The translations under genes and the position numbers were made by a program. Shown one piece after another: positions 1 through 64,000 of a DNA stretch of 64,000 nt. Source of the stretch: Streptomyces sp. NRRL F-5135 (GTDB lineage: Bacteria; Actinomycetota; Actinomycetes; Streptomycetales; Streptomycetaceae); contig NZ_JOHR01000013.1 in NCBI RefSeq assembly GCF_000719775.1, positions 248,001-312,000 on the forward strand. The letters are read 5' to 3'. The notes under the pieces were generated by a model. That model saw nothing but the letters and a program-made list of their open reading frames with translations. It was not told the DNA's origin and did no database searches. Numbering within the stretch: position 1 is the first letter of the stretch; every line of letters begins with the position of its first letter.

Positions 1-427
1 GAGCGTGGGTGACGTCAACGGCGACGGGTACGCCGATGTGCTGACCGGCGCGCCGGCCGAGGCGATCGGCGACCGCTCCGCGGCCGGCGCCGCCACCCTG
101 CTGCGCGGCTCGGCGGCCGGCCTCACCGGCGCCGGGTCCGTGGCGTACAACCAGGACACGGTCGGCGTTCCCGGTGCGGCCGAGGCGCTGGACTCCTTCG
201 GTGAGTCCGTCCACCTCACGGATCTCAACAAGGACGGCAAGGCCGAGACCGTCGTCGGGGTGCCCGGCGAGAACACCGACGGCTGCGTGTGGATCGCGCG
301 CGGCGCGGCCGGCGGGCCGGTGGCCGAGGGGTCCGTCAACATCTGCGGCAAGAGCGCCGGGGTGAGCGTGTCGGGGATACAAGCGAGGTTCGGAGCGGAC
401 GTGGGCGGGGCCCGTACGACCTTCTGA
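1..427 (+). CDS. FG-GAP/integrin-like repeat protein, C-terminal part (gene starts before the window)
   Basis: The reading frame is open from the first base, so the 5' part lies outside the window. Two calcium-binding-type loops typical of FG-GAP beta-propeller repeats are visible: DVNGDGYADVLTG near the start and DLNKDGKAETVVG about 70 residues later. Proteins with such repeats are usually secreted or cell-surface anchored in Streptomyces. The last 25 residues (GVSVSGIQARFGADVGG...) resemble the closing repeat of this family but end abruptly in TTF, so the tail may be slightly altered. Specific ligand or partner cannot be told. Confidence 0.7.
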   Translation, partial: SVGDVNGDGYADVLTGAPAEAIGDRSAAGAATLLRGSAAGLTGAGSVAYNQDTVGVPGAAEALDSFGESVHLTDLNKDGKAETVVGVPGENTDGCVWIARGAAGGPVAEGSVNICGKSAGVSVSGIQARFGADVGGARTTF

Positions 428-730
428 CGGCGGGCCTCGGGCGCGTGTGGGCCACCGACAAGATCCAGCCGTTTTCGGCCCCCGGCCCATGGCCCCGAAG
501 CGGGCCGCGGCCGTCGCGCGGCGCGTCACCGCCCGTCCGCCGGCCGGCACCGCCCACCCGAACGCCACCGGCCTGACCGCGCCTGCGGCGGGCCGAGTGG
601 TGGACGCACGGCGAGCCCGACGCCGCGCCCCGACGTCGCCTTCCGCCACCCGGACCGTGCTTATGCCGGTCTCCGTGAAAACTATTCGGCCGGTCCGCTG
701 TCATAGGACCCCCGCGAGGGGTCATAATAG
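428..730. other. Intergenic stretch upstream of the 6C RNA
   Basis: No convincing gene is seen. It is GC-rich and without a coding pattern on either strand. Its right end should hold the promoter of the small RNA that follows: a CATAAT hexamer at 723-728 is a good -10 candidate; no strong -35 is evident. Confidence 0.4.
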
Positions 731-897
731 AGACGTAGCCCTTCGTGCATCCCCCGTCGCGAAGGGCTACACCTATGCGCCGACCACGTCGGCACCGCGC
801 CGGAACCCCCCTTACCCGGCGCGCGCACCGCGCACCGCGCACGACGACGATCCACACGGGCAGGGAACTCCCCTCGTGGTTCCCTGCCCGTGTTTTT
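731..897 (+). ncRNA. 6C RNA (actinobacterial small RNA)
   Basis: Two hairpins with C-rich loops match the defining feature of the Actinobacteria 6C RNA family. The first is an 11-bp perfect stem (735-745 with 760-770, GTAGCCCTTCG / CGAAGGGCTAC) with a loop holding CCCCC. The second is a 7-bp stem (797-803 with 816-822, GCGCCGG / CCGGCGC) whose 12-nt loop has exactly six C residues (806-811). A -10 like CATAAT sits just before the presumed 5' end, and a U-tract terminator closes the transcript. In other Streptomyces the 6C RNA is a stable, developmentally expressed sRNA of unknown target. The exact ends are estimates. Confidence 0.85.
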
Positions 898-898
898 T
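855..898 (+). terminator. Intrinsic terminator of the 6C RNA
   Basis: A perfect 14-bp stem (855-868 with 879-892, CACGGGCAGGGAAC / GTTCCCTGCCCGTG) with a 10-nt loop is followed by six T residues. A full U-tract is unusual for a high-GC actinomycete. Confidence 0.9.
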
Positions 899-1131
899 CG
901 AGTTAACAGTGACGTAGAGTGTTTACGCAAGTCCGTTCCAGGGTGTGGTACGGGAAACTCCGTATACGTCTGGTAAAGAACGGTCCCGCCGACCGATTCG
1001 GTTACAGTACGGGCCCGTTGACCGAAATCGAACGTCACACAGCGCCCCATGAGCGAGCGGCGGCGGATGGAACCATGTGACGTATGTGACGTGTGAGCGT
1101 GGGGGCCCGGATGGACAACGGCGAGGAACAC

Positions 1132-1608
1132 ATGCCGGAGCTGACAACGTTGCGGCAGAAGGTCGAGTACATGGTCGAGAAGACCTTCCCGGGCCAGAAG
1201 ATCTCCGGACGCGTCTTCGCCGACCTCGTCAAGGAACGGGGCGGGTCGCTCTCGCACAGCTATTTCTCCAACATCCTCGCCGGCAAGGTCACGCACCCGT
1301 CGGAGGACATCCTGCGCGCGCTCGGGCTGGGCTTCGGTGTCGACTGGCGCTTCTTCAAGGAGGAGTCCGAGGTCGTCGACGAGGTGGTGGCCGGGCTCCA
1401 GTTCCTCGCGAAGCGGCGTACGGGGGAGATCAGCGGGGTGGCCGGGCGCGGCCTCGACGACGACGGCCTGCCCCCTGAACTGCTCGAATTCGCGCTCTCA
1501 CTGCTGGCCGACAGCAAGGAGGGCACCAACGGCGGGACCGGCCCGACCACGGGTCACGGCACGGAGGGCGGCGGGGGCCGGGCGCCGGACGGGGAACCGG
1601 GGCCGTAG
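1132..1608 (+). CDS. Short XRE-like helix-turn-helix regulator (first gene of the HTH/ImmA/MAB_1171c cassette)
   Basis: The protein has about 158 residues. The N-terminal 80 residues form a lambda-repressor-like HTH, with a recognition segment around SHSYFSNILAGKVTHP followed by DILRALGLGFGVDWRFF. The C-terminal third is gly/pro-rich and probably disordered. I chose the ATG at 1132 because GAGGA lies about 6 nt before it; in-frame GTG 1093 and ATG 1111 are alternatives. It sits 94 nt upstream of an ImmA/IrrE-like peptidase gene. Paired HTH/ImmA genes commonly form switches in which the peptidase removes the regulator, so this is probably the regulator of the cassette. The preceding 230 bp are AT-richer than their surroundings and likely carry the promoter. 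Confidence 0.75.
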   Translation: MPELTTLRQKVEYMVEKTFPGQKISGRVFADLVKERGGSLSHSYFSNILAGKVTHPSEDILRALGLGFGVDWRFFKEESEVVDEVVAGLQFLAKRRTGEISGVAGRGLDDDGLPPELLEFALSLLADSKEGTNGGTGPTTGHGTEGGGGRAPDGEPGP

Positions 1609-1702
1609 CGCACGCGTGTTCACGGCCACTGGCTAGAATCTCCTGGCCGCACGTCATGTACACGCGATGACGATCGAACGATCAGAGGTCTCAGAGGTCT
1701 CC

Positions 1703-2374
1703 ATGTCCATGCGCGAGCTGCGAAAAGAATGCGAAGCCGGGCTGGCCGACCTACCCATACCCGCTCCGTTCAGCATCCCGGCTCTGGTGGCGAACATGGA
1801 AGCGGCCCGTGGCCGCACGATTTCGCTGCACGAACTCCCCGACCGGCTGGCCCGAGTCAACGCCGCCTGCGGACTGCGCCTGAAGGCCGGTGACACCAGC
1901 TTCGTGCTCTACCGGCGCCGCCCGACCGCGTACCAGACGCAGCACGTCATCCTGCACGAGTTGTGCCACGAGTGGTTCGACCACGGCACGACCCTGGACG
2001 CGGACCAGTTGCGGAGGCTGCTGCCCGTCTTCGACACCTCACTGATCACGCGGGTGCTCTCGACGGACGGCACAGGCGGCACGGACGATACGAGCGACAC
2101 AGGCGGTACGCGCGGCATCGATGGCACGCGCGGTGCGGCCCACGGATCGCCCGACGGCTTCTCGCCCGCCGTCGCCGAGGCCCTCCGCTCGGGCGGCCCG
2201 ATCCAGGCCCGCGCGCAGTACGACACCCACGACGAACGGGTAGCCGAATTCGGTGCCTCGCTCATCGCGCGCATGGCCACGGACGTGACGAGCGACGACA
2301 TGATGGGCCGCCTCGCGAACTCGCTCTCGCGCCCCGTGGCACACAGGCGGCGGCGCTTCTTCCGACGGCCGTGA
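1703..2374 (+). CDS. ImmA/IrrE-family metallopeptidase-like protein
   Basis: A zinc-protease signature HELCHEWFDH (HExxH) lies near residue 87, preceded by the hydrophobic strand QTQHVIL, as in ImmA/IrrE-type peptidases. The usual third ligand (a later E or D) is plausible in the helix EFGASLIARM near the C terminus. In between is a low-complexity T/D/G-rich insert (about residues 118-145). I start at ATG 1703 (AGAGG 8 nt upstream); an in-frame ATG at 1667 lacks a ribosome site. The family cleaves or inactivates a partner repressor; here the natural partner is the HTH protein just upstream. Substrate and trigger are unknown. Confidence 0.75.
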   Translation: MSMRELRKECEAGLADLPIPAPFSIPALVANMEAARGRTISLHELPDRLARVNAACGLRLKAGDTSFVLYRRRPTAYQTQHVILHELCHEWFDHGTTLDADQLRRLLPVFDTSLITRVLSTDGTGGTDDTSDTGGTRGIDGTRGAAHGSPDGFSPAVAEALRSGGPIQARAQYDTHDERVAEFGASLIARMATDVTSDDMMGRLANSLSRPVAHRRRRFFRRP

Positions 2375-2461
2375 CACGTTCGTAAGTTCTACGTAAGCTC
2401 CTCGCGTACGGCCTGTACCCGTCCACCCGTACCCCCTCCGCAGACGCCCCGAGGACCCCGT

Positions 2462-3766
2462 GTGAGCCCGCTCGACCTTGCCGGATATCTCATAGCCGGC
2501 GTGATGACAGCCGTAGCCCTGTGGCGTATGCCGGCGGCTCTGTGGGGCGACGAGGAGGACAAACGGCGGCGCGCGCTGTGGGGGTGCTACGCCGGGTTCG
2601 CCATCGCCCTGTGGACGAAGACGCAGATCGTGCGCATCGGGCTCAACAACAGTCCGGTCACCGACCTCTCGGTACTGATCAAGCACTACACGGCGACCAT
2701 CGCCATCCTGGCGATCCTCAGCTACATCGTCGCGATCTACGGGCACTACCCGGAGGGCGGGGACGTCCCGCGCCACGTACGGTTCGCCCGGCTCGTCCAG
2801 CAGGTGGCGACGAAGGCGTCGGCCGCCACGCTGATCCTGCTGACCGTGCTGTTCTTCACGGTGGTCGACCGGTCCGTACCGTCGGACCGGTTCGTCTCCG
2901 ACCACGCGGGCCAGTGGGGCGCGACGCTCTACATGAGCGTCTTCTACCTCTACTTGGGCGCCGCCTCCGCCGTCTGCGCATACCAGTGGGCCCTGGCCAC
3001 GGCGGGCGCCGCCCACCGCCACCTGCGGGTGGGCCTCGGCATGATGACCTTCGCCATGTTCATCGGAGTCGGTTACACGGTCAGCCGGACCCTCTTCATG
3101 TGGGTCAGCGTCGTCGACCAGCCGGGAGCGGACTTCGCGCGGACCTTCGACGAGGTCACCGAGGCCGCCCAGGTCGTGCTGTTCGCGTTCTTCGCGCTGG
3201 GCGCGTCCATCCCGGCCTTCCACAAGGGCTGGCGGCGCGCGAAACTGTGGCGGGCCCAGGTGGCGCTGCATCCGCTCTGGTACGAGCTGATGACGGCCTT
3301 CCCCGACCAGCCCTTCGAACCACCCGTCTCGCTGCGGCGGGAGCTGACCCGCTTCGACACGCCCGCCGATCTCCGGGTGGACCGCTGGGCGGCCGACATC
3401 GCGGACGCGGTGGAGAAACTGCGCCACTACGTGCCGGACGGCCTGCTCGCCGGGGCGAAGGAGGCGGCGGCCGGGGACACACCCGACGCGGCGAAGGCGG
3501 GACCGCTCGCCGAGGCGTACTGGATCAGCGCGGCCCTCGCCGCCAAGGCGGGCGGCGCGGCGGCGGGCAAGGCGGCCGCCGTCGAACAGCAGCACGCCAT
3601 GGACCAGGAGGGCGAGGTCGCCTGGCTGGTACGGGTGGCGACCGCGTACCGGACGATCACCCCGGAGCGGAGGCGGCGGCTCCTGGACGGCATGGGGCTC
3701 CCGAGCGCGGCGGAGGGGCCCGCGGGCACGGAGCGGACGGCGGCGACGACGGAGCGGACGGCGTGA
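2462..3766 (+). CDS. MAB_1171c-family putative transporter / DUF6545-type membrane protein
   Basis: The protein has 434 residues. The N-terminal half holds about seven hydrophobic segments, the pattern of the actinobacterial family annotated as MAB_1171c putative transporter. The cytoplasmic C-terminal half has the conserved WRRAKLWRAQVALHPLWYEL motif, then RFDTPADLRVDRWAADIADAVEKLRHY, typical of the DUF6545 tail. GTG start at 2462 with GAGGA in front. It ends in GTGA, overlapping the next gene, so the two are translationally coupled. Members occur throughout actinobacteria beside an HTH and an ImmA-like gene. Transport activity has not been shown as far as I know; the name is by homology only. 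Confidence 0.75.
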   Translation: MSPLDLAGYLIAGVMTAVALWRMPAALWGDEEDKRRRALWGCYAGFAIALWTKTQIVRIGLNNSPVTDLSVLIKHYTATIAILAILSYIVAIYGHYPEGGDVPRHVRFARLVQQVATKASAATLILLTVLFFTVVDRSVPSDRFVSDHAGQWGATLYMSVFYLYLGAASAVCAYQWALATAGAAHRHLRVGLGMMTFAMFIGVGYTVSRTLFMWVSVVDQPGADFARTFDEVTEAAQVVLFAFFALGASIPAFHKGWRRAKLWRAQVALHPLWYELMTAFPDQPFEPPVSLRRELTRFDTPADLRVDRWAADIADAVEKLRHYVPDGLLAGAKEAAAGDTPDAAKAGPLAEAYWISAALAAKAGGAAAGKAAAVEQQHAMDQEGEVAWLVRVATAYRTITPERRRRLLDGMGLPSAAEGPAGTERTAATTERTA

Positions 3767-4488
3767 GCGGTACGACGACGGGGCACGGCGCGGACGGCAG
3801 CCGTACGGCGGGCGCGGGCAAAGCCGACGAGATCAACACGGCCAACGAGACCAACGAGACCAACGAGACCAACGTGGCCGAGATGGCCGACATGGCCACC
3901 CGCCGGGGCCGGAGCGATCGCGTCACCTCACTCGCCCGCGCGGTCACCGAGGTCTTCCAGCCGCGCAACCTGCTGCTGGTCGGCATGGTCGGCATCGGAC
4001 TGGCGGCGGCCGGCGACTGGACCGGCCTGCCGTGGGGTCTCCTCGCGGCCCTGTGCGCGGGCATCGTCCCGGCGAGCTACATCGAGTGGGAGCGCAAGCG
4101 CGGCACCTGGGGCGACCGGCACGTCGTCGACCGCACCAAGCGCGCGCCGATCTTCTTCGTCATCCTCGGCTCGACAGGCGCCGGTTCGGCGGTGATGGTC
4201 CTCGGCGGCGCGCCCACCGGCATCCTGGTCACGATGCTCTCCCTGTGGGGGATGACGATCGGCCTGCTGTCCGTCAACACCGTGTGGAAGATCTCGGTGG
4301 ACGCGGCGGTCGCCTCCGCGGTCGTGGCGCAGCTCGCGGTGGTCCACTCCCCCTGGTGGCTGCTCGCCTACGCGTTGACCGTCGCGGTGTGCTGGTCCCG
4401 GGTGGCGCTGCGGTACCACACCACGGGGCAGACGATCGCGGGGGCGGCGCTCGGCGCGGCGACGACGGCGGCGTTCCTGTTCGTCTGA
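3763..4488 (+). CDS. PAP2-like (phosphatidic acid phosphatase type 2) membrane protein
   Basis: About 241 residues with GTG start overlapping the previous stop by four bases. After a soluble N terminus containing an NETNETNETN tandem, five to six membrane spans follow. The C-terminal motif SRVALRYHTTGQTIAGAALGA matches the third PAP2 motif (SRv...H...Q...aG). The first two motifs are weak: there is no KxxxxxxRP and no PSGH, so catalysis is doubtful. As the last gene of the cassette it is probably co-expressed with the MAB_1171c protein. It could act on a lipid phosphate or be a non-catalytic relative. Confidence 0.65.
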   Translation: MSGTTTGHGADGSRTAGAGKADEINTANETNETNETNVAEMADMATRRGRSDRVTSLARAVTEVFQPRNLLLVGMVGIGLAAAGDWTGLPWGLLAALCAGIVPASYIEWERKRGTWGDRHVVDRTKRAPIFFVILGSTGAGSAVMVLGGAPTGILVTMLSLWGMTIGLLSVNTVWKISVDAAVASAVVAQLAVVHSPWWLLAYALTVAVCWSRVALRYHTTGQTIAGAALGAATTAAFLFV

Positions 4489-4535
4489 CCGGATCACGTC
4501 CGGCCGGGCCCCGGCACGTCCGGCCGGACCACCCG

Positions 4536-7500
4536 TCACGACGGGCCGGGGCCGGGGGCGTCCGGCCCGGTCGGCCCCGACTGCCCCGTCGGCTCCGACT
4601 GCCCCGTCGGCTCCGTCGGCTCGGCGGCGTCGGTGACCAGGTCCGCAAAGTCGGGGAACGCCGCGAGCCCGGCGAACGCGACGGGTTCGGCGGACTGCGC
4701 CGGTGCCAGCGGCTGCTCGGCCCAGATGGTCTTCCCGCGCGCCGTGTAGCGCGTGCCCCAGCTCTGGGCGAGCTGCGCGACGAGGAAGAGGCCCCGGCCG
4801 CCCTCGTCGCTCATGGTGGACCGGCGCAGGTGCGGAGAGGTACTGCTGCCGTCGGAGACCTCGCAGATGAGCACGGAGTCGTTGCGGATCAACCGCAGAT
4901 GGATAGGGGCGGTCGCATAGCGGATGGCATTGGTGATGAGTTCGCTGGCGATCAGTTCGGTGGTGAACGTGACCGATTCCAGCCCCCATGAGGAGAGCGT
5001 CCCGGTCACGTCGGCACGTACGCGCGCGACCGCGACCGGATCGTCCGATACCTCCCGGACCACGACGTGCTCGGCGTCCAGTGCGCGGGTACGCGCGACG
5101 AGCAGGGCGACATCGTCCTCCGGCCTGTTCGGGCCGACGGGCAGCAGGGCCTCGAGGACCGCGTCGCAGGTCTCCTCGGGCGAGCGGACCGGGGACCGGG
5201 TTGCCGTCTCCGTCGGCTCCGCGGGCCGAGCCGGTACGGCCCCAGGTCCCGTACGTCCCGACGACTCCGTACGATCCGTACGCCCCGCCGGTCCCGTAGA
5301 GGCGGCCGGTCCCGTAGAGGCGGCCGGTCCCGAACCCTCCGCCGGTCCCGAGCGCGCGGCCGGCGCCGGCCCGGCGAGCGCCTGCCTCAGTCGCTCCAGG
5401 CCGGCGCCGATGTCGTGCTCGGGGTTCCCGAGCAGGCCGTCGGTGAACAGCACGATGTCGCTGTGCTCGGCGAGCCGCATGTCGTACGTCTCGAAGGGGA
5501 AGCCGCCCAGCCCGAGCGGCGGACCGCCGGGCACCTCCGGGAAGGCGACGCCGCCGTCGGGCCGGACGACGGCCGGGGCGGGGTGGCCCGCCCGGGCGAG
5601 GGCGCAGGAGCGGGACACCGGGTCGTAGATCGCGTACAGGCAGGTGGCTCCCATGAACCCGGTCCCCACGTCGTCGGCGCCGCCCGCCGCTCCGGGCTCC
5701 GACTCGCGCCCCCGGCGGCCCTCCTCCTGGTCGAGCCGGATGACGAGTTCGTCGAGGTGGGTGAGGAGTTCGTCGGGCGCCAGGTCGAGCGCGGAGAAGT
5801 TGAGGACGGCGGTCCGCAGCCTGCCCATCGTGGCGGCGGCGTGCAGGCCGTGGCCGACGACGTCGCCGACGACGAGGGCCACCCGGGCTCCGGAGAGCGG
5901 GATCACGTCGAACCAGTCCCCGCCCACCCCGGACCGGGCCGGCACATACCGGCAGGCGGCCCTGACCGCGTTCTGTTCCGGCAGGTCTCCGGGGAGCAGA
6001 CTGCGCTGGAGGGACACGGCCGTGGCGTGCTCGCGGGCGTACCGCCGGGCGTTGTCGACGCAGACGGCGGCGCGGCCGACCAACTCCTCGGCGATGGCCA
6101 GGTCCTCGGCGTCGTACGAGGCCCGCCCCGTCTGCCGGTAGAAGCTCGTGACGCCGAGGACCGTGCCCCTGGCCCGGAGCGGCACGGTGATCAACGACCG
6201 TATTCCCTGGTCGACGACCCACCGGCCGTGCGCGGGCTCGCGGAACCGCCGGCCGGGGTCCACGGACAGGTCGGGTACGAGCGACGACTGCCCGTGGGTG
6301 AGGCTCCGGCTCTGCGGCGAGCCGGTGCTGTAGCGGACGAGCCGCCCCTTCTCGTAGAGGGGCCGCTGCCCGTTCGCGGCGGCGGTGGCCATCCGGCGCA
6401 GTCCGTCCTTCGTCAGGGGAGGCTCCTCGCCGTGCGCCATCGACTCGAACAGGTCCACGGTGACGAGGTCGGCGAAGCGTGGCAGGGCCGCCTGCGCGAG
6501 TTCCTCCGCGGTCCTGGGCAGGTCGAGGGTGGTACCGACGCTCACGCTCGCGTCGTAGAGCAGCTTGAGGCGTTCCCGGGCCTCCGTGGCCGCCCCGGCC
6601 AGCGTCCGCAGTTCGGTGGTGTCCCGGAGGGTGACGACCGTGCCCACGGCGCGTCCGCCGACCCGCGTCGGCTGCTGGTTCACGGCCAGGAAGCGGTCCG
6701 CGGACCGGTGCACCTCGTCGGTGGCGACGCGGCCCTCCGTCAGGAGCCGGGTGAGGGGCCCGCCGAGGCCGAGTTCGGCGACGGGCCGCCGCTGGGCGTC
6801 CGCCGGCAGGTTCAGCAGGCGGCGTGCCTCGTCGTTCGCCAGCAGCAGCCGGCCGTCGCGGGCGACGATGAGGACCCCTTCCCTGACGGCGTGCAGCACG
6901 GCGTCGTGATGCTCGTACATCCTGGTGATCTCGGCCGGTCCGAGTCCGTGCGTCTGGCGCCGCAGACGTCTGCTGACGACCGTCACTCCGCCGACGGACG
7001 CGGCGAGCGCGCCGGCGCCGCCCCCGAGGATGGGGGGAAGCTGACGGTTGACCGTTGCCGAGGTGTCCGCGACCGTCACTCCGGCGTTGACGACGGCCAC
7101 CACCCTGCCCCTGGCGTCGAAGACGGGGACCGCCGCGCGGATCGACGGGGACTTCAGCGTGTGGCCCGGGACCACGTCCGTGAAGGGCCGGCCGGCCGTG
7201 GCCGGGTACAGGGGTCCGCTGACGCGCTTGCCGATGTAGCCGGGATCGGGATGGGTGTAGCGGATCCCCTTCGTGTTCGTCACGACGATGTAGTCGACGC
7301 CGGTGTCACGCTGTGTCTGACGTGTCACCGGTTCCAGCCGGGCGCTCGGGTCGGGCGATCGCAGCGCGGGGAGCAGCCCGGGAGAGCGTGAGAAGGTCTC
7401 GGCGACGGACAGCGCGCGGGCACGGGCCACGTCCTGGCCGGTGTGGCGCGCCTGTGCGACGACCGCGGCGACCGCGCCGCCCACCAGCAGCACGACGATC

Positions 7501-7640
7501 ACCACGACGAGGGCGAGCATCTGACCGGCGACCGTACGCGGGCCGAGCCGCCGACGCGGCCGGGGCGCCGGGTGGCGGGGCCGCGACTGGCGGGGCGGCG
7601 ACTGGCGGGGCGGCCGACGCGAACGGACATCTCGGCACAT
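4536..7640 (-). CDS. Multidomain sensor phosphatase: Cache-like sensor, PAS, GAF, SpoIIE/PP2C, HATPase
   Basis: About 1034 residues. Order: basic N terminus; a membrane helix (about 37-60); an extracellular CitA-like Cache domain (DYIVVTNTKGIRYTHPDP); a second membrane segment; a PAS domain (HDAVLHAVREGVLIVARDG); GAF (about 370-540); a SpoIIE-type PP2C phosphatase (GGDWFDVIPLSG, VVGDVVGHGLHAAATMGRLR, ILFTDGLLGN-type metal sites); an A/G/P-rich linker; and a C-terminal anti-sigma-type HATPase (ELITNAIRYA, GGRGLFLVAQL). Such proteins switch sigma factors through partner anti-anti-sigma phosphorylation; none is encoded nearby. ATG 7640 was chosen because GAAGGA lies before it. Divergent from the ABC gene, sharing a 233-bp AT-richer promoter region. 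Confidence 0.9.
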   Translation of the reverse strand: MCRDVRSRRPPRQSPPRQSRPRHPAPRPRRRLGPRTVAGQMLALVVVIVVLLVGGAVAAVVAQARHTGQDVARARALSVAETFSRSPGLLPALRSPDPSARLEPVTRQTQRDTGVDYIVVTNTKGIRYTHPDPGYIGKRVSGPLYPATAGRPFTDVVPGHTLKSPSIRAAVPVFDARGRVVAVVNAGVTVADTSATVNRQLPPILGGGAGALAASVGGVTVVSRRLRRQTHGLGPAEITRMYEHHDAVLHAVREGVLIVARDGRLLLANDEARRLLNLPADAQRRPVAELGLGGPLTRLLTEGRVATDEVHRSADRFLAVNQQPTRVGGRAVGTVVTLRDTTELRTLAGAATEARERLKLLYDASVSVGTTLDLPRTAEELAQAALPRFADLVTVDLFESMAHGEEPPLTKDGLRRMATAAANGQRPLYEKGRLVRYSTGSPQSRSLTHGQSSLVPDLSVDPGRRFREPAHGRWVVDQGIRSLITVPLRARGTVLGVTSFYRQTGRASYDAEDLAIAEELVGRAAVCVDNARRYAREHATAVSLQRSLLPGDLPEQNAVRAACRYVPARSGVGGDWFDVIPLSGARVALVVGDVVGHGLHAAATMGRLRTAVLNFSALDLAPDELLTHLDELVIRLDQEEGRRGRESEPGAAGGADDVGTGFMGATCLYAIYDPVSRSCALARAGHPAPAVVRPDGGVAFPEVPGGPPLGLGGFPFETYDMRLAEHSDIVLFTDGLLGNPEHDIGAGLERLRQALAGPAPAARSGPAEGSGPAASTGPAASTGPAGRTDRTESSGRTGPGAVPARPAEPTETATRSPVRSPEETCDAVLEALLPVGPNRPEDDVALLVARTRALDAEHVVVREVSDDPVAVARVRADVTGTLSSWGLESVTFTTELIASELITNAIRYATAPIHLRLIRNDSVLICEVSDGSSTSPHLRRSTMSDEGGRGLFLVAQLAQSWGTRYTARGKTIWAEQPLAPAQSAEPVAFAGLAAFPDFADLVTDAAEPTEPTGQSEPTGQSGPTGPDAPGPGPS

Positions 7641-7873
7641 ATTCGCATCCTTCACCGCGCATGTTATGTAAATCACACACATGGATACCTTTACGCATTC
7701 ATGACGCGCGATCACCGGCCCTTCCGGAAATCCGGGGGCCGGTTGTCAGTGGCGGCTGGCAAGCTTCTCCTCGCGCACCGAGCGTGGTCAATCGATCACG
7801 AAAGGTGCCCGCCGGTGCGTTCCATCGGCTCAGCACGTGCATGTTGGTGCGTCCGTACGGGAGGGACGGTTCG

Positions 7874-9910
7874 ATGACAGCACAGCACGGAACGAAGTCC
7901 GAGGCCGAGGCCGAGGCCGAGAAGGTGTCCGCGTCCGAACGGCTGCTGTTCGGCGGGCCGTTACGGTACGACATGGGCTGGAGCAAGCACGAGGACGCCG
8001 CCCTCCAGCTCAACCTGCGATCCGTGGTCAGGCGGCTGCCCGGGCTGGTCGGGACCACGGTCGGGCTGGCCTGGGAGGCGGACAGGGGCGCGCTGCGGCT
8101 GGTGACGCTGGCGGAAGTCGGGCGGGGGATCGGGCAGGCGGTCGGGCTGATCGCCGTCAACCGGGTGCTGGCGCACCTGCTCGGGGACGGCTCGACCACC
8201 GACCGCCTCACCGGGGCCGCGCCCGCGCTGGGCGTCGCGGGTGGGGCCGCGCTGCTCGGGGCGGTGCTGCGGGCGCTGTCCACGGCGGGCACGGGGCAGT
8301 TGGAGCCGAAGGTCGAGCGGGTCGCCACCGAGCGGTATCTGACGCACACCGCCCGGGTCGAGCTGGAGGCGGTCGAGGACGACGAGTTCCACAAGCTGCT
8401 CGACAGCGCGCAGTACGGGGCGAGTTCGGCGCGGCGCATGGTGCAGTACTGCCAGAGCGTGGTGACCGCGCTGATGTCGCTGGTCGCGTCCGCCGGGGTG
8501 CTCGCCCTCCTGCACCCGGCGCTGCTGCCGCTGCTGGTCGCGATGACGGTGCCCAGCGCGTGGGCCGCGCTGACGGTGGCCCGCCGCCGGTACGTGTCGT
8601 TCCAGGTCTGGGTGCAGCACGCGCGGGCAGGGCGGCTGATCAGCGGTTTGCTGATCTCCACCGACGCGGCGGCGGAGATCCGGGCGCACGACGTGGGGCC
8701 GTTCCTGCTGCACCACTTCCGGGCGATGTCGCAGTCGCAGGAGGCCGAGCAGCGCAGGCTCTCCCGGCTCGACGCCCGCACGGGCCTGATCGCGGCCGGC
8801 TGGACCGGTCTGGCGACCGTCGCCGCGTACGCCGCGCTGGGCGGGCTGCTGTGGACGGGCGCGATGGCGCTGGCCGTGGGCGGGACCGCCGTCCTGGCCA
8901 TCCGCACCGGATCGGCCGCCCTGGAGAACCTGATCCTCCAGGTGAACCACCTGAACGAGGAGAGCTTGTTCGTCGGTGATCTGCACCGGCTGTGCGAGGA
9001 GGCGGGCCGCCGGGCCATTCCGGTCGGGGGGCGCCCGCTGCCCCCGGCGCCGGCCGCCATCACCTTCGAGGACGTGGTGTTCACGTACCGGGGGAAGGAC
9101 AACCGGCGCGCGCTCGACGGCGTCTCCCTGACCATCCCGACCGGCAAGATCGTCGCTCTGGTGGGTGAGAACGGCAGCGGCAAGACCACGCTGGTCAAGC
9201 TGTTGTGCGGGCTCTACCGCCCCGACTCGGGCCGGATCCTGTGGGACGGACTGGACGCGGCGGAGGCGGACCGTCAGGAGCTGGTCTCCCGGGTCGCCGT
9301 GGTGGGGCAGGACTTCTACCGCTGGCCGTTCACGGCGGAGGTGAACATCAGCATCGGCCGCAGCGAGGTGCCGGTGACCGAGGAACGGCTGACGGACGCC
9401 GTCCGGTACGCGGGGGCGGAGGAGCTGATCGAGGAGCTGCCCCGCGGCCGGCGCACGCTCCTGGCCCGTGGCTACAAGGGCGGCCACCAGCTCTCCGGCG
9501 GGCAGTGGCAGCGCCTCGGCCTCGCCCGCGCCCACTACCGCGCCGGCCGGGTCCTGATCGTCGACGAGCCCACCTCGGCGCTCGACGCCCGAGCGGAACA
9601 GCGGCTGTTCGAGCAGATCCGTCGCCTCGCGGACGCCGGCCAGACGGTCATCCTCATCACCCACCGCCTCGGCTCGGTACGGGCCGCGGATCTGATCCAC
9701 GTCCTCGACCACGGGCGGGTGGTGGAGAGCGGCACGTTCGACGACCTGCTCTCCGACACCACCGACGGACCGAAGGTGTTCCGCGACCTCTACCACCTCC
9801 AGGCCGCCCAGTACGCACCGCCGGCACCGCCCGCACCGGCCCCCTCGGAAGCCGTATCCGGAGCGGTGCCCGGGGCAGCGCCCGAGGCGGTGCCCGGCCC
9901 CCGGTCGTGA
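7874..9910 (+). CDS. ABC transporter with fused membrane and ATP-binding domains (ABCB-type exporter half)
   Basis: About 678 residues starting at ATG 7874 (GAGGGA upstream). The first 380 residues hold the membrane domain. The ATPase has Walker A GENGSGKTT (about 431), signature LSGGQWQRLGLARA (about 539), Walker B VLIVDEPTSALD (about 560) and the H-loop ITHRL (about 595). The domain order is that of MsbA-like exporters, which act as dimers; this would be a homodimer or pair with a distant partner, as no second half lies beside it. The last 35 residues are an A/P-rich tail. Substrate unknown; lipid or peptide export is the family's usual role. Confidence 0.88.
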   Translation: MTAQHGTKSEAEAEAEKVSASERLLFGGPLRYDMGWSKHEDAALQLNLRSVVRRLPGLVGTTVGLAWEADRGALRLVTLAEVGRGIGQAVGLIAVNRVLAHLLGDGSTTDRLTGAAPALGVAGGAALLGAVLRALSTAGTGQLEPKVERVATERYLTHTARVELEAVEDDEFHKLLDSAQYGASSARRMVQYCQSVVTALMSLVASAGVLALLHPALLPLLVAMTVPSAWAALTVARRRYVSFQVWVQHARAGRLISGLLISTDAAAEIRAHDVGPFLLHHFRAMSQSQEAEQRRLSRLDARTGLIAAGWTGLATVAAYAALGGLLWTGAMALAVGGTAVLAIRTGSAALENLILQVNHLNEESLFVGDLHRLCEEAGRRAIPVGGRPLPPAPAAITFEDVVFTYRGKDNRRALDGVSLTIPTGKIVALVGENGSGKTTLVKLLCGLYRPDSGRILWDGLDAAEADRQELVSRVAVVGQDFYRWPFTAEVNISIGRSEVPVTEERLTDAVRYAGAEELIEELPRGRRTLLARGYKGGHQLSGGQWQRLGLARAHYRAGRVLIVDEPTSALDARAEQRLFEQIRRLADAGQTVILITHRLGSVRAADLIHVLDHGRVVESGTFDDLLSDTTDGPKVFRDLYHLQAAQYAPPAPPAPAPSEAVSGAVPGAAPEAVPGPRS

Positions 9911-10055
9911 GGGGCGCCGGGCCCCGGGCCGACGTGCTGCCCAGGGCCGTCGGGGCGGATCCTGACGGCCTGTCAGACTCGCGCGGTCCCGGCGGTCCCG
10001 GCGGCCCGGACGGTCCCGGCGGCATCGGCGGCATCGGCAGTCCGGGACTCCGTGG

Positions 10056-10346
10056 TCACCCGGCCGCTCGGGCCGGCGGGGGCGGCCGTGGCGGGCTTGT
10101 CCGCCGGACGTGGGTGGCGAGGAGCAGTACGGCGGCGATGGCCTGGACTCCGACGGTCAGGGCCTCCGTGACGGGAGCGTGGACACCGAGCAGGACCATC
10201 GTGGCGTTGACGGCGAAGAGCACACCACTGGGGGAGGCCAGGCCGAGTTGGTCCCGGGTGTGAGGGCGGGCTTTGACCTCAAGGCCCGCTCGGGCCGACG
10301 ACACCGGCGTTTCCCCAGACCATGGGCTACAAAAGGCGGGGTCCAC
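10056..10346 (-). CDS. Possible small membrane protein or fragment
   Basis: An open frame of 96 codons whose central part (LGLASPSGVLFAVNATMVLL, then a second hydrophobic run AIAAVLLLATHV) has G/C-ended codons and two predicted membrane spans, unlike a random shadow. The proposed GTG start overlaps the PucR promoter and has no clear ribosome site, so the 5' end is uncertain. It may be a remnant of a larger permease gene. I do not recognise the family. Just downstream (9985-10045 on the + strand) is a low-complexity CCCGGCGGT repeat. Confidence 0.25.
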   Translation of the reverse strand: MDPAFCSPWSGETPVSSARAGLEVKARPHTRDQLGLASPSGVLFAVNATMVLLGVHAPVTEALTVGVQAIAAVLLLATHVRRTSPPRPPPPARAAG

Positions 10347-10379
10347 CGATCACGGAGACAGAGGCGGGGGGAGACAGAC

Positions 10380-11600
10380 GTGACAGGGCAGGAAAGCGGG
10401 ACCGGGGCCGGCAGCGGAAGCGGAATCGGGGGCGAGACCGGGGCCGGGGCCAGTACCGAACCCGGGGCCGGCGTGGAGACCGGAGCCGGGGCGGGCAGCC
10501 GGGCCGGGAGCGGGCGCGGGAACGGCGGCACGGGCGGGGACACCGGTGGCGTTCCGGATGCCTATCTGACGGGCTACGCCGACATCCTCGCGGCGGCGGC
10601 CGCCACCGGCCGCCGTCTCACCCGCGACGAGCTGCTGGCCCGTCGGCAGCTGGGCGAGCAGGCGGCCGACGCCGGTTACGGACTGCGCGCCCTGGTCGGC
10701 GCGCACCTCGCCGCCGCCCGCCTCCACTGGCCCCTCACCCGTGCCACCGACTCGGCCGACAGCGTGCTCGCCGCCCTCGAACAGTCCGTGGACGCCTTCG
10801 CCGAGGGTTACGAACGCGCGCAGCGGCTTGCCGTACGGCAGGAGGTCGCCGCGCGCCGGGAGTTCATCGACGACCTGCTGTACGGGCGCGGCGAGCTGGG
10901 CCGGCTGGCCGAGCGCGCCGAACGCTTCGGGCTGCGCCTGTCCTACGAGCACGCCGTGGCGGTCGCCGAGGGCCCGGTCCCGTACGACGAGGGCGACGCC
11001 GTGCCGCGCTCGGTGGAACAGGCCCTGGTCAGCCGGTTCGGCGACCGCAGCATTCTGCTCACCACCAAGGCCGGCCGGCTGGTGTGCATCGCGGCGGGCG
11101 ACGAGGCGGACGTGCTCGCCTTCTTCGCTAAGCAGGCGTACGCGGCCACGGACGGCGGCCGGATCGGGATCGGCCGCCCGCAGCCCGGCCTGGGCGGGGT
11201 GGTGCGGTCGTACGAGGAGGCCCTGAACGTCCTCGACCTCGCCACGCGCCTCGACCTGGACGGTCCGGTCCTGCGCGCGGCGGACCTGCTCGTCTACCCG
11301 GTCCTCACCCGCGACCGGCAGGCGATGACGGAACTCGTCGTGAACACGCTCGGCCCGCTGGAGGCCGCGCGCGGCGGCGCCCAGCCGCTGATCGAGACGC
11401 TCACCGTCTACTTCGACGCCGGGTGCGTGGCGGCGGAGGCGGCGCGGCGCCTGTCGCTGAGCGTGCGGGCGCTGACGTACCGGCTGGCGCGGATCCACAA
11501 GCTGACCGGGGCGGACCCTGCCGACCCCGTGCACCGGTACACCTTGCAGACGGCGGTGATCGGAGCACGGCTGCTGGGCTGGCCCACACGGGCGTTCTGA
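10380..11600 (+). CDS. PucR-family transcriptional regulator
   Basis: About 406 residues. The first 55 are a G/A/T/E-rich tract of near-repeats. The middle is a PucR/CdaR-type ligand or GGDEF-like domain (EALNVLDLATRLDLDG, ADLLVYPVL). The C terminus carries the PucR HTH (ETLTVYFDAGCVAAEAARRL then SVRALTYRLARIHKLTG). GTG 10380 follows GGGGGGAGA. Relatives regulate purine catabolism, carbohydrate or amino-acid genes, but no such genes lie beside it, so its regulon is not evident. Confidence 0.8.
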   Translation: MTGQESGTGAGSGSGIGGETGAGASTEPGAGVETGAGAGSRAGSGRGNGGTGGDTGGVPDAYLTGYADILAAAAATGRRLTRDELLARRQLGEQAADAGYGLRALVGAHLAAARLHWPLTRATDSADSVLAALEQSVDAFAEGYERAQRLAVRQEVAARREFIDDLLYGRGELGRLAERAERFGLRLSYEHAVAVAEGPVPYDEGDAVPRSVEQALVSRFGDRSILLTTKAGRLVCIAAGDEADVLAFFAKQAYAATDGGRIGIGRPQPGLGGVVRSYEEALNVLDLATRLDLDGPVLRAADLLVYPVLTRDRQAMTELVVNTLGPLEAARGGAQPLIETLTVYFDAGCVAAEAARRLSLSVRALTYRLARIHKLTGADPADPVHRYTLQTAVIGARLLGWPTRAF

Positions 11601-12005
11601 CGCCCGAGCCGGGCCGGAGCACCGCGAGAACGCCGGCACCGCGAGAACGCCGGCCGTGGAACGCCGGGGAAACGTCGCGGGAAGGACACGGCGAAGGGTC
11701 CGCGGAAAAGTCCGGCGGGACCGGCGGAACGGCGGACAGGCATGGGCCCCGTCTGATAGGTGCCTGCGACAACGACCCGGCATTAAGAACGCGTTAAGAC
11801 TGCCGGGTTCCGGCAATGCGCACATCCGTTCACGCATGGAAACATGACCGGCGAACAAGGAACGGCGCGGAAGCCAAGGCGCGGGGCGAACGCGGAACAA
11901 CCGCGGAAAGAAGCCCGGAGTGGGCACGGACAGAAGCACGCAAGAGGCACGGGACGCGCCGCGGAACCGGTGGTGTCCCGCGACAACAGGGGGAGGGAAC
12001 GTCCC
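11601..12005. other. Intergenic stretch between pucR-like and nfeD-like genes
   Basis: Nothing clearly coding. It holds a short direct repeat (GCACCGCGAGAACGCCGG, at about 11619 and 11637) and, at 11774-11810, the inverted pair CCCGGCA/TGCCGGG enclosing TTAAGAACGCGTTAAG. The latter could be a hairpin or operator for the NfeD/flotillin operon. Confidence 0.3.
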
Positions 12006-12521
12006 ATGAGCTTGTTTCTCGGTCTCGGCATCGCGGGGATCGTGCTGCTCATCCTCTCGCTGGTCTTCGACGGGGTGCTCGAAGGGCTCTTCGACGGGGT
12101 CGGCGCACTGGACGGCCTCTTCGACGGGCTGCTGTCGCTGCCGGTGATCGCCGGTTTCGTCTCGATGCTCGGCTTCGGCGGCGCCATCGTCCTGGGCACG
12201 ACGGACCTCGGCACGGGACCGGCCACCGGCACGGGGGTGGTGGCCGGTCTCGGCGCCGGATGGCTGACCTGGCGGCTCAGCCGGGCGCTGATGAACGACC
12301 GGACCGCGGTCGCGCCCCGGGGTGAGGACCTCGTGGGCACGACGGGCACGGTGGTCACGGCGATCCCGGCCACGGGCTACGGGGAAGTACTGCTGAGGCT
12401 GAGCGGTCAGCCGGTGAAATTCGCCGCGAAATGCGCGCAGCCCGTGGAGTACGGCGCGGAGATCTGGGTGGAGGAGACGCTCTCGGCGAGCGCGGTCTCG
12501 GTACGCCCGGTGCGGCGCTGA
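12006..12521 (+). CDS. NfeD-like membrane protein with OB-fold tail
   Basis: The protein has 171 residues. Three to four hydrophobic segments come first (LGLGIAGIVLLILSLVF, VIAGFVSMLGFGGAIVLG, GVVAGLGAGWLTWRL), followed by a C-terminal beta-rich OB-like domain beginning LVGTTGTVVTAIPATGYGEV. This is the layout of short NfeD/YqiJ-type partners of flotillins. ATG 12006 follows GGGGGAGGG. The flotillin gene starts 216 nt downstream on the same strand, and NfeD-SPFH pairs cooperate in ordering membrane microdomains. The gap carries tandem CGTACGGC-type repeats. Confidence 0.75.
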   Translation: MSLFLGLGIAGIVLLILSLVFDGVLEGLFDGVGALDGLFDGLLSLPVIAGFVSMLGFGGAIVLGTTDLGTGPATGTGVVAGLGAGWLTWRLSRALMNDRTAVAPRGEDLVGTTGTVVTAIPATGYGEVLLRLSGQPVKFAAKCAQPVEYGAEIWVEETLSASAVSVRPVRR

Positions 12522-12737
12522 CGGACTGACGGGCTGGGGGGCGGGCCGCGGCGACGCGGGGCGGCCGGCCGGGCGGACGGGGGTCGTCCGGGCGGCCGAC
12601 CACCAGGGCGCGGGCATGCGCCCCACGCGTACGGCACCCGTACGGCGCCCCCGTACGGCACGCGTACACGCACAACGATCCGGCTGCCGTCGTCCAGGAG
12701 ACAACGGGAGGCACGGGGAGCCAAAGGAGAGAACCGT

Positions 12738-14243
12738 ATGAGTCCAGTCGTCACAGCCGTGGTGGGGATCGTCGTCCTCGCCGTCCTGCTGGCACTCGTC
12801 GTGATCACGCGCTACAAGGTCGCCGGTCCCAGTGAGGCGTTCATCGTCACCGGACGGCGCGGCAAGCGCACGACCGACCCGGACACCGGCCTGGTGTCCA
12901 CCGACAACAGCGGCCAGAAGGTCGTGGTGGGCGGCGGGGTGTTCGTCATCCCGTTCGTCCAGCAGAAGTTCTCGCTGGACCTGTCCAGCCGCCACATCCC
13001 GGTGGCGGTACGGGGCGCGGTCACACTGCGCGGCGTGAAGGCCAACCTCGAAGGCGTCGCCATCGTCAAGGTCGGCGGTACGGAGGACTCCATCAGGGCG
13101 GCGGCCCAGCGGTTCCTCCAGCAGCAGGGCGGGATCGTCGGCTTCACGCAGGAAGTCCTGTCGGGCGCGCTGCGCTCGATCGTCGGCCGCATGTCCGTGG
13201 AGGACATCATCCGGGACCGCGCGGCCTTCGCCGGCCAGGTCGCGGAGGAGGCCGAGGCCAGCCTGTCCGGGCAGGGGCTGGTGCTGGACGCGTTCCAGAT
13301 CCAGGACATCACGACGGAGGGTTCGTACCTGGAGGACCTCGGCCGCCCGGAGGCCGCGCGCGCCAAGCAGGAGGCCGACATCGCGGAGGCGGTGGCGCGG
13401 CGCGCCGCCGAGCAGGCGCGACTGAAGGCCGAGGAAGAGATCGCGATCGCCCAGCGGACGTTCGCGCTGAAGCAGGCCGAGATCAAGGCCGAGACGGACG
13501 AGGCCGCCGCGCGTGCGGCCGCCGCGGGCCCGCTCGCCCAGGCGGCGCGCGACCAGGACGTCCTGAGCGAGCGGGAGAAGGTCGCCGAGCGCCAGGCCGC
13601 GCTGACCGACCGCGAGCTGGACACCAAGGTGCGCAAGCCGGCCGACGCCGCCCGCTACCAGGCGGAGCAGGAGGCCGAGGCGCGCCGTATCGCCCAGGTC
13701 AAGCAGGCCGAGGCCGACGCGGAGCGGTCCCGGCTCACCGGTGAGGGCGAGAAGGCGCACCGCGCCGCGCTCGCCGACGCGGTACGGATCGAGGGCGAGG
13801 CGGAGGCCGACGCGATCGGCGCGAAGGGCGCGGCCGAGGCGGAGGCGATGCGGAAGAAGGCGGACGCGTTCGACCGGTACGGCGACGCGGCGGTCCTCCA
13901 GATGCTGGTCGAGGTGTTGCCGTCGGTCGTGGCGAAGGCGTCGGAGCCGCTGAGCGCGGTGGACAAGATGACGGTGATCTCGACGGACGGCGCGGGCAAG
14001 CTGGCCCGTACGGTCACGGACAATGTCGCGCAGGGCTTCGAACTCCTGAGCTCGACGACGGGAGTTGACCTGGCCGAGCTGCTGAAGGGCATCGCCGGGG
14101 GCAAGATCGCGGAGAAGAGCGCCGGGAAGAACGTGGCGCCGGACACCGAGACGAACGCCGAAACGAACGTGGGCAACAGCGCGCTCGGGAGCCGCGCCGG
14201 GGGCGGCGCCGGGAGCAACGGCCGTATCGAGCTCACGGATTAG
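12738..14243 (+). CDS. Flotillin-like SPFH-domain protein
   Basis: The protein has 501 residues: one N-terminal membrane segment (VVGIVVLAVLLALVVI), then an SPFH/band-7 domain (about 40-210). A long A/E/K/R-rich coiled coil (about 210-400) with the EA-rich repeats of flotillins follows, and a short S/G/N tail. Flotillins oligomerise on the inner membrane leaflet and organise functional membrane microdomains. Start ATG 12738 with AAGGAGAG. Ends just before a very strong terminator. Confidence 0.88.
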   Translation: MSPVVTAVVGIVVLAVLLALVVITRYKVAGPSEAFIVTGRRGKRTTDPDTGLVSTDNSGQKVVVGGGVFVIPFVQQKFSLDLSSRHIPVAVRGAVTLRGVKANLEGVAIVKVGGTEDSIRAAAQRFLQQQGGIVGFTQEVLSGALRSIVGRMSVEDIIRDRAAFAGQVAEEAEASLSGQGLVLDAFQIQDITTEGSYLEDLGRPEAARAKQEADIAEAVARRAAEQARLKAEEEIAIAQRTFALKQAEIKAETDEAAARAAAAGPLAQAARDQDVLSEREKVAERQAALTDRELDTKVRKPADAARYQAEQEAEARRIAQVKQAEADAERSRLTGEGEKAHRAALADAVRIEGEAEADAIGAKGAAEAEAMRKKADAFDRYGDAAVLQMLVEVLPSVVAKASEPLSAVDKMTVISTDGAGKLARTVTDNVAQGFELLSSTTGVDLAELLKGIAGGKIAEKSAGKNVAPDTETNAETNVGNSALGSRAGGGAGSNGRIELTD

Positions 14244-14256
14244 GAGTCCGTTCAGC

Positions 14257-14313
14257 CGGCGACGGCGAGCCTTGCCGCACGGTCACCTCGTGCGGCAAGG
14301 CTCGCCGTCGCCG
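14257..14313 (+). terminator. Strong terminator after the flotillin gene
   Basis: A perfect 24-bp stem (14257-14280 with 14290-14313) around a 9-nt loop, 14 nt after the flotillin stop codon, with no long T run, as is normal for Streptomyces. The following 300 bp up to the acyltransferase gene show only low-complexity GC-rich sequence. Confidence 0.9.
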
Positions 14314-14614
14314 TTCCCGTGGTCGTCGGCCGTACCCGTAGCCGGCCGTATCCGTGGTCGCCGACCGCACCCGCAGTCGGCTCCGGTGCCCACCCTGCCC
14401 CGGCCCTGCCCCGGCCCCGTTCGCCGTCTCCGGGAATTCACCTGACGGCCCCTTGCGCGGATCCTCTGTTCACCTGCCGGCTGTCGCACCGTTCATCGGG
14501 CGCCCCCTAGTGTCGTCCGGCTGGGCGCACGGCCGACAACGCCCGCGGCGCCCGCCCCCAGGACAGGCAGCTCCCGTCCACACCGCCGCAGCAGGAACGA
14601 ATGGAACGAACCGA

Positions 14615-15787
14615 ATGACTCAAGCGACACTGGCTCGGGTCCCGGATCCGGTACCCGAGCCGGAGATCCGCCCCGTCCCCGCGTCCGCGCGGCCGGACCA
14701 GAAGCCCGACCGGATGCGGGCCCTCGACGGGCTCCGCATCCTGGCGGCGCTCATGGTCTGCGTTTTCCACTACGCGGGGAAGGCCCAGACCTCGCACGCC
14801 TGGGGCCAGTCGCCGAAGGAGCTGTTCCCCGACCTGTCGCAGGCCGCCACCTACGGCGCCCTGGGTGTCCAGCTCTTCTTCGTCATCAGCGGTTTCGTCA
14901 TCTGTATGAGCAGTTGGGGCCGGTCGCTCGGGGACTTCTTCCGCTCACGCGTCTCCCGGCTCTACCCCGCGTACTGGGCGGCCATCGTCCTCACCACCGC
15001 TGCCTGCGTGGCACTCCCCTCCGTCATCGCACCGCTGCGCCTCGACGAGGTGCTGGTCAACCTGACGATGCTTCAGCAGCCGATGGGCGTGGGCCGGGTC
15101 CTCGGCGTGTGCTGGACCCTGTGGGTCGAGGCGCGTTTCTACCTGCTCTTCGCGCTCTTCGTGGTCTGGAAGGGCGTCACCTACCGCCGAGTCGTGATCT
15201 TCTGCTGCCTGTGGACGGTGGCGGGGGTGCTGGCCCGGGTCGCCGACCACCCGCTCACGGACGAGATCGTGATGCGGGACCACGCGCCCTTCTTCATCGG
15301 CGGGCTCGCGCTCTACCTGATCCACCGCTACGGCAGCGATCTGCTGCTCTGGGGCATCGTCGCCACCAGCTGGCTGCTCGGCCAGCGCTACTCGACGACG
15401 GCGCTGTGGGACCCGAACGCGACATCCGCGTTCCAGGAGCGCTCCCCCTACGTGATCCTGCTGGTCGTCACCTTCGCCTTCGCCGCCGTCGCGGCCGTGG
15501 CCCTGGGCTGGCTCCGCTGGGCGAACTGGCGCTGGCTCACCTTCGCCGGCGCCCTCACGTACCCCTTCTACCTGGTCCACGAGCACCTCGGCTGGTTCGC
15601 GATCAGCATCCTGCACCGCCACTTCGGCGTGGAGCCGCGCGTGACGTTCGTGGCCACGATCCTGCTGATGCTCACGCTCGCGTGGCTGATCCACCGCCTG
15701 GTCGAGAAGCCCTTCGGCCCCCGCCTGAAGCGCGCGATGAAGACCCAGGCGGACCGGGTACGGACGCAGATCCGCGCGGCGGCCTGA
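14615..15787 (+). CDS. Acyltransferase-3-family membrane protein
   Basis: The protein has 390 residues with about ten membrane spans. Family marks: LDGLRILAALMVCVFHY (the conserved R and catalytic H near residue 50), GVQLFFVISGFVI, SRLYPAYWAA and the C-terminal YPFYLVHEHLGW. Such proteins acylate extracytoplasmic sugars or lipids. Start at ATG 14615; upstream GGAACGAATGGAACGAA carries only a modest ribosome site. It stands alone, ending before a terminator; substrate unknown. Confidence 0.85.
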   Translation: MTQATLARVPDPVPEPEIRPVPASARPDQKPDRMRALDGLRILAALMVCVFHYAGKAQTSHAWGQSPKELFPDLSQAATYGALGVQLFFVISGFVICMSSWGRSLGDFFRSRVSRLYPAYWAAIVLTTAACVALPSVIAPLRLDEVLVNLTMLQQPMGVGRVLGVCWTLWVEARFYLLFALFVVWKGVTYRRVVIFCCLWTVAGVLARVADHPLTDEIVMRDHAPFFIGGLALYLIHRYGSDLLLWGIVATSWLLGQRYSTTALWDPNATSAFQERSPYVILLVVTFAFAAVAAVALGWLRWANWRWLTFAGALTYPFYLVHEHLGWFAISILHRHFGVEPRVTFVATILLMLTLAWLIHRLVEKPFGPRLKRAMKTQADRVRTQIRAAA

Positions 15788-15821
15788 GCCCGCCCGCCCG
15801 CATACCTGTACGTACGTACGA

Positions 15822-15864
15822 CGGTGGCCCGGCGGAGGGGAGATCCCGCTCCGCCGGGCCACCG
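15822..15864. terminator. Hairpin terminator between acyltransferase and csbD-like gene
   Basis: A perfect 15-bp stem (15822-15836 with 15850-15864, CGGTGGCCCGGCGGA and complement) with a 13-nt loop between two convergent genes, so it can serve both. Just after it are three near-copies of a GAACACGGTCACG-like repeat (15880-15925). Confidence 0.85.
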
Positions 15865-15926
15865 TGCGACCGCGGTCGCATCCGAACACGGTCACGCTCG
15901 AACACGGTCACGCCCGAACGCGGTCG

Positions 15927-16127
15927 TTACCGTTTGAACGCGTCCCTGGTCTTCGCGCCGGCTTCACGCATGTCGCCCTTGGCGCGCGTGGCCCGGCCCT
16001 CCGCCGTCATCCGCTCGTTGCCGACGGCACGTCCGAGGGTTTCCTTGATGGCGCCCTTGACCTGGTCGGTCTTGGCACCCGACTTCCTCATGGCGTGGTC
16101 GCCACGGGCCTTCCGGTCGGCTGTCAT
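15927..16127 (-). CDS. CsbD-like small stress protein
   Basis: The protein has 66 residues and is highly charged. The sequence KTDQVKGAIKETLGRAVGNE followed by AEGRATRAKGDMREA is the CsbD helix-hairpin family signature. In other bacteria such proteins are induced by general stress; their molecular role is unknown. Start ATG 16127 with GAGGAG upstream. It stands alone. Confidence 0.85.
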   Translation of the reverse strand: MTADRKARGDHAMRKSGAKTDQVKGAIKETLGRAVGNERMTAEGRATRAKGDMREAGAKTRDAFKR

Positions 16128-16227
16128 GGTCGCGCTCCTCACTGTCGAGCCGTTTCCCTGACAAGAATCCGCCTGCCCGACTGTCCCGCACGCAAACAAG
16201 CGGGAGCGCGTGGCAAAGGTGAAAGCC

Positions 16228-17088
16228 TCAGTAGCGGTCGCGGAAGTCGGCGAGGATCTCCTTCGTCCGGCGCACGGACTCCGCGTGCGCGACCATGCGG
16301 TCCATGGCCTCCATGTGCCCGACGACCTCGTTGGCGTTGTCGAGGTAGAGCGCACCGGTCAGGTACTCGACGTACGCCATGTCCGGAAGCTCGGGGATCG
16401 CGAAGCGGAACAGGACGAACGGGCTGTACGTACCGGGGTGGTGGCCGGCCGCGAACGTGGCGATCTGGAGTGTGACGTTCGGCATCTCGGCCGACTCCAG
16501 CAGCCGGTCGAGCTGCGCGCGCATGACGGCGCCCGACTCGACGGGGCGGTGGAAGACGGTCTCGTCCATGACGACCCAGAAGTTCGGGGCGTCGGGCCGG
16601 GTGAGCAGGGCCTGACGTTCCATCCGGAGGGCGACGAGGCGTTCGATCCGGTCGGGATCGGTCCGTCCGATGGCCCCGTACGTCAGGACGCCACGCGCGT
16701 AGTCCTCCGTCTGCAGCAGCCCCGGCACGAAGTGCGGCTCGTAGGCACGGATGGTGCGGGCGGCCTCCTCCAGGCTGACGTGTCCGCCGAACCAGTCCGG
16801 CAGCACATCGTGGAACCGCTGCCACCAGCCCGGTTTGTTGGCCTCGTCGGCCAGCTGGAGGAAGGTGACCACCTCGTCGTCGGGCACGCCGTACGCGGGC
16901 AGCAGGATCTGGATGTACGGGACCTTCAGCGCGACCTCGGCCGTCTCCATCCGCCGGATCGTCCCGGCCGCGACCCGGAGCAGCCTGGCCGCCTGGTCGC
17001 GGCTGAATCCGGCCCTTTCGCGAAGAGCCTGCAGTTGTCTGCTGAGGACCAGCTGGCCGATCGTCGGAGCGGACCGCGGCTCGCTCAC
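16228..17088 (-). CDS. XRE-family regulator with DUF5753 domain
   Basis: About 286 residues: an N-terminal XRE HTH (RQLQALRERAGFSRDQAARLL, then RRMETAEVALKVPY), then the DUF5753 domain with IRAYEPHFVPGLLQTEDYAR and the conserved YSPFVLFRF region. This is one of the most expanded regulator families in Streptomyces (BldB/WhiJ context), normally followed by a small DUF397 gene. No DUF397 gene is seen in the 100 bp downstream, so this copy is an orphan. Start GTG 17088 (GGGGGTGGGGT upstream) preferred over GTG 17127, which lacks a ribosome site. Confidence 0.85.
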   Translation of the reverse strand: MSEPRSAPTIGQLVLSRQLQALRERAGFSRDQAARLLRVAAGTIRRMETAEVALKVPYIQILLPAYGVPDDEVVTFLQLADEANKPGWWQRFHDVLPDWFGGHVSLEEAARTIRAYEPHFVPGLLQTEDYARGVLTYGAIGRTDPDRIERLVALRMERQALLTRPDAPNFWVVMDETVFHRPVESGAVMRAQLDRLLESAEMPNVTLQIATFAAGHHPGTYSPFVLFRFAIPELPDMAYVEYLTGALYLDNANEVVGHMEAMDRMVAHAESVRRTKEILADFRDRY

Positions 17089-17294
17089 ACCCCACCCCCG
17101 AGCACGAACATGCGGGCAGTTTGCCACAAGGGCCGGATCATGGACATGGTTCGGCCACCGCCCGGATCACCGCCCGGATCCCCGGCCGGTGAACCGGTGG
17201 CGTCGGTGAGGAGATCGGCCGATGGCCGGGAGATGGCGAATGACGGATACCATCGATCCCTGTCGTTGCCGATGACTGCTGGGGTGATCCGTAC

Positions 17295-18170
17295 GTGTCC
17301 CGACCGCGTGTAGGTGTGGCCGTGCTGACCATGGGCACCCGGCCCGTCGAGCTGCGGGCGCTGCTCGACTCCGTGGCCAAGCAGCGGGAGGCCGCGAGCA
17401 GGATCGTGGTCGTGGGCAACGGCGCGCCCCTGCCCGAGCTGCCCGAGGGCGTCGTCGGCGTGGAGCTGGAGAAGAACCTCGGCGTCTCCGGCGGCCGCAA
17501 CGTCGCCATGGAGAAGCTCCGCTCCTTCGGTGACGTGGACGTGCTCGTCGACCTGGACGACGACGGACTGCTCATCGAGGCGGACGTCTTCACGCGCATC
17601 GCCGACCTGTACGAGGCCGATCCCCGGCTCGGCATCGTCAGCTTCCGCATCGCGGACGAGACCGGTTTCACCCAGCGCCGGCACGTGCCCCGGCTGCGGG
17701 TGGACGACCCGATGCGCGGCGGCGAGGTGACCACCTTCCTCGGCGGCGGACACGCGCTCTCGATGCCGATGCTGGACGAGACGGGCGGCTGGCCGGACGA
17801 GTTCTTCTTCACACATGAGGAGACCGACCTCGCCTGGCGCGCCCTGGACGCGGGCTGGACGATCCGGTACGAGCCGGAACTGGTGCTCCAGCACCCCCGT
17901 ACCTCGCCCGCCCGCCATGCCGAGTTCTACCGGATGACCGCCCGCAACCGGGTGTGGCTGGCCCGCCGCCACCTCCCCGCCGTCCTCGTCCCGCTCTACC
18001 TCGGCACGTGGATACTGCTCACGGTCGCCCGCACCCGCTCGGCGAGCGGACTGCGCGCGTGGTTCGGCGGCTTCTTCGAGGGCACGCGAACGGCGTGCGG
18101 CCCCCGCCGCCCGATCCGCTGGCGGACCGTACGCCGCATGACGGCGCTGGGCCGCCCACCGGTGATCTGA
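17295..18170 (+). CDS. Family-2 glycosyltransferase
   Basis: The protein has 291 residues. GT-A fold marks: VGVAVLTMGTRPVELRALLDS at the N terminus, the LVDLDDDG metal site (DxD) near residue 88, GGGHALSMP, and the acceptor-side motif FFFTHEETDLAWRALDAGW, as in rhamnosyl-type GT2 enzymes. A hydrophobic segment (VLVPLYLGTWILLTVA) near the C terminus suggests membrane association. Start GTG 17295 with GGGGTGAT upstream. Divergent from the XRE gene. It ends before a small hairpin (CCGGAC/GTCCGG, 18213-18229). Confidence 0.85.
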   Translation: MSRPRVGVAVLTMGTRPVELRALLDSVAKQREAASRIVVVGNGAPLPELPEGVVGVELEKNLGVSGGRNVAMEKLRSFGDVDVLVDLDDDGLLIEADVFTRIADLYEADPRLGIVSFRIADETGFTQRRHVPRLRVDDPMRGGEVTTFLGGGHALSMPMLDETGGWPDEFFFTHEETDLAWRALDAGWTIRYEPELVLQHPRTSPARHAEFYRMTARNRVWLARRHLPAVLVPLYLGTWILLTVARTRSASGLRAWFGGFFEGTRTACGPRRPIRWRTVRRMTALGRPPVI

Positions 18171-18232
18171 GCCGCCCGCCGCTGATCCGACGGGTGCACG
18201 GGAGAAAACGCCTCCGGACCTCCCGTCCGGCC

Positions 18233-18475
18233 TCATTCCGCCCCGGCGTCCACCTTTTCCGCCGGTGGCACGACGGTGAAGTACTCGCCGCCCGCCGGAA
18301 CACCGATTCCGCGCCAGCGAAACGGAATTCCCCTCGCCGCATCCGGATCCACGTGGTCCATCAGCTGGAAGTGGACATGCGGCTCGGTCGAATTGCCCGA
18401 GTTTCCGCATTGCGCCACCATTTGCCCCGCCTTTACCCGGGTGCCTGTCACCTCGTACCGGCCGCGCCCAGCCAT
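18233..18475 (-). pseudogene. Remnant of an M23 (LytM-type) peptidase
   Basis: The minus strand encodes only the C-terminal part of a peptidase: TRVKAGQMVAQCGNSGNSTE, then PHVHFQLMDH, with the H-x-H zinc ligands of M23 enzymes, followed by a normal tail and stop. The first zinc motif (HxxxD) and all of the N-terminal domain are missing, because the frame runs into the purL terminator upstream. This is a 5'-deleted gene. Intact M23 genes near purL are known from other Streptomyces, so it probably decayed in place. Confidence 0.7.
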
Positions 18476-18508
18476 CCGCGCCCGGCCCGGGACGGACTCG
18501 CACACGAC

Positions 18509-18551
18509 CGAGCCCCTGCCCGGTCGGCAGTGGCCGCCGGGCAGGGGCTCG
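18509..18551 (-). terminator. Terminator of the purSQL operon
   Basis: A 15-bp stem (18509-18523 with 18537-18551, CGAGCCCCTGCCCGG and complement) with a 13-nt loop, 20 nt downstream of the purL stop. Confidence 0.85.
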
Positions 18552-18570
18552 GCCCCGAGAGCGGGCTCCG

Positions 18571-20843
<2,273 letters not shown>

Positions 20844-20844
<1 letters not shown>

Positions 20845-21524
20845 CAGGCGCTTACCAGCTTCTTCAGGATCGAGGTGAAGAATCCGAGACCGTCGGTACG
20901 GCCCGTACCGATCAGCGGTTCCACGGCGTGCTCGGGGTGCGGCATCAGGCCGACGACGTTGCCCGCCGCGTTGGTGATGCCGGCGATGTCGCGCAGCGAG
21001 CCGTTCGGGTTGCCGTCCAGGTAGCGGAAGGCGACGCGGCCCTCGGCCTCCAGCTCGTCCAGCGTGCGCTCGTCGGCGGTGTACCGGCCGTCGATGTTCT
21101 TGAGGGGTACGGAGATCTCCTGGCCCGCCGAGTAGTCGCCGGTCCAGGCGGTGTCCGCGTTCTCCACCCGGAGCTTCTGGTCGCGGCAGACGAAGTGGAG
21201 GTCGTTGTTGCGCAGCATCGCGCCCGGCAGCAGGTGGGTCTCGGTGAGGATCTGGAAGCCGTTGCAGATGCCGAGGACCGGCAGGCCGGCCTTCGCCTGC
21301 TCGATGACCGTCTCCATCACCGGGGAGAACCGGGAGATGGCACCGGCCCGCAGGTAGTCGCCGTAGCTGAAACCGCCCGCGAGGACGACCGCGTCGACCT
21401 GCTTGAGGTCCTTGTCGCGGTGCCACAGGGAGACGGGCTCGGCACCGGCGATCCGGGCGGCGCGCAGGCTGTCGCGGTCGTCGAGGGTGCCGGGGAAGGT
21501 GATGACTCCGATACGAGCGGTCAC
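20844..21524 (-). CDS. purQ: Phosphoribosylformylglycinamidine synthase subunit PurQ
   Basis: The protein has 226 residues. It is a class I glutamine amidotransferase that supplies ammonia to PurL. Nucleophile Cys87 in [13 protein letters not shown]; His and Glu of the triad in [12 protein letters not shown] near the end; oxyanion region [16 protein letters not shown] start overlaps the purS stop (GTGA). Confidence 0.97.
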
Positions 21525-21820
21525 CGGGACACCTTCTCGGCAGCGTTTCCGTTATCCGCGCCGGCCGCCGCGTCCGCGTTTTCGATCTTCACGGTGAAGT
21601 CTTCGATGACGGTATTGGCGAGGAACGTCTCCGCCATCTCATGGATACGGGCAAGGGCGGCGTCGTCGACCGGCCCCGCCACTTCGAGCTCGAAACGCTT
21701 TCCCTGGCGGACGTCGGCGATGCCCTCGAAACCCAGACGGGGCAGTGCGCGCTGCACCGCCTGTCCCTGCGGGTCGAGGATCTCCGGCTTGAGCATGACG
21801 TCGACTACGACGCGTGCCAC
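21521..21820 (-). CDS. purS: Phosphoribosylformylglycinamidine synthase subunit PurS
   Basis: The protein has 99 residues ([19 protein letters not shown]...), with the PurS signature [18 protein letters not shown] and [11 protein letters not shown]. It bridges PurL and PurQ and is needed for ammonia channelling. First gene of the operon. GTG 21820 was chosen over GTG 21826 because GGGAG is then correctly spaced. The C terminus has a short A/D/N-rich extension. Confidence 0.93.
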
Positions 21821-22344
21821 TGGCACTCCCGGTGGTGTGGTGCGGCTGGTTCTGCTGCTGTTGTTCTCCGGGGAATCCCCCAGACCCGGGGAAATCTCCC
21901 GGACCCCCCGAGCTTCCCTCAGCCTACCTGGCCGGAAAATCTACACGGGTAGACGCGCACCTCGGGGCGGGAGGTGCGCAGAGCGGCCCATGGGGCGGAC
22001 GAGGCGGGCGACCCGGCCGGCCGCCGGATCCGCCGGCCACCCGGATACGACCGGAACGCGCGGCCGTCACACGCGGAGATCGCGTGGCGATTCCGGCCAC
22101 GCACAACACGCCGGGAAAAAATCAGGAAAAGAATCACGCCCTGGCATTGCCCGGGACACGCTGATGTAATTGGCTGAGCTTCACATTGCGGCAGTGACCG
22201 CTGTACAAAGGAATGCAGCGGGAAAGCTGGATTGCCGCACCTTCTCAAAACATCCGTAAGGACGGTATCACCGCACGTCGACCGTGTTTCCCACACGAGT
22301 CGGACACGGGCGGGGGCAGGTACCGAAGGAAAGGACCGATATCC
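21821..22344. promoter_or_regulatory. Divergent intergenic region purS / lsr2-like
   Basis: This 524-bp gap between two outward-facing genes must hold both promoters. It contains a block around 22110-22240 that is notably AT-rich for this genome (GGGAAAAAATCAGGAAAAGAATC, partial), fitting an H-NS/Lsr2-type autoregulated promoter. No riboswitch or small gene is recognised. Confidence 0.4.
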
Positions 22345-22680
22345 GTGGCGCAGCGCGTAGTGGTTACGCTCTCCGACGACATCGACGGCGGCGAGGCGGC
22401 GGAGACGGTCATGTTCGGCCTGGACGGGAAGACGTACGAGATCGACCTCAACCCCGCCAACGCCAAGAAACTCCGCAAGGCCCTGGCCCCCTTCGTGGCG
22501 GCGGGCCGGAAGCAGACGCACGCCGGCAGGCGCGGCAAGTCCCGTACGAGCTACCGGCACACGTCCCTGGCCCCCGATCCCGCCGCCGTCCGGGCCTGGG
22601 CGCAGTCGCACAAGATGGACGTGCCGGCCCGCGGCCGGATCCCGAAGAAGGTCTACGAGGCGTTCCGCGAAGCGCGTTGA
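22345..22680 (+). CDS. Lsr2-family nucleoid-associated protein
   Basis: The protein has 111 residues. N-terminal dimerisation domain: AQRVVVTLSDDIDGGEAAET, FGLDGKTYEIDLNPANAKKL. C-terminal DNA-binding domain with VRAWAQSHKMDVPARGRIPK, including the R-G-R minor-groove hook. Lsr2 proteins bind AT-rich, horizontally acquired DNA and silence it. Streptomyces have two paralogues; the one next to purSQL is usually the shorter-studied LsrL. GTG 22345 follows GAAGGAAAGGA. Confidence 0.93.
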   Translation: MAQRVVVTLSDDIDGGEAAETVMFGLDGKTYEIDLNPANAKKLRKALAPFVAAGRKQTHAGRRGKSRTSYRHTSLAPDPAAVRAWAQSHKMDVPARGRIPKKVYEAFREAR

Positions 22681-22702
22681 GGCGTGCGGGGTCCGCTCGC
22701 CC

Positions 22703-22762
22703 CATCGCGGCCCGCCCATCGCAGTCCGCCCATCGCAGTCCGCCCATCGCAGTCCGTCCACC
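22703..22762. repeat. Tandem 14-bp repeat
   Basis: Three exact and two decayed copies of CGCCCATCGCAGTC lie head to tail just after the lsr2-like stop codon. The function is unknown; they may form structure in the transcript end. Confidence 0.7.
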
Positions 22763-22778
22763 GCAGGCTGTCCTGCGG

Positions 22779-22850
22779 GCGCTCCCGTCCCGACGCGTGG
22801 AGATCCCGACGCGTGGACCCCGACGGGCCGTGCCACCGGGACGGGAGCGC
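22779..22850 (+). terminator. Hairpin after the lsr2-like gene
   Basis: A 13-bp stem (22779-22791 with 22838-22850, GCGCTCCCGTCCC and complement) encloses 46 nt that contain a direct repeat CCCGACGCGTGGA. It is a plausible terminator, but the long loop makes it less certain. Confidence 0.5.
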
Positions 22851-22987
22851 GGACGCGCGCCGAGGGGCCTCGAGGGGGACCGAAGGGGGCCTCTGCGCAC
22901 GGAGTTGCGAAGCACCCCCATTGATCGGCTAGAGTTTGGAGCACGCCGAGGGGCAAGGTCGAAAGGCCGGAAAACCTCACGGAGCGT

Positions 22988-23062
22988 GCGGGTGTAGTTC
23001 AGTAGTAGAACGCCCCCTTTCCAAGGGGGAGGCGCAGTGTGCGATTCCTGTCACCCGCTCCA
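22988..23062 (+). tRNA. tRNA-Gly(TCC), structurally atypical, CCA encoded
   Basis: The acceptor GCGGGTG/CACCCGC pairs perfectly, D-stem GTTC/GAAC, anticodon stem CCCCC/GGGGG, loop TTTCCAA (anticodon TCC), discriminator T and encoded CCA. It deviates in two linked places. The D-loop is AGTAGTA, so G18 is replaced by A. The T-loop reads GTGC instead of GTTC (position 55 is G), and the T-stem pairs only if one U is bulged. Such a tRNA should bind EF-Tu poorly. Confidence 0.88.
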
Positions 23063-23156
23063 CATCGCTCTCTCCGGTCCACTCCTGTGGATCAGGTAGA
23101 GTGATGACGCACCGGTCAGCGACTGTCTGTCTCGTCAGTCGCCCATCCGATGCGAT

Positions 23157-23229
23157 GCGGACGTAGCTCAGTTGGTAGAGCGCAACCTTGCCAAGGTTGA
23201 GGTCGCCAGTTCGAACCTGGTCGTCCGCT
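23157..23229 (+). tRNA. tRNA-Gly(GCC), copy 1
   Basis: 73 nt without CCA. Acceptor GCGGACG/CGTCCGC, D-loop AGTTGGTA with normal GG, anticodon loop TTGCCAA (GCC), T-loop TTCGAAC. Identical to the copy at 27932-28004. Confidence 0.97.
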
Positions 23230-23235
23230 CGGACA

Positions 23236-23266
23236 GAAGGCCCTGATCAATTCGATCGGGGCCTTC
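23236..23266 (+). terminator. Terminator after tRNA-Gly copy 1
   Basis: Stem GAAGGCCCTGATC / GATCGGGGCCTTC with one bulge and a 5-nt loop (AATTC), starting 7 nt after the tRNA, followed by TTCGTGTG. Confidence 0.8.
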
Positions 23267-23324
23267 TTCGTGTGCGCGCTCGGCTCCGCCGTCTCCTTCG
23301 TCGCCTTCGTCGCCTTCCCCCGTC

Positions 23325-23340
23325 CATGACATTTGTCATG
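23325..23340. promoter_or_regulatory. Perfect 16-bp palindrome, likely LuxR-type response-regulator operator
   Basis: CATGACATTTGTCATG reads the same on both strands and lies 58 bp before the ABC ATPase start. A further half-site ATGACA follows at 23347-23352. The adjacent two-component system encodes a NarL/LuxR-type regulator, whose family uses such dyads; binding is inferred, not shown. Confidence 0.6.
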
Positions 23341-23397
23341 AACGCCGATGACAGCGCGCACTGCCCGCCGCCCCGGACCGGCGGAAATCTTGAAGAC

Positions 23398-24366
23398 ATG
23401 ACTGAGCCTTCTCGAACGCTGACCCGGACGCCTTCCTGGAACGACGACAGTGACCCGGTGATCGAGGTGGACGAGCTGCGGCGGGCGTACTCCGGTGGTT
23501 TCACCGCGGTCGACGGCGTCTCGTTCTCCGTGGGGCGCGGCGAACTGTTCGCGCTGCTCGGTACGAACGGCGCCGGAAAGACCTCCACCGTCGAACTGCT
23601 GGAAGGTCTCGCCCGGCCCGACTCGGGCGAGGTGCGCGTGCTCGGCCACGATCCGTACCGCGAACGCGCCGCCGTCCGCCCCAGGACCGGAGTGATGCTC
23701 CAAGAGGGCGGCTTTCCGTCCGATCTGACGGTCGCCGAGACCGTGCGGATGTGCGCGGGCTGCACCAGCGGCGCCCGGCCGGCCGGCGAGGCGCTGGAGA
23801 TGGTGGGACTCGGCAGGCGGACCAAGGTACGGGTCAAGCAGCTCTCGGGCGGCGAGCGGCGGCGGCTGGACCTGGCACTGGCGCTGCTCGGCCGGCCCGA
23901 GGTGCTCTTCCTGGACGAACCGACCACGGGCCTGGACGCCGAAGGGCGGCGGGACACCTGGGACTTGGTGCGACGGCTGCGCGACGGCGGCACCACGGTC
24001 CTGCTGACCACGCACTACCTGGAGGAGGCCGAGTCCCTCGCCGACCGGCTCGCGATCATGCACCGGGGAAAGATCGTGGTCTCCGGTACCCCGGCCGAGG
24101 TGACCACCGCGCGCCCGTCCCATATCCGCTTCACGCTGCCGCCGCACGTCCCCGCCGGCCGGCTGCCACTGTCACTGCGCGCGGCGGCGGACGGGCAGCG
24201 GGTGGAGATCAGGACCCGGGAACTCCAGCGGGATCTGGGCGAACTGCTGCGGTGGGCCGAGGAGTCGGACGTGAACCTGGGGGCGCTGGACGCACGGTCG
24301 GCCTCGCTCGAAGAGGCGTTCCTCGACATCGCGACGGAACACGCGGAAGCGGCGGAAGCGGCGTGA
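23398..24366 (+). CDS. ABC exporter ATP-binding subunit (drug/lantibiotic-type)
   Basis: The protein has 322 residues. Walker A GTNGAGKTS (about 54), signature LSGGERRRLDLALALLG (about 147), Walker B VLFLDEPTTGLD (about 168), H-loop TTHYLEEAE. The C-terminal 80 residues are the usual DUF4162-like extension of ABC-2 exporters. Its stop overlaps the permease start (GTGA). With the permease, sensor kinase and regulator downstream it forms one operon, the layout of Streptomyces export systems controlled by a cognate LuxR-type two-component system. Confidence 0.9.
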   Translation: MTEPSRTLTRTPSWNDDSDPVIEVDELRRAYSGGFTAVDGVSFSVGRGELFALLGTNGAGKTSTVELLEGLARPDSGEVRVLGHDPYRERAAVRPRTGVMLQEGGFPSDLTVAETVRMCAGCTSGARPAGEALEMVGLGRRTKVRVKQLSGGERRRLDLALALLGRPEVLFLDEPTTGLDAEGRRDTWDLVRRLRDGGTTVLLTTHYLEEAESLADRLAIMHRGKIVVSGTPAEVTTARPSHIRFTLPPHVPAGRLPLSLRAAADGQRVEIRTRELQRDLGELLRWAEESDVNLGALDARSASLEEAFLDIATEHAEAAEAA

Positions 24367-25349
24367 GGAGAACACCGACGGAGACGGGCACGGGCACGGG
24401 CACAGGCACGGGCACAGAGATGGCGACGGGGATGGGAATGGCGAAAGAGACGGGGACACGGATGAGCACGGGGGCTGTTGTGACCGGCGACACGGAAAGG
24501 CGGGCCGGCGACGGACCCGGTGGCAGGCCCAGCAGGCCGGACAGGCCCGGCCGGGAAGCGGACACGGACGCGGCAACGCCCCGTACGAGCACGCCGTCAG
24601 GACGTCTCGCGGCGCTCGGCCGCGCCGAGTTCACGCTGCTCCTGCGGAACAAGACGGCGCTGTTCTCCGCTCTGTTCGTACCGGTGGCCACGATCGCGGG
24701 CAGCAAGGTGTCGCTCGACCGGATCGACCTCGGCAAGAGCGGACTGAGCATGGTCGAGGCTGCGCTGATCGGCGGCCTCGGGACGGTACTGATCATGGCG
24801 GTCTACTCGAACCTCGCCGCCGCGTACACCGCCCGCCGCGAGGACCTCGTCCTCAAACGGCTGCGCACGGGCGAGGCCTCCGACGCGGAAATCCTCACCG
24901 GTACCGCCCTGCCGGCGGCCACGGTCACCCTCGTCCAGTGCGGGCTGCTGGTGGCGGCGGGCAGCCTGTTCCTCGACGTGAGCGCCCCGCGCCGGCCCGA
25001 ACTGCTGATCGCCGGCCTGCTGATCGGTACGGTCCTGCTCGCGGCGCTGGCCGCGGCGACCTCCGCCGTCACGCGCACGGTGGAGAGCGCGCAGATCACC
25101 ATCATGCCGTTGTTCCTGATCTCGGTGCTCGGCTCGGGGCTGTTCGTCCCCCTGGACGTGCTGCCGGAGAAGGTCGCCTCGGTGTTCGAACTGCTTCCGC
25201 TTTCCGGCGTCATGACGCTGATCCGCGCGGGCTGGGTCGGCGGGATCGAGGCGTACGACGTGCTGGGAGCGGCCCTGACCGCGCTGGCCTGGACGGTGCT
25301 CGGCGTGTTTGCTGTACGTCGGTGGTTCCGCTGGGAGCCACGCCGCTGA
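24363..25349 (+). CDS. ABC-2-type exporter permease
   Basis: About 328 residues. The first 80 are low-complexity, encoded partly by GGCACGGGCACG repeats (24385-24415), so the true start could be later (ATG 24420 or 24462). Six membrane spans follow (GGLGTVLIMAVYSNLAAAYT, ATVTLVQCGLLVAAGSLF, LLIGTVLLAALAAATSAV, IMPLFLISVLGSGLFVPL, and a final one). FVPLDVLPEKVASVFELLPL is the conserved periplasmic-loop motif of these permeases. Partner of the ATPase upstream; substrate unknown. Confidence 0.85.
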   Translation: MRRTPTETGTGTGTGTGTEMATGMGMAKETGTRMSTGAVVTGDTERRAGDGPGGRPSRPDRPGREADTDAATPRTSTPSGRLAALGRAEFTLLLRNKTALFSALFVPVATIAGSKVSLDRIDLGKSGLSMVEAALIGGLGTVLIMAVYSNLAAAYTARREDLVLKRLRTGEASDAEILTGTALPAATVTLVQCGLLVAAGSLFLDVSAPRRPELLIAGLLIGTVLLAALAAATSAVTRTVESAQITIMPLFLISVLGSGLFVPLDVLPEKVASVFELLPLSGVMTLIRAGWVGGIEAYDVLGAALTALAWTVLGVFAVRRWFRWEPRR

Positions 25350-25380
25350 GCCACGTGGCGCCAGGCGCGGGGTCCCGGGG

Positions 25381-25474
25381 GCCCGGAGATCCAGGGATCA
25401 GGGATCCGGGGATCAGGGATCAGGGGATCAGAGATCCGGGAATTCGGGATTCGGGGATTCGGGGATTCGGGTCC
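25381..25474. repeat. Simple tandem repeat of GGGATC/GGGATTC units
   Basis: About a dozen imperfect copies of GGGGATCAGGGATC, passing into GGGGATTC, fill the gap between permease and kinase genes. Slippage-prone; no function seen. Confidence 0.8.
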
Positions 25475-25552
25475 GGCTGACGCCTGGGTGACGCGGGCCA
25501 CGCCGGCCGTGCGAGCACGACCGGCCCACGACGAGAAGAACGGGAGAGCACG

Positions 25553-27166
25553 ATGACCGGGCGGACCGGGCCGGTGGAAGGTTGGCGGCGGACCTGCCGA
25601 CGGGCCGCCGAAGCCGGCCACCGGGCCAGGAGCGAACACGGGAGCGGGAACAAGAGCAAACCGGCCCGGGTGGAGCAGTACACCCGCGCGACGTTCACGG
25701 CCTTCGCGGGCGTCGAGACCGGAGCGGTCACCACCTCCCTGCTCTTCGAGTCCGCGAGTCCGGCCGAACGCTGGCTGTTCCTGCTGGTCCTCGCCCATTC
25801 CGTGCTGGGGGGCCTGCTCGCGAACCGGGCACTGGACTGGCGGCTGGGCCGCCGTGAGCGGCCCGTCCGGCTGACCGTGGGGATGGCCGTGCTGTCCGCC
25901 GCGGGCGTCGTCGCCCTGCTGGTGCTGCGCATCGCGGACCAGGTGGCCACATCGGAATTCGGCGTGCTTCTGATGTTCCTCATCGGATTCGGGCTGGCGG
26001 GGATCTCGCTGACACTGCGTACGACCGTCCACCGGACGTACGCGGTGCTCGGCGCGGCGGCCGGACTGGCGGTCGTGACCCTGCTGCTCGGGGCGGGCTG
26101 GGGACAGGCCGGCCTGAACGCCGTCGGCGTCCTCGCCATGGGTTCGGCGCTCGTCGTGAGCTATGTCTTCTCGGCCTGGCTCGTGGACGTCGTCTGGGAG
26201 CTGGACCGGGCGCGCGAGCTGCACACGCGGCTGGCCGTCGCGGAGGAACGGCTGCGCTTCGGGCGGGACATGCACGACGTGATGGGCCGCAATCTCGCGG
26301 TGATCGCGCTCAAGAGCGAACTGGCGGTCCAGCTCGCCGAGCGGGGCAGGCCGGAGGCAGTGGCGCAGATGAGCGACGTGCAGCGGATCGCGCGTGAGTC
26401 GCAGCGGGAGGTGCGGGAGGTCGTACGGGGCTACCGCGACGCGAACCTGCACACGGAACTGGAAGGAGCACGTGGGGTGTTGGCGGCGGCGGGCATCGAC
26501 TGCCGGGTCGAGGGCGATGACGGTACGGGCCTCGCGGCCGAGGTGCAGTCGGCCCTGGGATGGGTCGTGCGGGAGGCGACGACGAACGTCCTGCGGCACG
26601 GGGACGCGCGGCGGTGCACCGTACGGCTCGCCGTGCCGGGACCGGGGGAACGCGGCGACGGGGAGGCGGTCCTGGTGGTCGAGAACGACGGCGTACCGGC
26701 GGCGGACGAGAGGGACGCGGGGGATGCGAGGGACGAGGGGGGCGGCAAGGGGAAAGCAGCCGTGCCGACGGCCGGGTCCTCGGACGGGTCCGGACCCGCG
26801 GCCACGCCGCGGAAGGGCTCCGGCCTGACCGGCCTGCGGGAACGCCTGGCGGCCCTCGACGGCACGCTGGAGGCCGGCCGCGCGACCGGTGACCGCTTCC
26901 GCCTGACGGCCCGGATCCCGCTGGCCGTGGCCGGGACGGGTGGTGCGGGGCCGGGCGCGAGTGCCGGTGGCGTCGGTGCCGATGCGGGCATGTCCGGCAC
27001 GGAAGCGAACCGTACGGCCCCGATGGCCGCGGCCCGCGGGGACTCGGCCCGGCCGGGCCGTACCGGAACGGCGTCCCGGACCTGGAGCGGCGGTGACGGC
27101 GACGGCGGGGGTGCCGCCGTACCCTCCGTGGCCCCCGGCGCCGGTGAGGAGGTCGCCACCGCATGA
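25553..27166 (+). CDS. Sensor histidine kinase (HisKA_3 type)
   Basis: The protein has 537 residues. After a charged N terminus, six membrane spans (about 48-210) form the sensor. The phosphoacceptor is His241 in FGRDMHDVMGRNLAVI, followed by the dimerisation helices. The ATP-binding domain has VVREATTNVLRHGDA (N box) and GSGLTGLRERLAALDG (G box), with a G/D/E-rich insert between them. The last 75 residues are a low-complexity tail. The C-terminal ATGA overlaps the regulator start. It resembles DesK-like kinases that sense membrane or envelope state; the signal is not known. Confidence 0.88.
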   Translation: MTGRTGPVEGWRRTCRRAAEAGHRARSEHGSGNKSKPARVEQYTRATFTAFAGVETGAVTTSLLFESASPAERWLFLLVLAHSVLGGLLANRALDWRLGRRERPVRLTVGMAVLSAAGVVALLVLRIADQVATSEFGVLLMFLIGFGLAGISLTLRTTVHRTYAVLGAAAGLAVVTLLLGAGWGQAGLNAVGVLAMGSALVVSYVFSAWLVDVVWELDRARELHTRLAVAEERLRFGRDMHDVMGRNLAVIALKSELAVQLAERGRPEAVAQMSDVQRIARESQREVREVVRGYRDANLHTELEGARGVLAAAGIDCRVEGDDGTGLAAEVQSALGWVVREATTNVLRHGDARRCTVRLAVPGPGERGDGEAVLVVENDGVPAADERDAGDARDEGGGKGKAAVPTAGSSDGSGPAATPRKGSGLTGLRERLAALDGTLEAGRATGDRFRLTARIPLAVAGTGGAGPGASAGGVGADAGMSGTEANRTAPMAAARGDSARPGRTGTASRTWSGGDGDGGGAAVPSVAPGAGEEVATA

Positions 27167-27909
27167 CATCGGCACCCGTACCCGAGCCCGCGTCCGTGTC
27201 GGCGTCCGATTCCGGACCGGCAGCCGTGCCCGTCTCCGTACCCGGCCCCGGGTCGGCACCCACGCCCGGGCCCGCGTCCGCGTCGGCGCCGGGAACCACC
27301 CCGCCCGTGCGCGTCCTGCTCGCGGACGACGAGCATCTGATCCGGGGCGCCCTCGCCGCCCTCCTCGCCCTGGAGGACGATCTGGTCGTCGTCGCCGAGG
27401 CGGGCTCCGGCCCCGAGGCACTGGCCGTGGCGCGCGCCCACCGGCCCGACGTCGCCGTGCTCGATCTCCAGATGCCCGGCGCGGACGGTGTGAAGGTCGC
27501 CACATCCCTCCGCACCGAACTGCCCGGCTGCCGGACGATGATCGTGACCAGCCACGGCCGTCCCGGCCATCTCAAACGGGCGCTGGCGGCGGGCGTGCGC
27601 GGATTCGTGCCCAAGACCGTCAGCGCCCGGCAGCTCGCCGAAATCATCCGTACCGTCCACGCGGGCAACCGCTATGTCGACCCGGAGTTGGCCGCCGACG
27701 CGATCTCCGCCGGGGACTCGCCCCTGACCGCGCGCGAGGCCGAGGTGCTGGAGCTGGCGGCGGACGGCGCTCCGATCGCGGAGATCGCGGAGCGGGCCTC
27801 GCTCTCGCCGGGGACCGTACGCAACTACCTGTCGTCGGCCGCGACGAAACTGGGTGCCGAGAACCGGCATACGGCAGTGCGTCTCGCCCGGCGCCGCGGT
27901 TGGGTATAG
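27163..27909 (+). CDS. NarL/LuxR-family response regulator
   Basis: The protein has 248 residues with an unusual 48-residue P/A/S/V-rich N-terminal extension. Receiver: acidic pair in VLLADDEHL, phosphoacceptor Asp101 in VAVLDLQMPG, signalling Lys in GFVPKTVS. C-terminal LuxR HTH: LTAREAEVLELAADGAPIAE, then SLSPGTVRNYLSSAATKLGA. Probably binds the palindrome at 23325-23340 to control its own exporter operon. The tRNA-Gly copy 2 follows 22 nt later. Confidence 0.9.
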   Translation: MTSAPVPEPASVSASDSGPAAVPVSVPGPGSAPTPGPASASAPGTTPPVRVLLADDEHLIRGALAALLALEDDLVVVAEAGSGPEALAVARAHRPDVAVLDLQMPGADGVKVATSLRTELPGCRTMIVTSHGRPGHLKRALAAGVRGFVPKTVSARQLAEIIRTVHAGNRYVDPELAADAISAGDSPLTAREAEVLELAADGAPIAEIAERASLSPGTVRNYLSSAATKLGAENRHTAVRLARRRGWV

Positions 27910-27931
27910 TTGGTCCCACGCCACGGCGCAA

Positions 27932-28004
27932 GCGGACGTAGCTCAGTTGGTAGAGCGCAACCTTGCCAAGGTTGAGGTCGCCAGTTCGAACCTGGTCGTC
28001 CGCT
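27932..28004 (+). tRNA. tRNA-Gly(GCC), copy 2
   Basis: Identical over all 73 nt to the copy at 23157-23229. It lies 22 nt after the response-regulator stop codon, with TATAGT at 27906-27911 as a possible -10. Confidence 0.97.
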
Positions 28005-28039
28005 CAAGTGAGGTAACAGCAGCACCCAGCAGTACGAGG

Positions 28040-28070
28040 AAGGGCCCCGGTCGGAGCGACCGGGGCCCTT
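28040..28070 (+). terminator. Terminator after tRNA-Gly copy 2
   Basis: Perfect 14-bp stem AAGGGCCCCGGTCG / CGACCGGGGCCCTT with a 3-nt loop, then TTCTCG. Confidence 0.9.
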
Positions 28071-28167
28071 TCTCGTACCCGCCGGGTGTGCCCGCCGTGC
28101 CCGCCGGGCGTACTCGCCGGAAACCACGTACCCGCCGGAATCCGCGGATGCCCCCGTGACGGCCCGC

Positions 28168-29070
28168 TCACTCCCAGGCGATGCCGGTCAGGTGCTCATA
28201 CGCCTCCAGGTACCGCGTCCGGGTCGCGTCGACGATCTCCTGCGGCAGCGGCGGGGGCGGCTGCTCGCTCGCCCGGTCCCAGCCGGACGCGGGCGAGGTC
28301 AGCCAGTCGCGTACGTACTGCTTGTCGTACGAAGGCTGCGCACGGCCCGGCTCCCAGCTGTCGGCCGGCCAGAACCGGGAGGAGTCGGGCGTGAGCACCT
28401 CGTCCGCGATCACCAACCGCTCGTCGGCGTCGAACCCGAATTCGAACTTGGTGTCGGCGAGGACGATGCCGCGGTCCCGGGCGACGTCCCGGGCCCGCGC
28501 GTACACGTCGAGCGTCGTACGCCGCAGCCGGGCCGCGGTCTCCGCGCCGACCTGACGGGCGACCTCCTCGTACGACACGTTCTCGTCGTGGTCGCCGACG
28601 GCGGCCTTGGTGGCGGGCGTGAAGATCGGGGCGGGAAGCTCGGAGCCGTCGACGAGCCCCTCGGGCAGCGCCAGCCCGCAGACGGTACGGGTCTGCTCGT
28701 ACTCCGCGAGACCGGAGCCGGCCAGGTAGCCGCGCGCGACGCACTCCACGGGGACCATGCGCAGCGGCCGGCAGACGAGCGTACGGCCGGCCCAGTCGGC
28801 GGGAGCGCCGGCGGGCAGGTCGGTGGAGATCACGTGGTGGGGCACCAGGTCCTCCAGCCGCTCGAACCACCAGAGCGAGAGCTGGGTGAGGACCCGGCCC
28901 TTGTCCGGGATCTCGGTCGGCAGGACCCAGTCGAACGCGGACATGCGGTCGCTGGCGACCATGACCAGGTCGCCGGCCTCGTCGCGGTAGAGGTCGCGCA
29001 CCTTGCCGGTGTGGAGGTGCACCAGACCCGGCACCTGAAGGGGTTCGGGCTTATCTACGAATCCGGACAC
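28168..29070 (-). CDS. purC: Phosphoribosylaminoimidazole-succinocarboxamide (SAICAR) synthase
   Basis: The protein has 300 residues, the usual length. It joins CAIR and aspartate using ATP in purine synthesis. Marks: HLHTGKVRDLYRDEAGDLVM at the N terminus, SDRMSAFDWVLPTEIPDKG, PVECVARGYLAGSG, and the metal site LADTKFEFGFD with IADEVLTPDSSR. GTG start with GGGAGGAA directly upstream. Single gene, separate from purSQL. Confidence 0.97.
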   Translation of the reverse strand: MSGFVDKPEPLQVPGLVHLHTGKVRDLYRDEAGDLVMVASDRMSAFDWVLPTEIPDKGRVLTQLSLWWFERLEDLVPHHVISTDLPAGAPADWAGRTLVCRPLRMVPVECVARGYLAGSGLAEYEQTRTVCGLALPEGLVDGSELPAPIFTPATKAAVGDHDENVSYEEVARQVGAETAARLRRTTLDVYARARDVARDRGIVLADTKFEFGFDADERLVIADEVLTPDSSRFWPADSWEPGRAQPSYDKQYVRDWLTSPASGWDRASEQPPPPLPQEIVDATRTRYLEAYEHLTGIAWE

Positions 29071-29152
29071 GGTTCCTCCCGGTGGCTCTGTCCGATCTGA
29101 GAGATCGCGTCGATTCTCCCGTATGCCGGAAGGGGCGGCTCCGAGGGGTGGG

Positions 29153-29190
29153 AGCGGGGCGCCCGCTCCTTGCCGCGGAGGCGCCCCGCT
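29153..29190 (-). terminator. Terminator downstream of the 29.3-31.0 kb gene
   Basis: An 11-bp stem (AGCGGGGCGCC at 29153-29163 with its complement at 29180-29190). The following 29190-29290 consists of short C/T-rich repeats (CCCGCTG, CAGTCCT). Confidence 0.65.
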
Positions 29191-29299
29191 GCCCCGCTGC
29201 CCCGCTGCTCCACTGCCCCACTCGCTGTCGCGAGTTGTGATGTCTCGTGTCGTCAGTCCTCAGTCCTCAGTCTTCTCCCTGCCCTGTTGTCCTCTGTCC

Positions 29300-31003
29300 T
29301 CAGTCCCGTTTGCAGATACGGTCCAGGAGGTTGGCCGTCGCGCGTTGGACACGGGCGTCGACATGGCCCGGCCGGTCGAGCGCCGGGGACCAGGCGAAGG
29401 TCCCGGAGGCGAAGACGAGCGCTCCGGAGGGGGCGCGGTAGAGCGAGGTCTCCTGGTGACAGCGGGCGTTCTCGCTGTCGCGGTACGGGGAGTGGGCGAG
29501 CAGGATCCGGTCCTGGTGCTCGGGCAGGGCGGTGCGCGGGAAGTAGCGGTCGGCCTCACCGGCGACGAGCCCGTCGAGCGCGTCGCCCTCGCCCGCGCCG
29601 GTCGCCTCCCAGAGCCAGTGGGCGGCGTTCCGCACGACCAGGGGGTGCGGCTCGGGGACCCGGCCCGCGTACTGGATGCCGAGCACCTCCTGCTCCGGCC
29701 GGTCCCGCTCGCGCCAGAGGGCGGAGCGGCCGGGGCCGCGCCTCTTGCGGCAGGTGAGGAGGCGGTCGGGCACGCCGGAGGCCGACGGGGACAGCTCCAC
29801 CTGCCAGTACATGGTGTTCGCGGACAGGAAGACCAGTGACGTGCCGTTGTCACGCGCCCGCTCGACGGTGCGGCGCATGGGGACGGACCAGTACTCGTCG
29901 TGGCCGGGGAAGATCAGGCCCCGGTAGCGGGTGGGGTCGATACGGCCGGCGTGCAGGTCGCGGGCGTCGGCGTAGGCGAGGTCGTAGCCGTACCGCTCGG
30001 CCCAGCGGATGAAGTCGTAGGCGTGCCCGACGTGCAGCGGCAGGCCGGCGCCCGCGTAGGGGCGGTCGAAGGAGACCGTGGTCGCCGCGTCCTGTTCGCC
30101 GAGGAGACGGCCCTCCGCGTCCCAGGCGTGGTAGAGGCTGGCGCCGGTGCGGCCGTCCTCGGGATAGAGGTTGTACGCCTGCCAGGTGATGTCGGGGAGC
30201 AGGAGGAGCAGGTCGGCGGCGCGGTCGTCGCGCACGGTGAAGGGGACGTGGGAACGGTGGCCGTCGGCGGTGGTCAGAACGGCCACGTAGGCGCCGAGCG
30301 TCCAGTACGACGGAACCTGGAGCCGCCAGGACAGCCACCAGTGGTGGCAGGAGACGGTGCGGTCGGCCGCGAGCGGCGGGGGCTGGACGATGCCGGGGAG
30401 TCGGGGGCTGGTGGTTATCTTGAACGCGCCGTCGCCGCCGTAGTGCCCGATCCGGTAGATGTCCACGGAGTACTGCTGGGGCGGGTCGACGGTGATGTGG
30501 AAGTCGATCGCCTCGCCGGGCGCGACGGCGCCGGCGGACGCGAAGCCCTTGATCTGGCAATGGACGTCGTCGGCCGTGCGGGCGCCACCGCTGCTGCCGT
30601 CGGCCCGGACATGCCCCGGACCACCGACGCCGCCCACGCTGCCCGAGCCGCCCGTGCGGCCCGGTACGCCGGGGCCGCAGCCGGTGCCGCTGCCCGCGCC
30701 CTCGTTCTCGTCGGCCGGATCACTCGTGTCGCTCGCGGCCCTCGCGCCGTTCGCACTGTTCGCGCCGTTCGCGCCGTTGCCGTGGCCCGGCCCCCGGGCA
30801 CCGGCGCCGCCGCCGAACCCGCCGCCGACGCCGCTGAAAGCGCTGCCCATGTGGGGCTCGGCGTACCAGGGAACCACCTGACCGGTGTCGTCGAAGTAGG
30901 TCTCGCTGCCCCGCAGCCAGGGCAGTGGTCCCTGCCCGAAGGGGTCGGTGACCGCGTGGGCGAGTGCGCCCGATTCCCATCGCCGGATATGGTCCGCCCC
31001 CAT
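29300..31003 (-). CDS. N,N-dimethylformamidase large-subunit-like protein
   Basis: The protein has 567 residues. The N-terminal 55 residues (WESGALAHAVTDPFGQG and YFDDTGQVVPWY) precede a G/A/N/S-rich insert (about 55-140) with GANGANSANGA repeats. Then comes a beta-sandwich (IDFHITVDPPQQYSVDIYRIGHYGGDGA) and a GATase-like domain with WQAYNLYPEDGRTGASLYHAWD and GHDEYWSVPMRRTVE. These match the large subunit of dimethylformamidase, common as a stand-alone protein in actinomycetes with no proven substrate. No small-subunit gene lies beside it. ATG 31003 chosen (GGAGGAGGGG upstream); the frame is open further 5' but without a start site. Confidence 0.7.
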   Translation of the reverse strand: MGADHIRRWESGALAHAVTDPFGQGPLPWLRGSETYFDDTGQVVPWYAEPHMGSAFSGVGGGFGGGAGARGPGHGNGANGANSANGARAASDTSDPADENEGAGSGTGCGPGVPGRTGGSGSVGGVGGPGHVRADGSSGGARTADDVHCQIKGFASAGAVAPGEAIDFHITVDPPQQYSVDIYRIGHYGGDGAFKITTSPRLPGIVQPPPLAADRTVSCHHWWLSWRLQVPSYWTLGAYVAVLTTADGHRSHVPFTVRDDRAADLLLLLPDITWQAYNLYPEDGRTGASLYHAWDAEGRLLGEQDAATTVSFDRPYAGAGLPLHVGHAYDFIRWAERYGYDLAYADARDLHAGRIDPTRYRGLIFPGHDEYWSVPMRRTVERARDNGTSLVFLSANTMYWQVELSPSASGVPDRLLTCRKRRGPGRSALWRERDRPEQEVLGIQYAGRVPEPHPLVVRNAAHWLWEATGAGEGDALDGLVAGEADRYFPRTALPEHQDRILLAHSPYRDSENARCHQETSLYRAPSGALVFASGTFAWSPALDRPGHVDARVQRATANLLDRICKRD

Positions 31004-31786
31004 CGTGCGCCCCTCCTCCGAGCTCCCGCGCCTGTTGGTGGCACGGTCGTTGACGTGTGCTTCGTGACGAGCGCCGACGCGCCGGTGACACGACCGGATA
31101 CGACGGGATACGTCCGGGAGAGGACCACGGCGTGGCCAGGGCCCAGCCGCTCGTCCGGCCGGAGCGCGCTCCGGAGGCATTCCCTCTTCCGTGCCCGACG
31201 GCTCGGGCCGCCCCGACGCCACCCCGATGTCACCCCGAAGGCCGGCGTTCACCTCCAGCACATCACATAACGCTTGCACGCCGTCACCGTTCGTCGCGAA
31301 TTGACGTTAGTGGAACGGCCTACTCCGGATGTGCGACGCGGTACGGGGCAATGTGGCGTGGCGGGTAGCGCGGGGTGTACGGAGGGGCGCAGCGGCGTCC
31401 GCGGGGGGAGCGCGGGCGTCAGGTGCGGAGCGCGGCCGAGTCCGTCGGCGGTCGACGGGGAACCGGAGCGGGCCCATGAGGGGACGCCGCATGGGGCGGT
31501 TGACGTAGGCGTTGACGTACACCGGCAGGGGCGGGGGCTGGACATGGGAGTGGGCTGTCCGGTTGCGGTACGCCATGCGCCCGAGCAGGGAGTGTGCGGT
31601 GATGGGAGCGCACTCGCCACTTGACCGCGCTGCCGGACACAGGACTCCTGGCCCCCGCGTGCGAGCCGGGTCCGCACGGACGCGGCACGGCTTACGGCCC
31701 CGAGGCCGTACGCACCCGGCCACGGCTCAGCCGCTCAAGCACTCGGGCACTCGGGCACTCCACCCGCTCGGACGCCCAGCCGCCCA
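31004..31786. other. Long intergenic region with short repeats
   Basis: About 780 bp without a gene I can support. Frames here are short, on both strands, with no domain. AT-richer spots at 31270-31320 may be a promoter for the leftward gene. ACTCGGGC is repeated in tandem at about 31740-31760, before the longer array that follows. Confidence 0.4.
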
Positions 31787-31858
31787 GGCGCTCAGGCGCT
31801 CAGGCGCTCAGGCGCTCAGGCGCTCAGGCGCTCAGGCGCTCAGGCGCTCAGGCGCTCA
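31787..31858. repeat. Nine tandem copies of an 8-bp unit (GGCGCTCA)
   Basis: Exactly nine copies of GGCGCTCA (TGAGCGCC on the minus strand) end at the stop codon of the next gene. Because 8 is not a multiple of 3, TGA recurs in every minus-strand frame right after that gene. Confidence 0.95.
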
Positions 31859-33802
31859 GACCAGCCGTACCGGCTTCTCCGCCCGTACCCCCAGCGCCGT
31901 CAGCCAGGCACGGAGCGGCTCCGCGTCGCCGCCTTCAACCAGGCTGAGGACCCGGGCGCCCAGGTCCGCCCGGCGCTCGCCGTCGACCAGCAGGGTCGGG
32001 CCGTCGAGCCAGTCCAGGCCCGGGGCCGCGCCCGCCGTGTCCACGGCGGAGCAGCAGACCATGGCCGTCACATGGTCGGCCAGCAGCTCACGGCCCGTAC
32101 GGGGCGGCTGGAGCGGGAACAGCGGCAGCGGGTCCGCGCCCCAGTGGACCAGCGCCCCGCCCGCCGCCTCGGCCGGGATACGCGGCGCCGCGGCCTCCTC
32201 CCGGGCCAGCTCGGCACTGATCCCGGCGGCCAGGGCGTCACCGGCCTCGACCGCCGGGCCGTCCTGGCCCGAGAGATGGTCCATGACCCGGGCCAGGGTG
32301 GGCCCGGGGGCCGGCGTGGGCCCGGCTCCCGGAGCGAATCCCGGCCTCGGCCGGGGGCCGTCCCCCGGCGCGGCACCGGAGGGGACGGAGGAGCCGGGGA
32401 AACCGGAGGAGCCGACCGAGCGGGAGGGCACGGAGGAAGCGGATGGGACGACGGAACCGGAAGAGTCGACGGAGCCGGAGGAGCCGGAGGAGCCGACGGA
32501 GCCGGGTGCGGGCCGTACCGCCATGCCGTCCAGGACCCGGTGCAATCTCGCCGCTTCCGTACGCCATTTACGGTCGACGACCTCTTCCGGATACTGCTGC
32601 CAGTCCACCGGCGACCAGTCCGGACCGGTGTCCGCCGGCCCGCCGTGGAACAGCCGTGCGGCCAGCAGCGAGGCCGCCTCGTCCACCACACCGGGCTCCT
32701 CGAGCAGATCGCAGGCGGGCCGCTCGCCGAGCCGGGAGGCGAACCCCTCGGCCAGCCGGTCGCGCCGGGAGAGCTCCGTGAGGGCGGAGACCACTCCGGC
32801 GTCCAGGCGCGACGGCCAGCGGCCCATGCGCCAGGCGGGCAGGGCCACGCGGGTCAGCAGCCGGTCCCAGCCCGCGTAGGCCAGCCCCACCTGCTCCTGC
32901 GCGAGGATCCGCAGGCCGTAGTCCACCGCCAGGGCACGCTCGGAGGCGGCCGCCGCGACGCCTCGTTCCATCAGCGAGGCATGCTCGCCGCAGCCGCGCA
33001 GCAACACCCGTGCGACACGGCCGACGAAGCCGAGCGCCAGTCTCCGTACCGGACCGTTGCCGGGGCGGGCCGCGGCTGCGACCGCCGCGTCCAGACCGCG
33101 GACGAAGCGGCGGGCGGCGGCTATGTCGGGGTGCGCCGAAGGGCCCGTGCCGGCGACGACCGGGGCGAGCACGGCTCGCAGCTCGGCGACGCGCATCCAC
33201 CACAGGAAGGGTGAACCGATCACGAGGACGGGCGCGGCGGGCGCCGGCCGCTCTTCCTCACGACCACGAAGCCCACGACCGAGCCGGAAACCGCCGCCGG
33301 CGCCACGCGCCCGCTGCCCCCGGCTCTCCCCGTCCACGCCCGTGCCCGTACCCGTATCCGGCCCTCGGTCGCGCTCGGGCCCGTACGCCGGGTGGGTACG
33401 GTCCTCCAGCCAGCTGTCGCAGTCCGGTGTGAGGGCTATGGCGGAGGGGGCGGGTACGTCGAGCCGCTCGGCGAGGTCATGGACCAGCCGGTACAGATCG
33501 GGGGCCGCCTGTTCCGTGACTCCGACCGTGGGGCTCAGGGCCGGTCTGGCGCGGGCGATCACGGCGGCGACGGCCCCGGCGACGAACAGCACGAGCACCG
33601 CGAACCCGGTCACGGCCCAGCGGGCGGTGCCCCAGCCCGCGCCGCTCAGCCTGCCCGTGGCCCCACCGACCAGCAGGACGACCGCGACGGCCGCGGGCAG
33701 GAGAGCGACGGCCAGCGCCCTGCTGCGCACGCGCAGCACGGCGAGCGCCCGGACACGGGCGCCCCGCGCGCCCAGCTCGTCCCCGATAGCGGAAGCGGAC
33801 AT
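31856..33802 (-). CDS. M48-peptidase-like membrane protein with degenerate active site
   Basis: The protein has 648 residues: two N-terminal membrane spans (LAVALLPAAVAVVLLVGG and AVTGFAVLVLFVAGAVAAVI), then a domain laid out like M48 peptidases (LYRLVHDLAERLDVPAPSAI). At the catalytic position ELRAVLAHELGH becomes ELRAVLAPVVAG, so the zinc-binding HExxH is lost and the protein is probably not a protease. A G/S/P-rich linker (about 440-500) with GSSGSSGS and AGPTPAPGP runs precedes the C-terminal domain. Its TGA is the first unit of the 8-bp repeat array. Confidence 0.6.
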   Translation of the reverse strand: MSASAIGDELGARGARVRALAVLRVRSRALAVALLPAAVAVVLLVGGATGRLSGAGWGTARWAVTGFAVLVLFVAGAVAAVIARARPALSPTVGVTEQAAPDLYRLVHDLAERLDVPAPSAIALTPDCDSWLEDRTHPAYGPERDRGPDTGTGTGVDGESRGQRARGAGGGFRLGRGLRGREEERPAPAAPVLVIGSPFLWWMRVAELRAVLAPVVAGTGPSAHPDIAAARRFVRGLDAAVAAAARPGNGPVRRLALGFVGRVARVLLRGCGEHASLMERGVAAAASERALAVDYGLRILAQEQVGLAYAGWDRLLTRVALPAWRMGRWPSRLDAGVVSALTELSRRDRLAEGFASRLGERPACDLLEEPGVVDEAASLLAARLFHGGPADTGPDWSPVDWQQYPEEVVDRKWRTEAARLHRVLDGMAVRPAPGSVGSSGSSGSVDSSGSVVPSASSVPSRSVGSSGFPGSSVPSGAAPGDGPRPRPGFAPGAGPTPAPGPTLARVMDHLSGQDGPAVEAGDALAAGISAELAREEAAAPRIPAEAAGGALVHWGADPLPLFPLQPPRTGRELLADHVTAMVCCSAVDTAGAAPGLDWLDGPTLLVDGERRADLGARVLSLVEGGDAEPLRAWLTALGVRAEKPVRLV

Positions 33803-34236
33803 GGTCGGACCCTCACCCCCTCTGCCCTGTGGCCCGTGCGGCTGCGTTGCTCACTCCCCCAGAGTGGCACCCGCCACTGACATCGCAATGTCGGTGAGCC
33901 AAGTGCCGGAACGCATGCGCCGACCCTAGTTCGGGCCCTGAAGCACGTCATCCAGATGGCCTGTTCGTCACTCGATGGAATGGCTCTGGGCAAAGCTGCT
34001 GACGTACGCCCACTGGACTGCCGCCCCCTGACCGAGCGGGCGGCACAGAACTGGGCGGCGGACCGAATGGACCGGCAGACAGGCCGGAACGGCAGAAACG
34101 ACAGAAACGACAGAGAACAGGCTAAACCGGTAGAAGCGCGGGGAAGCGGGGAGGGGGCTCCAAGGCGTGGCCGGACCCCCGCCCGGATTCAGACAGACGT
34201 ACCCGCCCGGGCACCGTCCCGCTCGTACCGCCCCGC
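33803..34236. other. Intergenic stretch between the M48-like gene and purD
   Basis: No gene seen. It contains the upstream region of the M48-like gene (right-going side) and an A-rich run of AACGACAGAAACGACAGA repeats (about 34090-34120). No clear purD terminator. Confidence 0.4.
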
Positions 34237-35487
<1,251 letters not shown>

Positions 35488-35494
35488 GGGAGGC

Positions 35495-35500
35495 AGCCTA
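35495..35500 (-). promoter_or_regulatory. -10 element of purD (leaderless mRNA)
   Basis: TAGGCT on the minus strand sits 7 nt before the purD GTG, so transcription should start at or one base before the start codon. A -35 hexamer is not obvious. Confidence 0.5.
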
Positions 35501-35569
35501 GCCCGGAAGGCGCGCCCGGTAGCGTGCGGGCCCGTGCGGATCTTGGACGGGACCACAGGTGAGGCGCCG

Positions 35570-37954
35570 TCATTCGTTCGTATATTCCTCCACCACCGTG
35601 GCGCCGAGCTCGCGGACGATGAGGTCGTGGCCGGAGAGGGCGGAGTCGACCAGATCCGGATCGTCCTCCTCCGGAATGTCGTCCTCCAGCGACACCGAGG
35701 GCCGCGGCGGAGGCGAGGCGGGTCTGTCCCCCTGGGCCGGCTCGGCCGAGGACGGGACGGAGGAGGAGCCGGGAGCGGCGGTGCCGAGCCGTTGCGACGC
35801 GGACGAGGACGACGACTGGAACGGAGCCGGCGCCGCGGGCGCGTCACCGGCCGGAGGGCGGGAGCCGGGGCCGCCATTGCCACCGCCGGACGCGGGGGCT
35901 CCGTAACCGCCGCCGGACGCCGGGGCTCCGTAACCGCCTCCGCCGGATCCGCCACCGGCGGCCGAGCCCGTGCCCGCGCCTCCGAATCCGCCACCGCTGC
36001 TTCCGTGACCGCCACCGGCGTTGCCGTAGCCACCGTTTCCGTAGCCGCCACCGCCGTAACCACCGCCTCCACCAGGGGCGGACGGCGGGGCGGACCCGCC
36101 GGACGGGTCGATGATCGCCTCGATCTTCCACTGGACGTGGAACTGCTCGGCGAGGGCCTGGCGGAGCACCTCCTCGCTGCCGCTGCTGGTGAAGTTGTCA
36201 CGGGCGCCGGCGTTGATGAAGCCGAGCTGGAGCGTCGTCCCGTCGAAGCCCGCGACCTGCGCGTTCTGACTCAGCAGGATCCAGGTGAAGCGGCGGCGGT
36301 TCTTGACGGCCTCCAGGATGTCCGGCCACATGTTGCGCACCTGCCCGGCGCCCTGGGCCGTGCCCGGCCCCGGCCCCTGCCCCGGCGCGCCGGCGGGCGC
36401 GCCACCGGACTGCGGGGCGGCGGCCGCCGGCCGGGCGGGGGCCGCGCCCTGCCCGGGTGGCGAGGCGGTGGGCCAGCCGCCGGGCCGACGGCCGCCCTCC
36501 GCTCCGGCGGCGCCTGGCCACGCCCCGGGCCGCTGCCGCTCGGCCGCGGGCTCCGGTGCGGACTGCGGTGGGGACTGCGTCGGCTGCGTGGCCGGCGTGG
36601 AAGGAGCCTGCGCCGGAGCCGGGGGCACCGGGGCCGGAGGGGGGCCGGAAGCCGCGGGACCGGGAACCGCCGGAGCGGGAGCCGGCGTGGCCGGCGGTAC
36701 GGGAGCGTGCCCGCCGGGCTCCGGTACGTACCCCGCCGGGGGGCCCTGCCCAGGTCCGGCCGTGAACGCGGCGCCCGCGACCGACGCGGCCGCGGCCGCC
36801 CCGCGCTCCAGCCGGTCGAGCCTCGCCCGGACCGAACGCTCGTCGTCGAACGCGGCGGGCAACAGGACGCGCGCGCAGATCAGCTCCAGCTGGAGCCGGG
36901 GCGAGGTGGCACCCCGCATCTCCGTCAACCCGGTATTGACCAGATCGGCCGCCCGACTGAGCTCCGCGGCCCCGAAGACCGATGCCTGCGCCTGCATGCG
37001 CTCGACGACATCGGCCGGGGCGTCGATCAGCCCCTTCTCCCCGGCATCCGGCACGGCGGCGAGAATGACCAGGTCACGGAGGCGCTCCAGCAGGTCGGCG
37101 ACAAAGCGCCGGGGATCGTTGCCCCCCTCGATGACCCGGTCCACCACCTCGAACGCCGCGGCCCCGTCGCCCGCCGCGAACGCGTCGACGACGGAATCGA
37201 GCAGGGAGCCGTCCGTATAACCGAGCAGGGCCGTGGCCATGGCATACGTCACACCGTCCTCGGCCGCGCCCGCGAGCAGCTGGTCCATGACGGACATCGA
37301 GTCCCGCACCGAGCCGCCCCCGGCCCGTACGACCAGCGGCAGGACTCCGTCCTCGACGGGGATCCGCTCCTTGCCGCACACCTCGCCGAGATAGTCCCGC
37401 AGCGTCCCGGGCGGCACGAGCCGGAAGGGGTAGTGGTGCGTACGCGACCGGATCGTGCCGATGACCTTCTCCGGCTCGGTCGTCGCGAAGATGAACTTGA
37501 GATGCTCGGGCGGCTCCTCCACGACCTTCAGCAGGGCGTTGAACCCCGCCGAGGTGACCATGTGCGCCTCGTCGATGATGTAGATCTTGTACCGGCTGCT
37601 CGCGGGCCCGAAGAACGCCTTCTCCCGGAGATCACGGGCGTCGTCCACGCCTCCGTGCGACGCGGCGTCGATCTCGATGACGTCGATCGACCCCGGCCCG
37701 TTCCGCGCGAGGTCCCGACAGGACTGACACTCCCCGCACGGCGTGGGCGTGGGCCCCTGCTCACAGTTCAGACACCGCGCGAGGATGCGCGCACTGGTCG
37801 TCTTCCCACAGCCCCGCGGCCCGCTGAACAGGTAGGCGTGATTGACCCGGTTGTTCCGCAGGGCCTGCTGGAGCGGGTCGGTGACATGCTCCTGGCCAAT
37901 GACCTCGGCGAAGGACTCGGGGCGGTAGCGGCGGTACAGCGCAAGGGACGACAC
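35570..37954 (-). CDS. dnaX: DNA polymerase III subunits gamma and tau
   Basis: The protein has 794 residues. Clamp-loader ATPase: [19 protein letters not shown], Walker [11 protein letters not shown] (about 44-53), zinc cysteines CLNC...CGECQSC (61-79), Walker [10 protein letters not shown], sensor motifs in [13 protein letters not shown] long A/P/G-rich linker follows (about 380-520), then a tau-like domain ([20 protein letters not shown]). A Gly-Tyr repeat region comes next ([23 protein letters not shown] twice), and an acidic end. GTG 37954 lacks a good ribosome site; TATCGT/TAGGTG just upstream would fit a leaderless start. The SRP RNA gene lies 70 nt upstream on the same strand. Confidence 0.95.
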
Positions 37955-38026
37955 ACCTACGACGATATCGGCCCCCTACGACAACACGCCGCCCCTCCGT
38001 CCCCCGCTCCCCGCCCGCACACGCAA

Positions 38027-38118
38027 GCGCCCCCCACGCACCCGCCAGAGCCGACCTACCCTTGCTGCCTTCCGGCCCTGGGGGAGTTCAGTCAGATAGC
38101 GCCACGTGAGGGGCTGCG
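38027..38118 (-). ncRNA. ffs: Signal recognition particle RNA (small, 4.5S type)
   Basis: On the minus strand the universal domain-IV motif is present: CAGGGCCGGAAGGCAGCA, with the GGAAG tetraloop region and A-rich internal loop AGCAAGGGTAG. The outer helix pairs GCCCCTCACG with CGTGGGGGGCGC. Location between tRNA-Ser and dnaX is typical for Streptomyces. Ends are estimates. Confidence 0.9.
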
Positions 38119-38190
38119 CCCACAGTACCCGATGCCGGCACCTGGGAACGAGTTCGCTAGCACTCCTCAACGTCTTGTATTGTTTGCGGC

Positions 38191-38275
38191 GGAGGATTCG
38201 CCTAGAGGCCTAGGGCGCACGCTTGGAAAGCGTGTTGGGGGCAACCCCTCACGAGTTCGAATCTCGTATCCTCCG
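38191..38275 (+). tRNA. tRNA-Ser(GGA)
   Basis: 85 nt, class II with a long variable arm (TGTTGGGGGCAACCCCTCA). Acceptor GGAGGAT/ATCCTCC, anticodon loop TTGGAAA (GGA), T-loop TTCGAAT, discriminator G. CCA is not encoded. The 3' 53 nt form the attachment site of the AICE that follows; the gene is intact. Confidence 0.96.
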
Positions 38276-38276
38276 C
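38223..38276 (+). other. attL: left attachment repeat of the AICE
   Basis: A 54-bp block from the anticodon loop to one base past the tRNA-Ser end is repeated exactly at 54825-54878. Bases flanking the two copies differ (GC before and A after on the left; AG before and C after on the right), which fixes the length. Confidence 0.95.
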
Positions 38277-38294
38277 AGCCGCCTGAACAGGCGA

Positions 38295-38334
38295 AACGAA
38301 GCGGCCTCGCTGATCGCAGCGAGGCCGCTTCGTT
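38295..38334. terminator. Bidirectional hairpin between tRNA-Ser and integrase
   Basis: Perfect 18-bp stem (38295-38312 with 38317-38334, AACGAAGCGGCCTCGCTG) and a 4-nt loop (ATCG). It lies inside the element, between att and the integrase stop codon. Confidence 0.9.
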
Positions 38335-38340
38335 GTCCAC

Positions 38341-39627
38341 TCAGCCGCCGTTGTCCTGGTTTTTGTCCACAGGGGACGTTTCCGAGGGGCCCCAGATGGC
38401 TTCGGCGATCTTCCGGGCGACGTCCTTGAGCATGGCGTCCGGCACATGCAGGTACCTCGCTCGCATGCTGTCGGACGTGCCCGGCTCCCACCCCATGATC
38501 TGATCAATGACGCGCGCCGGGACGCCGAGCAGCATGAGCACGGTGGCGGCCGTGTGCCGGGCATCGTGCAACCGGGCGTTCCGAACCCCCGCGTCGTCCA
38601 GCAGCCGCTTCCAGTCGTGATAGTCGGTGTTCGGGCTCAGAGGGCCGCCCAGCGGCTTGGTGAACACGTAGTCCGACTCCACCCACAGGTCGCCGGCCGT
38701 CTTGCGCTCCCGCTTCTGTGTCTCGGCATGGGCCCGGAGCATCGAGACCAGCGGTCCGGGCAAGGGCACGGCCCGCCGGCCCGCCCGGGACTTGGTGTTC
38801 TTGGTCTCGCGCCGAACCTGCACCTTGTCCGGGCAGTACCCCGCCTTCCGGCCACAGGGTGAGGCTTCCGGGCATCCGTGCTCGTACCTGGGGCGCAGAC
38901 GGTTCCGGCGCAGCTTCAGGTACTCGTTGGCAAGGTCGACATCAGACCAGCGCAGTCCGAGCGTCTCGCCCTGTCGCAGCCCGAGCGCCAGGGCCAGCAT
39001 CCAACGAGCACTGTTCCGGCGCTTGTTGGCTTCGAGCAACAAGCGTTGAACCTCTTCTACGGAGTAGGGCTCTACCTCTGATTCGTCCTCTTCGATCCGC
39101 GGCGGCTTCGCCAGTGCAGCGGCGTTCTTCGCCGCGTAGCCGCGTCGCACCGCCTCACCCAGCGCGGTTCGAGCGGTGCGGTGGGCCTGGTGAGCCGTGC
39201 CCGCCTTGCGCTCCCCGTTCGCCTGCATACGGCGATACAGGCTCTCCAGGTGCTCGGGCTGCAAGCGGTCAAGGCGGTGCTTGCCGACACCGGGCACGAG
39301 GTGCACGCGAACGGCGACCTCGTACCCGTCGTACGTGTTCTCGCTGACAGTCGGCTTGGCGATGTTCTCAACCCAGTGCTGAAGCCACTTCTCAACCGTC
39401 CACGGCTTGCCGGGCTGACTCGCCGAACCCGCGTCCCGCTGCTTCTCAAGGCGCCGAACTTCGTCAACGAGTTCATCGCGTGTCGGGCGCGTCACGTGCC
39501 GGCGGTACGGCTCCCCGTTGTCCTTGTAGCCCATCGGTACACGGGCGTGCCAACGGCCGTCAGCCCCGAAGTAGACGGCCGATTCGCCGTTGGCGCGGCG
39601 GGTGCCCTTCTTCTTTTTCTCTGCCAC
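38341..39627 (-). CDS. int: Site-specific tyrosine recombinase (integrase)
   Basis: The protein has 428 residues. N-terminal arm-binding region (WHARVPMGYKDNGEPYRR), SAM-like core-binding domain (about 75-175), catalytic domain with Arg218 (GLRQGETLGLRW), His354/Arg357 (LHDARHTAATVL), the later W380 and nucleophile Tyr392 (RARYLHVPDAML). A Cys-containing insert (GCPEASPCGRKAGYC) is typical of AICE integrases. GTG 39627 chosen for its AGGAG spacing; the frame is open 83 codons further but without homology. It ends 65 bp from attL. Confidence 0.95.
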   Translation of the reverse strand: MAEKKKKGTRRANGESAVYFGADGRWHARVPMGYKDNGEPYRRHVTRPTRDELVDEVRRLEKQRDAGSASQPGKPWTVEKWLQHWVENIAKPTVSENTYDGYEVAVRVHLVPGVGKHRLDRLQPEHLESLYRRMQANGERKAGTAHQAHRTARTALGEAVRRGYAAKNAAALAKPPRIEEDESEVEPYSVEEVQRLLLEANKRRNSARWMLALALGLRQGETLGLRWSDVDLANEYLKLRRNRLRPRYEHGCPEASPCGRKAGYCPDKVQVRRETKNTKSRAGRRAVPLPGPLVSMLRAHAETQKRERKTAGDLWVESDYVFTKPLGGPLSPNTDYHDWKRLLDDAGVRNARLHDARHTAATVLMLLGVPARVIDQIMGWEPGTSDSMRARYLHVPDAMLKDVARKIAEAIWGPSETSPVDKNQDNGG

Positions 39628-39712
39628 AGGCAGGCTCCTGCTCCTTGGTGTTCGAGGCGGGGGCCGGGGCGGCGCGCTGTCCGGTCCGGTAGTCGCGCCA
39701 CCCCGGGCGTCG

Positions 39713-39940
39713 TCAAGCGGCTCGTTTGGCCGCGCGCCGGCGTGCGACGTATTCGGCGGGCGCGTCTGCGGGGACGCGTCGGAGACGGCCCACGTCGATG
39801 GACTCCAGTTCTCCGGTGCGGATGAGCGCGAAGCATGTGGTCCGGCCGATTCGGAGTCGGCGGGCGGCTTCTTCAACCGTGAGGAGAACCAGGGTCGGGT
39901 CTTCGGCAGTGGCGGCGGGGGTGGTGGTGTGTTCGTCCAC
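39713..39940 (-). CDS. xis: Excisionase / MerR-like DNA-binding protein
   Basis: The protein has 75 residues. A winged-HTH of the excisionase family: LVLLTVEEAARRLRIGRTTC followed by FALIRTGELESIDVGRLRRV, and a basic C terminus (ARRRAAKRAA). GTG 39940 with AGGAG 7 nt before it is preferred to ATG 39967, which lacks a site. Located just upstream of int and co-directed, it would bend att DNA to allow excision. Confidence 0.88.
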   Translation of the reverse strand: MDEHTTTPAATAEDPTLVLLTVEEAARRLRIGRTTCFALIRTGELESIDVGRLRRVPADAPAEYVARRRAAKRAA

Positions 39941-39979
39941 GGCTCGCTCCTGTGAGGCTGAGTTCATGGGCAGGTGCCG

Positions 39980-40252
39980 CCGCACAAACCGCAATATCCG
40001 CAGAAAACCCGGGCGGGGTTGCTGACCTGCGGTGATGTGGCGCGGTGGTGCGGCGGGTGGTGCTCCGCAGAAACCCGCGATATTCCGCAAAAATCAGGGG
40101 CGCCCGGTAGCCCGCCGTGGCGGGCGGCGCGCTCGCTTTTTTGCGGAATATCGCGGGATTGTGCGGAGCACCACCCGCCCGGGATGGGGCTGGGCTCCGC
40201 CGCTGGTCAGCGGGGTGTTCAGGCTTTTCTGCGGATTTTGCGGTTTATGCGG
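39980..40252. repeat. Nested inverted-repeat/iteron array (candidate AICE replication origin or Xis/Rep site)
   Basis: Outer arms 39980-40007 and 40225-40252 are 28 bp, inverted, 26/28 identical. Inner arms 40053-40093 and 40138-40178 are 41 bp, inverted, 39/41 identical. The 44-bp centre holds a third hairpin (GCCCGCC GT GGCGGGC). Outer and inner arms share one unit, roughly CCGCANAAACCCGCRATATY followed by CCGCARAAA, so there are four copies, two rightward then two leftward. It is AT-richer than the rest of the element and lies between xis and the replication genes. Confidence 0.9.
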
Positions 40253-40275
40253 GAGAGGTTGAGGGCTCGGGCGGG

Positions 40276-41838
40276 TTACCGGCCGCCGTGCCGTAGGGCG
40301 GGGTGAGCCTGTAGCCGGGGCGCGGGGGGCCGTCCGCGCTTGCCGGTGCGCTCGGGCTGGTAGGACCGCAGGTATCCGTGGTCTTCCAGCAGCGCGAGGG
40401 CCGGTTCCAGGTCCGCGACGGTGGGCACCTCGCTGCGGGACAGGACAGTGAACACGTCCCGCCGGCTGACGTCCTCCCACCCGTTGTCCCGGAACGCTTC
40501 CAGGACGCTGCGGGCCCGGGAGAGGACCGGGTCCGCGCCCATGACGTCGAACACGGCAACAGCGTGGGCGGTGTAGTACTCGCCCAGCTCGATGGCCGCT
40601 TCCATGGTGGCGCCGGTGACCGGGTGGGCGTAGCCGTTGCCGCCATGCTCGGCGAGGTGGAGCAGCGCGGCCATGCGGGCGGTCGCACCGGCGAGCTTCC
40701 CGGCCCAGTTCGAGATGTGCCCCAGCTTCCCGCCACGCGATTTGAGCTGCGGTTCGACTTGTTCCTGATACCTGATCAGAGCCTTGTCGGCATCCGGGCT
40801 GAGCTGGATGACGGCCGGGTCCGTCCACTCAGCGAGGGACAGGGTCAGGTCGATGACCCGCGCGGTGTAGGTGGCGGCCGTCTGCTCGGGGACGGGGTCG
40901 GTGATGATCTCGCGTTCACCGACCGTGGACACCGGCAGGGAGTACAGGAAGCGGGCCAGCAGTCCGCGCCCCTCGAACCCCTTCACCTTCCCGATGTCCC
41001 TCAGTACGTCCGGCTGTACGGCCAGACCGATGCTGAGGGCAGGGGCCTCGATGTATTCGCGGCGTGTCTGCCGGTTGACCCTCAGCCGGTCCCCCGCATG
41101 CCCCTTGAGGAAGACCTCCATGTTGGGGGCACCGGAGTAGCGGCCGGCGATGATGTCGAAGATGCCGCCCTCAGCGCTCATCACCGACAGCCGGCCGCCC
41201 TGCTCGGCCATGAGCGAGGTGACCGTCTCAGGGGTGGAGTCATCGGCCAGCAGCACCGGTTCGACGGGCACGGTGAGCGTGTCGGCGGTCTGCGCGAGAC
41301 CAACGGCGGTCGCCACCATCTCATCCCGCTTGTCCCCGTCGGCGGACGCGGCCCTGGCGGCGGCCTTGTCCGCCGCTTCCTTGGCCAGCCGCGCCGTCAG
41401 CTCCGCTTCCACGATCACGGGCTTCATGACCGCCTGGAGTTGCTTCTCCGCCTCGTAGAGGGGGTTGGTGAGCAGTGCGAAGACGGCGGACTTGCGGTTG
41501 GCGGGCGGGAGCGCGACCACGGTGTAGAGGTTGGTGGGCTCGCGCCAGTTCCCGCGCACGTGGACCACGGACCGGCCGCCGGCCGCCGTGGCGAGCACGG
41601 ACAAGGCGATGGATCCGGCAAGGTCCACGGGGGTCTGCGTCTCTTCCGCGACGGCCGCCACGAAGTCCCCCAGCCACGCGGGGAAGACGTGCGCGGGGAA
41701 CGACGGACGCTCACGACGGCCGGTGAGAGGAATAGGGTCCTCCCACACGTCCGGGGCCGTGTCGCCTTCACCGTGCGGTTCTTCCAGGGTGGGCAGTCCG
41801 GCCCACAGGTCGGGACTGCCCACAGGCTGTGGAGTCAT
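40276..41838 (-). CDS. DUF3987-type replication protein of the AICE
   Basis: The protein has 520 residues. It has the layout of DUF3987/YfjI-like proteins: FPAWLGDFVAAVAEETQTPV, LAGSIALSVLATAAGGRSVV, a phosphate-loop region ALPPANRKSAVF in place of a classic Walker A, EGGIFDIIAGRYSG, and a C-terminal winged-helix segment. In mobile elements such proteins act with a primase-polymerase as helicase-like initiators. ATG 41838 (GGGAGGG upstream) overlaps the previous gene's stop. The iteron array begins 24 bp after its stop codon. Confidence 0.75.
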   Translation of the reverse strand: MTPQPVGSPDLWAGLPTLEEPHGEGDTAPDVWEDPIPLTGRRERPSFPAHVFPAWLGDFVAAVAEETQTPVDLAGSIALSVLATAAGGRSVVHVRGNWREPTNLYTVVALPPANRKSAVFALLTNPLYEAEKQLQAVMKPVIVEAELTARLAKEAADKAAARAASADGDKRDEMVATAVGLAQTADTLTVPVEPVLLADDSTPETVTSLMAEQGGRLSVMSAEGGIFDIIAGRYSGAPNMEVFLKGHAGDRLRVNRQTRREYIEAPALSIGLAVQPDVLRDIGKVKGFEGRGLLARFLYSLPVSTVGEREIITDPVPEQTAATYTARVIDLTLSLAEWTDPAVIQLSPDADKALIRYQEQVEPQLKSRGGKLGHISNWAGKLAGATARMAALLHLAEHGGNGYAHPVTGATMEAAIELGEYYTAHAVAVFDVMGADPVLSRARSVLEAFRDNGWEDVSRRDVFTVLSRSEVPTVADLEPALALLEDHGYLRSYQPERTGKRGRPPAPRLQAHPALRHGGR

Positions 41839-42167
41839 GAGGCCGCCCTCCCTTCGGTGGTGGCGTGGTGCGGGCAGTGCCCGGTGCGGGCGCGTGCGGA
41901 GAGCTGCCGTACGGCGGTCTTGCCGCGTGCGCGTTCGTGGTGGCCGCACGCACAGAGCCAGTCGGCGACGGGGATCTGTCCCCGGTCCAGTCCCTGGATG
42001 TGGAGGCCGGGGCGGATGCCGGTCACGGTGACCGTGTGCGGGTCAGGGCGAACAGATGAAAGGACGGCCTTACGGCCGACGTTCCTTCGTTCGCCTACGG
42101 CCGCCCGGGGCGGGCCCTGTACGGCGTTCTGCGGGCCGTTCGCGGGATTTCGGGATGGTTTGTTCAT
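41835..42167 (-). CDS. Small AICE protein with Cys/His cluster
   Basis: The protein has 110 residues: an N/P/R-rich half followed by VADWLCACGHHERARGKTAV and GHCPHHA, whose Cys and His residues could hold a zinc ion. ATG overlaps the primase-polymerase stop (ATGA) and its own stop overlaps the DUF3987 start, so it belongs to the replication operon. Similar short proteins occur at this position in other AICEs; role unknown. Confidence 0.6.
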   Translation of the reverse strand: MNKPSRNPANGPQNAVQGPPRAAVGERRNVGRKAVLSSVRPDPHTVTVTGIRPGLHIQGLDRGQIPVADWLCACGHHERARGKTAVRQLSARARTGHCPHHATTEGRAAS

Positions 42168-43051
42168 GCCGCGCGCTCCCCGCCCGTATGGAGGCCGTTG
42201 GTGACGGCGCGGCGTGCGTAGGGTTCGGGGACTCCGACGGAGACAGCGGCGGTGATGATCTGTTCGCCGATGGTGTCGAGTCCGCACGGGCCGGGGCACT
42301 GCGTGTGCTGGCCGGCCAGGAACCGGGCGACGCCGAACGCCTGCGATCCCGCCCCGGATTCGGTGCGGGCGCGTACGAGGGTGATGCCGCGCTCCAGGCC
42401 GGTGCGGACGTACCGTTCGGTGTGGCGGCACCCGGTGGCGCCCGACCGGTCCCAGGTGACGCGTTGTGGGAGGGAAGAGACCAACCCGCCCCGTTCCCGG
42501 CGGGGGGTGGCCTCTTCCCTCCCGATCAGCGCACGGACGGCCGCCGGCAGGTCGACCATGCGGCCGGTGCCGGGTCCGAGCCACCGGGCGTACTGCATGC
42601 GGGATTTGATGTCGACACCGGGCCGGACGTCGTTGGCCGATGGCATGGCGCCCCGGTAGATCCAGTGCTCTCCGCGCGTCGTGGTCACGGTGCGGGTGGC
42701 GGGCAGGGCGGTGCGGGCCCATGCGACGGCCGCCGCGTTGTCCAGGTCGACCACGGTCAGGCCGGCGCCACCGGGGTGGTAGGCGACGGACCCGGCCTGC
42801 CTCCACGCACGCACCCAGGGCCGGGAGGTGAGTACGGCCGGATCGGTGGTGGCGGCGGCCCATGCGTGGCAGGGGGCCGGGCACCGGCAGGGACCCGCGT
42901 CGAGCATGTTCGGCCGTCCCCCGCAGGCGACGGCCGCGCACGACCGGCAGTTGCCGACGGGCAGCTTCCCCGCCCGCAGTGGCAGGACCGGTACCCCAGC
43001 GGACGCCAGCGCCAGAGCGGTAGCCAGGAACGGACTGTCGACGCCGGTCAC
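42164..43051 (-). CDS. Bifunctional DNA primase/polymerase (prim-pol)
   Basis: The protein has 295 residues. Prim-pol N-terminal marks: FLATALALASAGVPVLPLRA, a Cys-rich zinc segment (CRSCAAVACGG, CRCPAPCHAW), the catalytic acidic pair in LTVVDLDNAAAV, and VTTTRGEHWIYRG. It would start replication of the excised circle. GTG overlaps the methyltransferase stop. C-terminal helical part lacks helicase motifs, supplied presumably by the DUF3987 protein. Confidence 0.82.
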   Translation of the reverse strand: MTGVDSPFLATALALASAGVPVLPLRAGKLPVGNCRSCAAVACGGRPNMLDAGPCRCPAPCHAWAAATTDPAVLTSRPWVRAWRQAGSVAYHPGGAGLTVVDLDNAAAVAWARTALPATRTVTTTRGEHWIYRGAMPSANDVRPGVDIKSRMQYARWLGPGTGRMVDLPAAVRALIGREEATPRRERGGLVSSLPQRVTWDRSGATGCRHTERYVRTGLERGITLVRARTESGAGSQAFGVARFLAGQHTQCPGPCGLDTIGEQIITAAVSVGVPEPYARRAVTNGLHTGGERAA

Positions 43052-43773
43052 GCGGCCACCCCCAGCCGGGACGTGAGGAACGCACGGCCGATGAACTCGG
43101 TGTAGGCGGGCGGGATGGCTTCGGTCAGTTCCTCGCGCACGTCGGTCCATGTGATGCCCATGGCTTCCTGGAGTTCCGGAACGGTGGGCTTGCCGCCGCC
43201 ATTGCCGTACGCGGCGACGTAGGGGCCGTCGTAGAACCGGCCGTGCCGGTAGCCGCGTACGCGGCCCCGGTGCGGAACGTGCGCCGGCTGCTCGATGGCC
43301 CATCCGCTCAACTCGAAGTTCCGGTGACGGATCACTCCCAGCGAGAACATCTCTCCGCACAGGGTCAGGTCCTTGCGGATCTCCGCGCGGCCGTTGGGCT
43401 GCTCGATGACGTACGGCAGGCCGGTCTTGTCGAGCAGTTCGCGGGTGGGCGCGACGAGGTCGACGTGTGTGCGGCCCCAGCCCTGGGAGGCGTTGGTGCC
43501 CACGGTCAGCGCGCATCCGTGTTGGCACGGCGGGGACGCGTGGACGAACGAGTACCGGCGGATCCGGCCGGACGCGATCAGGTCCGCGAGGTAGGCCAGG
43601 GCGTCGCCCTGGTGGTAGGGGAAGGGGTAGCGGGGCCGGTCGGCGGTGTCGCAGCCGTAGACCGCGAAACCGGCCGCCTCGTATCCCTTTCCGGCGCCAC
43701 CGGAGCACGAGTACAGGTCCAGTAAACGCGGCCGGCCGTCGGGCACTCGCCGGATGAGGGTCGGTTGGGTCAT
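43048..43773 (-). CDS. C5-cytosine methyltransferase-like protein
   Basis: The protein has 241 residues. AdoMet-binding motif I LLDLYSCSGGAGKGYEAAGF and catalytic motif IV HASPPCQHG with the nucleophile Cys, then motif VI-like VIEQPNGRAEI (in place of ENV). It is short and lacks an evident target-recognition domain, so its specificity is unclear. It is translationally coupled to the primase-polymerase and no restriction enzyme gene is near. It may modify the element's own origin or protect it in new hosts. ATG 43773 with GGAG. Confidence 0.75.
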   Translation of the reverse strand: MTQPTLIRRVPDGRPRLLDLYSCSGGAGKGYEAAGFAVYGCDTADRPRYPFPYHQGDALAYLADLIASGRIRRYSFVHASPPCQHGCALTVGTNASQGWGRTHVDLVAPTRELLDKTGLPYVIEQPNGRAEIRKDLTLCGEMFSLGVIRHRNFELSGWAIEQPAHVPHRGRVRGYRHGRFYDGPYVAAYGNGGGKPTVPELQEAMGITWTDVREELTEAIPPAYTEFIGRAFLTSRLGVAA

Positions 43774-43858
43774 GCTGGATGTCTCCAGTTCTGTGAAGTG
43801 AGCATGGAGATCAGGGCGGCCCGGAACTTTGGCGAGATGCGGGCCGCCCTGACCGTGT

Positions 43859-44137
43859 CTAGAAGGGCGGTTCGTCGCTGTAGCCGCCGGGCGGGGTGCG
43901 GCGCCGGCGCGGCAGGGGCAGGGGCAGGAGGATCCTGGGGCGGTAGCCGGTCCAGCACAGGCAGGGCTCCCAGTCGCTGCCCTCGTACTCGCCGGTCTCG
44001 GGGTGGCCGTACTCGTGCTCGACACCGCCGGCCCCGTGGCAGACGGGGCAGTTCGGGCGGGGGGTGTCGGTGAGGACGAGGGTGCGTCGGCGGCGGCCGG
44101 TGGCGGGCCAGTCGATGAGGCGGAGACGTAGTCGCAT
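43859..44137 (-). CDS. Small zinc-ribbon-like AICE protein
   Basis: The protein has 92 residues. Cys motif NCPVCHGAGG with a later CLCW resembles a DnaJ-type half zinc ribbon. Basic ends (RLRLRLIDW, LPRRRRTPPGG). ATG 44137 with GGAGAGGA upstream. Conserved type of AICE accessory; function not known. Confidence 0.6.
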   Translation of the reverse strand: MRLRLRLIDWPATGRRRRTLVLTDTPRPNCPVCHGAGGVEHEYGHPETGEYEGSDWEPCLCWTGYRPRILLPLPLPRRRRTPPGGYSDEPPF

Positions 44138-44154
44138 CGTGGCGGTCCTCTCCT

Positions 44155-44343
44155 CTACAGGTTGTGGATGGCGTCGATGACGGCGGCGGCGAAGTTGTTG
44201 AGGGGGTCGGCGGCGCCGGTGGAGGCGAGGAAGAACCCGAATCCGGCGGCGACGAACGCTGAGCCGACGGTGAGGCTTCGGGAGCGGACCAGGAAGAACA
44301 GGACGAGTCCGAACAGGGCGACGAGGGAGACGGTCAGGGCCAC
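44155..44343 (-). CDS. Small membrane protein
   Basis: The protein has 62 residues with two membrane helices (LTVSLVALFGLVLFFLV and GSAFVAAGFGFFLAS) and a short charged link. GTG 44343 with GAGGAG upstream. Lies in the transfer/spread part of the element; probably a spread-type (Spd) protein by position only. Confidence 0.6.
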   Translation of the reverse strand: MALTVSLVALFGLVLFFLVRSRSLTVGSAFVAAGFGFFLASTGAADPLNNFAAAVIDAIHNL

Positions 44344-44351
44344 AGCGCTCC

Positions 44352-44819
44352 TCAGTGGTTGATGGTGCCGTTGGCGCGGCCGAAGAGGCCGGTGGCGGTG
44401 ATGTTCTGGGTGATCTGCGTGGGCGGGGTGCTGGTGGTGCGGGTGCGGGCGGCCCAGAGGAGGACGGCGACGGCGCCGGCGCTGGTGGCGATGAGCGCGA
44501 CGGCGGACCACAGGGCTTGGCTCATGGCGATCAGTCCCGGTGCGGCGTAGGAGAGTCCGATGCCGGCGGTGGCGATGCCGGCGCCGGTGGTGGGCACGAG
44601 CAGCGCCGTGGTCTTGGCCCATGTGGGGATCGGCTGAGCGGCCGGGGCGGGCGCGGGTGCTGCCGTGGCGGTGGGGTGGGTGTAGGCGAGAGTGCGTGCG
44701 CCGCCGGGCAGGGTGACGAGTTGGACGCCCGGCGGGATCTCGTGCGGCAGCATCTCGGCCCGGGGCCCGGTCGGCGTGGTGGGGATGGTGGTGATCTCGT
44801 ACGGGGTCTCGGAGTGCAC
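44352..44819 (-). CDS. AICE membrane protein
   Basis: The protein has 155 residues: a soluble N terminus (EMLPHEIPPGVQLVTLPGG), an A/P stretch, two to three membrane helices (TTGAGIATAGIGLSYAAPGL, SAVALIATSAGAVAVLLWAA) and a tail ending NGTINH. GTG 44819 with GGGAG. Similar proteins accompany TraB in other elements; no domain recognised. Confidence 0.6.
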   Translation of the reverse strand: MHSETPYEITTIPTTPTGPRAEMLPHEIPPGVQLVTLPGGARTLAYTHPTATAAPAPAPAAQPIPTWAKTTALLVPTTGAGIATAGIGLSYAAPGLIAMSQALWSAVALIATSAGAVAVLLWAARTRTTSTPPTQITQNITATGLFGRANGTINH

Positions 44820-44836
44820 AAGGGGCTCCCGTCAAC

Positions 44837-44879
44837 GGCGCCGGGCAGCCCCCTGGATGTGGGGTGCTGCCCGGCGCCG
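44837..44879 (-). terminator. Hairpin downstream of traB
   Basis: Stem CGGCGCCGGGCAGCCCC with GGGGTGCTGCCCGGCGCCG (one bulged base), 8-nt loop. It separates the traB transcript from the downstream genes, next to the CTTGTCG array. Confidence 0.75.
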
Positions 44880-44880
44880 G

Positions 44881-45019
44881 CTTGTCGTGTCGCTTGTCGT
44901 CTGGCTTGTCGTGCGGCTTGTCGCTTGTCTTGTCTTGTCGCTTGTCGCCTTGCAGGTCACAAGCCGTTTTCGGCTCTCAGGAGGCCGTCTGTGGCCTTTC
45001 TCGGGCCCGGGGCGACAAG
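44881..45019. repeat. CTTGTCG repeat array next to traB: candidate clt/TraB recognition sequences
   Basis: Six exact CTTGTCG heptamers start at 44881, 44893, 44904, 44917, 44934 and 44941, plus a one-mismatch copy at 44924. An inverted copy (CGACAAG) sits at 45013, followed by CGACAGG. TraB proteins of Streptomyces plasmids bind clusters of 8-bp repeats (TRS) near their own gene, so this is the best candidate for the transfer locus. Specific binding is inferred. Confidence 0.7.
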
Positions 45020-45029
45020 CGACAGGAGG

Positions 45030-47135
45030 TCAGTCCTCGGGCGGGTTGTCGGGGGTGTGGCGGTGGTAGACGTAGCGGGTCTTGGTGCCCGTTCCGATAC
45101 GCACGGCGGTGCCGTCCTCGGCCCATGCCTTGAGCCATCCGACGACGGTCTGACGGTTGGTGCCGTGTTCGTCGGCGAGAGCGCGGGCGATCGCGGATGC
45201 GCCGGTTCCCTCGGGCCCGGCGGCGAGGAGCAGGGCGAGCGCGGCTTGCCGGGCGGCGTTGTCCTCGTTGCCGTCCCGCAGCGCGGAGAGGTTCAGACCG
45301 TGCTCCCGGCGCTCCACCGACGGCTCGCCAGCGGGTGCGGCCGGTTCGGGCGCGGTTTCGAACTGCGCGTCGATCTGCTCACGGAACTTGCGGGCCAGCG
45401 CGTCGGCGTTGGCCGCGTCCGCGCTGTCGCGGAGTGCGGAGAGGTTGAGTCCTCCCGGCCGCGCGGCCGTCCCGGTGGTGGGCCGCTCGTTGGTTGCGGT
45501 GTCGTTGTCGCGCATCCATGCGGTGCGGGTGGTGTCCCAGCGTCGTGCGTAGTCCGCGCCGGCCGCCTTCGCGGACGAGGCATCGAGGCGGGGATGGAGC
45601 GGGCTGGTGGCGGTGACGATGTCCGCGATCTGGTGGGGCTTGATCCGCCAGGACTTGAACAGGCCCGGTGACGCTTCCGGGGTGCCGATGAAGCCTGCCC
45701 CCTTGTAGGGGGCTTGGTCGATCCGGAGTCCGCGTGCTCCGGGGAACACCTTGGACAGGTCCATGCCTTCGACTTCTCCGCCGGTCAGGCAGACGCGGGC
45801 TTTGCCCTCCCGGCGGATCATCAGGTTGCCCAGGACCGATCCGGTGGCACCGAGGGCGGTCAGGACGGTGCGGATGCCCATGGCCCGCAGCAGCCGGGTG
45901 ACTTCCAGGATCTTCTCGGCGAGCTTGCGCATGGCACGGTCGTTGCTGGCCAGGATCTCGGCACCCTCATCGATCACAATCATGATCTGTGGGATCTGCG
46001 CGGAGACGGGCAGCAGATCGGTGTTCGCGCTGGTCATGAGGTCCTGGTAGGCCACCTTGCGGTGCTTGCCGATCCGCAAAGCGGTTTCCAGCATGAGCAT
46101 CGCTTCGGTGTAGGAGGCGGCGACCCAGTCGACCCCGGGCCGCGTCTCCGACTGCGGGTTGCCGGACGGATCGAGTGCGGGGCGGACCCAGGGCAGGCCG
46201 GCCGATCCGGCGTTGAGGTCGATCACCCACGTGAGCACGTCGATGCTGCGGGCGAATCCGGCGAGAACCGTGTGGACGAAGTTCGTCTTGCCGGACCCGG
46301 TGGGGCCGATGACCAGCCCGCACTGTTCCCGCAGGAACACGGTCGCGTCGCGGCCGTCCGCACGGACGCCCCAGGGGATCCCGCCCATGATGGACAGGGG
46401 CGCGTAGTCGGCGGGGTACCCGATCTCGTCGGCCAGGACGTTGACGGTGGAGACGTCGATCAGGACGCGGCCCTGGTGGATGCCAGGGCCGGCGGCGGCG
46501 GTGCAGCCGTGCGGCAGACGTGCGTCGGCGGACAGGCCGGCCGCGTGCTTGGCGATCTGGTCGTAGGTGGCGGCGCCGGGCAGTTCGGCGTCGATGGTGA
46601 AGCCGGAGCCGGTGGGCCACTTCTCGATCGCGAGAACGGTGACCGTGATCCCGCAGACCCGCGCGATCCGGTCCACCCACTCGACGGCCAGCGTGCGCCG
46701 CTCGGCGGAGAGTTCCGCGGCCACCTGCCGGTCCGCCAGCGCGATGAGTTCCAGCTCCCGCGCGTCCTCATACAGGCTGGTGGAGCGGGCGGTGGTGCCG
46801 ATGCCGACACCGAGGACGGCGAGCGAGCCGATCGCGGACCAGGAAAGCGGGCCGGTGGTGATGGCCCACGTGGTCCACCCGGCACCGAGCAGCCAGGACG
46901 ATGCCCGCAGGGCGACGGTGCGGGCGGAGAGGCGTTCGCGCAGGGTGGAGATGGTGTGTCCGATGGCGCCAGCCGCGCCGGCGGCCAGGGCCCATGCGGG
47001 GGGCATGCCGGTGGCGGCGCCGGTGGTGGCGAGCGCGAACGCGCCGGTGGTGGCGGACAGGGCGCCGGTCACGGGTCCGTGACCGGCGGCCCAGTCCCAC
47101 ACCGGCCCTGTGGTGGGGGTGTCGGTGGTGGCCAT
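45030..47135 (-). CDS. traB: TraB-type FtsK/SpoIIIE DNA translocase
   Basis: The protein has 701 residues. N-terminal part has two to four membrane helices (about 20-115). Walker A GPTGSGKT (277-284), Walker B QIMIVIDEGAEI, further FtsK motifs (VIDLNAGSAGLPW, LTALGATGSVLGNLMIRREG). The C-terminal 60 residues are a winged helix (ALADEHGTNRQTVVGWLKAW), the part that reads TRS repeats in related pumps. A duplicated GLNLSALRD segment (about 570 and 620) lies before it. It is the single protein needed to move double-stranded DNA in this element class. Confidence 0.93.
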   Translation of the reverse strand: MATTDTPTTGPVWDWAAGHGPVTGALSATTGAFALATTGAATGMPPAWALAAGAAGAIGHTISTLRERLSARTVALRASSWLLGAGWTTWAITTGPLSWSAIGSLAVLGVGIGTTARSTSLYEDARELELIALADRQVAAELSAERRTLAVEWVDRIARVCGITVTVLAIEKWPTGSGFTIDAELPGAATYDQIAKHAAGLSADARLPHGCTAAAGPGIHQGRVLIDVSTVNVLADEIGYPADYAPLSIMGGIPWGVRADGRDATVFLREQCGLVIGPTGSGKTNFVHTVLAGFARSIDVLTWVIDLNAGSAGLPWVRPALDPSGNPQSETRPGVDWVAASYTEAMLMLETALRIGKHRKVAYQDLMTSANTDLLPVSAQIPQIMIVIDEGAEILASNDRAMRKLAEKILEVTRLLRAMGIRTVLTALGATGSVLGNLMIRREGKARVCLTGGEVEGMDLSKVFPGARGLRIDQAPYKGAGFIGTPEASPGLFKSWRIKPHQIADIVTATSPLHPRLDASSAKAAGADYARRWDTTRTAWMRDNDTATNERPTTGTAARPGGLNLSALRDSADAANADALARKFREQIDAQFETAPEPAAPAGEPSVERREHGLNLSALRDGNEDNAARQAALALLLAAGPEGTGASAIARALADEHGTNRQTVVGWLKAWAEDGTAVRIGTGTKTRYVYHRHTPDNPPED

Positions 47136-47137
47136 GA

Positions 47138-48706
47138 TCAGACGTTCCAGCCCTTCTCGGCCTCCGGGCCGTTGCGGGGGTCTTCGTGCCGGGCGATGTC
47201 GTGCTCGTGAACCTGCCGGAACAGCGGCCCCAGGTCGGCGGAGGAGTCGACCGCGCGCATGAGCGCGCCGTAGATCTCGTCGAACGCGCCCGCGACGTCC
47301 TTCTCCAGCGGGAACTCACTGTCGGAGCGCTCGGCCAGGATGCGGAAGGTGTTGGCGACCGAGGTCAGCGCTTCGGGCAGGTTCTCGACCATGGTCAGGA
47401 TCTCCATGGCCGTGTCGGGCTCGTAGGTGCGGGCCGCGTTCTCCATCTCGGCGGCGGCCTCTTCGAATCGGAAACCGGACACGTTCACGACCTCCACAGG
47501 AGACGATGAGGGTGCGGGGACCAGGTGCTTGGGCCGTTCGGCTTTGTCTCCGATCGGCCGGTCTTCGTCGGAGAGTTCGGCGTCGATGGCTGCTTCGGCG
47601 GCGGCCAGACGCTCACGGATCGCGGCGTCACGCGCGGCCTGCCGCTCCTCGGCCGTGCGCATCAGATGCCGGTACAGGCGGCCGCCCGGGTACTGCAACG
47701 CGGTGATACCGAGCTTCCGGCCCAGCGGGGTGGTCAGCAGCCCGAGGACACCAACCGGCGCGGCGAGCAGAGCAGCCAGCAGCCGGCGCCCCTGCTTCCG
47801 GGCGGCCGAGCGCCACAACTGCCGCCGCGCGTCCCTACGCACGGCACGCTTCATGGCCCGCGCCTGCCGCGCGGTGACAGCGGCCCGGACCTTCTCCCGC
47901 GCCCCGTCCACCGCCCTGGCCGCGCTGCGGTCCCGCGCGGTACGGGCGCGCTGCACCGCAGCGTCACGCCCTGCCCGGACCTTCCCACCCAGCCACGCAC
48001 CACCCCGACCCCGCCCGGCACCGCCGGAACTCGAGCCCGAGCCCGTGGCCGAACGGCGGCCGGAGGTGTTGCGGCGGGTGTCGGCGACCTGTCGACGGGC
48101 CCGGGTGTTCTGGGTCCGGCGCTCGGCGCGGGTCGGGGCCGACGTCCGCGCCGACTCCCGCAGTGCCTTGACCTGCCCGGCACGTCCCGACGGTCGCACC
48201 GACCGCGACGACGAACTTCCGCCGGGCCGGGCGCCGGAACGGGTCTTGGACAGCGAGCCCCTGCCGGACGCCCCGGACCCGGAGCGCGACGCGGCGCGGG
48301 TGCCGGTGCCGGTCCTCGGACCGCTCGTGCGTCCCGCGCGGCTTCCGCCCGTGGACTGCTTGGGCATGCGCGGGGCGGGGATCTTCTTCGCGGTCCTGGT
48401 GATGGTCTTTGTGGTGCGATTACGCGCCGCGCGGCGGGCCAGGGCCGCACCGCCGATGAGTGCCGCACCCGCGACCGCGCCGGCGACACCGGCCGGACCG
48501 CCAGCCAGAGCAGCGGCGGCGATCCCGCTCACGGCGCTGTTGGCGCCGGTCGTGGCCAGCGGAACCACCGGCCACCCACCCGCCGTATGCGCAACTGCGG
48601 GGGCGTTCTTCATCGCAGCAGGTTCCGGGGCCGGTGCGGGGGGTGGTGAGGTCGCGGGAGCCGGCGGTGGGATGTCCACTACCGGTTCCGTGCTGATGTC
48701 CGTCAT
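47138..48706 (-). CDS. Large basic AICE transfer-region protein
   Basis: The protein has 522 residues. P/A-rich start, hydrophobic glycine-rich segment (GIAAAALAGGPAGVAGAVAG), then a very basic R/S/G-rich tract (about 95-300). A second hydrophobic stretch (LLAALLAAPVGVLGLLTTPL) follows, and an acidic helical C terminus (about 390-520). It precedes traB by 2 nt and must be co-translated. No domain recognised; its basic tract suggests DNA or membrane contact during transfer. ATG 48706 with GGGAGG. Confidence 0.65.
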   Translation of the reverse strand: MTDISTEPVVDIPPPAPATSPPPAPAPEPAAMKNAPAVAHTAGGWPVVPLATTGANSAVSGIAAAALAGGPAGVAGAVAGAALIGGAALARRAARNRTTKTITRTAKKIPAPRMPKQSTGGSRAGRTSGPRTGTGTRAASRSGSGASGRGSLSKTRSGARPGGSSSSRSVRPSGRAGQVKALRESARTSAPTRAERRTQNTRARRQVADTRRNTSGRRSATGSGSSSGGAGRGRGGAWLGGKVRAGRDAAVQRARTARDRSAARAVDGAREKVRAAVTARQARAMKRAVRRDARRQLWRSAARKQGRRLLAALLAAPVGVLGLLTTPLGRKLGITALQYPGGRLYRHLMRTAEERQAARDAAIRERLAAAEAAIDAELSDEDRPIGDKAERPKHLVPAPSSSPVEVVNVSGFRFEEAAAEMENAARTYEPDTAMEILTMVENLPEALTSVANTFRILAERSDSEFPLEKDVAGAFDEIYGALMRAVDSSADLGPLFRQVHEHDIARHEDPRNGPEAEKGWNV

Positions 48707-48734
48707 GCTTGAGACCTCCCTAGGGGAGAGAAGG

Positions 48735-48773
48735 GGGCCCAGCCAGCGCTGTGGAAGGTGGATGGCTGGGCCC
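48735..48773 (-). terminator. Hairpin in the transfer operon
   Basis: Perfect 11-bp stem (GGGCCCAGCCA / TGGCTGGGCCC) with a 17-nt loop between two genes on the same strand. It could reduce read-through from the upstream small genes into the 47.1-48.7 kb gene. Confidence 0.7.
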
Positions 48774-48787
48774 TGTGAACATGCAGG

Positions 48788-49009
48788 TCAGAGAGCGTTG
48801 GGCTCCATCGAGAAGTACAAGACGATGGGCTGAGTCAGGCCGAGCCCGGGAGCGTTCTGCTCCATCTCCGTCATGAGCGCGCACAGCGCGTCGTAGCGGG
48901 ACCACCCCTCACGCGGCGTGAACGTCCCGAAGCTGGTGGACTGGCCGTTCTTGCCCTGGACGGTGAGTACGTACAGATGCGAGCCCTGAACCGGGCGAGT
49001 GGACTGCAC
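48788..49009 (-). CDS. Small AICE protein
   Basis: The protein has 73 residues: HLYVLTVQGKNGQSTSFGTF, then TEMEQNAPGLGLTQPIVLYF. Mixed alpha/beta, soluble. GTG 49009 has a perfect GGAGG 6 nt upstream. Family not recognised. Confidence 0.6.
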   Translation of the reverse strand: MQSTRPVQGSHLYVLTVQGKNGQSTSFGTFTPREGWSRYDALCALMTEMEQNAPGLGLTQPIVLYFSMEPNAL

Positions 49010-49023
49010 AGGAAACCTCCTGC

Positions 49024-49359
49024 TCACGCAGCGGACTGCGCGGCATCGGCGCACGGCACGCACATGCCGAGCGAAGTGGGAATGACGTAGCCGACATCGC
49101 ACCCGCACTCCGGGCACGTGCGGCGTGCGACGTTGGCCTTGGCGAGCGCCTGCCATCGGCCGGGTGTCATCGGCCGGACCGGTTTCGCGTGGTCGATGCG
49201 GTAGAGGTAGGCGACCAGCGGGCCGCGTCGGCGGCGGGGCCGCTGGAGTTCCGCCGCGACGTCCTGCCCGCCGGGGCGGAGCCCGGCGGCGCGGAGCTGT
49301 CGACGGGTGGCGTAGCCGTCCGGGGCGAGCCGCCACCGGTAGACCGGCAGGACGCTCAC
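49024..49359 (-). CDS. RRQRL-motif zinc-binding AICE protein
   Basis: The protein has 111 residues. The segment YATRRQLRAAGLRPGGQDV carries the RRQ(R)L-type motif, followed by CPECGC and CVPC that can bind zinc. GTG overlaps the previous stop. Known as a conserved but uncharacterised companion in actinomycete elements. Confidence 0.7.
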   Translation of the reverse strand: MSVLPVYRWRLAPDGYATRRQLRAAGLRPGGQDVAAELQRPRRRRGPLVAYLYRIDHAKPVRPMTPGRWQALAKANVARRTCPECGCDVGYVIPTSLGMCVPCADAAQSAA

Positions 49360-50321
49360 GACACCGCGCCTTCGAGGACGTGCCCGGCATCGCGGTGGTC
49401 CTGGTAGCGGGCGGAGACCCAGCCGACCGACCAGCCACACAGGTCTGCGGCGGCCCGCACCGCCAGCCCCTCACCGAACGCCGCGCGCACGATCCGGCGC
49501 GCCCGGTCCTCGGGCAGCTTCTCGTTCACCGGCCCGCCGGACAGCAACGCTGCGCGTTCACGGCGTTCACGCTCGGCCCGCTCCTGCCGCTCACGCTCGA
49601 CCCGTTCCCGCGCCTCGCGTTCGAGGCGTTCACGATCGCGCTGTTGCTGTTCACGCTCGCGTTCACGGCGTTCACGGCCCTCCCGCTCCGCCCGCTCCCG
49701 AGCTTGCTGCTCCTGCCGTTCGGCACGGCGGGCCGCGTCCTCGCGTTCGGTCTGCTCACGGGCCAGACGGGCCTCATGTTCACGCTGTTCACGCAGCAAC
49801 TGCGCCGCGTGCTCGCGCTCCTCCCGCTCCCGCCGCTCGGCCCGCTCCTGTCGCTCCCGGGCCGCTTCCTCGCGCGCTTCGCGTTCGGCACGCTGTTCGG
49901 CGTCCAATCGTGCGACGGCCGCAGCGATGGCCCGGCGGTAGGCGAGTCCGGTTTCTGCGGTGACGATGAGCAGCAGCGGCGCGACCGCGTGCACGGCCAC
50001 TCCCACCAGGTCTTTCTTCAGCGCGCTGTCCGCGACGTTGAGAGCGAGCGTCATGGCGCCGGTCATCCACCGCAGCACCACCGGCCACCGGCCGCCGTGC
50101 CCGCCGAGACGGGCGAGCACGGAGTCAAGGCGGACCACGATGACGACGGCCGCGTCGACCACGAGGGGCAGGATCGGCGCGGTCCATGCCCACTCTTCGG
50201 CCGTGTGCCGGGCCATGAGCGGGGTCACGGTGAGGACGGAGTAGAGCATCGCGCCGGCCACGATCAGCCACGTCCCGACCGACAGCGCGCGCTCCGCTGA
50301 ACGGACCTGAACAGCGTTCAC
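49356..50321 (-). CDS. DUF2637-type (SpdB-like) spread protein
   Basis: The protein has 321 residues. Four membrane helices (about 12-130: LSVGTWLIVAGAMLYSVLTV, ILPLVVDAAVVIVVRL, GAMTLALNVADSAL, AVHAVAPLLLIVTAETG) are the DUF2637 pattern. A 120-residue E/R-rich coiled coil follows, and a C-terminal HTH-like segment (VRAAADLCGWSVGWVSARYQ). DUF2637 proteins are thought to help spread conjugative DNA through the recipient mycelium. GTG start. Confidence 0.75.
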   Translation of the reverse strand: MNAVQVRSAERALSVGTWLIVAGAMLYSVLTVTPLMARHTAEEWAWTAPILPLVVDAAVVIVVRLDSVLARLGGHGGRWPVVLRWMTGAMTLALNVADSALKKDLVGVAVHAVAPLLLIVTAETGLAYRRAIAAAVARLDAEQRAEREAREEAARERQERAERREREEREHAAQLLREQREHEARLAREQTEREDAARRAERQEQQARERAEREGRERREREREQQQRDRERLEREARERVERERQERAERERRERAALLSGGPVNEKLPEDRARRIVRAAFGEGLAVRAAADLCGWSVGWVSARYQDHRDAGHVLEGAVS

Positions 50322-50656
50322 GAGACCGCCCCCGCATCCGCCGGAACGCCGGTTCCGGACGCGATCCGGGTGTAGCCGGTCAGGCGCAGACGGGCCCCGG
50401 CGAACACGCCGTGAACATCCAGCACCCCGGTCCGCCCGTCCCCCTGAACGTGGTGAACAACCTCTGCCGGGTCGATCTCCAGCGCCTCACGCCACGCCTC
50501 GAACGAGGCGAACCCGCCGTCATGAAACGACAGGTGCAACAGGTCCGGATACACGGTCGACACCGACACCGACGGTGCCGGCAGATGCGCGAACTCCACA
50601 GCGAGCAGCCGCAGCGCCAGCAGTGGAGCCGAGAGATCATTCAGCGTGCCCGTCAC
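50318..50656 (-). CDS. Hypothetical AICE protein
   Basis: The protein has 112 residues, soluble: LLALRLLAVEFAHLPAPSVS, then HLSFHDGGFASFEAWREALE. GTG start overlaps the upstream stop and its stop overlaps the DUF2637 start. Coupled in the spread operon. Not recognised. Confidence 0.6.
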   Translation of the reverse strand: MTGTLNDLSAPLLALRLLAVEFAHLPAPSVSVSTVYPDLLHLSFHDGGFASFEAWREALEIDPAEVVHHVQGDGRTGVLDVHGVFAGARLRLTGYTRIASGTGVPADAGAVS

Positions 50657-51108
50657 AGCGCACCCCCGATCCCGATCACAGCCGCGATGACCAGCAGGGC
50701 ACCGGCGACGCGGGTCAGGTCGACTGCCCGACGCAGCGCCACGTACTTGGTGACAGCGAGACGCGACAGGCTGGCGATGTCCTGTGCGCGGGTGTCCTCG
50801 GACAGTCCGGTGGTGATCTCCTGAGCGGTCTGCGTGGCCCACAGCGGGAACCCGTGCGGGCGCCGGCCGCCCAGGTTCGGGCGGACCGCCCGCAGTAGGA
50901 GAGCCGCCGCAGCGAGCAACAGCAGCACGCCGAGCCCGCCGACCACGTACGCGGCGACCGGCAGACGAACATCAGAGGCGACCGACCAGATACCGGCCAG
51001 CAGCGCACCGACGAACGCGAGCAACAGCCCGGTTTTGGTGTCGGTTCGGGCAATCTCGGCCTTCACTTCCGCGTGTGCGGCCGTCAATGCCTTGTCGAGG
51101 ATGCTCAC
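50653..51108 (-). CDS. Pycsar-effector-like membrane protein
   Basis: The protein has 151 residues. AHAEVKAEIARTDTKTGLLL leads into two helices (LLAFVGALLAGIWSVASDV, YVVGGLGVLLLLAAAALLL), a loop, then ASLSRLAVTKYVALRRAVDL and a third helix. This is the layout of the transmembrane effector family of Pycsar (cyclic CMP/UMP) defence. No nucleotide cyclase gene lies nearby, so here it more likely serves the element, for example in spread or exclusion. ATG 51108, coupled to both neighbours. Confidence 0.65.
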   Translation of the reverse strand: MSILDKALTAAHAEVKAEIARTDTKTGLLLAFVGALLAGIWSVASDVRLPVAAYVVGGLGVLLLLAAAALLLRAVRPNLGGRRPHGFPLWATQTAQEITTGLSEDTRAQDIASLSRLAVTKYVALRRAVDLTRVAGALLVIAAVIGIGGAL

Positions 51109-51374
51109 GCGGCACCGCCCGGCAGGGTCACCGTGGCGGCGCGGTTCGAGAACTCCCGGCGCTCGACCAGCACCCGCCGGCGGGCCCGGCGGATCCGTCG
51201 GGCGTCCACCTCGTTCGCCGACCGGTCCATGGCCGTGATCTGCGCGTCCAGCAGGTCGACTTCCGCCATGATGAGCGGCATCTCCCGCTCGATCGCGTCC
51301 AGCTCGATGGCCGTCGGCCCGCCGGCGTACCCGGCGGCCGTAACGAGCGCCTGACGTGCTCCGATGTGATTCAT
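51105..51374 (-). CDS. DUF6284-like small AICE protein
   Basis: The protein has 89 residues, mostly helical: GPTAIELDAIEREMPLIMAE, then RRIRRARRRVLVERREF. ATG 51374 with GGGAGAGA. Stop overlaps the Pycsar-like gene's start. Matches the short DUF6284 type found in Streptomyces elements. Confidence 0.6.
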   Translation of the reverse strand: MNHIGARQALVTAAGYAGGPTAIELDAIEREMPLIMAEVDLLDAQITAMDRSANEVDARRIRRARRRVLVERREFSNRAATVTLPGGAA

Positions 51375-51414
51375 TGAGTCGGTCTCTCCCTAGCAGGTGG
51401 AACGGCTCAGATCA

Positions 51415-51444
51415 GCGGCCCCGGAGTTGCCTCTCCGGGGCCGC
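51415..51444 (-). terminator. Hairpin after the 34-residue ORF
   Basis: Perfect 12-bp stem GCGGCCCCGGAG / CTCCGGGGCCGC, 6-nt loop. Confidence 0.75.
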
Positions 51445-51552
51445 GCGCCGTTCGTGGGGGTAAGCCCTGCCGCAGAGCGCGGCTAGGGCGAGCGCCCCGG
51501 ACGGAAGTCGAATCCGCCGACCCGGTAGCCGGGCCACCATCGGGGCAGTTGG

Positions 51553-51657
51553 TCAGCGCGTGCCCTTCGCCTTCGCGGCGGCTTCACTGCGCTTGGTGGC
51601 CTCAGCGGCCTTACGGGCCAACTCGGCCCGTTCCGTCTCTGTCAGACTGGTGACCAC
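51553..51657 (-). CDS. Very small basic/acidic helical protein
   Basis: The protein has 34 residues (TSLTETERAELARKAAEATK..., ending KAKGTR), a single amphipathic helix. The GTG start is preceded by TAGGAGGAAACC, one of the best ribosome sites in the element, which is the main support. It is first in the leftward operon. Confidence 0.5.
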   Translation of the reverse strand: MVTSLTETERAELARKAAEATKRSEAAAKAKGTR

Positions 51658-52333
51658 AGGTTTCCTCCTAGCAAGGCGCCTGTACGCAGGTCCCGGGTCG
51701 CACCCCGGGGCCTGCTCTGGTTTTGGCCTCTCGGTGTCGAGCGGCCACGACCACCCGGCCTCTCTGTGAGCAGGCCGGGGATCGTGTGCGCTCGCGCACA
51801 GGGAGGGCTTCACCGGTCCGCCGTTGCCGCGGTCGGCCGGTCCCGAGCCCGTTCATCGGGCGCGCCATCGTCGCTGCTCTGGCGGTAGCAGGGCGGCGCG
51901 GGCTGGATGGCACCCGAGGGGTGTTCTCCAGAGCCAGCACGTGAAGATGCCGCCGACGACGTCACCCGGTCGCCCTCGGGGACGGCCATCACCCGGGCCG
52001 TCGCGGAGACAGGGGCTCTCACCCCATCTCGGTTCACTGTGCAGTTCTCAAGCAACCGGCGCTCTCATCGGCCTCGCTCCCGTTCGCACGGGGGCCTCTG
52101 GGCGCAGCTACGCACATCACTCAAAGCGATGCATGTATTACATGCCTCTCACCATGGCAGGGCGGTTCCGGGCTGTCAACCTTCGGGATTTCGCTGTCGG
52201 AACCGCCGCCCTCGATCAGCGACATGACCAGCTTGGCAACGAAGTGCGGGACGTTGCACTCCGTGCGTGTACGACTCACGCTCGGCTCGCTAGAGTCGAA
52301 GTCGTCCCAGCGCGTCCCGGACGGGAGGGTCAC
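51658..52333. other. Control region of the AICE between leftward and rightward operons
   Basis: A 676-bp divergent gap that should hold the promoters for the long transfer operon and for the DUF5919 gene. A TAGAGT (52291-52296) is a candidate -10 for the rightward gene. A short leftward frame (52121-52225, MSLIEGGGSDSE...) has no ribosome site. Confidence 0.45.
52131..52145. promoter_or_regulatory. Operator-like palindrome GCATGTATTACATGC
   Basis: A perfect 7-bp dyad around one base, in the AT-rich middle of the divergent control region. It is a candidate site for the element's HTH or GntR repressor. Confidence 0.45.
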
Positions 52334-53104
52334 ATGGCGAACGAGAGGCTTCGCGGGGCGATCGTGGAGAGCGGCCTCAAGCTGGAGCAGGTGGCGGAAC
52401 GTCTCGGAGTCTCACCCAAGACCGTCGAACGGTGGGTCTCTGAGCCAAACCGCAAGCCCTACAGGCGGTTTCAGTACGCCGTCGCCTCCATGCTCCGGCG
52501 TGAGGTCTCGTTCCTCTGGCCGGACGAACGGACCTCCGAGCAAGTCACCGCGTCCAGCGACTCAGAAGTGCTGAAGCTCTATCCGCACCGTTCCGTAGTC
52601 CCGCAAGACATGTGGACGAAGCTGTACGCGGACGCGACGTCGCACTTCGACGTGCTGGTCTACTCGGGCTTTTGGCTGACAGAGGATCCGAGATTTCATC
52701 GGTTGGTGCGAGAGAAGTCATCCGCCGGGGTGCCGGTCCGATTCATGCTTGGCGACCCCGGCAGTGCGGCCGTCGCCGTTCGCGGTGACGACGAAGGAAT
52801 CGGGTCAGCCATGGCAGGAAAGATCCGGAACGCGCTGATGAATTACGCGCCGCTCTTCCCTCTGCCGGGCGTGGAGTTCAGGCTCCATGCCACGACGCTC
52901 TACAACTCGATCTACCGTTCCGACAACGAGCTGTTAGCGAATGGCCATGTCTACGGCGTAGGCGCCTATATGGCGCCCGTACTGCATCTTCAGCGCGTCC
53001 CTGGTGGCGAACTGTTCGATACCTACGCCGAGAGCGTAGAGCGCGTCTGGGAGAGCTCCCGACGGATCACATCACCCACCGACTATGAAGGCGCTACATC
53101 GTGA
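52334..53104 (+). CDS. HTH regulator with DUF5919 (PLD-like) domain
   Basis: The protein has 256 residues. N-terminal HTH (LKLEQVAERLGVSPKTVERW), then a DUF5919 domain (DVLVYSGFWLTEDPRFHRLV, VPVRFMLGDPGSAAVAVRGD, NELLANGHVYGVGAYMAPVL) related to phospholipase-D folds but without a clear HKD pair. ATG 52334 with GGGAGGG. Coupled to a Nudix gene by GTGA overlap. This pair is frequent in Streptomyces mobile elements, where Nudix proteins of the Pif type block transfer between carriers. Confidence 0.75.
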   Translation: MANERLRGAIVESGLKLEQVAERLGVSPKTVERWVSEPNRKPYRRFQYAVASMLRREVSFLWPDERTSEQVTASSDSEVLKLYPHRSVVPQDMWTKLYADATSHFDVLVYSGFWLTEDPRFHRLVREKSSAGVPVRFMLGDPGSAAVAVRGDDEGIGSAMAGKIRNALMNYAPLFPLPGVEFRLHATTLYNSIYRSDNELLANGHVYGVGAYMAPVLHLQRVPGGELFDTYAESVERVWESSRRITSPTDYEGATS

Positions 53105-53574
53105 GCCGAATCGACTACTTCCGAGACCCGGAAGCCCCTAAGGCCAACTCGGTCGTTCCGTCCGTCACCGCAGTCGTCCAAGACAGCCGGGGGAGGCTCC
53201 TGCTCATCCACAAGACCGACAACAACCTGTGGGCTCTACCCGGCGGCGGCCACGATGCCGGGGAGAGCATCGCGCAAACGGTCGTGCGGGAAGTGGAGGA
53301 AGAGACCGGAATGACGGTCGCCGTAGAGGAGATCGTGGGGCTCTATACCGACCCGGAGCATGTCATGAAGTACGACGACGGCGAGGTACGTCAGCAATTC
53401 TCCATTTGCTTCCGCGCTCGGCCGACGGGGGGCGCTCTGAGGACCAGTTCAGAATCTAAAGAGGTCCGCTGGGTGTCCCCAGCGGACCTCGAAAAGCTAG
53501 AGATTCATCCTTCCATGCGACTTCGGATCACTCACGGACTCGACGCATCGCGCACAGCGCCCTACATCGGCTAA
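53101..53574 (+). CDS. Nudix hydrolase (Pif-like)
   Basis: The protein has 157 residues. Complete Nudix box: GGGHDAGESIAQTVVREVEE followed by ETGM, with the catalytic REVEEE. Hydrolyses a nucleoside diphosphate linked to some group. In pSAM2 a Nudix protein (Pif) gives transfer immunity, so the same role is likely here. The stop overlaps by 4 nt the end of the convergent HD gene. Confidence 0.82.
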   Translation: MSRIDYFRDPEAPKANSVVPSVTAVVQDSRGRLLLIHKTDNNLWALPGGGHDAGESIAQTVVREVEEETGMTVAVEEIVGLYTDPEHVMKYDDGEVRQQFSICFRARPTGGALRTSSESKEVRWVSPADLEKLEIHPSMRLRITHGLDASRTAPYIG

Positions 53575-54140
53575 CCGGCCGCCCGCACCTCATCGAGTTG
53601 ACGCGCGACACGGTGCACCGCGCCGTGAATGTCGGGGGCGGCCCGCTGAATGAAGCGGCCGACGATCGTGTCGGTCCCGTATCGGCCAACAATCTCGGAA
53701 ATTCGATCCTCCGAGGTGGTCTGACCTCCATCGGGGGTGGTCGTCATGTCGCAGAAGATCATGGCGTCCACGAGAGCCGGGGACTCCAACTCGAATTCGG
53801 TAGCCAGTTCCTCATGGAGCCCTCGCTCCTCAGCCTCCAGAAGGGCACATGAGTGGTGCGCCACCAATCGGCAGACCCGCTCATCCATACCTTCCTGATC
53901 GCGTAGGAACCGCGCGCCGTCAAGCGGATGGAAGCCTGTGGAAGCGATGCGGGGCGAGTAGCCGATGTCGTGCAGCACGGCCGCAGCTTCCAGCAGGGAG
54001 GCGTCTTCGTTGAGGATCGGTCGGAGGGACCGGGCTCGCTCGGCGACACCTAGCGAGTGGCGCCAGCGGCGCGGTAGTGGTTCGGACAACAACGATTCGG
54101 CAAGGTGGTAAGCCTGCCCTGTGAGATCCGCCGTGGCCAC
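53571..54140 (-). CDS. HD-domain phosphohydrolase
   Basis: The protein has 189 residues. HD motif: H of RRWRHSLGVAERA, then AAVLHDIGYSP, and H of LVAHHSCALLEAEE, later D in VDAMIFCDMTT. This is the metal site of HD hydrolases that cut nucleotides. GTG 54140. It lies directly downstream of the GntR gene on the same strand (1-bp gap) and is probably co-regulated. Confidence 0.8.
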   Translation of the reverse strand: MATADLTGQAYHLAESLLSEPLPRRWRHSLGVAERARSLRPILNEDASLLEAAAVLHDIGYSPRIASTGFHPLDGARFLRDQEGMDERVCRLVAHHSCALLEAEERGLHEELATEFELESPALVDAMIFCDMTTTPDGGQTTSEDRISEIVGRYGTDTIVGRFIQRAAPDIHGAVHRVARQLDEVRAAG

Positions 54141-54141
54141 G

Positions 54142-54588
54142 TTACGAAGTCTCCTGTCTTGGAGGGAGGGCCCGCACCCGCCGTCGACGGTTCGGTCCCA
54201 TCTCGATGAGCCCTTGCCCTTCCATCTGCGCGATGGCGGTGCGCACCGCCGTACGGGACACCCCGAACCGCTCGCACAGCTCGTTCTCCGACGGGAAGGC
54301 GTCACCGACCGCCGTGCCCTCAGCACGAAGCGACTCGGTCACGCGCTCCACAAGAGGTCGCCGGTCACCAGTGCCCGTGACGTACCAGCCGGCGCCCTGG
54401 ACGGATTCGATTACCCCGTCAGCCCTGAGCGCCTTGAGTGCTCGGCCGATCGTGCTTCGTCCGACTCCGTACGTACGCATCAGCTCTGCCTCGGATGGCA
54501 GAGCCTCACTGATCTTGCCTTTCTCGATCTTCTGTCGCAGAGATTCCGAGATCTGCAAGTACGTACCTCGCGGACTGGCCTGCGGCAC
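54142..54588 (-). CDS. Double-domain GntR-family repressor (KorSA-like)
   Basis: The protein has 148 residues with two GntR winged helices in tandem and no ligand domain. First: ISESLRQKIEKGKISEALPS, MRTYGVGRSTIGRALKAL. Second: VTESLRAEGTAVGDAFPSEN, CERFGVSRTAVRTAIAQM. Each half has the wing GAGWYVTG / GPNRRRRVR. KorSA of pSAM2 is a GntR repressor of the transfer functions. GTG 54588 with GGGGAGG. Confidence 0.82.
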   Translation of the reverse strand: MPQASPRGTYLQISESLRQKIEKGKISEALPSEAELMRTYGVGRSTIGRALKALRADGVIESVQGAGWYVTGTGDRRPLVERVTESLRAEGTAVGDAFPSENELCERFGVSRTAVRTAIAQMEGQGLIEMGPNRRRRVRALPPRQETS

Positions 54589-54824
54589 GTGGCCTCCCCT
54601 TCCTCTGCCTCGTCGGCGTCCCGGTGAACGCCTCCCGGTGTCAAGTTTTCCACGTACCCCGTGACGGACCGATGGTCGCGCCACTCCTGTTCCGTTCGAC
54701 GCCGTTCGTTGTCCTGGTCTTTGTCCAGTGCACCAACGGCCGCCACCGTTCACCGCCGTACGCGCAGCCCCTCTGACCTGGCCCGTGAACCCCTACGAAC
54801 GGCCCCGGACGCCCGCGCGGACAG
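54589..54824. other. Right end of the AICE before attR
   Basis: No gene. At 54707-54727 is a 21-bp segment that matches, in the same orientation and with one mismatch, 38349-38369 inside the integrase 3' end. It may be an integrase arm site. Confidence 0.6.
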
Positions 54825-54878
54825 TTGGAAAGCGTGTTGGGGGCAACCCCTCACGAGTTCGAATCTCGTATCCTCCGC
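54825..54878 (+). other. attR: right attachment repeat of the AICE
   Basis: Exact 54-bp copy of 38223-38276 (3' part of tRNA-Ser(GGA)). No tRNA 5' half precedes it, so it is not a functional tRNA gene. It also serves as the left att of the decayed element that follows. Confidence 0.95.
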
Positions 54879-54883
54879 CAGCT

Positions 54884-54919
54884 CAGAGGGCCGGGCCACG
54901 AAAGTGGCCCGGCCCTCTG
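54884..54919. terminator. GNRA-loop hairpin after attR
   Basis: Perfect 16-bp stem CAGAGGGCCGGGCCAC and complement with a GAAA loop. Same place relative to att and integrase as the hairpin at 38295-38334. Confidence 0.9.
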
Positions 54920-54944
54920 GCGTTCGTCCGTCTCAGTTTCCGTC

Positions 54945-55352
54945 TCAGTTGGGTGCTCGACCCGTTCCCGGCGGCTCCCAGAGCGCGTCTCCGACTTGCT
55001 GCGCCACCTTCCGCAGCAGCGTCCCGGTCACGTGCATGTACCGGGCCCCCATGCGGGCCGCTCCCCCGGGCTCCCATCCCATGATCGCGTCGACCACGAC
55101 GTCGGGGACGCCGAGGATCAGGAGCACGGTCGCGGCGGTGTGGCGAGCGTCATGAAGGCGGCCGTCCCGCACCCCCGCGTCCCGAAGGAGCCGCTTCCAG
55201 ATGTGGAAGTCGGTGTTCGGGCTCAGGGGAGCGCCGGTCGGCGAGGCGAAGACGTACCCCTTGCCCTCCCACTCGGTACCGGCCGCGATCCGTTCCTGCT
55301 CCTGCTCCTGCTCTTCCTGGTGCTGGCGAAGGAGCTTGATCAGCGGGCCGAT
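54945..55352 (-). pseudogene. C-terminal fragment of a second tyrosine integrase
   Basis: About 135 codons matching the end of the intact integrase: PLIKLLRQHQEEQ, NTDFHIWKRLLRDAGVRDGR, LHDARHTAATVLLILGVP, MGWEPGG, ARYMHVTG with the catalytic H, R, H and Tyr still present. The N-terminal 300 residues, including the first Arg, are gone; a foreign sequence starts at about 55352. It stops 66 bp from attR, as the intact integrase does from attL. Confidence 0.88.
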
Positions 55353-55870
55353 CCGCGACGTCCTGGAATGGCATCCCTCCGAGGCAACCGGAATGCTGGC
55401 AGCCACCGCCCGTGGAGTCCGCGGCCTCTGTGAAGTCCGGGACGCCGGCCTCCCCGTCCCACTCACCGACGAGGGCCCCACCTTCCACGAAGTCGACATG
55501 GACGACGCCCTGAGCCGCAACCAACTGGCCCGCGCCGCCATATCGACCACCACGCTCGAAGAGGCCGAGCAGCTCAGCCAAGAGATCTGCGGCTACTCGG
55601 GAGATCGACCACGAGCGCAACAAGGCCGCCTGGCTCAGCACCCAGCCCCCACACGAACTCGACCCGAAGACCACCCTGGACCAGGTCGCCCAGTTCGAGA
55701 CCGAGGCCCGCCACCGCGGAGTCAGCCACACCACGTTCCGCCGCATCACAGAAGTCCTCGGCCTACCCGGCGCTCAACGCGAAGACCTCAGGGCACTTCT
55801 CATCACCAACCACCCCGAGCAGTACGCAGCCCCGCTCTGGCACATCCCGCCGGAACTCGGTCGCGGCTGA
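55353..55870 (+). pseudogene. Frameshifted gene fragment (DUF1152-like tail, tentative)
   Basis: Two adjacent frames make one protein-like sequence: LEWHPSEATGMLAATARGVR ... LEEAEQLSQEICGYS, then (one base shift at about 55600, in TCGGGAG) EIDHERNKAAWLSTQPPHEL ... PAPLWHIPPEL-like end and stop at 55868. There is no start region, since it abuts the integrase stub. The first part resembles the C-terminal end of DUF1152 proteins, but I am not sure. The second part is an extension I do not recognise. Confidence 0.5.
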
Positions 55871-55922
55871 AGCATCACGTGGCAGGACACCCACCTACGC
55901 CGACGACAAAGCTCGCCGGAAC

Positions 55923-56408
55923 CTAGTCTTCACCGACCTGGAGCAGGATCACGAAGTACTCCTCTCCGACCCCCGCAACCACACCGTCGAAGGTGAACCG
56001 GGAAACAGGATTCCAACCGCGACCGCCCAGCCAGGGCCCCTCAATGTTGGTCCACCACGTGACGTCGTATCCAAGGAGCCCCGCAGCCCGCTCCGCAGTC
56101 CGCCGAGCATGACCACGATCCCGATGTGCATGCCCAGGGAACACCAAGTCGTCAGCGGACAGATTGCTCATCAACTCGACAGCGTCGTCCCCACCGACTT
56201 TGTGAAGCGCGGCAGCCACCTCTGTCGCAGAACCCGGGCCCACGGCGCCCCTGACGATGTCACGAGCCAACTCCTTCTCCGCTGTCTGCGCCAACGCGTA
56301 GATCTGAGCCCCAAGATCACACCCCGACGACAGACCCGATCGTGCAAACACGCGGCTCTGCCGCGACAAGGAACCAACCAGCACCTCAAGCAAGCCCGGA
56401 CTGTCCAC
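55923..56408 (-). CDS. Hypothetical protein
   Basis: About 161 residues: LLEVLVGSLSRQSRVFARSG, helical middle (AEKELARDIVRGAVGPGSAT), then a beta-rich end (DVTWWTNIEGPWLGGRGWNP, EEYFVILLQVGED). GTG 56408 chosen for AGGA; the frame is open to 56507. Codon use is less GC-biased than in flanking core genes, which fits acquired DNA. Not recognised. Confidence 0.5.
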   Translation of the reverse strand: MDSPGLLEVLVGSLSRQSRVFARSGLSSGCDLGAQIYALAQTAEKELARDIVRGAVGPGSATEVAAALHKVGGDDAVELMSNLSADDLVFPGHAHRDRGHARRTAERAAGLLGYDVTWWTNIEGPWLGGRGWNPVSRFTFDGVVAGVGEEYFVILLQVGED

Positions 56409-56596
56409 ACCCGCATCCTGACAGTCCTCTCGCCACGTGAGGCCGTCCGCGCCGCAGAGGCGGCGCGCGCCCGCGCCGTGCGCGGGCCTGAAGCAGCTCC
56501 CGCCCAAAGCCCTTACGCCGACCTCAGCTTGAAGATCGGCGACCCATCAGCCTGCAATCCGGGAAGCAGCGCGCTCCCACCGGGAGCCACTCCGCG

Positions 56597-56842
56597 ATGT
56601 CCGGCCTTACCGACGTGCCGCGCGAACCTGAACCCGAGACCGCCGACAGTTACGAACCGTGGGTGGGCGATGTCCTGCATCACCTCGCATACGAAGATCA
56701 GCGGCTGTCCGAGGCCGACATACACACTCCCCTCCCCGAGGAATTCGTGTTGACCTGGGAGGGCGTAGCCGCGATCCTCTCCGCCGCCTGGAAGACCGAT
56801 AAGAAAGAACTCAAGTGGACCCTATTTGTCGAAATAGCCTGA
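56597..56842 (+). CDS. Hypothetical protein, probably the N-terminal part of an interrupted gene
   Basis: 81 codons (SYEPWVGDVLHHLAYEDQRL, then PEEFVLTWEGVAAILSAAWK) ending in TGA at 56840. The next gene is in the same frame, and the 90 nt between them also read as protein-like sequence without a stop. So the TGA may be a nonsense mutation in one longer gene. Confidence 0.4.
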   Translation: MSGLTDVPREPEPETADSYEPWVGDVLHHLAYEDQRLSEADIHTPLPEEFVLTWEGVAAILSAAWKTDKKELKWTLFVEIA

Positions 56843-56932
56843 CAGGTCAGATATGCCGGTGATGGCGCATACATCTTCCACCGGAAGTATGGGACACCTG
56901 ACCGGTACAAACGGTACGTACGACTTGAGCAT

Positions 56933-57844
56933 GTGTTCACCGCGGAATCGGATTCCACCTGGGGCAACCTCGTTGAAGAGGTCATTGAAACCCTCAAAGA
57001 CCCAAAACAAGAGTACGGATGGAGCCTAGAGCCCGCTCAACAGCACGAATACGCGAACAGCTTTATCACCTACCGGCGGGACGTCGCGACGGCGGAACGC
57101 CGTATCCGCAGGGCTCTTCTGTCGCGGTGGCTCCGGCTGGTGCCGCTTGTGGTGATGCCGCTGGTTCTGGCAGTGGTCGGATGGGGAAACCTGTGGCCGG
57201 AAGACGTGCCGGACCTGCGCACGTTCAACATCGTGACCATCGTGGTGATTCTGGTCCTGGTGGTGGTGTTCCTGGTCGGCTACTTCCTGCGGGTAAAGGA
57301 CGAGAAACACGGTGTCAGGTCGGTGTTCCTGCTCCGCAGAGATCTGGAGATCATTCATGACTGGTGGACCCTCAACGCCTCAAAGACACGCCCGACGACG
57401 GAACGGCGGGACGGCTACCGGGAGCACATACCACGGGTCATAGATCGTCTACGGCGGAATACACAGTTCTACCGGCGCATTCACAACTGGTTTCAGTGGG
57501 GAGTGTTCTTCGCGTCGGTGGGGACCACGGCGACTACGGCTTTCTGGGAGACCCCGCAGCCGGGTAAAACGATCCTGATCATGCTGGGGTCGTTCCTGGC
57601 ATTCGCTACCGCGGTGACGGGCTATTTCAAATTCCGTGAGCGGGCGTACAACCTTCAGCAGACCGCGGACCAGGTAGAGCAGCACGCCACGGCCTTTGAT
57701 CTGGGGATTGCGCCGTACGCGGATGCGGACGCTGCGGTGAACCTGGAGCGGTTCGCGGAGAACGTGGAGACGCTTCGGATGGAGCAGCGCAAGCGGGAAC
57801 AACAGTTGGAACAGCCGCATCAGGGGCAGGCCGACGTCATCTGA
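56933..57844 (+). CDS. SLATT/DUF4231-like four-helix membrane protein
   Basis: The protein has 303 residues from GTG 56933. Two membrane helices (LVPLVVMPLVLAVVGW, IVTIVVILVLVVVFLVGYFL), a cytoplasmic helical part, then a second pair (WGVFFASVGTTATTAF, ILIMLGSFLAFATAVTGYFK). The tail FRERAYNLQQTADQVEQHAT, followed by RFAENVETLRMEQRKR, is the post-TM helix seen in SLATT/DUF4231 proteins. Members are membrane effectors in nucleotide-signalled defence systems; no sensor or cyclase gene is near. The start lacks a good ribosome site, so the gene may be truncated. Confidence 0.6.
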   Translation: MFTAESDSTWGNLVEEVIETLKDPKQEYGWSLEPAQQHEYANSFITYRRDVATAERRIRRALLSRWLRLVPLVVMPLVLAVVGWGNLWPEDVPDLRTFNIVTIVVILVLVVVFLVGYFLRVKDEKHGVRSVFLLRRDLEIIHDWWTLNASKTRPTTERRDGYREHIPRVIDRLRRNTQFYRRIHNWFQWGVFFASVGTTATTAFWETPQPGKTILIMLGSFLAFATAVTGYFKFRERAYNLQQTADQVEQHATAFDLGIAPYADADAAVNLERFAENVETLRMEQRKREQQLEQPHQGQADVI

Positions 57845-57992
57845 CCGGCAGCAGGCCGACCGGCGGTACAGCCAACCCGAACGACGCGGCACCTCGTGCG
57901 AGGCGGACCTGGGAGGCGTTGGCAGGGCTAAGAGGTCCTAACAGAAGCTGTCGGTCATGTGACTGTCGGCCTGGTAACTCGTTGGTCTTGTC

Positions 57993-58120
57993 GTGGGGAA
58001 GAGGGAGTCAAGGCCGTGGATGGTCTCGGACGAACTATGTTCTCTGATCGAGCCGTTGTTGCCCAAGCCGGGGCCGAAGCTGGTCGAGGGCAGGCCGCGG
58101 ATTCCGGACCGACAAGCCCG
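57993..58120 (+). pseudogene. 5' stub of an IS5-type transposase
   Basis: MVSDELCSLIEPLLPKPGPK, then VEGRPRIPDRQA is the start of IS5-family (DUF4096) transposases. After that the similarity stops and no DDE motif follows. The next 380 bp (to 58518) hold no gene I can support. Confidence 0.75.
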
Positions 58121-58518
58121 GTGGAGCGCATGTCGTCCGGTCGGCCCTCGTCCCGCGCACGTGCCCCCTCGCACGGCAGGACATCGCCGGGGCCGCAGGC
58201 CGCAGAGGTCGACCAGCAGCGTCGCATGGACGTGGCCTTGGGCAGGGCGGACTCGTCGACTCCTGGCACATGGACCTGTCCTGTGCCCGTTCACGTGCGC
58301 CGTGCGTGACAGACGCGGCATCGTGTAGGGCAGTCGCCGGCCACGAGCAGGACGCAATCTTCGCAAGAGCAGCACACAGAGTTCGCACGGCCTCCCGCAT
58401 GCCCGGTTAGGTTGATTTGCGCTCGATCCCGAGTGCGAACTCCGAATATGCGAACGTGAACAGGTCGCCGGCGCCCCTGGCGGCGCAGCCAGCGCAGTCA
58501 GCGTAGAAAGAATCGCGG

Positions 58519-59553
58519 ATGGACTACTGCTCCTCCTGCCATCGGACGCTCAACGGTGCCCTCGTATGCCCCGGGTGCGGTGCGTACGCCCCCGACATCG
58601 CCCCTCCCGGCCATGACTCCCACCACGCGTCGGCCACGACCGCGACACCGCCTCAGTCGTGGCCCACACAGGAGTTCCCGGCTTCAGGGGCCGGTGACGA
58701 CGGTGGCGACGCTCCTCGCCCCGCCACCGCGCCGTTTCGCCTCACCGCCGCGTCGTATCCCCTCGGCGCCGCCGAGGACGCGATGACGGACGCCTCGGCG
58801 CGGGAGGCGGCGGCCGCGACCGCGGCCGGGACCACGGACGAAATCTCGGGCGCATCCGGCACCGGACAGCCCGAAAGCCCCGAGCTGTCCGAAAGGTCCG
58901 GGTGTACCGAGCCCGCGACGCCCGGCCGCGCGGCCCGGCGTCGTCAGCTGGCCCGGTGGAAGAAGCAGCGACGCCGCGCCGTGGTGGCCTCGACCGTCGC
59001 GCTCGTCGGCGGCGGCCTGACCCTCGCCGTCCTGCCGTCCCGGCCGTCCGCCGGCCCCGCGCAGGCGGCCTCGGCACCGGAGCCGGCGGCCTCGGCCCCC
59101 ACCTCTGTGGACGGGACCGAGACCGACTCGTCATCCGTGCGGCCACGCGCCCGTGACGCACGGGAGCCGGGCGCCGACGCCTCCCCGTCCACGGTCGACG
59201 ACGCGGCGATCAGCGGCTCGTCGCGGAAGGCCGACACGGCGGTGGCGGGCGGCGCCGAGAAGAGCCGGCGGCAGACCACCGCCGTTGTCACCCGTTCCAC
59301 AGCGCCCGCGAGCCCGGAGCAGCGCACCACGCCGGTGACGGCCGACGTGGTCCCGCCCGCCGCCGAACCGTCGGCCCCGCGGACCACAACACCCGAACCG
59401 CCGCCCTCGGCCCCGCCCGCCGACGACTCCGGCGCGGACACCACCGCGCCCGCGAACCCCGAGGCGAGCACGCCCGCCGACCCGGCCGACCCCGCCGACC
59501 CGGCCAAGCCACCACGGGAGCAGCTCTGCCTGCTCGTCCTCTGCGTCGGCTGA
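58519..59553 (+). CDS. Zinc-ribbon, single-span membrane protein
   Basis: The protein has 344 residues. N-terminal zinc ribbon (YCSSCHRTLNGALVCPGCGA), a disordered middle, a basic stretch (RRRQLARWKKQRRRA) followed by one membrane helix (VVASTVALVGGGLTLAVL). A long extracellular S/T/P/A-rich tail ends LCLLVLCVG. Proteins of this layout are common in Streptomyces; function unknown. ATG 58519. Followed by a strong terminator. Confidence 0.75.
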   Translation: MDYCSSCHRTLNGALVCPGCGAYAPDIAPPGHDSHHASATTATPPQSWPTQEFPASGAGDDGGDAPRPATAPFRLTAASYPLGAAEDAMTDASAREAAAATAAGTTDEISGASGTGQPESPELSERSGCTEPATPGRAARRRQLARWKKQRRRAVVASTVALVGGGLTLAVLPSRPSAGPAQAASAPEPAASAPTSVDGTETDSSSVRPRARDAREPGADASPSTVDDAAISGSSRKADTAVAGGAEKSRRQTTAVVTRSTAPASPEQRTTPVTADVVPPAAEPSAPRTTTPEPPPSAPPADDSGADTTAPANPEASTPADPADPADPAKPPREQLCLLVLCVG

Positions 59554-59582
59554 ACGAGGCCGTCGGTCGGACCTGAACCAGT

Positions 59583-59618
59583 CAGTGGGGCGGACCGCGA
59601 AAGCGGTCCGCCCCACTG
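59583..59618 (+). terminator. Terminator between the zinc-ribbon and FAD-oxidase genes
   Basis: Perfect 16-bp stem CAGTGGGGCGGACCGC / GCGGTCCGCCCCACTG with a GAAA loop; serves convergent genes. Confidence 0.9.
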
Positions 59619-59763
59619 GCGTTCTTCCTGTTCGTGCCGGCGGTTCACAGGCGGGCCGGCAGCCCCGGGCCGGGCATCCGCCCAGCGGTCCGTTCAGGGA
59701 GAGCGGACGGGGTTGAGCCCCCTCGCCGGAAGCGGATCGGGAGGGGGCCAGGTTGTCGTTCGG

Positions 59764-61290
59764 TCAGCAGGAGGCGGGTGGGACGCTCTGCTCGTACTGG
59801 AAGACGTTGTGAGGATCGTACTTCTCCTTGATCCGGCGCAGCCGGTCGAAGTTGCCGTCCCAGTAGGCGGTTTCCCACTCCTGCATGCCGATGTTCGGGA
59901 CGTTGACGTAGGCGCCTTGCACGTAGGGCCGCAGCGCCTGGCTGAACTCCGCGATCCATGCCTGGGCCCGCGCGGTCAGTTCGTCGCCGCTGCCCGGTAC
60001 ACCGCGGGTGCCCCAGCCGACGCCCGGCTCGGAGTAGAAGAGCGCGTCGCGGTGCGGGAACGACGTACCGCCGCGGGGGCTCTTCCTGACCGCTCCGCCG
60101 AAGGCCTGGGTGAAGAAGTTGCTGTCGTCCGTCGGCGCGTCCCGCATGAACGAGGCGATGATGCTGATCGCCTTGTCCGGGAACGGCTTCTTGGTGAACT
60201 GGGAGAAGAACTTCCAGTTCGCGGGTTCGTCCTCGGTCGGGACCTGGAACCCCGCGTACACATCGCCCCAGTTGCCGACCTGCGTCGTGACCTCGGGACG
60301 GCCGACCGAAAGGATGGGGGCCAGCAGTTTCTTCGCCTCCGCCGGCGTTCCCTCCGCCAGGACCGCGAACAGCAGGATCTGCTTCGGGTGCACCTCGATC
60401 TGGGTGCCCAGGCGGTTGTCGGTGACCGGAGCCGTACGCTGCCAGTTGTCGAAGACTCCGTGCAGGTCCCCGAGGCCGTCCCACGTCGCCCGCAGGTACG
60501 TGACGCTCTTGAGCGGAGCCACCTTGTAGGTGAGGGACGTGACGATCCCGAAGTTGCCGTTGCCCGCGCCGCGCAGAGCCCACAGCAGGTCGGAGTGGTT
60601 CTTCAGGTCCGCCTTGATCACCTTGGCGCACTCGGCGCCTTCCGCCACGACGACCTCGGCGCCGATCAGGCTGTCGCAGGCCATGCCCAGATACCGGGTG
60701 AAGAACCCGAGGCCGCCGCCCAGGGTGGCACCGGCCAGGCCTACGCTGCCTTCCGTTCCCGTCGTCACCGCGAAGTTCTTCTCGGCGAGCGTGGTCACCG
60801 CTTCCAGCTGGTTGAGGCCGGCACCGACCGTCGCCGTGCGGGCCCTGGCGTCGATATGCGCCGACTTCAGCTCGCTGACATCGATCACGATGCCGTTGTC
60901 CACGTTCGACCAGCCCTCGAGGCTGTGGCCACCGCTGCGCACCCGCAGCGCGACGTTGTGCTGCCGCGCCCATGTCAGGGCGTTGACCACGTCCTGGGTG
61001 TTCTGGACGTAGACGATGACCAGCGGATAGTGGACGAACAGCTCGTCCCAGCCCAGGCTCGCCTCCGCGTAGTCGGGATCATTGGGACGCACGATACGGC
61101 CGGTCAACTTCGCCGGCGGGCACTTCGCACCCCCAGGCCCGGCACCCTCTGCCCTGACGACGCCCTCGGCCCCGGCGGCCACAGCGCTCGCGACCGGGGC
61201 CTGGGCGGTCGCGACGCCCGGGACGACGACCGCGCCGGCACCGGCGACCGCCGTTGCCTTGAGTAGTCCGCGACGAGAAAAGTCGTTCAT
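59764..61290 (-). CDS. Tat-exported FAD-linked (berberine-bridge-type) oxidoreductase
   Basis: The protein has 508 residues. Twin-arginine signal SRRGLLKATAVAGAGAVVVP. FAD domain with RVRSGGHSLEGWSNVDNG, where the His can link covalently to FAD. GATLGGGLGFFTRYLGMACD follows. The usual second flavin-linking Cys (GxCPxVG) is replaced by TEGSVGLAG, so attachment would be through His only. C-terminal BBE segment YVNVPNIGMQEWETAYWDGN, KEKYDPHNVFQYEQS. Secreted oxidase of unknown substrate. ATG 61290 with GGAAGGAG. Confidence 0.85.
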   Translation of the reverse strand: MNDFSRRGLLKATAVAGAGAVVVPGVATAQAPVASAVAAGAEGVVRAEGAGPGGAKCPPAKLTGRIVRPNDPDYAEASLGWDELFVHYPLVIVYVQNTQDVVNALTWARQHNVALRVRSGGHSLEGWSNVDNGIVIDVSELKSAHIDARARTATVGAGLNQLEAVTTLAEKNFAVTTGTEGSVGLAGATLGGGLGFFTRYLGMACDSLIGAEVVVAEGAECAKVIKADLKNHSDLLWALRGAGNGNFGIVTSLTYKVAPLKSVTYLRATWDGLGDLHGVFDNWQRTAPVTDNRLGTQIEVHPKQILLFAVLAEGTPAEAKKLLAPILSVGRPEVTTQVGNWGDVYAGFQVPTEDEPANWKFFSQFTKKPFPDKAISIIASFMRDAPTDDSNFFTQAFGGAVRKSPRGGTSFPHRDALFYSEPGVGWGTRGVPGSGDELTARAQAWIAEFSQALRPYVQGAYVNVPNIGMQEWETAYWDGNFDRLRRIKEKYDPHNVFQYEQSVPPASC

Positions 61291-61479
61291 GTCCCTGCTC
61301 CTTCCGGCCACCAACCGGATCAAATTATTCCTTTATGGGCGATTTGCGCGAGGCGGACAGTAGCAAAAGTGATCACGGTGACCCGTTTCCGACACGCTCA
61401 GCAGCCGCCTGCTCCCCCGCGTCGTCACCGCGCGGCCGGCTCGTACGCCGAGAGCCGTCGGCAGCCTCGGCAGCCGTCG

Positions 61480-61560
61480 GCGTGACGAGACGAGACGGGA
61501 CGAGGCGGCACGAGGCGGGACGGGGTCAGACGAGGTGGGGCGAGGCGGGTCGAGTCCTGC
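61480..61560. repeat. GACGAGGCGG-type imperfect tandem repeats
   Basis: About seven degenerate copies of GACGAGRCGGG in the gap upstream of the FAD-oxidase gene. No gene is seen in this 280-bp gap. Confidence 0.6.
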
Positions 61561-61573
61561 GATCAGGAAGGCG

Positions 61574-62069
61574 ATGGCCTCGATGCGTCGGCGCATCATC
61601 GCCATCACGGCTGTTCACGAACCCGCGGCGCCGTTCCTTCCGGACGCGTACGCGTCCCTGCGTGATCAGGAGCTGCCCGAGGGGTGGGAGTGGCACTGGG
61701 TCGTCCAGGAGGACGGGACCGGCGACGCGGTCGCCCCGAGCTCGGCGCGGTGCTGGAGCACTGGCGGGCCCACGGCTTCATCGCCCAGGTCCACCCGGCG
61801 ACCCTGTTCATGCGCCGCGACCTGCTGCTCGCCCTTGGCGGCTGGATGGCCCTGCCGGCATCCGAGGACACCGGGCTGCTCCTCGCGCTGAACTCCGTCA
61901 GCCGGGGCTGGTTCACCCGCGAGTACGGGCGGCTCTACCGCAAGCGGCCCGGCCAGGCGACCAGTCAGGCGGCCCACACGGACACCGCCGAGCGGACCCC
62001 GCGGGCTCAGGCTCAGGCCGCCGAGGAAAATGGTTCGCGTCCGGCGCCCGCCGACGCCAGCATGCGCTC
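61574..62069 (+). pseudogene. Glycosyltransferase pseudogene with internal deletion
   Basis: The 5' part encodes RRIIAITAVHEPAAPFLPDA, then ELPEGWEWHWVVQEDGTGDA, the start of a GT2-like protein. At about 61735 the frame changes and the sequence jumps to ELGAVLEHWRAHGFIAQVHP, RRDLLLALGGWMALPASEDT, LYRKRPGQ, the normal C-terminal part. The catalytic middle is missing. The start has AGGAAGG, so it was once a real gene. Confidence 0.75.
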
Positions 62070-62105
62070 ATGCCCCGCTCCGGATCCGAAGGAGAACCCG
62101 CGCGC

Positions 62106-62882
62106 ATGCCGTACTCCGGACCGCCCGCCTCCCCCGTACACGTTCCCGCTCGCATCGCGGCCCTCGCCGAGGGGCGCGACCCGCACCCCGTCTGGCAGAA
62201 CGAACTGGGCGGCCTGACCTTCCGGATCGGCGACAGCGGAGACAGCGGTGGCAGAGACGGCGAGGGCGAGAGCCTGTTGTTCGCCAAGTGGGCACCGGCG
62301 GGCTCCGGGCTCGATCTGGCCGCCGAGGCGGTACGCCTCGAATGGGCCGGCCGTTTCACTCCCGTACCCCGCGTACGGGAGTACGGGGCCGACGACGCCG
62401 GCGCCTGGCTCGTCACCCATGGGCTCCCCGGCGAGAGTGCCGTCGCCCCCCGGTGGAAGGCCGATCCCGCCACGGCCGTGCGCGCGCTGGGAGCGGGGCT
62501 ACGGGCCCTGCACGAACAACTGCCCGTGGCCGACTGCCCCTTCAGCTGGTCCGTCGGCGACCGGCTGGACCGCGCCAGGGCCGCGGGCATCCAGGTGAGC
62601 GCGGACCTGTTGTCCGCCGCCCCGCCGGCCGACCGCCTCGTCGTGTGCCACGGCGACCCCTGCGCGCCGAACACGCTGCTGCACGAGGACGGTACGTGGT
62701 CCGCTCACGTGGACATGGGTGCCCTCGGTGTCGCGGACCGCTGGGCCGACCTCGCCGTGGCCACCTGGAACACCGGGGTCAACTACGGCCCCGGCTGGGA
62801 GGACGCCCTCCTGGACGCCTACGGAATCGCCCCCGACCCGCACCGTATGGACTTCTACCGCCGCCTCTGGTCGGCGACCTGA
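62106..62882 (+). CDS. Aminoglycoside 3'-phosphotransferase-like kinase
   Basis: The protein has 258 residues, close to APH(3') length. Nucleotide lobe with LLFAKWAPAGSGLDLAAEAV; AWLVTHGLPGESA hinge; catalytic loop VVCHGDPCAPNTLL (HGDxxxxN); metal site AHVDMGALGVADRWADLAVA; C-terminal WNTGVNYGPGWEDALLDAYG, as in APH(3'). ATG 62106 with GAAGGAG. Might give aminoglycoside resistance or phosphorylate another small molecule; such chromosomal homologues are often cryptic. It follows a decayed glycosyltransferase. Confidence 0.8.
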   Translation: MPYSGPPASPVHVPARIAALAEGRDPHPVWQNELGGLTFRIGDSGDSGGRDGEGESLLFAKWAPAGSGLDLAAEAVRLEWAGRFTPVPRVREYGADDAGAWLVTHGLPGESAVAPRWKADPATAVRALGAGLRALHEQLPVADCPFSWSVGDRLDRARAAGIQVSADLLSAAPPADRLVVCHGDPCAPNTLLHEDGTWSAHVDMGALGVADRWADLAVATWNTGVNYGPGWEDALLDAYGIAPDPHRMDFYRRLWSAT

Positions 62883-63055
62883 GTGACGCGGCTCCCTCCG
62901 AGGCCGCTACGGCACCCAGCTCGCGACCAGCGGAACAACGTCCTGCGTAGTGCGCCGACGACGACGCTCTCGACCTGGGTCCAATGTGTCATCGCCAGTA
63001 CCTGAACCCGTTCCGTCTCCGACAGTGGGGACACCTCTTCATCAGCACTCAGCCG

Positions 63056-64000
63056 TCAGGCCGACGCAATCGGGCCGAGTTGACGATCGATGCGGCTGAT
63101 CAGTTCCATACGCCGGTCACGTAGCACCACGGGGGCATAGTCCAGGGCAATCCGATGGGCCTCGACCAGAGGCCCGAGTTCTGGCGGTGGCTCAACCACC
63201 CCGGAGAACAGCGGCTCCATCCAGGCGACCGTCGGCGCCTGCGCCTCCGCCTCCGCGGTTGCCCGCTCTGCCGTTTGGCCGGGCGCCGTGCCGAACACCG
63301 CGCCGGACAAAGCGGCAGGAGCCGGCGGCAGGTGGCCCGCTTGGCCGTGCATCATGCGGGCGGTAAGGATCGCGGCCTCCCAGACACGCATGCTTTCCAG
63401 TCGTACGTGGGACGCCAGTTCATCGCGTAGCGCGCACAGGTCACTCCATACCTTCTCGTGCGCCTGTAGGGCGGCGCCCGCCCTTCGTACCAACAAAGCG
63501 TACGCAATCCGGGCCCGCAGAAGGCCACGGCGGGCCTCGGCGGCGCTGTCCGCGTAGGGGTTGTACGCCACGATCTTCATTGCCACCGCCGTGATCGCGA
63601 GGACCAGCATCAGCAGGGCGACCCAGCCGGGCGCGTACCTCGCCCCCTCGATGTCCTCGGCTCCCGCCCCTGTGTCTCGCGCCCGAAGCAGAGCCCACAC
63701 GGTGACGGTGGTCAGCACGGCGGCGAGGTAGAGGACAGGCGGCGCAAGGGAACCGAGCGTCACAAGCACGGGCCGACTCTCTCGGAAGGTGTGCAGCCAC
63801 TCCCGCAAGCGGTGCAACGGCGCCGCGATCGTGTGGCCGGACAGCATAAGCGCGAGTGCGAGAACGACTCCTGGCAGGAAGGAAACCGTTTGCTCGACCG
63901 GCGAGACGGCTTCCTCGCTCGAAGTGAGGTACTGGAAGACCCGCATGAAGTACCACGCGTCAAACACGGCCATGGCAGCGATCACCGGCCAGCGCAGCAT
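63056..64000 (-). CDS. Hypothetical membrane protein (at the window edge)
   Basis: At least 314 residues. Four membrane helices (LRWPVIAAMAVFDAWYFMRV, FLPGVVLALALMLSG, LAPPVLYLAAVLTTVTVWAL, GWVALLMLVLAITAVAMKIV), then a long cytoplasmic helical part (RARIAYALLVRRAGAALQAH, IALDYAPVVLRDRRMELISR). An ATG coincides with the last base of the window, so the gene may begin there or further right. Not recognised. Confidence 0.6.
   Translation of the reverse strand: MLRWPVIAAMAVFDAWYFMRVFQYLTSSEEAVSPVEQTVSFLPGVVLALALMLSGHTIAAPLHRLREWLHTFRESRPVLVTLGSLAPPVLYLAAVLTTVTVWALLRARDTGAGAEDIEGARYAPGWVALLMLVLAITAVAMKIVAYNPYADSAAEARRGLLRARIAYALLVRRAGAALQAHEKVWSDLCALRDELASHVRLESMRVWEAAILTARMMHGQAGHLPPAPAALSGAVFGTAPGQTAERATAEAEAQAPTVAWMEPLFSGVVEPPPELGPLVEAHRIALDYAPVVLRDRRMELISRIDRQLGPIASA

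Follow-up and report, generated by a model that had tools for sequence, protein, structure and literature searches.

A mirrored array of short repeats behind a DUF3987 gene, probable replication origin of a Streptomyces integrative conjugative element

The window, the 64,000-nt stretch of DNA analysed here, comes from a soil Streptomyces and contains a 16.7-kb integrative element whose two ends are marked by exact 54-nt repeats of a tRNA-Ser 3' end. Read leftward, the genes run prim-pol, small protein, DUF3987, a 308-bp gap, xis and tyrosine integrase, and it is in this gap, between xis and the DUF3987/prim-pol genes as the sequence-only reading had placed them, that a set of inverted repeats is found. 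The question raised by this locus is which protein of the element the repeats serve, and in what role.

The element and its repeat array

With its tRNA att repeats, tyrosine integrase and xis, the element appears to be an AICE. The features of the left part and the second att repeat are as follows.

38223..38276, + strand: att repeat, tRNA-Ser 3' end (54 nt exact)
38341..39627, - strand: tyrosine integrase (PF00589, E 2.9e-20)
39713..39967, - strand: xis, HTH_17/excise family (domain match)
39980..40006, + strand: outer arm, three tandem 9-bp units (39980, 39989, 39998; by unit positions)
40022..40031, + strand: second motif CTGACCTGCG (exact match)
40065..40093, + strand: inner arm, two 9-bp units (40065, 40085) 20 bp apart (by unit positions)
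40094..40137, no strand: GC-rich core between the inner arms (44 nt)
40138..40166, - strand: inner arm mirrored, two 9-bp units (40138, 40158; by unit positions)
40201..40210, - strand: second motif, mirrored copy (1 mismatch to CTGACCTGCG)
40226..40252, - strand: outer arm mirrored, three tandem 9-bp units (40226, 40235, 40244; by unit positions)
40276..41838, - strand: DUF3987 (YfjI family), 520 aa, PF13148, proposed initiator-helicase
41835..42164, - strand: small protein between DUF3987 and prim-pol (translation; PHROG 34544 match)
42164..43048, - strand: prim-pol, bifunctional primase/polymerase (PF09250, E 2.2e-10, above the curated cut-off)
54825..54878, + strand: second att repeat (54 nt exact; element ~16.7 kb)

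By inspection, a GTG at 39940 after AGGAG is the likelier start of xis. An FtsK-like gene (45030-47135) matches PF01580 at E 6e-4, under the curated cut-off. The ORF at 43048-43770 (-) has by eye the look of a DNA methyltransferase, gave no match in Pfam or NCBIfam, and is present in some relatives and absent in others. ARAGORN called a tRNA-Val at 41683-41772 (+), antisense within the DUF3987 gene; since calls at the same place name Ala, Gly or Val in 5 of the 16 relatives scanned, conserved coding sequence has most likely produced a false call here. A circular plasmid record of 18,451 bp has the gene order of the window element together with an array of class C (see below), and by its sequence it has the appearance of an element of this kind in its free form.

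The array is built from a 9-bp unit, CCGCANAAA, present in ten copies that form two mirrored sets (3+2 | 2+3) at the 3' end of the DUF3987 gene; in each half, three units stand head-to-tail at 9-bp steps and are followed by two units 20 bp apart, and the other half is the mirror image. At 39989 the unit departs from CCGCANAAA at 2 positions. The inverted arms that had been described from the letters, outer ones of 28 bp (26/28) and inner ones of 41 bp (39/41) around a 44-bp core, were recovered: the outer arms (39980-40010 / 40222-40252) are 31 nt long and 90% complementary, their best 28 nt having 2 mismatches, and the inner arms (40052-40093 / 40138-40179) are 42 nt long and 95% complementary with 2 mismatches and 44 nt in between. 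On the other hand, the single 30-bp unit proposed for all four arms resolved into the 9-bp unit, and the triple nested palindrome was replaced by ten mirrored sites and the second motif CTGACCTGCG, which had been missed. Bases matching outside the inner units are special to the window copy, the mean flank identity of relatives being 0.25-0.49.

The inverted arms are not a product of chance. The best inverted-repeat score was 36, where 300 dinucleotide shuffles reached 13 at most, and 9 units at no more than 1 mismatch compare with a mean of 0.60 and a maximum of 4 in 1000 shuffles, while every 300-bp stretch elsewhere in the window has at most 2 units. In the 8.02-Mb host genome, zero-mismatch matches to the outer-triple pattern occur only at the two outer arms, and six further places match at 3 mismatches, compared to six places in total for the pattern read backwards as a control.

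Conservation of the array and its unit classes

Scanning with DUF3987 yielded 67 named loci, of which 63 carry Streptomyces in their titles, and 65 remained after leaving out L097 and L105, in which the match ends within the gene. The sequence-only reading had staked its interpretation in part on the arms being conserved in relatives, and a whole or partial array was present in 61 of the 65 loci (unit score of at least 6; L062 and L091 are included though only one half is visible), with the complete four-arm layout in 55 of those 61. The remaining four comprise L052 with a truncated array, L099 with a half array of another unit, and the Actinomadura loci L103 and L104 with none. An ungapped inverted-repeat finder gave no repeat of at least 14 in 10 of the 65 named loci, because the arms are imperfect there. 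Named loci, loci from further genomes, the window and its copy made up 91 loci with units, of which 84 were parsed and 63 were non-redundant. A layout with an inner-unit distance of 20 or 21, the only values accepted by the parser, fits 84 of the 91 arrays; L020, L043, L062, L070, L091, L098 and L107 could not be parsed into four arms.

The distance from the innermost outer unit to the inner arm falls into two sets, 56-59 or 65-70, after a recount of first-pass outer distances that could be off by one 9-bp unit. Core lengths likewise fall into sets ~11 bp apart (21, 32-33, 44-45, 53-58, 67-68 and 89-90) with a best period near 11.5 bp and not 10.5, and mean core GC is 0.77 in the 63 non-redundant arrays. 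A looped protein complex would agree with steps of one helical turn, with the reservation that the arrays compared are related by descent and that the best period lies at ~11.5 bp; for the former reason, p-values on distance periodicity are not to be used.

The unit differs by lineage, being CCGCANAAA in class A, CCACAGAAA in class B and TGACAGAAC in class C, and more distant relatives have GTCAGCA (L138-L140), GTTGACA (L181) or GGTGACA (L182), while a Tsukamurella plasmid carries a half array of GGGACAGAA. The second motif CTGACCTGCG, one per half between outer and inner arms, stays nearly constant across classes A, B and C while the units change; at no more than 2 mismatches it was found on the left side of 60 and on the right side of 61 of the 63 non-redundant arrays, compared to 4.4% of shuffled left segments. 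It is also visible beyond these families, in L110, L182 and the Tsukamurella locus. The first 450 bp behind the DUF3987 gene of L182 hold three tandem near-copies of a block with TGTCACC units and a TTGACCTGCGGAAACA-like stretch, another multiplication of the same array parts.

Half arrays alone were seen in L091, L099 and L110, and may mean that one half is enough or that these loci are decaying. No array was found behind the DUF3987 genes of 51-54% identity in L103, L104 and L176-L179, and the DUF3987 protein can thus do without one; nor was any found in L135-L137 and L141-L143 (35-47% identity). In L103, L104 and L176-L179 a small ORF, HTH-like by eye, directly follows the array-free DUF3987 gene.

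The DUF3987 winged helix and other neighbours of the array

Among the 60 named loci with at least 2 kb behind the gene, the integrase had less than 50% identity to that of the window or was undetected in 30, and window-type xis was undetected in 26, all classes counted. Within class A (n=48), integrase identity was at least 85% in 6 loci, 50-84% in 16 and below 50% in 7, the gene being undetected in 19. In ten loci with a divergent or undetected integrase, one long downstream ORF each was examined, with a phage-integrase domain above the Pfam cut-off in four, a match below it in four and none in two. The tRNA gene adjoining the integrase, presumed from its position to be the att site, was Ser in five, Cys in two, Tyr in one and Gly in one of the 16 loci scanned, and L063, with a class B array, has a xis 74% like that of the window. 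Window-type prim-pol was undetected in 30 of 61 loci. In three loci where it was undetected (L076, L078 and L085), and in further homologues of 649-660 aa, DUF3987 is fused to a DnaB N-terminal domain; it was undetected in L096 too, yet DUF3987 there has no such fusion. Since integrase, xis, tRNA gene and prim-pol vary while the array stays, the array follows DUF3987 and not these other neighbours.

In a predicted model, the DUF3987 protein has an MCM-like AAA+ part (~residues 50-428) and a C-terminal winged helix (437-512) with an RGRPP wing, suggesting an MCM AAA+ fold; its Pfam matches comprise DUF3987 alone, and no MCM was found among PDB sequences up to E 10. The proteins of the window and L063, whose array classes differ, have an identity of 89-98% over residues 1-400 that falls to 56-65% from 440, whereas for those of L063 and L024, which share an array class, it is 66-79% in the N-terminal part and 85-100% thereafter. 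Among 35 proteins whose N-terminus resembles that of the window protein, 27 positions are perfectly diagnostic of class, and every one of them falls within 429-520. A tree of residues 29-400 needs 10 array-class changes where 3 is the minimum possible, and the winged-helix tree, from a short alignment, needs 5 where the minimum is 5. These comparisons indicate that the unit class of the array follows the C-terminal winged helix of DUF3987, a match that linked inheritance alone could also give, since the winged-helix coding sequence touches the array.

By itself, residue 464 is enough to tell the classes apart in 77 of 77 distinct proteins, although it was picked from those same data. The count left out L012 (window copy), L020 and L062 (sequence gap), and for two loci the class was assigned manually once the pattern had already been seen (L040, a weak class C array, and L052, a truncated class A array). 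In a later set of 25 new stretches, 16 of 16 at 50% identity or more fitted, 15 with R464 and class C and one with V464 and class B; the R464 relatives belong mostly to one winged-helix clade and are therefore not independent trials. L175 (67% identity, A464) carries class A, as predicted. The nine stretches at 35-47% identity did not fit, six having no array (A464, T464 and R464 among them) and three another unit: five A/T464 proteins are without a class A array (none in L135-L137, GTCAGCA in L138 and L140), and L143 has R464 and no array. Array-free proteins with S, T or N at 464 are those of L176-L179, L103 and L104, and L181 and L182 (42-44% identity) combine R464 with TGACA-containing units, like class C. 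By these sequence comparisons, residue 464 appears to be a marker of array class among close kin.

Alternative readings and the proposed origin

Several roles other than an origin were considered. An operator, through which DUF3987 or another element protein would control xis-int transcription and link replication state to excision, would agree with an array that ends ~40 bp before the likely xis start (by inspection) and with mirrored, spaced sites at ~11-bp distance steps, which resemble a looping repressor complex. However, a scan for promoters of the sigma-70-like type found 0 in 39850-40400 (shuffles 0.1), ten sites over 273 bp are large for an operator, and the array stays in the 30 of 60 loci where the downstream integrase is divergent or undetected, and we regard this role as unlikely. 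Far less credit can be given to an array of Xis or integrase binding sites that couples excision to replication, the second interpretation offered from the letters. Xis proteins bind short repeats, a general habit that together with the adjoining xis gene speaks for such an array, but the same unit stands beside distant or undetected integrases (7 and 19 of the 48 class A loci), window-type xis is undetected in 26 of 60 loci of all classes, the adjoining tRNA genes are Ser, Cys, Tyr or Gly, L063 keeps a window-like xis next to a class B unit, ~1.7 kb separates the array from the att repeat, and it is with the winged helix of DUF3987 that the unit changes. The Xis array was rejected, as the array sequence does not follow xis type. 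Hardly credible, finally, is a partition/incompatibility site or a clt bound by the FtsK-like protein, with a merely positional linkage to DUF3987: Streptomyces clt loci consist of short direct repeats, and the nine 9-bp CCGCACA[C/G][C/G] repeats of pJV1 (PMC3583192) resemble the unit, but the unit switches with the winged helix, and the clt of pWTY27 lies at traA (available text of PMC3583192) whereas the FtsK-like gene lies ~5 kb from the array.

A palindrome acting as a single-strand hairpin, that is, as single-strand origin, RNA hairpin or terminator, is also very improbable in spite of a strong predicted fold (single-strand DNA z -12.45; about -12 for DNA and RNA alike). The co-variation of arms that the sequence-only reading had proposed to look for gave a divided answer. 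Arms resemble their own-locus partners slightly more than shuffled partners (inner 0.802 vs 0.784, outer 0.780 vs 0.763; 2 of 2000 shuffles reach each), and outer arms within one locus (0.816 in class A, 0.796 in class C) are somewhat more alike than left arms between loci (0.762 and 0.765), a likeness that may stem from lineage structure and from the parser slipping by one unit. In contrast, left outer arms of class B are 0.93 alike between loci and only 0.67 alike to their own right arm; the arms thus diverge within the locus and persist between loci, indicating that sites are kept and pairing is not. The core, previously taken for a hairpin in itself, folds no better than its base composition predicts (z -0.74; 5 of 62 arrays under -2), and the sole terminator-like match lies on the + strand, opposed to the genes (1 found, shuffles 0.5). 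The hairpin as main role was rejected chiefly on the class B arm divergence, and further on the core.

The array is probably the replication origin of this integrative conjugative element, judging by its conservation and its association with DUF3987, and the first interpretation given by the sequence-only reading, an origin worked by the DUF3987/prim-pol pair, appears to be the best-supported one, with DUF3987 as the reader protein. Several DUF3987 subunits would bind the units as double-stranded DNA through their winged helices, helix 459-465 tuning the variable 5' half of the unit (CCG/CCA/TGA) and the RGRPP wing reading the common A-rich 3' half. The two mirrored sets would place two MCM-like rings face to face across the core, and after excision ATP-driven melting would let the neighbouring prim-pol start bidirectional DNA synthesis, with some other primase in its place in the DnaB_N-fusion lineage. 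The CTGACCTGCG pair might serve as the target of a partner that the lineages share, and expression of xis-int could in addition be tuned by binding just upstream of xis.

This origin reading leaves unexplained the half arrays, the array-free DUF3987 genes and the lack of an AT-rich region: no AT-rich unwinding region was found in the window array, whose AT-richest 40 bp are 50% GC. SaPI iterons flank an AT-rich stretch, unlike the GC-rich core here.

If the origin reading holds, a class of Streptomyces integrative conjugative elements would have a defined candidate origin, and for one DUF3987 branch there would be a probable role, a probable DNA target and a candidate specificity determinant that can be read off, all of which could be tested with natural variants. 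Array class might then foretell which co-resident elements have the same type of origin, and the system could offer a bacterial model for an MCM-like helicase placed by DNA sequence. A bolder possibility, which we hold to be rather doubtful, is that DUF3987 elements have a bacterial origin code, in which winged helix and mirrored array form a swappable cassette, exchanged by recombination to escape incompatibility, a few winged-helix residues (464 foremost) set the unit among close kin, and the array holds two MCM-like rings, loaded according to sequence, head to head and looped, at distances in whole ~11-bp turns. The MCM double hexamer would then have a counterpart programmed by sequence.

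Several described systems resemble this arrangement, and the earlier statement that no AICE origin with this geometry is known needs care. In the available text of PMC7581432, the Cch2 helicase of SCCmec pattern 2 is oligomeric and its isolated C-terminal domain binds repeats just downstream of its gene; the order in CCPol-MP-Cch2 elements, primase/polymerase, small protein, helicase, iterons and recombinase gene, is that seen here. SCCmec differs in its A-family polymerase and in three 5-nt iterons within a 23-bp direct repeat region (same text), whereas in the window element the Prim-Pol is of AEP type (PF09250), the helicase is a DUF3987 protein, and the repeats are ten mirrored 9-bp units accompanied by the second motif. 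SaPI Rep is described there as an initiator helicase with a C-terminal iteron-binding domain and an origin directly downstream of rep (PMC7581432); by this description it is like the present array, which has two repeat sets directly downstream of a helicase gene and a putative origin role.

Another such system is the Streptomyces plasmid pWTY27, described in the available text of PMC3583192. It encodes a prim-pol and a RepA of 522 aa, and in its non-coding region of 300 bp five copies of GTGGGAAC and five of TTCCCAC lie on opposite strands, along with three inverted repeats; read from the published map coordinates, this origin lies at the 3' side of repA. RepA binds and footprints on the 300-bp region, replication in S. 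lividans requires each of the three parts, and it is bidirectional according to the authors (PMC3583192). The pWTY27 unit differs from that of the window, and its RepA is no more than a possible DUF3987 protein. Its authors suggest recognition of a folded stem-loop (PMC3583192), whereas the comparison here argues for double-strand sites, so that the kind of palindrome taken for a stem-loop in pWTY27 might be re-read as mirrored protein sites. Of 392 Streptomyces genomes, 21 carried the pWTY27 unit as a tandem pair, at 23 loci altogether, and neither a 5+5 mirrored array nor a DUF3987 gene was present at any of these loci; a published repA primer gave weak matches only, in 7 of the 392 genomes and without DUF3987, and another pWTY27 primer had no match in viral contigs. 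A plasmid search with the array DNA gave no match either.

Among AICEs, the RepPP / Prim-Pol modules such as SLP1 SCO4617-SCO4618 are by description like the present one, with a Prim-Pol gene followed by an uncharacterised replication gene, and the available part of PMC3218068 names no origin for them. DUF3987 (YfjI) ATPases were predicted to be mobile-element helicases (available text of PMC5862659); searches of an open-licence library yielded neither a tested function for DUF3987 nor a published description of this origin. The array is thus best read as an iteron origin with an odd geometry, whose putative initiator family is not so described in the papers searched, and not as something categorically new. 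In L184, whose DUF3987 has 31% identity, the first 35 bp downstream of the gene hold three GTGGGAC ~10 bp apart, reminiscent of the GTGGGAAC repeats of pWTY27.
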